A stretch of DNA of 34,030 nt from NCBI GenBank assembly GCA_024639065.1, contig JAHEJC010000017.1, positions 1 through 34,030 on the forward strand, written 5' to 3'. Below, one piece after another: positions 1 to 34,030 of the stretch. The notes under the pieces were generated by a model. The model was not told the DNA's origin and searched no databases. It saw only the letters and a list, made by a program, of their open reading frames with translations. A program made the translations under genes and the position numbers. The DNA is from Lewinellaceae bacterium (GTDB taxonomy: Bacteria > Bacteroidota > Bacteroidia > Chitinophagales > Saprospiraceae). Position 1 is the stretch's first letter. Each line of letters opens with the position of its first letter.

Positions 1-1
1 A

Positions 2-628
2 CAAGGTACAGGATCGCATTTAAAATCTGATTTAATTACCATGTCAGCCAAGACAGGGACGGCTAAAGAAGACTATTTCAAAAAAGATACTAAAGCAAAA
101 TATTTATCATCAATAGCCGGTTATTTCCCGGCTGATAATCCTCGATATTCTTGTATAGTCTACATAGGTAAGCCTACTCAAAAAGGATACTATGGAGGTC
201 AGGTTGCAGGACCTGTTTTTAAAGAGATCGCCGAGAAATGTTTTGTCTCAAAATTAGCTGTTGCCAATGCGATTAATAAAGGTCCAAGGCCGATGTTAGA
301 TGATAATCAACTGCCTGGATTGGATGCTGGATATAGAGTAGATTTTGAAGTACTTTTTGATGAGCTTAAGATAGAATATCAAGAAAAAGATGAGGAAGAT
401 TGGGTGATTTTAATGCCAAAAGAAAAAGAAGTCCATCTTGAAAAGAGAAAAATTGAGCCAAGGAAAGTGCCTAACGTAATGGGTATGGGTGCAAAAGATG
501 CAGTCTATTTATTAGAAACATGTGGACTGGAAGTAGTTTTAAAAGGTCATGGAAAAGTAATCGAGCAATCGATAACTCCTGGAGCATCATTACAGCCGTA
601 CCGGAAAATATATATTCGACTAGGTTGA
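2..628 (+). CDS. ftsI: Division-specific penicillin-binding protein, C-terminal part
   Basis: This is the C-terminal end of the septal peptidoglycan transpeptidase. The reading frame is open from base 2 with no stop, so the gene starts outside the window and the ATG at 41 is internal. The KTGTA box that closes the transpeptidase active site lies just after that ATG. It is followed by the usual end of the transpeptidase fold (YFPADNPRYSCIVYIGKP) and a single PASTA domain over about the last 55 residues (from RKVPNVMGMGAKDAV). A C-terminal PASTA domain is common in Bacteroidota FtsI/PBP2B-type proteins. murE begins 10 nt after the stop, as in other dcw clusters. The family call is firm; nothing can be said about the missing N-terminal membrane anchor and dimerisation domain. 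Confidence 0.95.
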   Translation, partial: QGTGSHLKSDLITMSAKTGTAKEDYFKKDTKAKYLSSIAGYFPADNPRYSCIVYIGKPTQKGYYGGQVAGPVFKEIAEKCFVSKLAVANAINKGPRPMLDDNQLPGLDAGYRVDFEVLFDELKIEYQEKDEEDWVILMPKEKEVHLEKRKIEPRKVPNVMGMGAKDAVYLLETCGLEVVLKGHGKVIEQSITPGASLQPYRKIYIRLG

Positions 629-638
629 AAATACCGAA

Positions 639-2102
639 TTGAAATACATCTTGAAATCTTTAAATGAAATATGGCCTGAAGGGAATGTTAGAGGAGATGT
701 CAATGTGTCAATTAAAGGATTGGCATTTGATTCAAGAAAAGTGAATTCAGGCGATGCATATTTTGCGATTGTGGGTCTTACCACCGATGGTCACTTTTAC
801 ATCGAGCAGTCGATAAAAAATGGGGCCACCGTGATCTTTTGTCAGCAATGGCCAGATCATATGCAGGCTCAGATTACCTATGTGAAAGTAGATGACTCTA
901 GCAAGGTAATGGCTCAAATCGCGCATAAGTTCTTTGACAAACCCTCCACTCACCTTAAACTCGTAGGTGTGACGGGGACAAATGGGAAAACCACAACCGT
1001 GTCATTACTATTTCAGCTTTTTAACAAGTTGGGATATAAGGCCGGACTGATTTCAACCATTGAATGTAGAATCGGTAATGAAATATTACCTAGTGATTAC
1101 ACAACGCCTGATAGTATTGCCATCAATAGATTATTGGGGCAAATGTTGGAGGCTGGATGTGATTATGTTTTTATGGAAGTCAGTTCACATGCGGTCAAGC
1201 AAAACCGAATTGAAGCCTTAGATTTTGCAGGAGGCATATTCACGAATATGTCACATGACCATCTTGATTATCACAAAACATTTGATGATTATATTTTGCA
1301 AAAGAAGCGGTTTTTTGATGGATTGGCATCTTCCTCATTTGCCTTGATTAATGTCGACGATAAAAGAGGTGAAGTTATGGTTCAAAATACAAAAGCTAAA
1401 GTAAGCAGATATAGTTTACAACGAATGGCTGATTATCGCGGACGCATTCTTTCTAATAGTATATATGGATTGCAAGTCCAGTTCAATAATGATGAGTTCC
1501 ACAGTCAGTTGATAGGAAGATTTAATGCTTATAATCTCTTGGCGGTTTATGGTGCAACTTTTTTATTAGGAGCAGGTCCTGATATAGCCATAGAGATGAG
1601 CTTGCTTATTCCTGCTGCGGGTAGGATGGAAAGAGTGAATATGCCCAGTAAAAATGCAATTGCTTTTATTGATTATGCACATACTCCGGATGCGTTGAAA
1701 AACATATTGTTAACAATTCAGGAAGTAAAGTCTTCTAAAGCGGAATTGATCTGTGTAGTAGGCTGTGGTGGTAATCGAGACAAGGCAAAGCGACCCAAAA
1801 TGGCTAGCATAGCATCTCGCTTAAGCGACTGGGTCATATTTACTTCGGACAATCCGCGGGATGAAGATCCTGATACCATTATAAAGGATATGGAAAGAGG
1901 AATTCCTCAGGAGTTCATCAGTAAAACATTAAGTATTACGGATCGGAAGCAGGCGATTAAAGCAGCGTATAGAATGGCATCAAGAAATAGTGTGGTAGTA
2001 ATTGCAGGAAAAGGCCATGAACCATATCAGGAAATTGCAGGGGTGAAACATCCTTTTGATGATAAAAAAATAATATTGGAGTTATCCAATGAAGATATAT
2101 AA
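639..2102 (+). CDS. murE: UDP-MurNAc-tripeptide synthetase
   Basis: This cytoplasmic Mur ligase adds the third stem-peptide residue to UDP-MurNAc-L-Ala-D-Glu, using ATP. The N-terminal domain has the SRKV uridine-binding region. The central domain carries the P-loop GTNGKTT at residues 113-119. The C-terminal domain carries DNPR at residues 404-407, the signature of meso-diaminopimelate-adding MurE, so the wall is predicted to be DAP type. The length (487 aa) is normal. The start is a TTG: no in-frame ATG lies near it, and starting here restores the normal N-terminus. The last 14 nt overlap a small ORF that leads into mraY. It is the only Mur ligase in the window; murC and murD are not in their usual places. 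Confidence 0.96.
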   Translation: MKYILKSLNEIWPEGNVRGDVNVSIKGLAFDSRKVNSGDAYFAIVGLTTDGHFYIEQSIKNGATVIFCQQWPDHMQAQITYVKVDDSSKVMAQIAHKFFDKPSTHLKLVGVTGTNGKTTTVSLLFQLFNKLGYKAGLISTIECRIGNEILPSDYTTPDSIAINRLLGQMLEAGCDYVFMEVSSHAVKQNRIEALDFAGGIFTNMSHDHLDYHKTFDDYILQKKRFFDGLASSSFALINVDDKRGEVMVQNTKAKVSRYSLQRMADYRGRILSNSIYGLQVQFNNDEFHSQLIGRFNAYNLLAVYGATFLLGAGPDIAIEMSLLIPAAGRMERVNMPSKNAIAFIDYAHTPDALKNILLTIQEVKSSKAELICVVGCGGNRDKAKRPKMASIASRLSDWVIFTSDNPRDEDPDTIIKDMERGIPQEFISKTLSITDRKQAIKAAYRMASRNSVVVIAGKGHEPYQEIAGVKHPFDDKKIILELSNEDI

Positions 2103-2196
2103 GATAGGTTCTATTATCATTCTCAGGTTGGTTTACAGTTGCAGTGGGTCGGCTAAAGAGCTGACCCCTGCTACTGATTTACAAAGTATTATTTGA
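2089..2196 (+). CDS. Tiny lipoprotein-like ORF between murE and mraY
   Basis: A 35-codon ORF starts with ATG inside the last codons of murE (14 nt overlap) and ends one base before the mraY ATG, which is the spacing of a translationally coupled gene. The product begins [11 protein letters not shown], continues [10 protein letters not shown], and ends [11 protein letters not shown]. It therefore looks like a short signal peptide followed by a cysteine at residue 18 in a weak lipobox (VYSC). The arginine inside the hydrophobic stretch is unusual for a signal peptide. It could be a small outer-membrane or periplasmic lipoprotein, the decayed remnant of a larger one, or only a coupling ORF that carries ribosomes from murE to mraY. 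I do not recognise a family. Confidence 0.4.
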
Positions 2197-2197
2197 C

Positions 2198-3433
2198 ATG
2201 TTGTACCATTTATTTGATTACTTGGAAGCACAGTACAATCTGCCAGGAGCAGGATTGTTCCAATATATTACGTTTCGTGCAGGAGCGGCCATCATATTGT
2301 CATTGATAATTTCGATGCTGTTCGGTAAGCGAATCATACGTTCTTTGAAAAATTTGCAAATAGGAGAGTCAGTAAGAAAGTTAGGACTTGAAGGCGAATC
2401 GTCAAAGCAGGGCACCCCTACAATGGGCGGGATTATAATCATCATAGCGATATTAATCCCTTGTCTTCTTTTAGCAAGATTAGATAACATTTATATCATC
2501 ACATTGATTATTGCTACGATTTGGATGGCAGTTATTGGATTCATTGATGATTATATAAAAGTATTTAAGCAAGATAAAGGCGGACTAAGCGGAAAGTTTA
2601 AAATTCTTGGCCAAGTAGGACTCGGTCTGCTTATTGGGTTGATTATGCTTTTTCATAAAGATGTGGTCATCCGATTACCAATGAGTCAAGTGGTGGCTTC
2701 GCAGCATCAAATTGTTGAAGTAATTAAAAGCAGTGATAAAGAAGATTTAGCCCATGTGAAAACAACCCTTACCAATATTCCTTTCATGAAAAAGAATCGA
2801 TTGGACTACCGGGTATTTACAGATTGGCTAGGTAGCGGAGATTGGGTTTTCTTAATATTTATTCCAATAATTATTACGATCGTTACTGCCGTATCAAATT
2901 CTTCTAACCTAACTGATGGGCTTGACGGTTTGGCTACAGGCGTTTCTGCGATCATTGGGGCTACCTTAGGGATTTTAGCCTATGTTTCTGGAAATGTTTT
3001 TACAGCCAATTACCTCAATATATTGTTTATCCCTTATTCAGGCGAGATCGTAATTTTTTCCGCTTGTTTTCTAGGAGCTTGTATCGGGTTTTTATGGTAC
3101 AATGCTTATCCTGCTAAGGTTTTCATGGGAGATACAGGGAGTCTTACAATAGGAGGAATTATTGCCGCAATGGCTATTCTGCTGAGAAAAGAATTATTGA
3201 TTCCAATATTATGTGGAGTATTTCTAGTCGAAAGCCTTTCGGTCATGATACAAGTATCCTATTTCAAATATACCAAGAATAAATATGGTGAGGGAAGAAG
3301 AGTTTTTAGGATGTCTCCGATCCATCATCATTATCAAAAATTAGGCATTCATGAGTCACAAATTGTAGTGAGGTTTTGGATAGTAGCACTCATATTAGCC
3401 GTAGTAACATTAATAACACTTAAAATTCAATAA
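2198..3433 (+). CDS. mraY: Phospho-MurNAc-pentapeptide transferase
   Basis: This integral membrane enzyme transfers phospho-MurNAc-pentapeptide from UDP to undecaprenyl phosphate, making lipid I. About ten hydrophobic segments are visible. Family signatures appear in order: TPTMGG near residue 73, DDYIKV near 122, [10 protein letters not shown] near 238 (catalytic aspartates), MGDTGSL near 310, and the [10 protein letters not shown] histidine motif near 374. At 411 aa it is longer than the roughly 360 aa E. coli enzyme. The extra length is a loop of about 50 residues around positions 155-205, an insertion I associate with Bacteroidota MraY. murD would normally follow, but ftsW begins 15 nt after the stop. 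Confidence 0.97.
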
Positions 3434-3448
3434 AAGTCAAAATCTGCA

Positions 3449-4621
3449 ATGAAAGCATCAATAGGCACAGCATTATACACTAGGCTCAGAGGGGATCGTT
3501 CCATCTGGTTGATTGTGGCTATGCTTACTGTCCTGTCTCTTTTGGCAGTTTATAGTGCTACTGGCAGTATGGCTTTTCAGGAGCGAGAGGGAAACACGGA
3601 GTTTTATCTAATTAAACAGTTTTTACTCGTAAGTTTTGGTTTATTTTCGATGTACATTTGTTATCTCATACACTATACCCGTTATTCCATTCTCGCTCCA
3701 GTGTTATTATTATTCGCGGTTATACTTTTAATCCTTACTTATTTGTTTGGACCAGAGATCAATAATGCAAGAAGATGGCTGATCATGCCAGTCCTGGGAA
3801 TTTCCTTTCAAACTTCAGATCTGGCAAAAGTTGCATTGATTATTTATGTAGCTCGATCCATTGCCAAAAAACAAGATAATATAAAGGATTTTAATAGTGC
3901 ATTCTTGCCCATAATCGCTCCAATTTTATTGGTTTGTGGCCTCATTGCTCCATCGGACTTGTCCACTTCAATTTTACTTTTTGTGACTTGTTTACTGATG
4001 ATGTTTGTAGGGCGCATTCAATTAAAGTACATCGCCTTCTTGCTAATGATGGGGATGTTCGTATTTGCATTTTTAGTCGTATTAGGTACATGGGTTATGC
4101 CGGACTATGTGCGGGTAGACACCTGGATGAGCAGACTGACGGATTTTTATGGAGGAGCAGGGGATGGGTATCAGATTATGGCCTCAAAAATAGCCATTGC
4201 TAATGGAGAATGGTTAGGTGTAGGGCCTGGCTATTCTATCCAAAGAAATTTTTTACCCTATGCATATGCTGATTTTATTTATGCAATTATATGCGAAGAA
4301 TATGGATTGATTGGTGGGTTAGCTATTATTGGACTTTACTTATGGTTATTGATTCGGTGTACCATTATTGTAACGAAAAGTCCAAAAACGTTTGGAGCGA
4401 TGCTCGCAATGGGTTTGTGTCTTAGTCTGGTAATTCAAGCATTGGCGCATATAGCCATATCGGTAAACCTTTTACCCGAAACCGGTTTGAATTTGCCGAT
4501 GATCTCATTCGGGGGGACTTCCTTGATTTTTACTTGTATGACTATCGGAATGATCTTGAGTGTAAGTAAATATATCGAACAGTACAATCTGAAATCAGCG
4601 AAATCGGCTAAGGTCAAATGA
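3449..4621 (+). CDS. ftsW: Septal peptidoglycan glycosyltransferase FtsW (SEDS)
   Basis: FtsW is a SEDS-family polytopic membrane protein that polymerises lipid II at the septum together with the division PBP (the ftsI product upstream). The 390 aa sequence has about ten hydrophobic helices. It shows typical SEDS features: an N-terminal segment with LLAVYSATGS, NNARRWL in an extracytoplasmic loop, the GDGYQIMASKIAIANGEW stretch, and the C-terminal NLLPETGLNLPMISFGGTS segment that marks FtsW/RodA. Location inside dcw favours FtsW over RodA. The stop overlaps the murG start by 4 nt (ATGA), so the two are translationally coupled. Confidence 0.95.
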   Translation: MKASIGTALYTRLRGDRSIWLIVAMLTVLSLLAVYSATGSMAFQEREGNTEFYLIKQFLLVSFGLFSMYICYLIHYTRYSILAPVLLLFAVILLILTYLFGPEINNARRWLIMPVLGISFQTSDLAKVALIIYVARSIAKKQDNIKDFNSAFLPIIAPILLVCGLIAPSDLSTSILLFVTCLLMMFVGRIQLKYIAFLLMMGMFVFAFLVVLGTWVMPDYVRVDTWMSRLTDFYGGAGDGYQIMASKIAIANGEWLGVGPGYSIQRNFLPYAYADFIYAIICEEYGLIGGLAIIGLYLWLLIRCTIIVTKSPKTFGAMLAMGLCLSLVIQALAHIAISVNLLPETGLNLPMISFGGTSLIFTCMTIGMILSVSKYIEQYNLKSAKSAKVK

Positions 4622-5721
4622 AAGCGATCATCAGTGGTGGAGGAACCGGCGGACATATATTTCCTGCTATAGCGATAGCAGATGAGTTGAAAAGAAGATT
4701 TGAAAATATTGACCTACTATTTGTAGGTGCTGAGGGAAGAATGGAAATGGAGCGGGTTCCGAAAGCTGGATACCCGATTGAAGGTCTCTGGATCAGTGGA
4801 TTGCAGAGACGGTTGACATGGAAAAATTTTTTGTTTCCAATTAAATTGGTTCATAGCTTGATGAAAGCACGGAAAATATTGAAACGGTTCCGCCCGAATG
4901 TGGTGATCGGAGTTGGTGGATATGCATCCGGGCCTACCCTTTATCAAGCGTCAAAAATGGGGATACCATCATTGATACAAGAACAGAATTCATTTCCGGG
5001 TATTACCAATAAATGGTTGGCTAAAACAGTGGATCGAATCTGTACATCATACGATCATATGGATAAGTGGTTCCCTATAAGTAAAATCAAACTAACGGGA
5101 AATCCTATTCGCAAAGAATTATTGGAAAGCAGTAATGATCGATCTGAAGCTGTTCAATATTTTGGTTTAAATCCGGATCGAAAAACGATTCTAGTGGTTG
5201 GAGGAAGTCTTGGAGCCCGTACATTGAACGAGTCAGTGGAAATGCAAAGGGAGGCAATTATTGCCGAACCGAAAGTACAAGTATTATGGCAAGTGGGTAG
5301 GAGTTATTTCCAGGAATTTTCAAAGCTGCAAGCTCATACTTTAGATCAGGTAGCCATGGTGCCATTTATTGATCGGATGGATTTAGCTTATGTCGCGGCT
5401 GATTTAGTGATAGCCCGGGCTGGAGCTTTGACAGTGTCAGAGCTGTGTTGGATGGCTAAAGCTTCTGTATTGGTTCCTTCTCCGTACGTGGCTGAAGATC
5501 ACCAAACCAAAAATGCACAATCGCTGGTTGATAATAATGCAGCAATACTGGTACCGGATGATCGTGCAAGATCTGAATTGATTGCCGTGGCATTGGAGTT
5601 GATCCATGATAATGAAAAATGTAAAAATTTGAGAAACAATATTTTCCAGTTAGCAAAACCAGACGCAACAGAAAGAATAGTGGATGAAATAATTAAGCTG
5701 GTAAAGCTTAACAATGAATAA
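4618..5721 (+). CDS. murG: UDP-GlcNAc:lipid I GlcNAc transferase
   Basis: MurG is a peripheral GT28 glycosyltransferase on the inner face of the cytoplasmic membrane that converts lipid I to lipid II. The N-terminal glycine-rich loop GGGTGGHIFPAIAIA (residues 7-21), the QEQNSFPG motif near residue 121, the second glycine-rich loop GGSLGARTLNE near 196, and the donor-site region ARAGALTVSEL near 266 are all present. The 367 aa length is normal. It overlaps ftsW by 4 nt. In most Bacteroidota murC follows; here ftsQ begins 6 nt after the stop. Confidence 0.97.
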   Translation: MKAIISGGGTGGHIFPAIAIADELKRRFENIDLLFVGAEGRMEMERVPKAGYPIEGLWISGLQRRLTWKNFLFPIKLVHSLMKARKILKRFRPNVVIGVGGYASGPTLYQASKMGIPSLIQEQNSFPGITNKWLAKTVDRICTSYDHMDKWFPISKIKLTGNPIRKELLESSNDRSEAVQYFGLNPDRKTILVVGGSLGARTLNESVEMQREAIIAEPKVQVLWQVGRSYFQEFSKLQAHTLDQVAMVPFIDRMDLAYVAADLVIARAGALTVSELCWMAKASVLVPSPYVAEDHQTKNAQSLVDNNAAILVPDDRARSELIAVALELIHDNEKCKNLRNNIFQLAKPDATERIVDEIIKLVKLNNE

Positions 5722-5727
5722 ATAAAT

Positions 5728-6546
5728 ATGCAGTTAGCAAATAAAATAAAGAACAGAATAGCCAACAAACCAGTGGGGAGAAACTTGAAGTGGTTAAGAC
5801 CACTTAAATGGGTATTTGCTGCTTTTTTGATTTTTGCACTCTCTAAAATTGGAGTAGAATATAAGCATAAACAAACGATCCAAAACTTGATTATAAAAAT
5901 TGATGGAGCGGACTCACAAAATGGTTTGCTAAAAGAAGATGTCCTGGCCCAGATAGAAGAAAGTTTCGGTTTTGATTTAACTGGATCTAAAATTCAACTT
6001 TTAGATTTGGAAAATATCGAGAAAGTGGTAGAACAGTATGACTATGTAAAAAGCACTGATGTCTACATTGATGCCGAAAATAATATTCACGTAGATATTT
6101 TGCAAAGAACACCTTTAGTAAGAGTTTTTGATAAATCAGGTGCTCATTATTACATGGATGATGCAGGGTTTAAGATTGAAGCAGATGGAGATATTCGGGC
6201 CCGAGTGTTAGTAGTAAATGGGATTATAGGGCCATATGAGCGGGATGCGGAAGGGTACTTATTAGGTGGATTACATGACGTCTTCTTATTGGCATCAAAA
6301 ATTAATGCTGACCCATTTATGAAAAGTTTAATCGAACAGGTTTATGTTAAGAATAATTATGAGATGGTATTATTCCCAAAGATTGGAAAAGAGCATATAC
6401 AATTTGGAAGAGCTGAAGATATTGAAGTAAAGTTTAAAAGACTCAAAAATTTTTACGAAGGAGGAATACGATATAAAGGATGGAATAAATATAAGGAAAT
6501 AAATCTTAGATATAAAGATCAGGTGATCACTAAAGAAAGTGCTTAA
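5728..6546 (+). CDS. ftsQ: Cell division protein FtsQ/DivIB
   Basis: FtsQ is a bitopic inner-membrane protein that links early and late divisome proteins. The 272 aa sequence has a short basic cytoplasmic segment, one membrane helix at about residues 28-46 (WVFAAFLIFALSKIGVEY), a POTRA-like domain covering roughly residues 50-125 with the typical VDILQRTPLVRVFD ending, and a C-terminal beta domain. FtsQ is poorly conserved, so the call rests on topology, the POTRA-like pattern and its position directly before ftsA. It follows murG by only 6 nt, where murC is normally found. Confidence 0.9.
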   Translation: MQLANKIKNRIANKPVGRNLKWLRPLKWVFAAFLIFALSKIGVEYKHKQTIQNLIIKIDGADSQNGLLKEDVLAQIEESFGFDLTGSKIQLLDLENIEKVVEQYDYVKSTDVYIDAENNIHVDILQRTPLVRVFDKSGAHYYMDDAGFKIEADGDIRARVLVVNGIIGPYERDAEGYLLGGLHDVFLLASKINADPFMKSLIEQVYVKNNYEMVLFPKIGKEHIQFGRAEDIEVKFKRLKNFYEGGIRYKGWNKYKEINLRYKDQVITKESA

Positions 6547-6572
6547 TTAAGTAAACTACAAAATTATGTTCT

Positions 6573-7901
6573 ATGACCTTGATGAATAAGAAAAAAGCAG
6601 AACCAATAGTAGCCTTAGATATTGGTACGACCAAAGTATGTGTATTGGTCGGCAGGAAAAACGAGTATGGAAAACTCGAAATCCTTGGAATCGGCAAGGT
6701 GGAGTCTGAAGGTGTTTTAAGAGGTATTGTCTCCAATATCGATAAAACAGTAAAGGCTATTTCAGATGCCATTGATATTGCTGAAAGGACTTCAAAATTA
6801 GAAATAAAAGGAGTTCATGCAGGCATCGCGGGACAGCATATTAAAAGTCTTCAGCATCGGGGTATCCTGACCAGAGATAGCGCTCATAATGAAATCAGCG
6901 AGGAAGATGTGGATAAGTTGATCAAAGATATGAACAAACTGGTATTACCTCCTGGTGATAAGATTCTTCACATCATTCCACAAGAATTTACGGTGGATCA
7001 TGAAGAGGGAATCACTGATCCCATTGGGATGTCCGGGGTACGATTAGAAGCAAATTTTCACATTATAACGGGTCAGATTTCAGCTTCCAATAATATACTT
7101 AGATGTATAGATAGAGTAGGGCTCGTAGCTTCTGATATGACGCTTGAACCGATCGCTTCCGCAGAAGCGGTGTTAAGTGATCAGGAAAAAGAAGCAGGAG
7201 TGGCCTTGGTAGATATTGGTGGAGGAACCACGGATGTAACCATTTTTCAGGAAGGGATTATTCGACACACAGCAGTTATACCTTTTGGAGGAAATGTAAT
7301 TACCAAGGACATTAAGGAAGGATGTGTGGTTATGAATGATCAGGCTGAAAAGCTTAAGGTGAAATTTGGTTGTGCGCTTGCTGATGAGATCGTAGACAAT
7401 CGCATCATTACTATCAGCGGATTAAAAGGTAGAGACCCAAAGGAAATTTCCGAAAAGAATTTGGCCAGAATCATCCAAGCTCGGTTAGAGGAAATCTTTG
7501 ATTACGTTTTATGGGAAATTCGTAGATCGGGTTTTGAACGCAAATTGATAGCAGGCATTGTATTGACCGGTGGAGGAAGTCTATTAAAACATATTGACCT
7601 TTTGGTCGAATATCATACCGGATTGCCAGCTCGACTAGGATTGCCTGTTGAGCACTTGGCGCATGGATATGAAGAACAATTAAGCAGCCCCATTTTTGCA
7701 ACTGCAATTGGACTGTTATTAAATGGTATCAATCTTCAAGAACAGCGAGCCAGCTTAACAAAGGAAGTAATGGATATTGATGATGATGAGGATCCTATGG
7801 ATGGTCCTTATGATGAGCATAATACAGATTCATGGTATAATAAGCTTTTTATTAAGACCAAAGAGTTTTTTGAAGCCAGTCCGGATCCTGATTTAAGATA
7901 A
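6573..7901 (+). CDS. ftsA: Cell division protein FtsA
   Basis: FtsA is the actin-like ATPase that tethers FtsZ filaments to the membrane. Visible features are the phosphate-1 loop ALDIGTTKVCVLVGR near the N-terminus, the SHS2 (1C) domain region after residue 85, the phosphate-2 motif VDIGGGTTDVTIF near residue 214, and the adenosine motif IVLTGGGSLL near 330. The C-terminus has a variable acidic linker and ends in the amphipathic segment YNKLFIKTKEFFEAS, the expected membrane-targeting helix. Two ATG codons (6573 and 6582) are possible starts; the second gives MNKKKAEP. It follows ftsQ by 26 nt and precedes ftsZ by 61 nt. Confidence 0.97.
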   Translation: MTLMNKKKAEPIVALDIGTTKVCVLVGRKNEYGKLEILGIGKVESEGVLRGIVSNIDKTVKAISDAIDIAERTSKLEIKGVHAGIAGQHIKSLQHRGILTRDSAHNEISEEDVDKLIKDMNKLVLPPGDKILHIIPQEFTVDHEEGITDPIGMSGVRLEANFHIITGQISASNNILRCIDRVGLVASDMTLEPIASAEAVLSDQEKEAGVALVDIGGGTTDVTIFQEGIIRHTAVIPFGGNVITKDIKEGCVVMNDQAEKLKVKFGCALADEIVDNRIITISGLKGRDPKEISEKNLARIIQARLEEIFDYVLWEIRRSGFERKLIAGIVLTGGGSLLKHIDLLVEYHTGLPARLGLPVEHLAHGYEEQLSSPIFATAIGLLLNGINLQEQRASLTKEVMDIDDDEDPMDGPYDEHNTDSWYNKLFIKTKEFFEASPDPDLR

Positions 7902-7962
7902 AATGTAATAATTAAAAACCATAAAAAAAAGACCATTTACCTAATAACTAAAACGTACGATC

Positions 7963-9387
7963 ATGAAGTTTGATTTACCAAAAGAAGAAAGATCCATCAT
8001 CAAAGTAATTGGTGTTGGAGGTGGAGGTAGCAATGCTGTCACCCATATGTATAAGCAAGGAATTGTTGGCGTTGATTTTATTATCTGTAATACAGATAAT
8101 CAAGCTATGGAAACAAGCCCAGTCCCTACTAAAATTCAATTAGGGCCATACCTTACTGATGGAAGGGGTGCAGGAAGTAAGCCCCAAGTAGGCAAGCAAG
8201 CTTGCGAAGAGTCCATCGAAGAGATTCGAAATATCTTGATGGAAAACACCAAAATGCTATTTGTCACTGCTGGAATGGGTGGTGGAACGGGGACAGGAGC
8301 CGCTCCGATAATTTCTGGTTTAGCCAAAGAAATGGGTGTTTTGACAGTAGCCATTGTCACTATTCCATTCACCTTTGAAGGAAAACGTAGACTTGAACAA
8401 GCTAATGCCGGATTGGATGAATTGAAAGATCATGTGGATTCGATCATAGTCATTTCAAATGATAAATTAAGGGATATTCATGGCAACTTATCATTGGCTC
8501 ATGCTTTTGCACATGCAGATGACATTTTATCGATGGCTGCCAAAGGGATTGCTGAAATTATTACAGTGCCTGGATATGTCAATGTAGATTTTGAAGATGT
8601 GAATACCGTTATGAGAGATAGTGGCATATCGATCATGGGTACTGCAGTAACAGAAGGTGAAGACCGTGCTCGAAAAGCAGTGGACGAGGCATTAAATTCT
8701 CCATTACTTGAAGATAATGACATTCGGGGAGCAAAGCACATTCTTCTGAATATTACTTCTGGAAGTAATGAGGTCACTATGGATGAAGTGTTTGAAATAA
8801 CCGAGTATGTTCAAGAAGAAGCTGGATTTGGTACTGACCTCATTTGGGGGCATTGTCAAGATGAAGCGCTAGGTGATAAATTAAGTGTCACGATCATTGC
8901 AACTGGATTTGAACACAAATCAAGAGAAATCCAAGAGAAGCAACCTCAGAAAGTAAAAGTTTCTTTGGAAGAAAAACCTAAAAATGTCGAAGGCCTATTT
9001 GAAGTTGGCACTTCCGAAGGAGACGAAGTGAAAACGATCGAATTCAATCGCTATGATGAAAAACCGGACCGGTATCAACATCAAAGACCTTACAACAATG
9101 AACCTTATATAGATCCGAAAACTCAAGTCCAGGAAACAAAAGAAAAAGAGCGTACCGTTGAAATAGAAAATCAGCGGAGGGAACGATTGACCCGGATGAA
9201 TGTGAAGCTCAATAATCCAAAGAATGTAGTGGACCTGGAAACTAAGCCTGCTTATTTAAGAAGGAACGTAGAGCTAGATAATATTCCACACTCTTCCGAG
9301 AAGGATCGATCAAATTATGTGGTCGGGGATGAAGATGAACCGATAATTCGAGAAGAGAATTCCTTCTTACACGATAACGTTGATTAA
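7963..9387 (+). CDS. ftsZ: Cell division GTPase FtsZ
   Basis: FtsZ is the tubulin-like GTPase that forms the Z ring. The core has GVGGGGSNAV near residue 17, the tubulin signature GGGTGTGAAP near residue 107, and the T7-loop region with the DVNTVM stretch around residue 213. After the roughly 320-residue core comes a long charged linker rich in K, E, Q and R. A conserved FtsA-binding-type peptide, KPAYLRRNVEL, begins at residue 428 and is followed by about 36 further acidic residues. That the peptide is not at the very end differs from E. coli. FtsZ closes the dcw cluster; the hairpin array just downstream may end its transcript. Confidence 0.98.
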   Translation: MKFDLPKEERSIIKVIGVGGGGSNAVTHMYKQGIVGVDFIICNTDNQAMETSPVPTKIQLGPYLTDGRGAGSKPQVGKQACEESIEEIRNILMENTKMLFVTAGMGGGTGTGAAPIISGLAKEMGVLTVAIVTIPFTFEGKRRLEQANAGLDELKDHVDSIIVISNDKLRDIHGNLSLAHAFAHADDILSMAAKGIAEIITVPGYVNVDFEDVNTVMRDSGISIMGTAVTEGEDRARKAVDEALNSPLLEDNDIRGAKHILLNITSGSNEVTMDEVFEITEYVQEEAGFGTDLIWGHCQDEALGDKLSVTIIATGFEHKSREIQEKQPQKVKVSLEEKPKNVEGLFEVGTSEGDEVKTIEFNRYDEKPDRYQHQRPYNNEPYIDPKTQVQETKEKERTVEIENQRRERLTRMNVKLNNPKNVVDLETKPAYLRRNVELDNIPHSSEKDRSNYVVGDEDEPIIREENSFLHDNVD

Positions 9388-9470
9388 ACATACAATGAAC
9401 ATATCATTAATGATTGTACGATTTATAAAAGTCTTTCTTATTCGTCTTTTTCTGAGATTGGTTTATGGTT

Positions 9471-9500
9471 ACCGGACGTGCTCAGCGTCCGGTATTTTTC
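9471..9500 (+). terminator. Hairpin terminator, repeat copy 1
   Basis: Left arm ACCGGACG (9471-9478), 7-nt loop TGCTCAG, right arm CGTCCGGT (9486-9493), then ATTTTTCC. An extra T-A pair can close the base. It is a likely intrinsic terminator for the dcw transcript, 84 nt after the ftsZ stop. Confidence 0.75.
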
Positions 9501-9585
9501 CTTTCTTAAGTTTAGCAGGAATAGAATGCCCAAAGAAATTCAAGAATCTTTCTTATTCGTCTTTTTCTGAGATTGGTTTATGGTT

Positions 9586-9615
9586 ACCGGGCGTGCTCAG
9601 CGCCCGGTATTTTTC
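9586..9615 (+). terminator. Hairpin terminator, repeat copy 2
   Basis: The same hairpin as copy 1, with G in the left arm (ACCGGGCG) matched by C in the right arm (CGCCCGGT), then ATTTTTCC. Pairing is preserved and strengthened by one G-C pair. Confidence 0.7.
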
Positions 9616-9700
9616 CTTTCTCAGGTTTAGCAGGAATAGAATGCCCAAAGAAATTCAAGAATCTTTCTTATTCGTCTTTTTCTGAGATTGGTTTATGGTT

Positions 9701-9730
9701 ACCGGGCGTGCTCAGCGCCCGGTATTTTTC
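9701..9730 (+). terminator. Hairpin terminator, repeat copy 3
   Basis: Identical to the copy 2 hairpin (ACCGGGCG, TGCTCAG, CGCCCGGT) and followed by ATTTTTCC. The sequence just beyond diverges from copies 1 and 2, so conservation ends shortly after the hairpin and T run. Confidence 0.7.
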
Positions 9731-9815
9731 CTTCCATGGGAATAGAAGAAATAGAAACCTAAAAGAAATTCAAGAATCTTTCTTATTCGTCTTTTTCTGA
9801 GATTGGTTTATGGTT

Positions 9816-9846
9816 ACCGGACGTGCTCAGCGTCCGGTATTTTTTT
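9816..9846 (+). terminator. Hairpin terminator, repeat copy 4
   Basis: The A-T version of the hairpin (ACCGGACG, TGCTCAG, CGTCCGGT), followed by the longest T tract of the four (ATTTTTTT at 9839-9846). This is the last copy in the array and the best-formed intrinsic terminator. Confidence 0.78.
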
Positions 9847-10401
9847 AAAAGGCTATTTCAAAATAGGAACTTCAACTATGCACTCTGATAATAGTATATT
9901 TCAACGGTTTAAATAAAAGGAGCTTTTCCAGAGGGGTCATATATATTATCTTCTCTAAATAGGAAATGGACCATTCACTTAATTAAAGATAATGGAGTAG
10001 CTATTATATCGAACTGATAGAAACTGGATTGATCAATTCAGTTTTATTGAGATTGGGATAGATGCTAGCTGTAATAGAAATCTCAGCTTGTAAATATATC
10101 GGGACCCATTTGACTAATTTAATATTTTTAGATAATGTACATTTGGTACGAGAAAATAGAACGTTGAGGCAAAGTTAAGTAACCAAATAATAGTCTTTTT
10201 GACTAAGGACTAGCTTAGAAATGCTAAATATGGAAAAATTGAAATGGATTATTACATTTAGAAGATAATAAATTCAATTTGATACAAATTCATTAGAATA
10301 TGCAGTGAATTAATCAAATTTTCTACATAATGATCTTTTCACCAGCCAGGAGCTATCAACAATCCTACTCCCTAAACGTTATGAAAATGTTAATAATAGC
10401 G
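9847..10401. other. AT-rich region without genes before the SusC operon
   Basis: I see no coding frame here on either strand. Two weak items stand out. One is an imperfect palindrome at 10021-10044 (arms AAACTGGAT and ATTCAGTTT). The other is a TACATTTG at 10138-10145 that matches the Bacteroidota -7 element, with TTTG at 10109-10112 upstream at a rather long spacing of 25 nt. These could mark an untranslated transcript, but the evidence is thin. Confidence 0.4.
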
Positions 10402-10409
10402 TAACTTTG
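10379..10409 (+). promoter_or_regulatory. Bacteroidota-type promoter for the SusC operon
   Basis: TAACTTTG at 10402-10409 matches the Bacteroidota -7 consensus TAnnTTTG. A near-consensus -33 (TTA at 10379-10381, for TTG) lies 20 nt upstream. Transcription would begin near 10415, giving a leader of about 60 nt before the susC start. Confidence 0.6.
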
Positions 10410-10474
10410 CCAACTACTACGAAACACAGCGCATTCTTATTTTTCTAAGACTTAACAAACTTAAATTCTCTCAC

Positions 10475-13400
10475 ATGAAAGGAATTCTATTTTTTGTAGT
10501 TATGCTACTGAGTATAATTGCATATACCCAGACGACAGTTACCGGAGTGGTGACTGATGAGTCGGGTCAATCACTAATTGGTGCGAATGTTTTGGTGAAG
10601 GGCACCTCGATAGGGGCCGTAACTGATTTTGATGGCAACTATTCAATAGACGTGCCGGATGGATCAGGAATACTAGTTTTTAGTTATACTGGATTTCAGG
10701 AACTTGAGATTACCATAGCCGGACAAAGCACGATCAATGTAGCCTTGGCTGAAGGTACAACCCTAGATGAAATTGTGGTGACTGCCTTGGGGATCGAAAA
10801 GCAATCAAGTACTTTGGGATATAGTATAGATGAAGTGAGCGGTTCAGATCTTACCCAAGCCAGAGAATCCAATATTTTGAACTCTTTACAAGGGAAGGTT
10901 ACTGGAGTGAATATATCTAACACCAGTGGTAACTTAGGAGGATCTGCAAAGATTATCATTAGAGGAGTTACCTCGTTAAGTGGTCGGAATGATCCACTCT
11001 TTGTAGTTGATGGAATCCCCATCAGTAATAATCAAACTACCACGGGTTCGCGTATTACTGGTAACCGTGATTTTGGTAACGGTGCTTCTGTCATCAATCC
11101 GGATGATATTGCGACTATGAGCGTTTTGAAAGGGGCAGCCGCTACGGCACTTTATGGTTCCAGAGCTGCAGCCGGAGCTATTATCATTACGACTAAACGA
11201 GGTGAATCGAATGGAGGAAACGCGAAGGTATCTATAAATAGTTCCCTCAGGTTTGATGATCTTTTTATTACGCCCGGTTATCAACAAGATTATGCCATGG
11301 GTGCCTTGAATAAATATGACTCTTCTTCAGTCGGCTTTGATTGGGGACCTAGAATCGTCGGCCAGACCGTAGATAATCTTCCGGCGAAAGGAGGACCTGG
11401 TCAGCTGCAGGCGGTTGAAGATAATGGAGTAAAAAAGTTTTTTGAAACTGGAAAAAGTTATATAAATAATCTAGCCATTTCTGATGCCAGTGATCGGATG
11501 GATTATCGATTATCGTTTGGTGCTTTGAATCAGACCGGAATTGTGCCAGGCTCTAGTCTAGACCGCTATAATATTAGTTTAAATGCTGGAGTTAATCATA
11601 ATGCCAACTTTAGCTCTAGGTTTGGAGTCCAATTCATAAATACGAATTCTGAAGGGACTGCTGCTGCTGGAGCTAATGATCCAAATATTATTGGCTTGTC
11701 TTCATTTAGCAGTAACCTCGACCCGGACTGGTATACACCCTGGATCGATGATGCAGGTAACCAAATCAACAACGTTACACCTACTTCAAATAATCCATAT
11801 TGGCTTAGGTTTGAAAATAAGAACGAACGAGAAGACAATAGGGTCTTAGCTAATTTTTCCATGACGTATAATCCTTTTGATAATCTGTCAATTTCCGGAA
11901 AGGTTGGTTATGATTATGACCAAGATAATCGCTTGTTAACCAATCGAAAAGGAACTGCTCAGCGGATTGACGGGAACTTTATTGTAGATAAACTTAATAG
12001 AACCCAACTAAATACCGATATTATTGCGAATTACAATACAGATTTAGGAGAAAGCTTAACCCTGAGCGTTTTGGGTGGATTTAATTATAACAATCGAACT
12101 TTTTCCAGGGAAACGTTAACTTCTACATCCTTGCTGGTTCCGGAATTATTTGATCCAGGAAATACGGCTCAAAATGTACCGACCAGGGCATTTTCGGAAC
12201 AAGTGTTATTTGGTTTGTATGGTCAAGCAGAATTGGGTTACAAAGATTTTTTAACCCTCTCATTAACCGGAAGGAATGACTGGTCTTCCACATTACCAAC
12301 TAATAATAATTCCTATTTCTATCCATCGGCAAGTGCGGCATTTTTATTTTCTAATGCCTTTAATATTTCCGATAAAGTATTGTCCTATGGTAAATTGAGA
12401 GCCAGTTATGCCCAGGTTGGTAATGATACTGGCCCGTACCAATTGGATTTTAACTTTTTCCCAATTACAACTGCAACCGGACAATATTCTTTGAATATTA
12501 ACTTTCCATTTAATAGCCGGTTGGCATTTGCAAAAAGTAACACCATTCCTCCTGAAAATTTGAAGCCTGAGTCACAAGTCAGTTACGAGCTTGGCGCTGA
12601 GCTGAAATTTTTTGACTATCGATTGGGATTAGATGTTACTTATTTCAAATCCGAAAATACCGATCAAATATTGGCATTACCGATTCCTGAAACTACAGGA
12701 TTTGGTTTTTTAAGAACCAATGTAGGTCAGGTAAATACTTCCGGATGGGAGATTACCTTGGACGCGACACCCATAAGCACCAAGAACTTTAGGTGGGAAA
12801 CCATGGTGAACTTTTCTAATCCTAAGACCGAAGTTGTAAAGCTAGCTGAGGGCGTCGATCGAGTATTAATAGCGAGTGGATTTAGCAGTGTACAAGTAGT
12901 GGCAGAAGAAGGCAAGGGTTTTGAATTGTTTGCGATTCCATTCTTGATAGATTCTGCTAGTGGAAGACCGCTGATCAATCCTGTTGATGGAACACGACAG
13001 GCAGGAATTGCTAAAACCATGGGATCTGTATTACCGGATTTCTCAATGGGATTTGTAAACACTTTTAGACTTGGAAATTTCTCAGTCACCGGTACTGTTG
13101 ATTGGAGATCAGGGGGCGTAATGAAATCATCCACCGTTGAAAATCTACAAACTGGCGGATTGGTGATAGAAACAGCTGGAAATAGGCAAGGAACATTCAT
13201 TGACCGGTCAGGCGTATTAGACAACGGTGATGGCACCGTAAGGGAAAACGACATTCCATTGTCCAGTACGACGGCATTTTGGCAAAGTATAGATGATAAT
13301 AGTATTGCGGAGCCGTTTATTTTTGATGCATCCTATGTTAAGTTGAGGGAATTGGCGATTACCTATTCTTTGCCTGAGTCTGTTTTAGGAAGCACTTTTA

Positions 13401-13576
13401 TACGTGGAGCTAGCATTGGGGTCGAAGGACGAAATGTGGCGCTGCTTTATTCAAAAGTTCCACATGTAGATCCGGAAAATACCTTGTTTGGTTCGGGCGC
13501 TGATGGCTTTGGAATTGAAAGAGCTTCTACGCCTTCCACCCGGAGCCTTGGATTTAATCTGAGATTAACTTTCTAA
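10475..13576 (+). CDS. SusC/RagA-type TonB-dependent outer-membrane transporter
   Basis: This 1033 aa protein is the outer-membrane barrel of a SusCD uptake system. It has an N-terminal signal peptide (about 20 residues, ending before QTTVTG) and a carboxypeptidase-D regulatory-like domain at about residues 22-100 (TGVVTDESGQSLIGANVLVKG). A TonB-box-like segment follows (DEIVVTALGI, near residue 98). Next is a plug domain with the SusC signatures VTGVNISNTSG and DPLFVVDGIPI, and then a 22-strand-type barrel to the C-terminal phenylalanine of SLGFNLRLTF. The SusD-like gene starts 18 nt downstream. In this family TonB energy drives import of glycans, peptides or other oligomers; the substrate cannot be read from the sequence, and no glycoside hydrolase or peptidase gene is adjacent. 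Confidence 0.95.
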   Translation: MKGILFFVVMLLSIIAYTQTTVTGVVTDESGQSLIGANVLVKGTSIGAVTDFDGNYSIDVPDGSGILVFSYTGFQELEITIAGQSTINVALAEGTTLDEIVVTALGIEKQSSTLGYSIDEVSGSDLTQARESNILNSLQGKVTGVNISNTSGNLGGSAKIIIRGVTSLSGRNDPLFVVDGIPISNNQTTTGSRITGNRDFGNGASVINPDDIATMSVLKGAAATALYGSRAAAGAIIITTKRGESNGGNAKVSINSSLRFDDLFITPGYQQDYAMGALNKYDSSSVGFDWGPRIVGQTVDNLPAKGGPGQLQAVEDNGVKKFFETGKSYINNLAISDASDRMDYRLSFGALNQTGIVPGSSLDRYNISLNAGVNHNANFSSRFGVQFINTNSEGTAAAGANDPNIIGLSSFSSNLDPDWYTPWIDDAGNQINNVTPTSNNPYWLRFENKNEREDNRVLANFSMTYNPFDNLSISGKVGYDYDQDNRLLTNRKGTAQRIDGNFIVDKLNRTQLNTDIIANYNTDLGESLTLSVLGGFNYNNRTFSRETLTSTSLLVPELFDPGNTAQNVPTRAFSEQVLFGLYGQAELGYKDFLTLSLTGRNDWSSTLPTNNNSYFYPSASAAFLFSNAFNISDKVLSYGKLRASYAQVGNDTGPYQLDFNFFPITTATGQYSLNINFPFNSRLAFAKSNTIPPENLKPESQVSYELGAELKFFDYRLGLDVTYFKSENTDQILALPIPETTGFGFLRTNVGQVNTSGWEITLDATPISTKNFRWETMVNFSNPKTEVVKLAEGVDRVLIASGFSSVQVVAEEGKGFELFAIPFLIDSASGRPLINPVDGTRQAGIAKTMGSVLPDFSMGFVNTFRLGNFSVTGTVDWRSGGVMKSSTVENLQTGGLVIETAGNRQGTFIDRSGVLDNGDGTVRENDIPLSSTTAFWQSIDDNSIAEPFIFDASYVKLRELAITYSLPESVLGSTFIRGASIGVEGRNVALLYSKVPHVDPENTLFGSGADGFGIERASTPSTRSLGFNLRLTF

Positions 13577-13594
13577 AATAAATAAAATCATATC

Positions 13595-15025
13595 ATGAGA
13601 TATATAAAAATATTTTCATTCATATTGGCCAGCTTGCTGTTTTCTACAAGCTGCCAAGATGCGTTGGATATTAATACGAATCCATTGGTAGCGAGTTCTG
13701 CAGATCCAAATGTGCTTTTACCATTCGTGATCATTCAATATTCCAATAGACATACTACTGAATTGGGTACTCGAATTATGGATGTACCACAGCACTTCTC
13801 AGCCTGTTTTAATTCTCCTCGTAATGGAAATACCTCCATTTTCTTAACTGGAAATACTTGGGGTATGTATTACACGCAGGTACTCGGAAATTTACAATTA
13901 GTCGAGCAAGATGCAAGAGACGCTGGTCCTTCATCAAATAATGTAGCAGCCATTGCAATCATATTGAAAGCTCAATCTTTTTTTGAGTTATCTTCTATCT
14001 GGGAAAATGTTCCATTTTCTGAGGCGCTCGATGGAGCCAGTTTTCCGTCGCCAAATTTTGATTCTCAAGAATCCATTTTCAGAGGAGTTGTTTCTTTTCT
14101 TGATGAAGCTATCGGTCTGATAGATGGTATGCCAGCTGAGGGTGTATTTGATGTTTCCACTGGAGATCTTATTTATGAAGGTGATATGGATAAGTGGAGG
14201 AAATTAGCTAATTCAATGAAGTTGCGGACACTCATGATGTTACGCAACGTGGATGCATCGGTTGATGGTGCCATCAATGCGGCATTGGGTCAACCGTTAA
14301 TAGAGAATAATGCAGACGCGGCTATGCTTCGTTATTACAATACACCTGCAGAATCCAATGGCTATAACCGATTAGTAGAAGCATTCTTTGGAATAGGAAA
14401 TGAAGCGCAAGGTGTCTACGCACCTGGTGATCCTCTATACGAATTATTATGGGGTAGTGGTGATCCTCGGACCGAGCTGATAATCAGTGATCCAGATAGT
14501 GCTGGAGCTCCTGGTAATGGTCAGTTTGCTTTTGGAGTAGGCGGTGCAACAATTACTAACAATGTGATTAGGAATGATATCCCGCATATGATCTTTTTAC
14601 CGGCAGAAGTTAACTTCTACCGTGCTGAATTAGCACTCAAAGGGGTGACTGGCGATAATGCTCAGGAACAGTTCAACCTTGGACTTACTAATATCATCAA
14701 GTGGTGGGGACAAGATATTCCTGGTGCTGAGCTTACCGCGAGCTCAGATGCCATTGCAGCATATGTAGATGGGCTTCCAGCTTTGACGAATGATGAAGAT
14801 GGCCTTAGAAGAGTGCATGAGCAACAATATTTAGAAACTTTTTTGCGACCGGTAGTGGCTTGGAATACGGTTCGAAGAACAGGATTTCCTGAACTCAAAC
14901 CACCTCCAGGTACTAATATCACCACTTATTTGAAAAGGTTTAATTATCCACCGGATGAAGTTTCATCTAATCCAAATACACCAGCAAATCCAAATACGGA
15001 TGTGCCAATGTGGTTTGAAAACTAA
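13595..15025 (+). CDS. SusD/RagB-like substrate-capture lipoprotein
   Basis: SusD-like proteins are surface lipoproteins that form the lid of the SusC barrel and capture substrate. The 476 aa product has a lipoprotein signal peptide with cysteine at residue 20 (LLFSTSC, then QDALDINTNP). After it come the helical TPR-like segments typical of the SusD fold, for example NLQLVEQDARDAG, IILKAQSFFELSSIWENVPFSEAL and KWRKLANSMKLRTLMMLRNVD. The C-terminal part has the usual RRTGFPEL and YLKRFNYPPDE features close to the end. The pattern fits the SusD/RagB superfamily, SusD-like_2 type. It sits 18 nt after susC and 12 nt before the next lipoprotein, clearly one operon. Confidence 0.93.
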   Translation: MRYIKIFSFILASLLFSTSCQDALDINTNPLVASSADPNVLLPFVIIQYSNRHTTELGTRIMDVPQHFSACFNSPRNGNTSIFLTGNTWGMYYTQVLGNLQLVEQDARDAGPSSNNVAAIAIILKAQSFFELSSIWENVPFSEALDGASFPSPNFDSQESIFRGVVSFLDEAIGLIDGMPAEGVFDVSTGDLIYEGDMDKWRKLANSMKLRTLMMLRNVDASVDGAINAALGQPLIENNADAAMLRYYNTPAESNGYNRLVEAFFGIGNEAQGVYAPGDPLYELLWGSGDPRTELIISDPDSAGAPGNGQFAFGVGGATITNNVIRNDIPHMIFLPAEVNFYRAELALKGVTGDNAQEQFNLGLTNIIKWWGQDIPGAELTASSDAIAAYVDGLPALTNDEDGLRRVHEQQYLETFLRPVVAWNTVRRTGFPELKPPPGTNITTYLKRFNYPPDEVSSNPNTPANPNTDVPMWFEN

Positions 15026-15037
15026 ACAAAAGATATC

Positions 15038-15892
15038 ATGAAAAATATATATAGAATATTCATTGCCTTGTTTTGCATCGGAGTGCTTGCTTCTTGCGAA
15101 ACAGAATATGATGCGCTAGATCAAGGTTTTGATCTTGCTGAATTACCAGCCTATGTAGCATTTAATGCACCTGGAAATACGATCAATCTAGATGCTGAAG
15201 CAGCTACTGAAGGCGATCAGGTAACACTTAATATTGAAAATCCAACGGGAACTTTAACAGATATCACGGTAAATTATGAGTTTGGTGGAAGCGCTGAATT
15301 TGGAGTAGATTTTATGGTAGCAGGTGCATCGGCTAGCGGTGGTTCTGTGGTGCTCGATCATGATCCTAGAGATTTTCAGTTTTTGGACAATGTGGACTTA
15401 GTGGTAGATTTACTCACTGATGGCGTGACGGATGGTGATAAATCTTTAACCATTACTTTGGTAAATGCAGTGAATGCTGAAGGAACTACGCTGGCCGTAG
15501 GAAGAGGTGGTACTGATTTGCTAAAAACGGCTACCATTAACATTAGCGATGCGGATTGCGAATCCGACTTAGCGGGTAATTATTTGTACGACATTACTGG
15601 GGACTTAGGTGAAGCAACTGGTTTGCAAGCGGTTATTACTGAAGCAGAAGGTAATGGTAACTATGTAATAGATGACTTTGCCGCGGGTGCTTTCGGGGAA
15701 CCTGTTCCATATGAATTTAGTGTCGCCTGTGGTGTGGTGTCCGGCCCTGAGATGTCTACAATTTCAGAAGGAGTGTCGGCAACTATTACGGGAACTGCTG
15801 ATGAAGAAGCGAAGACTATTGTGATGAATGTAGTACTGAATTGTTGTGGAGGAGAAGGATCCGCATATACCTTGAGTTTAACCCGACAATAA
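15038..15892 (+). CDS. Lipoprotein with Calx-beta-like domain, SusCD partner
   Basis: The 284 aa product begins with a lipoprotein signal peptide (IALFCIGVLASC, cysteine at residue 20). Residues of about 45-175 resemble a Calx-beta domain: an ATEGDQVTLNIENPTG strand, DITVNYEFGGSAEFGVDF, then DGVTDGDKSLTITLVNA and a closing ATINISDADC. The remaining C-terminal part (about 175-284) is a separate beta-rich domain with several cysteines (ADCESD, VACGVV, LNCCGG) that I do not recognise. It is the third gene of the SusC operon, where surface lipoproteins that help bind the substrate (SusE/F-like in role) are usually found. That role is inferred from position. A terminator follows at 15919. Confidence 0.82.
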   Translation: MKNIYRIFIALFCIGVLASCETEYDALDQGFDLAELPAYVAFNAPGNTINLDAEAATEGDQVTLNIENPTGTLTDITVNYEFGGSAEFGVDFMVAGASASGGSVVLDHDPRDFQFLDNVDLVVDLLTDGVTDGDKSLTITLVNAVNAEGTTLAVGRGGTDLLKTATINISDADCESDLAGNYLYDITGDLGEATGLQAVITEAEGNGNYVIDDFAAGAFGEPVPYEFSVACGVVSGPEMSTISEGVSATITGTADEEAKTIVMNVVLNCCGGEGSAYTLSLTRQ

Positions 15893-15918
15893 GGGGGAAA
15901 GAAGGCTTCATAAATAAT

Positions 15919-15958
15919 AAAACAGGGCTATTAGAGCGAATGAATGGCCCTGTTTTTT
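15919..15958 (+). terminator. Intrinsic terminator of the SusC operon
   Basis: Arms AAAACAGGGC (15919-15928) and GCCCTGTTTT (15947-15956) enclose an 18-nt loop, and six T residues run into the right arm. It lies 26 nt after the lipoprotein stop and reads on the + strand. Confidence 0.85.
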
Positions 15959-16031
15959 ATTCACTTAAATCAACTGATCCATTAAAGGTAGTTGTATTCT
16001 ACGATTCGTATTTAATACTGAAGAAATAAAC

Positions 16032-16067
16032 AAAAAAGAGGTAATAGATTTCTACTACTACCTCTTT
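16032..16067 (-). terminator. Intrinsic terminator of clpB
   Basis: Read on the - strand, arms AAAGAGGTA (16067-16059) and TACCTCTTT (16043-16035) enclose a 15-nt loop and run into a T tract. It lies about 25 nt beyond the clpB stop. Confidence 0.82.
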
Positions 16068-16091
16068 CAAAGGATAAATTTTATTTTTAAA

Positions 16092-18713
16092 TTAATTATC
16101 TACTAATTCCATAATTGGATTCCTAAAAGCAATGGAATCTCCAAACGCATCTAATAAGATGGCTGATTGGGCTGAAATCTTTCCTTCTAAAATTTGATCG
16201 CTCAATCCATTGAGAACTTCTTTTTGAATCACCCTTTTCAGTGGCCTCGCACCAAAATCGGGAGAATAGCCCTTGTCAGCTAAAAAATCTATCGCTTGAG
16301 GAGTCCAGTCTAAATCAATGTCTTGTTTTGCCAGTTTTTCCTGCAGCATCTTCATTTGTATTTCGACGATTTTACTCAAGTCTGTTCGGGTAAGTGGCTT
16401 AAACATAGTCACTTCATCAATTCGGTTTAAAAATTCCGGTCGCATGGACTTTTTGAGCAATTCAAAAACTAATGTTTTAGTGGATTCCACGATTTCACTT
16501 TCTCGAGATTCGTCATCGCTAATCTTTTCAAATTGTTCCTGAATGATATTCGATCCCATATTGGAGGTCATGATAATAATGGTATTTTTAAAATTAGCAA
16601 TGCGTCCTTTATTATCCGTCAAGCGACCATCTTCCAGTACTTGCAAAAGAATATTGAAAACATCCGGATGTGCTTTTTCAATTTCATCCAAAAGGACTAC
16701 GCTATAAGGTTTTCTTCTGACCGCCTCAGTGAGTTGGCCTCCTTCTTCATAACCTATATATCCAGGAGGAGCACCAACTAATCTGCTCACTGCGTGGCGT
16801 TCTTGATATTCACTCATATCGATACGGGTCATCAGATTTTCATCATTGAAGAGGTAGGACGCTAGGGCTTTGGCCAGCTCTGTCTTTCCAACACCGGTTG
16901 TACCAAGGAATAAAAATGATCCAATGGGCCTTTTCTCATCCGAAAGACCGGTGCGGCTTCTTCTAATAGCATAGGCCACGGCTTTTACGGCCTCATCCTG
17001 TCCAACTACTCGTTTGTGCAATTCATCCTCTAAGTGAATTAATTTCTCTTTTTCACTTTGCAACATGCTGGTTACGGGAATACCGGTCCACTTACTTACT
17101 ATTTGCGCAATATCTTCTGCATCCACTTCTTCTTTGACCAGCATATTTCCTGCCTGTTGCATGGTTTTCAATTGTTCCTGATTTTTCTCTAGCTCTTTCT
17201 GTAGTTCTGGTATTTTACCATATTGTATTTCGGCAACATGCGACAGGTTGCCTTCCCGCTCCGATCGCTGCGCTTCATACCTCAATTGTTCAATTTGTTC
17301 CTTCAACTTTTGGACACTTTGAACCACACTTTTTTCTCCTTCCCATTTAGCTTTCAGCTCCATTCTTTCATCTTCCAGGTTGGCCAATTCTTCATTAATT
17401 TTCGAGACTTTAGACTTTTCTTTTTCCCGTTTCATGGCTTCCTTTTCGATTTCCAGCTGACGGATCTTCCTTTCTATTTCATCTAAAGCTTCCGGCATAG
17501 AATTCATTTCTAACCTCAATCGAGCAGCAGCTTCGTCTATCAAATCGATTGCTTTGTCCGGTAGAAATCGATCTGTGATGTATCTTGTAGATAGTTGAAC
17601 AGCTGATACGATGGCAGCATCGGTAATATTTATCTTATGGTGTGACTCATATCGCTCTTTCAAACCTCTTAATATGGAAACCGAATCTTCTTCACTAGGT
17701 TCATCTACCATGACCATTTGAAATCTTCTTTCCAGGGCCTTATCTTTTTCAAAATATTTTTGATATTCATCCAATGTGGTAGCACCGATGGCTCTTAAAT
17801 CTCCACGGGCTAATGCTGGTTTGAGGATATTGGCGGCATCCATTGCACCAGACGTCTTTCCGGCGCCTACTAAGGTATGAATCTCATCAATGAATAAAAA
17901 GATGCTTCCTTCGGCCTGGACCACTTCATTGACAACCGCTTTAAGCCGTTCTTCAAATTCTCCTTGATATTTTGCACCGGCAATTAAAGAGCCCATATCC
18001 AATGCGAATACTTCTTTATCTTTCAAATCTTCAGGAACATCACCATCGATAATTCGATGTGCCAGCCCTTCAATGATTGCTGTTTTTCCTACGCCAGGCT
18101 GGCCTACTAAGATTGGATTGTTTTTTGATCTTCGCGCCAGGATATGCAGTACTCTTCGAATTTCTTCATCTCTTCCAATTACTGGATCTAATTTCCCAAG
18201 TCGGGCTCGCTCATTTAAATTAGTTGCGTATTTACCTAACGCGTTGTATTTGTTTTCTGCACTGGTCGTATTTACCGTAGTACCTTTTCGCAATTCTTGG
18301 ATGGCAAGTCGTGATGCTTTTGCACTCACTCCCTGATCTTTTAAAAACCTGGAGACCTCATTGTTACTTTCTATGATCGCCAAGAGCATATGTTCAATGG
18401 CAACGTAATCATCGCCAAAATCCTTTAAATAACTATTCGATTTTTGAAGGATTTGGTTGGTGTCTCTTGATAAATATTGTTCCCCGTCTTTTACGTTTGG
18501 AAACTTGCTAATTATTTCATTAAGTGTTTGGTGGATGGCCGTCATATTTACGCCTTGTTTTTTCAAAACAAAAGGCGTCACGCTATCATCAATCTCTAGA
18601 ATAGCTAGCATCAGGTGAGCCACTTCGATCGCCTGATGTTGGGATTCCATTGCGAGGGATTGAGCTCTCTGAATGGCTTCCTGAGATTTTATGGTGAATT
18701 TATTCATCGTCAT
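16092..18713 (-). CDS. clpB: ATP-dependent disaggregase ClpB
   Basis: ClpB is the hexameric AAA+ chaperone that, with DnaK, pulls polypeptides out of aggregates in the cytoplasm. The 873 aa product has the Clp N domain (residues 1-145, starting NKFTIKSQEAIQRAQ). The first AAA+ module has Walker A GQPGVGKTA near residue 204 and Walker B LFIDEIHTL near 275. The long middle coiled coil, about 410-530, is rich in K and E and distinguishes ClpB from ClpA/ClpC. The second AAA+ module has Walker A GTTGVGKTE near 604. Length and order are normal. It is transcribed alone, with its own terminator. A hairpin lies 55-105 nt upstream of the start. Confidence 0.98.
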   Translation of the reverse strand: MTMNKFTIKSQEAIQRAQSLAMESQHQAIEVAHLMLAILEIDDSVTPFVLKKQGVNMTAIHQTLNEIISKFPNVKDGEQYLSRDTNQILQKSNSYLKDFGDDYVAIEHMLLAIIESNNEVSRFLKDQGVSAKASRLAIQELRKGTTVNTTSAENKYNALGKYATNLNERARLGKLDPVIGRDEEIRRVLHILARRSKNNPILVGQPGVGKTAIIEGLAHRIIDGDVPEDLKDKEVFALDMGSLIAGAKYQGEFEERLKAVVNEVVQAEGSIFLFIDEIHTLVGAGKTSGAMDAANILKPALARGDLRAIGATTLDEYQKYFEKDKALERRFQMVMVDEPSEEDSVSILRGLKERYESHHKINITDAAIVSAVQLSTRYITDRFLPDKAIDLIDEAAARLRLEMNSMPEALDEIERKIRQLEIEKEAMKREKEKSKVSKINEELANLEDERMELKAKWEGEKSVVQSVQKLKEQIEQLRYEAQRSEREGNLSHVAEIQYGKIPELQKELEKNQEQLKTMQQAGNMLVKEEVDAEDIAQIVSKWTGIPVTSMLQSEKEKLIHLEDELHKRVVGQDEAVKAVAYAIRRSRTGLSDEKRPIGSFLFLGTTGVGKTELAKALASYLFNDENLMTRIDMSEYQERHAVSRLVGAPPGYIGYEEGGQLTEAVRRKPYSVVLLDEIEKAHPDVFNILLQVLEDGRLTDNKGRIANFKNTIIIMTSNMGSNIIQEQFEKISDDESRESEIVESTKTLVFELLKKSMRPEFLNRIDEVTMFKPLTRTDLSKIVEIQMKMLQEKLAKQDIDLDWTPQAIDFLADKGYSPDFGARPLKRVIQKEVLNGLSDQILEGKISAQSAILLDAFGDSIAFRNPIMELVDN

Positions 18714-18767
18714 TTTTCAAGATTTTATGGTGACTACTATTTATACAATCCTATAGCATCAATTCAA

Positions 18768-18800
18768 GTGCCACAAGGAAAATGCCGTCTTTAGTGGCAC
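18768..18800 (-). promoter_or_regulatory. Inverted repeat upstream of clpB
   Basis: Arms GTGCCAC (18768-18774) and GTGGCAC (18794-18800) are separated by 19 nt and sit 55-87 nt before the clpB start. They could be an operator or a structure in the 5' leader of a heat-shock mRNA. No TAnnTTTG promoter is evident nearby, and the sequence is not a CIRCE element. The function is unproven. Confidence 0.35.
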
Positions 18801-18995
18801 ATTTTGTAGTTGACATATGACAATAGGGCAGTATATGTATTAGTAAAATGACATTACGTCACCTTTGAAACAGTTTAGCAGTTGCTGGGTTTAGAGGTTT
18901 AGGTGCGATAAAGTCTTCTTAATTTTAAATCAAAAAAAATAATAAAATTTCAAAACACAAAAGGAGCTTTTCTCTAACTTAAAAGATAGGGATAA

Positions 18996-19517
18996 TCAAT
19001 CCTTCAAAATCAATACCTTGCCTTTCCCCATCTTTTTAAGCGTGACAATAAATATTTTATCATATTCGCTTTCATCCAATTGTTGGAGACTAGTAGATGC
19101 TAATTGATTCACATAGCCAGGGATGGTATTGGAGTGACCGGCAATCAGAATCGATCTTCCTTTATGTGCCTTATATGTACGCTTGATCAAATTTTTATCA
19201 GCCGGATCATACTCAATAATTTGGAGATTTTTTTGTTTGGCGACTGGATCTAAGGTTTGCCGGTTTCTCTTGAATGGAGTAGATAGGGCCACATCGATAT
19301 GAGCATAAGCTAGTTTTTCCGCAAATCCTTGTGCTCTCAGCAGACCAGCATTATTGAGATCAGGGTCTTGAGGATGGTTGTTAGATTTTTCTGCATGACG
19401 AACCAGAATGAAAGTAGTCAGATCATGTTTCTGCCCATAAATATGCTGCCCAGTAAAAAAAACTAAGCTTATAAAAATCACTAAGAATTTTGTCATTTTC
19501 ATTTTTAATGTATCCAT
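18996..19517 (-). CDS. Exported histidine phosphatase family protein
   Basis: The 173 aa product has an N-terminal signal peptide (KFLVIFISLVFFTGQHIYGQ) and a short histidine phosphatase domain. The catalytic motif ILVRHAEKS lies near residue 40. The second active-site histidine is in IAGHSNT near residue 126, and the arginine of the conserved pocket is probably in STPFKRNRQT near residue 84. The domain is SixA-sized and lacks the longer insert of phosphoglycerate mutases. Substrates in this family vary widely, so none is proposed; location is probably periplasmic. It is the last gene of a - strand series, 67 nt after the alpha/beta hydrolase. Starts at the ATGs at 19502 or 19496 would also leave a good signal peptide. 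Confidence 0.85.
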   Translation of the reverse strand: MDTLKMKMTKFLVIFISLVFFTGQHIYGQKHDLTTFILVRHAEKSNNHPQDPDLNNAGLLRAQGFAEKLAYAHIDVALSTPFKRNRQTLDPVAKQKNLQIIEYDPADKNLIKRTYKAHKGRSILIAGHSNTIPGYVNQLASTSLQQLDESEYDKIFIVTLKKMGKGKVLILKD

Positions 19518-19584
19518 TGCAGCTTTTTAATGTTTTTCTTTGAGGTTAAGCTGGCTAACCCTGGTTGGTTAATTTACAGCAGCT

Positions 19585-20412
19585 TCATATTTTTGAAGAA
19601 ATCCAATCGGCTACTTTTGCATAAACTTCTTCTCGGTTATACTCGTTATGGATTTCATGGTATCGGCCCGGCCATTTTATGTACTGTATATCCCCTTCAA
19701 AGTTACGCACAAATTCTTCGCTGCCTTTAGGCAAGCACACTTGATCATCTGCTCCATGCATAACCAATAGGGGTATTTTAGAATGATGTGGTTGTTTCAA
19801 GAAGTCAGAAGCTTTAAGCATCTCCAAACCTGTTTTTAAAGTTATGGTGGTGAATACTTTTGGATCTTCCATATATTTTTTGACTTCCGCTGGATCCTTG
19901 CTGATTAATTTTGGATCTAACTTTGTAGGAATAGAAAGAGCTGGAATTATAGCAGCTAGTACTTTTATAACACCTCTTAAAAAATTTGAAGGCGGATCTC
20001 CTAAATAGATCCAGCTCCCGGTAACAATAGCACCCTCGATTTTGGGCGAATTCCTAAGCAAAAAATTTAAGGTAATATTACCACCCATGCTGTGACCATA
20101 TAAAAAGGTGGGTAACCCGGGCATTTCTTGATGAGCCAAGTCTAATAATAAATCTACTTCTTCCATAAAACGGTCATAAGAAGTCACATGACCTCGCTTG
20201 CCACCGGATTGGCCATGTCCAACGCGATCGTAAGCAAATACATTCCAACCTTTACTGGTGAAGAATTTTGCTAGCTCTTGGTAACGATTACTGTGCTCGG
20301 CGTATCCATGAATAATACAAATATTGGCGCTTTGTGCTCCATTTGCTTGCCAGGATTGGTAAAATAGATTTTGGTTTTCGGACGATTTTTTCGTGTATGA
20401 TTTATTAGTCAT
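19585..20412 (-). CDS. Alpha/beta hydrolase, monoacylglycerol lipase-like
   Basis: The 275 aa product has the serine aminopeptidase S33 / lysophospholipase type of alpha/beta hydrolase fold. The HGYAEHSNRY oxyanion region begins at residue 35, and YDRVGHGQSGGKRGH begins at residue 61. The nucleophile elbow GHSMGG has Ser108, the acid is probably Asp in HGADDQVC, and the histidine is in GRYHEIHNE near the C-terminus. The pattern is closest to monoacylglycerol lipases and lysophospholipases (PldB-like). There is no signal peptide, so it is probably cytoplasmic or membrane associated. Its start overlaps the stop of the preceding lipoprotein gene by 4 nt, so the two are translationally coupled. 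Confidence 0.9.
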   Translation of the reverse strand: MTNKSYTKKSSENQNLFYQSWQANGAQSANICIIHGYAEHSNRYQELAKFFTSKGWNVFAYDRVGHGQSGGKRGHVTSYDRFMEEVDLLLDLAHQEMPGLPTFLYGHSMGGNITLNFLLRNSPKIEGAIVTGSWIYLGDPPSNFLRGVIKVLAAIIPALSIPTKLDPKLISKDPAEVKKYMEDPKVFTTITLKTGLEMLKASDFLKQPHHSKIPLLVMHGADDQVCLPKGSEEFVRNFEGDIQYIKWPGRYHEIHNEYNREEVYAKVADWISSKI

Positions 20413-21020
20413 TGTTTGACATATTGTGATTTGAACCAGGTCTTTGGATTTTTTCTAGGATTTTCTTCTCCATAATATCCGTACCCAATAATATCATAAG
20501 TATTGCTGCGTACGGTTTCTTTAAAGTATTCAATCTTCAACGGTGCCTTTTCTTTTCGTTGCCAAATAATGGTATTCGGAGAGGGTAAAGTGCCCTGATG
20601 AATTACGGTTTCATCCGGTTTATTTACAATGCAGAGCAAAGATTTTCCTTTAACTTTATTGACACCCTTACTTTGAATAATTTTTTCATTGCCTGCTTCA
20701 TCATAGTAGCTGTCTTCTATGACGACTGTTTGATAATAGGGAGATGATGAAGCATATTTTTGAGTCACTGTAACGGAGTCAACTACTTGAAGTGGTAATG
20801 AATAAAAATACTCCAAGGTCAATTTTTTTGGAATCGATCGTTTTTGATCTTGGGCTTCTGGTAGCTCATATATGTAAAACTTTCCTTTCCAGGTTCCATC
20901 CAGTGGTTTATACACATCGGCTAAATTGGGATCAGGGTGATCATCCTGGGCGTCAATTCCCTGGCAACTGAAAGAGATTATCAATATAGATAGATAAAAT
21001 AGGAGTTTAGATTCAACCAT
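20409..21020 (-). CDS. Lipoprotein of unknown function coupled to the hydrolase
   Basis: I place the start at the ATG at 21020, because the product then begins MVESKLLFYLSILIISFSCQG, an N-terminus with a lipoprotein signal and cysteine at residue 19. An upstream ATG at 21065 would add 15 residues in front of the signal and is less likely. The mature part begins with an LDGTWKGKFYIYE segment, then alternating beta strands with many Tyr and Lys (LEYFYSLPLQVVDSVTV, YYQTVVIEDSYYDEAGN). This suggests a lipocalin-like or other beta barrel. I do not recognise the family. It overlaps the hydrolase start by 4 nt, and the two may act on the same lipid or ester substrate (inference from coupling only). 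Confidence 0.75.
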   Translation of the reverse strand: MVESKLLFYLSILIISFSCQGIDAQDDHPDPNLADVYKPLDGTWKGKFYIYELPEAQDQKRSIPKKLTLEYFYSLPLQVVDSVTVTQKYASSSPYYQTVVIEDSYYDEAGNEKIIQSKGVNKVKGKSLLCIVNKPDETVIHQGTLPSPNTIIWQRKEKAPLKIEYFKETVRSNTYDIIGYGYYGEENPRKNPKTWFKSQYVKQ

Positions 21021-21074
21021 ATATAAAAATAATGGATTCAAATTGATATTTGGTAATTGGTCCATTTTTATAAA

Positions 21075-21857
21075 TCAATTCCTGGAGAAAATAGATTCTG
21101 GTGAAGTAGGTTTCACAAATGGATAAGTTACTTCGGTGAGATGCAAACCCTGTGGGTAAGCTTTCCATATGTGGGGAAATGTGCCCTTCTCTCGAAGAAT
21201 TTCTTGATACCTTTCGATAGGCAATCTTCCCGAAGCTACTTCAATAACCCGGCCTATCAATAATCGCATCATACCCTGTAGAAAACGATTAGCTGTAATT
21301 TGAATTGTTAGTTTCTTTTCAGATTGGTAAGAAATGCTAGCTTGGGTTATTTTGCAATTAGTTGTTTTGTACTGATTGGGTTTAAGGCATACTGAACGAA
21401 AATCTTGAATTACGGGAATATAGTTTATGGCTGCATTTAATAACTTTTTATCAAAATTTGTAACGTTGTAATAGGCACTTAAATCGGAAATAAATGGGTC
21501 TTCATAGCTATGTATGTAATAGGTATAAGTTCTTGAAGTAGCATCATACTGGGCATTTGCTTTGAAAGGCACTTCAAAAAATGTAAAGACTCGAATATCT
21601 GGTGGTAGCATTTTATTTAGTCGAAATACTAAGTTAAACTCAATCGGTAGATCGTAATTAAAATGAGCAAAAAATTGTTGGGCATGAACCCCTTTATCGG
21701 TGCGGCCGCAGCCGTGTATTATTATAGCTTTTCCTAAAACATGGGAGATGGCAGATTCAATCAATTCCTGCACCGAACGGACTTGAGGCTGCTTCTGCCA
21801 ACCGTGGTAACGCGTTCCTTTATAAGCCAATTGTAAAAAATATCGTGCGCGTTTAAT
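21075..21857 (-). CDS. truA: tRNA pseudouridine(38-40) synthase
   Basis: TruA converts U38-U40 of tRNA anticodon stem-loops to pseudouridine. The active-site motif GCGRTDKGVHA is present with its catalytic aspartate, along with AYKGTRYHGWQ and the C-terminal FLQGMMRLLIGRVIEVASG helix. A start at the TTG at 21830 would remove the first beta strand. The frame stays open upstream to a TGA at 21870-21872 and encodes IKRARYFLQLAYKG, which matches the conserved TruA N-terminus. No ATG, GTG or TTG lies in that stretch, so ATT at 21857 (giving MKRARYFLQ) is the best start and places the catalytic Asp at residue 54. The gene follows leuB by 26 nt. Confidence 0.9.
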   Translation of the reverse strand: MKRARYFLQLAYKGTRYHGWQKQPQVRSVQELIESAISHVLGKAIIIHGCGRTDKGVHAQQFFAHFNYDLPIEFNLVFRLNKMLPPDIRVFTFFEVPFKANAQYDATSRTYTYYIHSYEDPFISDLSAYYNVTNFDKKLLNAAINYIPVIQDFRSVCLKPNQYKTTNCKITQASISYQSEKKLTIQITANRFLQGMMRLLIGRVIEVASGRLPIERYQEILREKGTFPHIWKAYPQGLHLTEVTYPFVKPTSPESIFSRN

Positions 21858-21883
21858 ATTGGTAAGGATTCAAAAATAAGTAG

Positions 21884-22999
21884 TTAAATTATAGTTGTAA
21901 ATCGTTTAGTTAGTTTTTCCAACTTCAAGGGGTGAGGATCTTCTTCTGCAACAATGGTTGCTACCAAATCTCCGGTTTGAGAACAGGTTAATTTATTTTT
22001 GGGATTTAGATCTTCGGTACCAAAACCATGTTCTAGCAAATAATTCACCGCATGTCGGATACTTTTAGCTTCTTTGATCATACCCCAATCCTCTAACATC
22101 ATCGCAGCAGAAAGAATAGTAGCCAGCGGGTTAGCTACATTCATGCCTTTAGCTTGAGGGTAAGATCCATGAATAGGTTCGTACATGGAAGTTTCAATAC
22201 CGATTGAAGCTGAGGGCAACATTCCAATAGATCCGGTAATTACACTGGCTTCATCCGATATGATATCACCAAACATGTTGCTGGTCAAAATAACATCAAA
22301 CTGGGCAGGCCATAAAATCATTTGCATGGCTGCATTATCCACAAACATATAGTCCACTTTAATATCTCTATATTTAGGGGCAATTTTGTGAATGGTGTCT
22401 CGCCATAGCCTGGAGGTCTCCAACACATTTGCTTTATCAATAAGGGTTACTTTCTTCCTCCTCTTCCCGGCAGCGTTAAAAGCTAAATGTGCGATTCGTT
22501 CAATTTCAGCTACCGTGTAAACACAAGTATCAAATGCTGTTTTTCCATCATCTCTCCGACCCTTTTCACCAAAATAAATACCACCGGTAAGCTCTCGATA
22601 GATTAGCATGTCCACGTCTTTCACGCGATCCTCTTTTAGAGGTGATTGTTTGATCAAGGTAGGATAAGCAGTGACTGGTCTTACATTGCAATAAAGCCCA
22701 AGATATTTTCTCAATCCCAATAAGCCTTGTTCGGGTCTTACTTTAGCATTGGGGTCATTATCATATTTAGGATCGCCGATGGCTCCGAAAAATACCGCAT
22801 CACTTTGCAAACAAGTGTCTAAGGTTTCTTGGGGTAAAGGATTTCCAGTTTGGTCGATAGCAACTGCTCCAACTAAATTATAACAATATTGAAAGTGATG
22901 GTTAAAAGGATCTGCAACAGCTTCAAGTACTTTAATGCCTTGTCTAATAATTTCTGGACCGATCCCATCTCCCGGTAAAACGGCGATCTTTTTGTTCAT
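21884..22999 (-). CDS. leuB: 3-isopropylmalate dehydrogenase
   Basis: LeuB oxidises and decarboxylates 3-isopropylmalate to 2-ketoisocaproate with NAD+. The 371 aa product begins KIAVLPGDGIGPEI and has RELTGGIYFGEKG, SNMFGDIISDEASVITGSIGMLPSAS (divalent metal and substrate residues) and EPIHGSYPQAKG, the NAD-binding region. It lies 19 nt after leuD and is the fourth gene of leuA-leuC-leuD-leuB. Length and motifs are normal for the family; the GIYFGEKGRR signature separates it from isocitrate dehydrogenase. Confidence 0.97.
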   Translation of the reverse strand: MNKKIAVLPGDGIGPEIIRQGIKVLEAVADPFNHHFQYCYNLVGAVAIDQTGNPLPQETLDTCLQSDAVFFGAIGDPKYDNDPNAKVRPEQGLLGLRKYLGLYCNVRPVTAYPTLIKQSPLKEDRVKDVDMLIYRELTGGIYFGEKGRRDDGKTAFDTCVYTVAEIERIAHLAFNAAGKRRKKVTLIDKANVLETSRLWRDTIHKIAPKYRDIKVDYMFVDNAAMQMILWPAQFDVILTSNMFGDIISDEASVITGSIGMLPSASIGIETSMYEPIHGSYPQAKGMNVANPLATILSAAMMLEDWGMIKEAKSIRHAVNYLLEHGFGTEDLNPKNKLTCSQTGDLVATIVAEEDPHPLKLEKLTKRFTTII

Positions 23000-23018
23000 G
23001 GAATAAAGATATAATTAA

Positions 23019-23612
23019 TTAAAATGTTACTTGGTTGGCTTCAAATGCTTCAATCGAATCTTGGATGCTCAAAAGATAATCTATGTCGTCATACCCATTG
23101 AGCAAACACATTTTTTTGTAAGGGTCAACTTCAAAAGATGTGCTTTTTCCAGTATCCAAGATAGTAAATTTTTGATTTTCAAGATCTACTTTAAATTGGG
23201 ATTTGGGATTAGTTTCAATTTTTTCAAATATTTCATCCAAGAGCTTCGGACTGACTGTGATGGGTAAAAGACCATTGTTCAAGGCATTACCCTTGAATAT
23301 GTCAGCAAAAAAACTTGAAATAACTGCTTTAAATCCGAAATCGTATAAGGCCCATGCAGCATGCTCACGGCTGGAACCACATCCAAAGTTTTTGCCAGCA
23401 ACCAAGATTTCACCACCGTAAACGGTGTCGTTCAAAATGAAATCCGGATTGGGCACATTTCCTGGTAAATAACGCCAATCACGAAATAAATTTTCTCCAA
23501 ATCCTTCCCTGGTAGTGGCTTTTAAAAATCGGGCCGGTATTATCTGATCCGTATCAATTTCTTGAATGGGCAACGGGACGGCGCTGGAAACAAATGATTC
23601 ATATTTTTTCAT
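23019..23612 (-). CDS. leuD: 3-isopropylmalate dehydratase small subunit
   Basis: LeuD is the swivel-domain subunit of isopropylmalate isomerase, pairing with LeuC to convert 2- to 3-isopropylmalate. The 197 aa product has the [13 protein letters not shown] segment near residue 19 and the [15 protein letters not shown] motif near residue 75, both diagnostic. Its ATG overlaps the leuC stop by 4 nt, so equal synthesis of the two subunits is likely. Confidence 0.97.
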
Positions 23613-25006
23613 AGGTCGAGTGTTTCTCTGATATCAACAATTTTACCAGCTACGGCACACGCTGCGGCAGTTAATGGGCTAGCCAAAAGAGTCCTGGCTC
23701 CTGGGCCCTGTCTCCCTTCAAAATTTCGGTTGCTAGTACTTACACAATACTCTCCCGAGGGTATTTTATCCTCATTCATTCCTAGACAAGCGGAGCACCC
23801 CGGTTCTCTCAATACAAAGCCTGCTTCAGCAAACACTTTATCCAATCCTTCTGAAATGGCTTGTTGCTCTACCTGTTTCGATCCGGGTATTAGCATGACT
23901 TGAACGTGGTCAGCTTTCTGCTTGCCTTTCAGATAGTCGGCAACCATTCGCAGATCCTCAATTCGTGCATTCGTGCATGAACCGATGAATACATGGTTAA
24001 TTTTTTTACCTAAAAGAGATTCGCCTGCTTCAAGGCCCATGTAATCTAATGATTTGTTAAACGTTTTGGGATTTTCAATTTCCTCAAGGGTAGGAACATG
24101 ACCGGTAATTTCTACGCCCATTCCTGGATTGGTTCCGTAAGTAATCATGGGAGCTATATCTGCGGCAGAGAAGGTATACTCCTTATCGAATATTGCATCT
24201 TTATCGGTATATAGAGTCTTCCAATATTTTAATGCTTGATCAAATTCTTTCTCTTTGGGTGCAAATTTTCGTCCTCTGACATAATTAAAGGTCTTTTCAT
24301 CAGGAGCTATCATTCCACCCCTTGCACCCATTTCGATGCTCATATTACATACCGTCATTCTTGCTTCCATGGATAAAGACCGAATAGTCGATCCGGCATA
24401 TTCTACAAAATATCCAGTGCCACCGCTAGCAGTGAGTTTTGATATAATGTATAGGATGATATCTTTGGAAAGAACCCCAGGATTCAATTCGCCTTCAATC
24501 GAAATCCTCATTCTTTTTGGCTTCGTTTGAAGTACACATTGCGAACAAAGCACCTGTTCTACTTGACTTGTACCTATACCAAAAGCAATGGCGCCAAATG
24601 CTCCATGGGTCGAAGTATGACTATCTCCGCACACGATAGTCATCCCTGGTTGGGTAATGCCCAATTCCGGGCCAATCACATGTACAATTCCTTGGAAATC
24701 ATGACCCAGACCGTACAAGGTGACTCCGAATTCTTTACAATTATCCGTTAACTTTTGCACTTGAAACCTGGATAAATCATCCTTTATAGGCAAGTGCTGA
24801 TTAATGGTGGGAACATTATGGTCGGCGGTTGCTACGGTCTTATCTTGTCGGAAGACTTGAATATTTCGTTTACGCAATCCATCGAACGCCTGAGGGCTGG
24901 TTACTTCATGAATAAAATGTTTGTCTATATATAAGACATCAGTACCACCTTTTAAAGTGGATACCACATGATTATCCCAAATCTTGTCAAATAGTGTTTT
25001 TCCCAT
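23609..25006 (-). CDS. leuC: 3-isopropylmalate dehydratase large subunit
   Basis: LeuC is the [4Fe-4S] aconitase-type subunit of isopropylmalate isomerase. The 465 aa product starts [15 protein letters not shown], has [28 protein letters not shown], and carries the three cluster ligands as one cysteine in [13 protein letters not shown] and two in GCSACLGMN. The C-terminus has the [19 protein letters not shown] motif. It lies 37 nt after leuA and overlaps leuD by 4 nt. Confidence 0.97.
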
Positions 25007-25043
25007 TGAACAAATTTAATAAGGTCTTATCTTTTGTGAGTGG

Positions 25044-26210
25044 TTAGGCTGCAGATATTTTAATTTTATTGGATAAAAGTTTTAGGAGATCATTTTCTTC
25101 AACTTCTTTCTTTATGTCAGCGAGGAGTAGAAACTTTTGATACATGAGGTCCAGCTCATCTTTGGTTAATTCAAAACCGATTTGACGGGCACGAAAAGCT
25201 AGCGCAGCTCTTCCACTACGGGCGGTAAGTACAATCCGGGAATGATCTACACCTACATCAGCCGGATTAATTATTTCATAAGTATCTCTTCTCTTTATGA
25301 CGCCATCTTGGTGAATTCCGGATGAATGAGCAAAAGCATTTGAACCAACAATGGCTTTATTTGGCTGCACCACCACGCCCATTTTTTCCGAAACCAACTG
25401 ACTCATTGGATACAACAATTCAGTTTTGATATTGGTATCAAAGCCTAGATTATCATGTTGTTTCAATACCATAACAACTTCCTCCAGACTGGTATTTCCT
25501 GCCCTTTCTCCGATTCCGTTTATAGTACATTCAACTTGAGTGGCACCATTACGTACGCCACTTATGGTATTGGCTGTAGCCATGCCTAAATCATTATGGC
25601 AATGGGTGGAGAGCACCGCTTTCTCAATACCTTTCACATTTTCTTTGAGGAACCTGATTTTATCACCATACTCATCAGGCAGACAATAGCCTGTAGTATC
25701 CGGAATATTTAAAACAGTAGCTCCAGCCTTGATAACCGCTTCACATATACGGGCTAAGTACTCATTATCAGTCCGTCCAGCATCTTCAGCATAAAACTCG
25801 ATATCTTCAACATATTTTTTGGCAAATTTTACAGCAGCCACAGCGCGATCCAATATTTTTTCTTGTGTGGATTTAAACTTATATTTTATATGGGATTCAG
25901 AGGTGCCTAATCCTGTATGAATTCTTGGATGTTTTGCTGTTCTGAGTGCCTCTGCAGCTGCGGTTATATCAGATTCAACAGCGCGGCTTAAGCCACAAAC
26001 GGTAGATCTGGTAATCAATTTGCCAATTTCTTGAACGGATTTATAATCACCAGGACTGGAAATAGGAAATCCAGCTTCAATTATATCTACTCCCATTATT
26101 TCAAGTTGTTCAGCAATAACCAGCTTCTGTTGGGTATTTAATTTACAACCGGGAACCTGTTCCCCGTCTCTCAATGTTGTATCAAATACTTGGATTGTTA
26201 CCTCTTTCAT
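25044..26210 (-). CDS. leuA: 2-isopropylmalate synthase, short form
   Basis: LeuA condenses acetyl-CoA with 2-ketoisovalerate, the first committed step to leucine. The catalytic TIM barrel is complete: [13 protein letters not shown] at residue 9, [12 protein letters not shown] near 203 (metal histidines), NGIGERAGN near 235, and [11 protein letters not shown] near 300. At 388 aa it stops after the first accessory domain and lacks the C-terminal leucine-binding regulatory domain of the roughly 510 aa enzymes. Classical feedback by leucine is therefore doubtful unless a separate regulatory protein exists. SSGIHQDG and the Leu gene neighbours favour isopropylmalate synthase over citramalate or homocitrate synthase. 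The predicted leader is only about 20 nt, too short for an attenuator or T-box. Confidence 0.94.
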
Positions 26211-26238
26211 TATCTTAGGCTTTAATATTCCTTTAAAT

Positions 26239-26270
26239 CAAATATATTTGCTAGTATAGCATTATCACAA
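26239..26270 (-). promoter_or_regulatory. Promoter of the leuACDB operon
   Basis: On the - strand, TTG (26270-26268), a 21-nt spacer and TATATTTG (26246-26239) match the Bacteroidota TTG / TAnnTTTG promoter. The -7 is part of a perfect palindrome, CAAATATATTTG (26239-26250). The leuA start lies about 28 nt downstream. Confidence 0.7.
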
Positions 26271-26275
26271 TCCAA

Positions 26276-26305
26276 TTGATGATTTTACTACAACTTCTAA
26301 TTTTG
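26276..26305 (+). promoter_or_regulatory. Promoter of the helical-repeat gene, divergent from leuA
   Basis: TTG at 26276-26278, a 19-nt spacer and TAATTTTG at 26298-26305 match the Bacteroidota consensus. Transcription would start near 26311, about 47 nt before the ATG at 26358. Its -33 lies 5 bp from the -33 of the leuA promoter, so a single bound factor could affect both. Confidence 0.65.
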
Positions 26306-26357
26306 ATAAATTTACTTAAGTTGTTGTAAATAAGGGCTTTATAGACTTGAAATTACA

Positions 26358-27902
26358 ATGCCAAAACAACAGACAGACTACTTAATACAGCTTATTAATT
26401 CACTTACAAAAGCAGAGAAAAGATTTCTCAAAGTATTTGTTAGAAGGAATAGTGCCTCGGAAGAAATTCTTTTCTTACAGCTGTTTGATGTCATCGACAA
26501 GATGAAAACCTATGATGAACAAGCGATTTTAAGGAAAATTCCAGCCATTAAAAAAGTTCAATTATCTAATTTAAAAGCACACTTATATAAACAATTGTTA
26601 ATTACTTTAAGGTTGTTTCATCGCAATCAAAATTTGGATATTGACTTGAGTGAGAAAATTGATTATGCCCGCGTGCTTTATGACAAGGGATTGTATAGGC
26701 AAAGTCTAGAAATGCTCACAAAACTGAAGCAGCGGGCAAAATCTTTGGATAAGACGATAGTCGAGTTGGAGATTACTGAATTTGAAAAACTTATTGAGAC
26801 ACAATACATTACTAATAGTATCGATGATCGCGCGGACATCCTGGCAGAGGACTCCATGCGGTTAGTGAATACTATGGCATTGACCCAAAAACTATCTAAC
26901 TTATCATTGCTTCTTTATGGCTTATATTTGAAAGTGGGTTATGTCCGGAACAAGAAAGATTTTTATTATGTAAAAGAGTTTTTTCGCAGCAACTTACCCG
27001 TGATAAAAGTTGAAAACTTAAATTTTTTTCAACGACTTTATTTATATCAATCCTATGTGTGGTATTACTTCATGTTGCAAGATTTTATCTATTATTATAG
27101 ATATAGTCAAAAATGGGTCGATTTATATCATGACCATCCTGAAAAGCAACAAAATAATTTACCGCTATATATAAAAGGCTTACATAATTTATTAAACTCT
27201 CATTTTCTCACCGGTCAAGTAGATCGATTATCCACCTCTTTAACCGAATTGGAATTAATTTTTGAAGAAAAAACCCTCGATAAAAACACCGAAGGACTGC
27301 TTCTACTTTTCCGCTATATCCATCAAATTAATAAACATTATCTGGAAGGTACTTTTACAAATGGATTGGAACTGGTTCCGGAATTAGTTGAGCTAATGAA
27401 AAACAATCCTTATAATTGGGATAATCACCGAATAATGGTTTTTAATTATAAAATAGCTTGTCTTTTTTTCGGCTCAGGCGATTTTGATACTACGATTACT
27501 TACTTAAATAAAATCATAAATCGAGTCAATCCAAACTTTAGAGAAGACATTCAATGTTTTTCCCGTATACTCTGTTTGATTGCACATTATGAATTAGGTA
27601 ATGATCAATTAGTTGAATACCAGGTAAAATCTGTTTATCGATTCTTGATCCGCATGAAAGATATGCATAAAGTACAATCTGAAATACTGCGTTTCATTCG
27701 CAATCTTACTAGAATACTTCCTTCTGATGTAAATACTGAATTAAGTAAATTGAAAGACAAGCTAAAGAAATTAGGAGATGACCAGTTTGAAAGAAGACCA
27801 TTTTTATACCTGGATATTATTTCCTGGATAGAGGGGAAATTAGAAGGTAAGACCGCTGAGCAAAAAATAAGGGAAAAGTTTTTGGCTAAACAAGAAGTCT
27901 AG
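26358..27902 (+). CDS. Helical-repeat protein of unknown function
   Basis: The 514 aa product is almost entirely alpha-helical, with no signal peptide or membrane segment. The N-terminal part (MPKQQTDYLIQLINSLTKAEKRFLKVFVRR) is basic and amphipathic, and the first ~100 residues could form a small helical domain. The rest has TPR-like spacing, for example YARVLYDKGLYRQSLEMLTKLKQRA near residue 107, with many Tyr, Phe and Leu residues. I cannot assign a family or reaction; a protein-protein interaction role is the most that can be inferred. It has its own consensus promoter, divergent from leuA. Confidence 0.8.
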   Translation: MPKQQTDYLIQLINSLTKAEKRFLKVFVRRNSASEEILFLQLFDVIDKMKTYDEQAILRKIPAIKKVQLSNLKAHLYKQLLITLRLFHRNQNLDIDLSEKIDYARVLYDKGLYRQSLEMLTKLKQRAKSLDKTIVELEITEFEKLIETQYITNSIDDRADILAEDSMRLVNTMALTQKLSNLSLLLYGLYLKVGYVRNKKDFYYVKEFFRSNLPVIKVENLNFFQRLYLYQSYVWYYFMLQDFIYYYRYSQKWVDLYHDHPEKQQNNLPLYIKGLHNLLNSHFLTGQVDRLSTSLTELELIFEEKTLDKNTEGLLLLFRYIHQINKHYLEGTFTNGLELVPELVELMKNNPYNWDNHRIMVFNYKIACLFFGSGDFDTTITYLNKIINRVNPNFREDIQCFSRILCLIAHYELGNDQLVEYQVKSVYRFLIRMKDMHKVQSEILRFIRNLTRILPSDVNTELSKLKDKLKKLGDDQFERRPFLYLDIISWIEGKLEGKTAEQKIREKFLAKQEV

Positions 27903-27977
27903 TTATTAGGCGATTCGGTTGAACCAGGAAATCGTATTGCCATGCTTTTAATTTCGTAAAAAAGAATAAATAAAATC

Positions 27978-28006
27978 TTTTTGGAAAAAACTAATTCTGT
28001 AATTTG
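27978..28006 (+). promoter_or_regulatory. Possible promoter for the VOC gene
   Basis: TTTTTG (27978-27983) and TAATTTG (28000-28006) with a 16-nt gap resemble the Bacteroidota -33/-7 pair, though the -7 is one base shorter than TAnnTTTG. It is about 100 nt before the gene. Confidence 0.35.
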
Positions 28007-28107
28007 CAGCACCGCTTCTAGTTAAGTGACAAATTTCTACTCAAATTATAAATGAGAGTGGAAGAAATTCCAATTTACCAGATGGGGTTCAAAAGAGAAA
28101 TAAAATA

Positions 28108-29193
28108 ATGAATGAAAAATTAATTTACGGAATTCAACAAATTGGTGTCGGGGTGGAAAATGCAGATGAAGCATTCGAATGGTATGGAACTCGTCTTGGT
28201 GCAGATGTTTCGGTATTTGACGATAAAAAGGAAGCGACCCATATGGCTCAGTATATGGGAGGAAAATCCCATCGGAAAAGAGCAATTCTTGCCATGAATA
28301 TGCAAGGCGGCAGTGGGTATGAAATTTGGCAATATTTGGATCGTATCCCTAAAAAATTAGATGATCCTATGGCTTTAGGGGATACAGGAATTAATATAAC
28401 AATTGTTAAATCCAACGATATTCAAAAAAGCTTTGATCGGCTCAAGGAATTAGGTGTACAAGTGCTATCAGGAATTTCAACAGAACTGGATGGCAAGAAA
28501 TGTTTTCATATTATGGATCCGTATGAGAATATTTTGAGAGTAAAAGAATTTGACTCCTGGTATGCTGACCGAGGTGAAGACATTGGCGGTATTTTTGGTT
28601 GCGTTTTAGGCGTATCTAATATCGATGAATCCAGGAGACTTTATACGGATATTTTAGGATACGATGAAGTCATATATGATCATACCGGGACTTTCGATGA
28701 CTTGGATGGTTTACCGAATGGTAATTCCAGATTCAGGCGAATTCTTCTGGGGCATAATGAAAAACGTACCGGAGGTTTCAGCAATTTGTTAGGTGAAAGT
28801 CAGCTTGAACTTATTCAAAGCTTAGACTCAGAACCTAAAAAGCTATTTGAAAATCGTTTTTGGGGCGATATTGGATTTATACATTTGTGTTTTGACATTC
28901 GCAACATGAAGGCATTAGTAGAAGAATGCAAAAAGAAAGGCTTCCCGTTTAAAGTACTCAGTGAAGAATCATTTGATATGGGGGATGCGAATGGACATTG
29001 GGGGTATTTGGAGGATTCTGATGGCACCTTAATTGAATTTGTAGAGACGCATAAAGTACCATTAGTAAAGAAGATAAATTGGAACATAAATTTGAGAAAT
29101 CGGGATCCAAGAAAACCATTACCCAATTGGCTGGTAAAAGCCTTGTCACTAAATCGAGTAAAATTCAAACCAGCTCAACGCAATGGGGTGTAA
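28108..29193 (+). CDS. Two-domain VOC superfamily (glyoxalase/dioxygenase fold) protein
   Basis: The 361 aa product has two VOC modules, about residues 1-150 (IYGIQQIGVGVENADEAFEWYGTRLG to ENILRVKEF) and 165-315 (GCVLGVSNIDESRRLYTDILGY to GTLIEFVETHK), plus a basic tail. The arrangement resembles 4-hydroxyphenylpyruvate dioxygenase and extradiol dioxygenases, but the sequence is not a recognisable HPPD. By fold position, the second module keeps an Glu (LELIQSL), a His (GFIHLCFDI) and an Glu (LIEFVE) that could bind a metal. The first module keeps only a Glu (YEIWQY), with the other ligand positions replaced. It may therefore have a single metal site in the second module. The reaction is unknown; there is no informative neighbour. 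Confidence 0.85.
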   Translation: MNEKLIYGIQQIGVGVENADEAFEWYGTRLGADVSVFDDKKEATHMAQYMGGKSHRKRAILAMNMQGGSGYEIWQYLDRIPKKLDDPMALGDTGINITIVKSNDIQKSFDRLKELGVQVLSGISTELDGKKCFHIMDPYENILRVKEFDSWYADRGEDIGGIFGCVLGVSNIDESRRLYTDILGYDEVIYDHTGTFDDLDGLPNGNSRFRRILLGHNEKRTGGFSNLLGESQLELIQSLDSEPKKLFENRFWGDIGFIHLCFDIRNMKALVEECKKKGFPFKVLSEESFDMGDANGHWGYLEDSDGTLIEFVETHKVPLVKKINWNINLRNRDPRKPLPNWLVKALSLNRVKFKPAQRNGV

Positions 29194-29226
29194 CAATCAT
29201 ATCGCATAAATTAAAAGGTACAATGA

Positions 29227-29436
29227 TTAATCAAGTTGTTTCCAATCAGTTCTGCTTAAATAAGCAATAGCTACCCCAAAAATCATCATCATAATTCTGA
29301 TCACAAAACCAGCTAATCGACTACCGCTATCCAACCAGGTCATAAACTGGAATTGCATACCGATCATACTCAGGATTAAAGACAAAAATCCCAGAACAAA
29401 AAGTAGAAAGCCTACTACTAAAAAAATATTCTTCAT
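29227..29436 (-). CDS. Small two-helix membrane protein
   Basis: A 69 aa product with two hydrophobic helices, about residues 4-26 (IFLVVGFLLFVLGFLSLILSM) and 42-60 (AGFVIRIMMMIFGVAIAYL), joined by a short polar loop (FMTWLDSG), and a polar C-terminus (SRTDWKQLD). The pattern of hydrophobic runs broken by few charges is typical of a real small membrane protein. Start and stop are clean. Function unknown; it is transcribed towards the convergent VOC gene. Confidence 0.72.
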   Translation of the reverse strand: MKNIFLVVGFLLFVLGFLSLILSMIGMQFQFMTWLDSGSRLAGFVIRIMMMIFGVAIAYLSRTDWKQLD

Positions 29437-29574
29437 AAATCACCTAAAGATATATATTTAGAATAACACTAGTTTACAAATTGAGTTTACCAATAAGAAG
29501 TATCCATCTACCAAAGGAAATTTGTTTTTTAAGTTTTTCGTCTATTTTAAAATTATAAGATTTTACGTTATTTA
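29437..29574. other. Gene-free part of a 430-bp gap
   Basis: AT-rich sequence between the small membrane protein start and the remnant. I see no promoter match and no convincing coding frame; one 37-codon stop-free frame on the - strand shows no recognisable motif. Confidence 0.4.
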
Positions 29575-29700
29575 TCAGTCAAAAATATAATAATCTCTTG
29601 GTGTAATGAATGAAGAGAAATCAAACCACCAGTCTTGATCTCCGGATTGTTCACGAATCTGACCATCGTTCCAACTAACGGAAGCACTGCTAAAAGACGG
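29575..29700 (-). pseudogene. Remnant resembling the Ig-like domain of a GH9-type cellulase
   Basis: Between two in-frame stops on the - strand (TGA at 29701-29703 and 29575-29577) lie 41 codons that read like protein: SASVSWNDGQIREQ, SGDQDWWFDFSSF, then TPRDYYIFD. The W-x-D-F-S-S-F-x-T-P-x-x-Y-Y motif is what I associate with the Ig-like domain in front of GH9 cellulase catalytic domains. There is no start codon and no continuation in frame, and the rest of the gene is absent. I interpret it as the surviving piece of a degraded or deleted enzyme gene. The family assignment rests on the motif alone. Confidence 0.45.
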
Positions 29701-29796
29701 TCATGTGGTCAGAACTTATTCTAATTACCAGTGTGTTGCCAGGATTCTAGTTATTTGGAGATTAGTTTGTGAGCTGCTTACCTATTATACCAAAAA

Positions 29797-29832
29797 ATAA
29801 AAAAAGCGATCGTTCATAATTGAAAGATCGCT
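29797..29832 (-). terminator. Intrinsic terminator of the DUF2911 gene
   Basis: On the - strand, arms AGCGATC (29832-29826) and GATCGCT (29811-29805) enclose a 14-nt loop, then a TTTTTATTTTTT tract. It lies about 38 nt after the DUF2911 stop. Confidence 0.82.
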
Positions 29833-29869
29833 CTGTTTAGTTGACTTTTAACATCAAATAATTCCTGAA

Positions 29870-30394
29870 TTATTTTACTTCAAGTTTTACACCCGCCCAA
29901 ACATTATCCCACAGGAACTCAATCATTGCTGAGTTATCTCGCAAATGACCAATGCTGATAAGAAAAGATTCGATCTGCATGGACATCTCTTGCGAGTTTA
30001 CTGTCACAGCTGCGGTAGGTGTTGCATCCCTATAAGTGGTCCATCGACCTTGATCATAAGGATAAAAGTTTACTACCCAAGAATCTGCTGAAGGCACTGT
30101 TGTAATCGCATAGGAACCAGCAGCTAATGATTTTCCTTCCACCTTCACGTCATCACTGAAGGTGATTTTCGTTGCGTTGTTGGCGCCAGTTCTCCACATT
30201 TCACCATAAGGCACCAGGCCACCTTCTCCAAAAATAGTCCGGTCTTTTTTACCCGGTCTTGAGTATTCAATGGTGACATCCGTTAAACCTACTTTTTGTT
30301 CAAACTTAGCTGATGGACTAGGAGCAGGTTTGTCTTGTGCTTGTGCAAAAGTTACTAATAATCCGAAAAATAAAATAGTCAATACTTGTTTCAT
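29870..30394 (-). CDS. Exported DUF2911 domain protein
   Basis: The 174 aa product has a signal peptide (KQVLTILFFGLLVTFAQAQ) and a DUF2911 domain from about residue 30. Diagnostic segments are the early EYSRPGKKDRTIFG, VPYGEMWRTGANNATKI, AAGSYAITTVP and NFYPYDQGRW. The family is beta-rich, secreted and widespread in Bacteroidota; its biochemical role is unknown. The stop of the DNA glycosylase gene is 49 nt upstream, with no terminator visible between, so the two may share a transcript. Confidence 0.92.
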   Translation of the reverse strand: MKQVLTILFFGLLVTFAQAQDKPAPSPSAKFEQKVGLTDVTIEYSRPGKKDRTIFGEGGLVPYGEMWRTGANNATKITFSDDVKVEGKSLAAGSYAITTVPSADSWVVNFYPYDQGRWTTYRDATPTAAVTVNSQEMSMQIESFLISIGHLRDNSAMIEFLWDNVWAGVKLEVK

Positions 30395-30443
30395 AGTCTT
30401 TTATTGATGAATTAAAAAAAGTATAACCCTATTTTAAACTGAT

Positions 30444-31139
30444 TTATTGTTTTGACCATGACTTAATGAGGTGTTTCATACCTTCTCTTTTTGTTAATGC
30501 AGATAAACTATTCTTTTTGATAAACGCATGAACCGAATCAGGGTTTGTTTTTGAATATTGACGCAACGCCCAGCCACATGCTTTTTGAATAAAAAATTCC
30601 TTGGAGTCGGCTTTCATTAATATAAACTCATATAGCAATTTTTCATCGGTATCATTTCGATAAGATAATTGGAAAATAATGGCCACTCGATTGAGCCAAA
30701 TGTTGTCAGCATGAATCCATTTAATAACCGTAGGTACTTTTTTGTCCGGAAATCTTTTAAAATGCAGACCGGTAAGTTTGGACAAGTAATCGACGGAATC
30801 CCACCAGGATTGATGAGTAATCATCCACTCAAGTTGGATTGTATATTCAGCAGAAACTTGTTTGATCATTTTTTCATTCAGCAAAATTGCTAAGTGATGC
30901 AATTCTCGGTGTGGATTTTGAAAGCATAATTGTGTTACATCAAATAGATTGTCTAATGATAGATATCCAAAATCTACTTTTACCTTCCGGGCTAATTTTT
31001 TAATTTCTGGGTGTGTAACTCCAAAAAAGGTAAATTGGTTACGCATATATTTTGCTTGCGTTTTTGCTCTTTCTGAATTTGCAAGAGCAGCCATTTCATA
31101 GATCAGATTGTCTACATACTCCTTCGAATTTGACAGCAT
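30444..31139 (-). CDS. AlkD-like DNA alkylation repair protein
   Basis: The 231 aa product belongs to the HEAT-like repeat DNA glycosylase family (AlkC/AlkD), which removes positively charged alkylated bases such as N3- and N7-alkylpurines. Typical segments are KYMRNQFTFFGVTHPEIKKLARK near residue 26, the WWDSVDYLSKL motif near 112 (tryptophans and Asp that line the DNA pocket), and the C-terminal FFIQKACGWALRQYSKTNP near 181. Length matches AlkD. It is transcribed divergently from the ArsR-type gene. Confidence 0.93.
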   Translation of the reverse strand: MLSNSKEYVDNLIYEMAALANSERAKTQAKYMRNQFTFFGVTHPEIKKLARKVKVDFGYLSLDNLFDVTQLCFQNPHRELHHLAILLNEKMIKQVSAEYTIQLEWMITHQSWWDSVDYLSKLTGLHFKRFPDKKVPTVIKWIHADNIWLNRVAIIFQLSYRNDTDEKLLYEFILMKADSKEFFIQKACGWALRQYSKTNPDSVHAFIKKNSLSALTKREGMKHLIKSWSKQ

Positions 31140-31288
31140 TTATAAAGATATTCAAAAGGTTTTGTAAAGATCCGGATAATATAGGTTTATTTATTGAGTA
31201 GAATAAAACTAAAGTGTTTTAGATTATTTTGTAATAATATTTCATGACTTGGCCTATATAATGGTAATAATATTTTAAATTTAAGGGA

Positions 31289-31317
31289 TATATCGTATTT
31301 TTAAAAAGTACGATATA
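31289..31317 (+). promoter_or_regulatory. Perfect 9-bp inverted repeat, probable operator of the ArsR-type gene
   Basis: Arms TATATCGTA (31289-31297) and TACGATATA (31309-31317) are exact reverse complements with an 11-bp AT spacer. The right arm ends 17 bp before the ATG at 31335. Size and position suit a dimeric winged-helix repressor acting on its own gene. It lacks a T run, so it is not an obvious terminator. Confidence 0.6.
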
Positions 31318-31334
31318 CTTAGATTTAATTGAAT

Positions 31335-31718
31335 ATGGCATTCTCCAAAGCATATAGATTTACACCCGAAGAATATCACTTTTCCCTAATGTGTAAGGCC
31401 CTCGCTCACCCTGCCCGTCTAAAGCTCCTAAGTAATATCGCAAAGCATGAAATTGCAGACTTTAAACAAGCCTCCAACGGCATTCCCTTAACCCTTCCGA
31501 CAATTTTTCAACATATAAAAGTCTTGAGAGAAATGAACGTGATAATTTGTACGGATGTCCGTCCTAATGTACTCTACGAGATAAATTATGATTTACCCAA
31601 TACAACCATCGGGCTAATTCAACTAGCGATGACCCATGACCTTAAATATGATGTTAAGTTTAAAGATGAGATTAGTAAAATAAATAGAAAGCCAGGCCTC
31701 AGCCAGAAAAACCCCTAG
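31335..31718 (+). CDS. ArsR-type winged-helix transcriptional regulator
   Basis: The 127 aa product carries an ArsR-like helix-turn-helix: KALAHPARLKLLSNI, then a recognition region TLPTIFQHIKVLREMNVI, and a wing (DVRPNVLYEINYD). The sequence between the first helices (KHEIADFKQASNGIP) lacks the ELCVC metal-binding cysteines, so metal sensing of the classical ArsR type is not expected. I chose the ATG at 31335 rather than the TTG at 31329 because it gives MAFSKAYRFTPEE and a clean N-terminus. The inverted repeat just upstream probably is its operator. The target beyond itself is unknown; the methyltransferase gene 40 nt downstream may be cotranscribed. Confidence 0.85.
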   Translation: MAFSKAYRFTPEEYHFSLMCKALAHPARLKLLSNIAKHEIADFKQASNGIPLTLPTIFQHIKVLREMNVIICTDVRPNVLYEINYDLPNTTIGLIQLAMTHDLKYDVKFKDEISKINRKPGLSQKNP

Positions 31719-31758
31719 TTGCTGGACTCCCATAGTATGAATGCGTTTTTAAATTGAT

Positions 31759-32526
31759 ATGTTAATCACCTCAATACATAATCCAAAAATCAAAACTTTA
31801 ATAAAGTTATACCGAAAGTCCAGCTATCGGAATCAAACCCAATCGTTTGTAGTAGAAGGGGCGAAAGAAATCGCGTTTGCTTTAGAAAGTGATTTTATTT
31901 GTAATGAAATTTTTATAAAGGAAGGTGGTCCTATAGTACCTGAGTGGGAAGAAAAGGGATTAGAGGTTATTCAAATTGCAGAGCCAACTTATAAAAAGGT
32001 CGCTTACCGGTACAAGACTGAAGAAAGTATTGGTGTTTTTAAAATGAAAGCTTATGCATTAGAAAAGCTTGAACTAAAAACCGATCAAGTAATTATCATT
32101 TTAGATCAAATAGAGAAGCCAGGAAATATAGGGGCTATATTAAGAACATGTGATGCGCTGGGAGTCAAAGGAATGATTTTATGTGATGGCGGTGACTTGT
32201 ATAATCCAAATACGATCAGATCCAGTGTAGGTTGTGTGTTCCATGTACCAGTCTATCAGGCTAGCTTCAATGAGCTGTTGAAATGGCTGACAAAAAATCA
32301 AGTCCATACTTACGTTAGCCACCTGAAGGCAGATACTTATTTTGATCAAGTTAAATATCAATTTCCTGCGGCTATCGTGGTAGGGAATGAGTCAAATGGA
32401 GTTAGACCGGATTGGAAAAACCATGGACATCAATTAGTGAAGATTCCTATGAAAGGAATCAATGATTCTTTAAATGTATCGGTAGCCGCTGCCTTGTTAT
32501 TGAATCAAATGATCAGTACTCACTGA
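31759..32526 (+). CDS. TrmH/SpoU-family RNA 2'-O-methyltransferase
   Basis: This SPOUT (trefoil knot) methyltransferase transfers a methyl group from SAM to a ribose 2'-OH of rRNA or tRNA. The 255 aa product has an N-terminal RNA-binding L30e-like domain (SIHNPKIKTLIKLYRKSSYR, then FVVEGAKEI) and the three SpoU motifs: KPGNIGAILRTCDALGV near residue 118, VVGNESNGV near 210, and IPMKGINDSLNVSVAAALLL near 230. The general layout is that of RlmB/TsnR-like 23S rRNA enzymes; the exact target site cannot be told. It follows the ArsR-type gene by 40 nt. Confidence 0.93.
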   Translation: MLITSIHNPKIKTLIKLYRKSSYRNQTQSFVVEGAKEIAFALESDFICNEIFIKEGGPIVPEWEEKGLEVIQIAEPTYKKVAYRYKTEESIGVFKMKAYALEKLELKTDQVIIILDQIEKPGNIGAILRTCDALGVKGMILCDGGDLYNPNTIRSSVGCVFHVPVYQASFNELLKWLTKNQVHTYVSHLKADTYFDQVKYQFPAAIVVGNESNGVRPDWKNHGHQLVKIPMKGINDSLNVSVAAALLLNQMISTH

Positions 32527-32988
32527 CATCATTCCAGCTGTAATGAATGCGATAAATCTCCTTTACTAAAAAAGAGAAGAAGCAAAATACGATTAGGATC
32601 ACTCTTGATTATGGGACCACCTCTTGGGCTAATATACAGATGGCTTGCTAAATAATAATCTTATACATTTAAGCTGTAGAATCAACGATTAATTAAGGAT
32701 GGATTTATTGGATCAATCAACGATATGTGTTTGAAATAACAGATTCTCACCTTGAGCACTATAGGGAAGGAATAGAACATCCTATCCATAGCTTGAAATA
32801 GACTTCAGATAGGCAAAGATTTAAACCTACTTATAAAAGTCCAATATTATTATAATTCTTTTGTCAATAATTCAACTTAAAGTCAAAAATATATGTTAAA
32901 GTTGTAGCGGTTGGATGTCAGCATCCGTCTTAAGACCGTTATTAAGTTACAGCAAAAATGAATAGACGTGTTATTGTTAAAGTATCCC
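32527..32988. other. 462-bp gap without a recognisable gene
   Basis: No convincing coding frame on either strand. The one structural item is a small nested hairpin at 32908-32938, with inner arms GGATG and CATCC around TCAG and outer CGGT/ACCG, about 50 nt before the next ATG. It has no T run. No consensus promoter is evident. Confidence 0.4.
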
Positions 32989-33186
32989 ATGGAAAACAGT
33001 GACATTGAATTATGGAAAGAGACCCTCCATAATTTAGTTGTCACACATGCGACCGAACAAAATAAAAAATTAAAAGAACCTGTCCTTATTGAAGGACGGC
33101 GTCATGTTACCGGCACAGAAGCGATTAACGCTTACCTCGAAGATCTTAAAGATGAGGTCAAAAGTTGGTGGTACTGCGCTTGCTAA
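32989..33186 (+). CDS. Small protein ending in CAC, possibly thioredoxin-fold-related
   Basis: The ATG at 32989 gives a 65 aa product starting MENSDIELWKETLHNL; a GTG at 32968 would add seven hydrophobic residues. The middle (PVLIEGRRHVTGTEAINAYLEDL) recalls the second half of a glutaredoxin or thioredoxin fold, where a strand-strand-helix with V-x-G-x-x-A-I is typical, but the catalytic CxxC half is missing. The C-terminus is KSWWYCAC, so the only cysteines form a terminal CxC that could bind metal or take part in thiol chemistry. I do not recognise a family; composition and codon pattern favour a real gene. Confidence 0.6.
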   Translation: MENSDIELWKETLHNLVVTHATEQNKKLKEPVLIEGRRHVTGTEAINAYLEDLKDEVKSWWYCAC

Positions 33187-33259
33187 TAAGGCACTCTAAT
33201 AATTAACTATTTTCTTCGCCCAAATTAGTCTTTAGAAAGAATGACCTTTTTTCTATAGA

Positions 33260-33820
33260 TTATTCTATTATTATATCAAAATTAGCCAATAAGCCTTCCA
33301 GGCCTGATGATGAAAAGCGAGTCTTTCGCATTTTATTCCTATTTGGATTTATCGAATAATTAATGGCACCTCTAAAATCTGCTTCCTCTAAAATAGAGTT
33401 TTCAAAAATTGCGCGTTCTAGATTGCATTGGTTAAAACTAGCTCCGGTGAGTATGGTAGCCGTAAAATCGGCTTCTACTAGGCTGCACTGGCTAAATACA
33501 GTGTTCTTCAAAGGAAGCCCATGAAAATTAACGTAGTCCAACTGACACCGCTCAAAATTTACGGCCAATAAAAAATCTTTTGAATGGTTGAAATTGATAC
33601 CAATCAATTTACAGCTATCAAATTTAACACCCTTCCAGGAAGTCAGATCAATCTTAGCCAATCCAAAATTGCAATTATCAAAAACACAATCGATAAAAGT
33701 AACTTGGGAAAGGTTCGATTCAAAAAAATTGCAATCGCTGAATTGACAATCTTCATATTCAGTATCAGGAAGTGTAGATCCGTTGAAATTTTGATGTTTG
33801 ATTTGTTTACTTTGTACCAT
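33260..33820 (-). CDS. Pentapeptide-repeat protein
   Basis: The 186 aa product is built from pentapeptide repeats (A/C/N-D/N-L/F-x-x), for example CQFSDCNFFESNLSQ, CNFGLAKIDL, ADFTATILTGASFNQCNLERAIF, forming a right-handed quadrilateral beta-helix. The centre positions are mainly Phe and Leu and there are many cysteines. The C-terminal segment (RFSSSGLEGLLANFDIIIE) is a likely dimerisation cap. Size and cap resemble the Qnr/MfpA-like group, whose known members mimic DNA and protect gyrase, but a role in quinolone protection cannot be claimed. It starts 4 nt after the stop of a membrane-protein gene, so both are in one operon. Confidence 0.92.
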   Translation of the reverse strand: MVQSKQIKHQNFNGSTLPDTEYEDCQFSDCNFFESNLSQVTFIDCVFDNCNFGLAKIDLTSWKGVKFDSCKLIGINFNHSKDFLLAVNFERCQLDYVNFHGLPLKNTVFSQCSLVEADFTATILTGASFNQCNLERAIFENSILEEADFRGAINYSINPNRNKMRKTRFSSSGLEGLLANFDIIIE

Positions 33821-33824
33821 TAGG

Positions 33825-34030
33825 TTAACTATTAATTTTTAACTCATTGGTTGACAGCGCTGTTTCAATAAATAATGATAAAATAGCTATTGACAATATA
33901 GTGGAGGTGAAGAAAAGATACTTATAGGGCATGATCATAAAACCGTAAAAGAAAATAAGACAAACTTTTAAGCTACAGAAGATGAACATTCTTTGGTTCA
34001 GATATTTTTTGAAACTGACAAATACGATCA
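33825..34030 (-). CDS. Membrane protein, C-terminal end (partial)
   Basis: An open frame enters from the right edge on the - strand and ends with TAA at 33825-33827, giving at least 67 residues. The visible part contains hydrophobic stretches (MFIFCSLKVCLIFFYGFMIM and YLFFTSTILSIAILSLFI) and ends TALSTNELKINS, so it looks like the last two membrane helices of a polytopic protein. No start codon is inside the window at the right place. The pentapeptide-repeat gene begins 4 nt after its stop. I cannot name the family. Confidence 0.6.
   Translation of the reverse strand, partial: IVFVSFKKYLNQRMFIFCSLKVCLIFFYGFMIMPYKYLFFTSTILSIAILSLFIETALSTNELKINS

Follow-up and report, generated by a model that had tools for sequence, protein, structure and literature searches.

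The level of FtsZ is a main determinant of division timing, and regulation of ftsZ from the 3′ end of its mRNA has, to our knowledge, hardly been described. Intrinsic (Rho-independent) terminators are like the element reported here in that a G+C-rich hairpin and then a U run follow the final gene of an operon, but our element adds a conserved linear part and a second stem, is specific to ftsZ and has repeatedly been amplified in tandem. The ftsZ-DE candidate RNA motif, reportedly described in a 2017 motif survey as lying downstream of ftsZ, resembles it in what its name implies, a conserved ftsZ-downstream element, and our element has no match among Rfam 15 families of any name. CcsR1-4 of Rhodobacter are said to be tandem homologous small RNAs (sRNAs). 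AbcR1/AbcR2 of Sinorhizobium meliloti are also of this kind (PMC3712013). Both sets are similar to our locus in holding several similar RNA units in tandem, but they are unrelated in sequence and belong to another phylum, and our units have no recognisable promoter. In Bacteroides thetaiotaomicron there are candidates for UTR-derived sRNAs (PMC7366714); there, as here, a conserved region ends at the mRNA's own terminator and Hfq is absent. Unlike them, the element described here is known from sequence alone.

The window, which is the whole stretch of DNA analysed, comprises 34,030 nucleotides of contig JAHEJC010000017.1 of a Lewinellaceae bacterium. In it, ftsZ (7963–9387, forward strand; Pfam Tubulin and FtsZ_C) is preceded by ftsA (6573–7901) and bears the element at its 3′ end. 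TRF identified a single array at 9432–9844, with a period of 115, 3.6 copies, 93% matches and no indels, which starts 45 bp past the ftsZ stop codon. An earlier note on this DNA had described four units of 115-bp period, each with a hairpin and a T run, and both TRF and the sequence confirmed this. On the forward strand, unit 1 occupies 9432–9546 (115 bp), unit 2 9547–9661, unit 3 9662–9776, and unit 4 9777–9846. Unit 1 contains a conserved linear element, CGTCTTTTTCTGAGATTGGTTTAT (9443–9466, forward strand), which is common to many relatives behind ftsZ; a predicted upstream stem, GUCUU (9444–9448)/GAGAU (9454–9458); and the terminator hairpin TACCGGACGTGCTCAGCGTCCGGTA with its T run (9470–9499, forward strand; hairpin 9470–9494). 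The hairpins of units 2, 3 and 4 lie at 9585–9609, 9700–9724 and 9815–9839, the last one being followed by a T run at 9840–9846. Every unit thus has a 10-bp terminator hairpin and then 5–7 T, the stable stem-loop and U run of an intrinsic terminator, and the array region holds four terminator-like sites against 1.5 expected from shuffles of the region. Unit 4 is the element alone, without the trailing spacer. The spacer of unit 3 has diverged, as the note had also seen, with about a quarter of its positions differing.

The next gene, a SusC/TonB-dependent receptor by Pfam (10475–13576, forward strand), lies outside the element, and the co-directional SusC/SusD pair to which it belongs begins about 630 bp beyond the array. 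The approximately 600 bp in between (9850–10470) contain no ORF of 100 aa. An ORF at 9380–9685 that spans the array was taken as chance, with no Pfam match and a period that is not a multiple of three. When the rest of the window was searched for a sequence complementary to the core, the best candidates had at least three mismatches.

BLAST searches with the unit against its own genome, 60 relatives, plasmids and phages returned only the four copies, and the hairpin as an exact pattern was absent from viral contigs. This apparent uniqueness is misleading. FtsZ of the nearest relatives examined is only 68% identical, so non-coding DNA would be expected to be unrecognisable. In one of the relatives (G013), ftsZ is likewise followed by a tandem array, of similar sequence and different period (172). 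Counted genome-wide and in relatives, the exact unit occurs only here, while a related element lies behind ftsZ in many genera of the family.

The conserved element lies immediately after ftsZ and reads CGTCTTTTTATA...ATGAGATTGGTTTATTG; next comes a terminator hairpin whose sequence changes freely. Its core motif was found at 38 loci, in 49 copies, among 144 ftsZ downstream regions (from Saprospiraceae and also some named genomes, with a few entering twice), that is, in about a quarter of the regions. Across these 38 loci the hairpin varies freely while CGTCTTT and TGAGATTGGTTTAT persist. The usual form consists of GGATTTCGTCTTTTTATA, 10–25 nt, ATGAGATTGGTTTATTG, a few spacer bases, the terminator hairpin with a loop that is often UCYCC, and a T run. 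In the window the form is short, and the CGUCUU block can itself make the upstream stem. Several single-copy genomes share CGTCTTTTTC-TGAG-T-GGTTTAT right before a terminator of unrelated sequence. The first core motif begins 25–310 nt after the ftsZ stop codon. About three quarters of the ftsZ regions have no recognisable copy, so the function is either lineage-bound or the motif has drifted past detection. Other conserved pre-terminator stretches were seen downstream of ftsZ at further loci (L090, L104 and L110; L027, L029 and L035; L046 and L075; L080 and L052), for example GTGAGATTGCTGAGATTGATGATGG, GAGGTTAAGTTAA and GGTTCTGAGTGTTTTAAC, and these are possibly drifted versions of the element. 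In one genome (G117, locus L078), two different 26-bp tandem arrays lie directly behind the ftsZ terminator.

Covariation supports the pairs of the terminator stem, as in a conserved structured RNA motif. All seven of its seven pairs have changed on both sides, and 90.7% of cells are paired. The covariation score was 0.817 against 0.236 in shuffles (0/500 as high) and at most 0.227 when the pairing was slid. Conservation of the stems in relatives, on which the earlier note had let its reading depend, was thus found, and the upstream sequence is conserved as well. In the upstream stem, AUGAGAU pairs with a partner such as UCUYAU. MAFFT left this stem unaligned and its pairs were examined by complementarity, which exceeded that of shuffles in 33 elements (0/200). 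It is less secure than the terminator stem because its 3′ strand hardly varies; one clear double change was found, in G067 (UUUCAU/AUGAAA). Single-sequence folds of chosen examples mostly gave a two-hairpin shape, with z of −2.5 to −5.5. A pseudoknot between the loop and upstream sequence (CUGAG/CUCAG in the window) suits the window, G013 and some relatives, but it fails in others and was dropped.

The conserved half of the unit varies only by a paired swap, as previously noted. Copies 1 and 4 have A-T (A9476/T9488 and A9821/T9833), copies 2 and 3 have G-C (9591/9603 and 9706/9718), and this half is otherwise identical. The probability that two random substitutions in the 68-nt half hit pairing partners and retain Watson-Crick pairing is 0.0013. 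Such changes recur: in G172, copies 1 and 3 differ from copy 2 by a window-like A-T to G-C swap, and other paired changes are present in G101 and G094. The change keeps the terminator stem intact, as selection would want. However, when template switching occurs at a hairpin, one arm is copied onto the other and the loop can become inverted (PMC8794818, PMC8604942), and a paired change is achievable in one such event (PMC8794818). Because of this, the paired change alone proves little and need not reflect two selected mutations. A-T could also have become G-C by way of a G-U intermediate. Terminator loops corresponding to the reverse complement of the common UCYCC type were found in G078, G114, G034, G032, G012 and G142 (loci L100, L241, L260, L318, L270 and L276), as if the loop had been flipped between the stem arms. 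They look like products of template switching, and because its sequence is sometimes inverted, the loop is no strict requirement at the RNA level.

More than one copy of the element was found at 10 loci in nine genomes of eight genera, the window's genus and seven others. Besides the window (four copies, period 115), these are G013 with three copies and one diverged (period 172), G172 with three (195), G065 with three (209/197), G032 with two (206), G190 and G101, which are of the same genus, with two each (118 and 122), G063 with two, the second of which is split by an insert, and G094 with two arrays. The first array of G094 has two copies (period 126); the second has three (186/204) and lies on another contig that is cut at its start, so it is not seen beside ftsZ. 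The arrays are mostly independent, because their periods and spacers differ.

Some of these loci show further features. At the G063 locus (L250, G063:C433:4870–6470), the duplicate comprises the ftsZ end and the element, and an insert of roughly 1 kb interrupts it within the element; this insert has opposing small reading frames, which by eye are like a toxin-antitoxin cassette, and the inverted ends CTGAAGTG/CACTTCA. In G032 (L318, C1 about 44524–44820), a long form with two extra hairpins between the CGTCTTT block and ATGAGATTGG has been tandem-duplicated almost unchanged, with 147 of 148 alignment columns equal. Both spacers of the G065 array (L304) keep a small hairpin, CTACCCATACGACGAATACGGTAG, amid diverged sequence.

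Within the arrays, the element has diverged less than the spacer. Among copies 1–3 of the window, 13 of 52 spacer columns are variable against 2 of 63 element columns (Fisher P 0.0006). In the five arrays with comparable spacers, there are 11 substitutions in 382 element positions and 57 in 482 spacer positions, an approximately 4-fold lower divergence of the element (P 7e-7, treating positions as independent). Gene conversion between the copies might account for part of this apparent constraint. These results bear on the idea that an ordinary ftsZ terminator was duplicated locally and neutrally, the paired change being a product of hairpin template switching and of homogenisation among the copies. 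Template switching would give the paired changes and the loop inversions in one event each (PMC8794818, PMC8604942), the unit sequence itself is unique to the window's genome, and copy number differs within one genus (g74), G074 having one copy and G172 three. But a homologous element with an invariant linear part occurs in many genera, arrays occur in eight, and the element changes more slowly than the spacer, and we therefore regard neutral duplication as rather improbable.

A covariance model (R1) was built from 20 elements and run on 120 relatives and on 299 genomes of the order. At E≤1e-3, 23 of the 120 genomes matched, and in 22 of these 23 the match adjoins ftsZ by tblastn or by coordinates (G094 was counted by its C96 coordinates). 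In the exception, G023, the match is weak. Another weak match, in G178, lies away from ftsZ. Eight further loci from the 299-genome set, among the matches followed up, likewise adjoin ftsZ, and no genome of that set outside Saprospiraceae matched at E≤1e-3. R1 had no match elsewhere in the window's genome (G000), nor is the core motif enriched genome-wide there. A simpler pattern search across the family gave counts near the reversed control in most genomes, with several of its best matches behind ftsZ. A dispersed genomic repeat of the REP or BIME kind was rejected, as all four copies are at this locus and R1 found none elsewhere in this genome. Likewise rejected was a general habit of tandem terminators: in a sample of 0.77 Mb of the window's genome, TRF gave 10 arrays of period at least 30, the window's included, and only the window's holds terminators. 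In Rfam 15, no relevant covariance model matched at the gathering threshold or at E≤1, an L20 leader match at E 0.9 under the relaxed threshold being taken as chance. No published description of the element was found in the open-access literature covered, a scope outside which the survey with the ftsZ-DE motif falls, and the element is apparently undescribed so far. Should ftsZ-DE prove to include this group, only the arrays would be new and the element itself already known.

The element is always on the ftsZ coding strand and always just 5′ of a terminator. This placement, together with the folding and the stem covariation, argues against a DNA-level site such as a protein-binding repeat in place of an RNA element. 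DNA-binding proteins commonly have their sites repeated in tandem, and the loops are conserved up to inversion; even so, we consider a site of this kind very improbable.

The earlier note had also proposed that four serial terminators might insulate the dcw transcript from the uptake operon. In its general form, this would mean that the copies merely reinforce the stop after a highly expressed operon, the upstream part being a sequence-specific enhancer of termination. A strong hairpin with a U run in every unit, the covariation of the hairpin and the co-directional next gene of the window are all consistent with it. However, the gene downstream of the arrays has the same orientation in four cases and the opposite one in three, generic terminators need no conserved linear sequence of 25–60 nt, and the motif is specific to ftsZ rather than general in the genome. 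Plain insulation also gives no reason for the linear sequence before the hairpin to be far better conserved than the hairpin itself. Insulation alone is thus disfavoured because the arrays show no orientation bias and the linear sequence is what is conserved, and reinforced termination as the whole reason appears unlikely. A simple local repeat is disfavoured as well. The other part of the note's interpretation, selection on the RNA structure, is supported by the stem covariation across genera and by the element being kept while the spacers drift.

We consider it probable that the array consists of four tandem copies of an RNA element that is specific to the family, lies in the ftsZ 3′ UTR and is joined to a terminator, and that this element has been amplified repeatedly and its copies are constrained. 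Its recurrence in many genera and its multiplication point to a genuine function under selection where the ftsZ message ends. The predicted RNA would comprise a CGUCUUUUUAUA block, a small stem with AUGAGAU as its 3′ strand, a single-stranded UGGUUUAUUG linker and, in its 3′ part, a strong hairpin of the intrinsic-terminator type, whose short loop is often UCYCC, and then a U run. We infer that the element is transcribed with ftsZ and that the hairpin and U run would end the ftsZ (dcw) transcript. A further role beyond termination is suggested because the linear part is conserved past what a terminator needs. The linear part and the upstream stem would most likely be a binding site for an RNA or protein partner, or the body of an sRNA, at the 3′ end of the ftsZ mRNA, through which FtsZ might be affected.

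TAnnTTTG is the promoter consensus of Bacteroidota, and this motif was found in none of the 160-nt regions upstream of 59 copies. The copies thus show no recognisable promoter of their own, as would mark an independent sRNA gene. Because no promoter motif precedes them, they probably depend on ftsZ transcription and read-through. Hfq was found in none of the 120 genomes by a search that, as a control, found it in 5 of 14 known genomes, and an Hfq-dependent sRNA was rejected on this ground. These two results also weigh against a special case of the favoured reading, in which the 3′ end of the ftsZ mRNA is processed to a trans-acting RNA of 70–90 nt with its own terminator and tandem copies raise its dosage. 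Its anatomy of a conserved linear region plus terminator, its recurrent multiplication and the UTR-derived candidates of B. thetaiotaomicron (PMC7366714) are in line with such an RNA, which we regard as possible but the less likely outcome.

For the favoured reading as a whole, the tandem copies would have originated repeatedly by local duplication and unequal recombination, and the later copies, probably reached by read-through from ftsZ transcription, would keep the element while their spacers drift. The main caution concerns these later copies. With a terminator in each unit they should seldom be transcribed, which is awkward beside their constraint, and their value is unexplained unless read-through is common.

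The arrays and their relatives provide clean cases from nature in which hairpins have undergone paired changes and loop inversions, and the arrays form a natural copy-number series for experiments. A covarying, ftsZ-linked element that is tandem in at least eight genera is a concrete and testable handle on control at the 3′ end of ftsZ in Bacteroidota. As a tentative suggestion, the end of the ftsZ message in Saprospiraceae might be an undescribed regulatory RNA, released or acting in place, which would tune division or another process, and whose dose lineages would set through the number of tandem copies.
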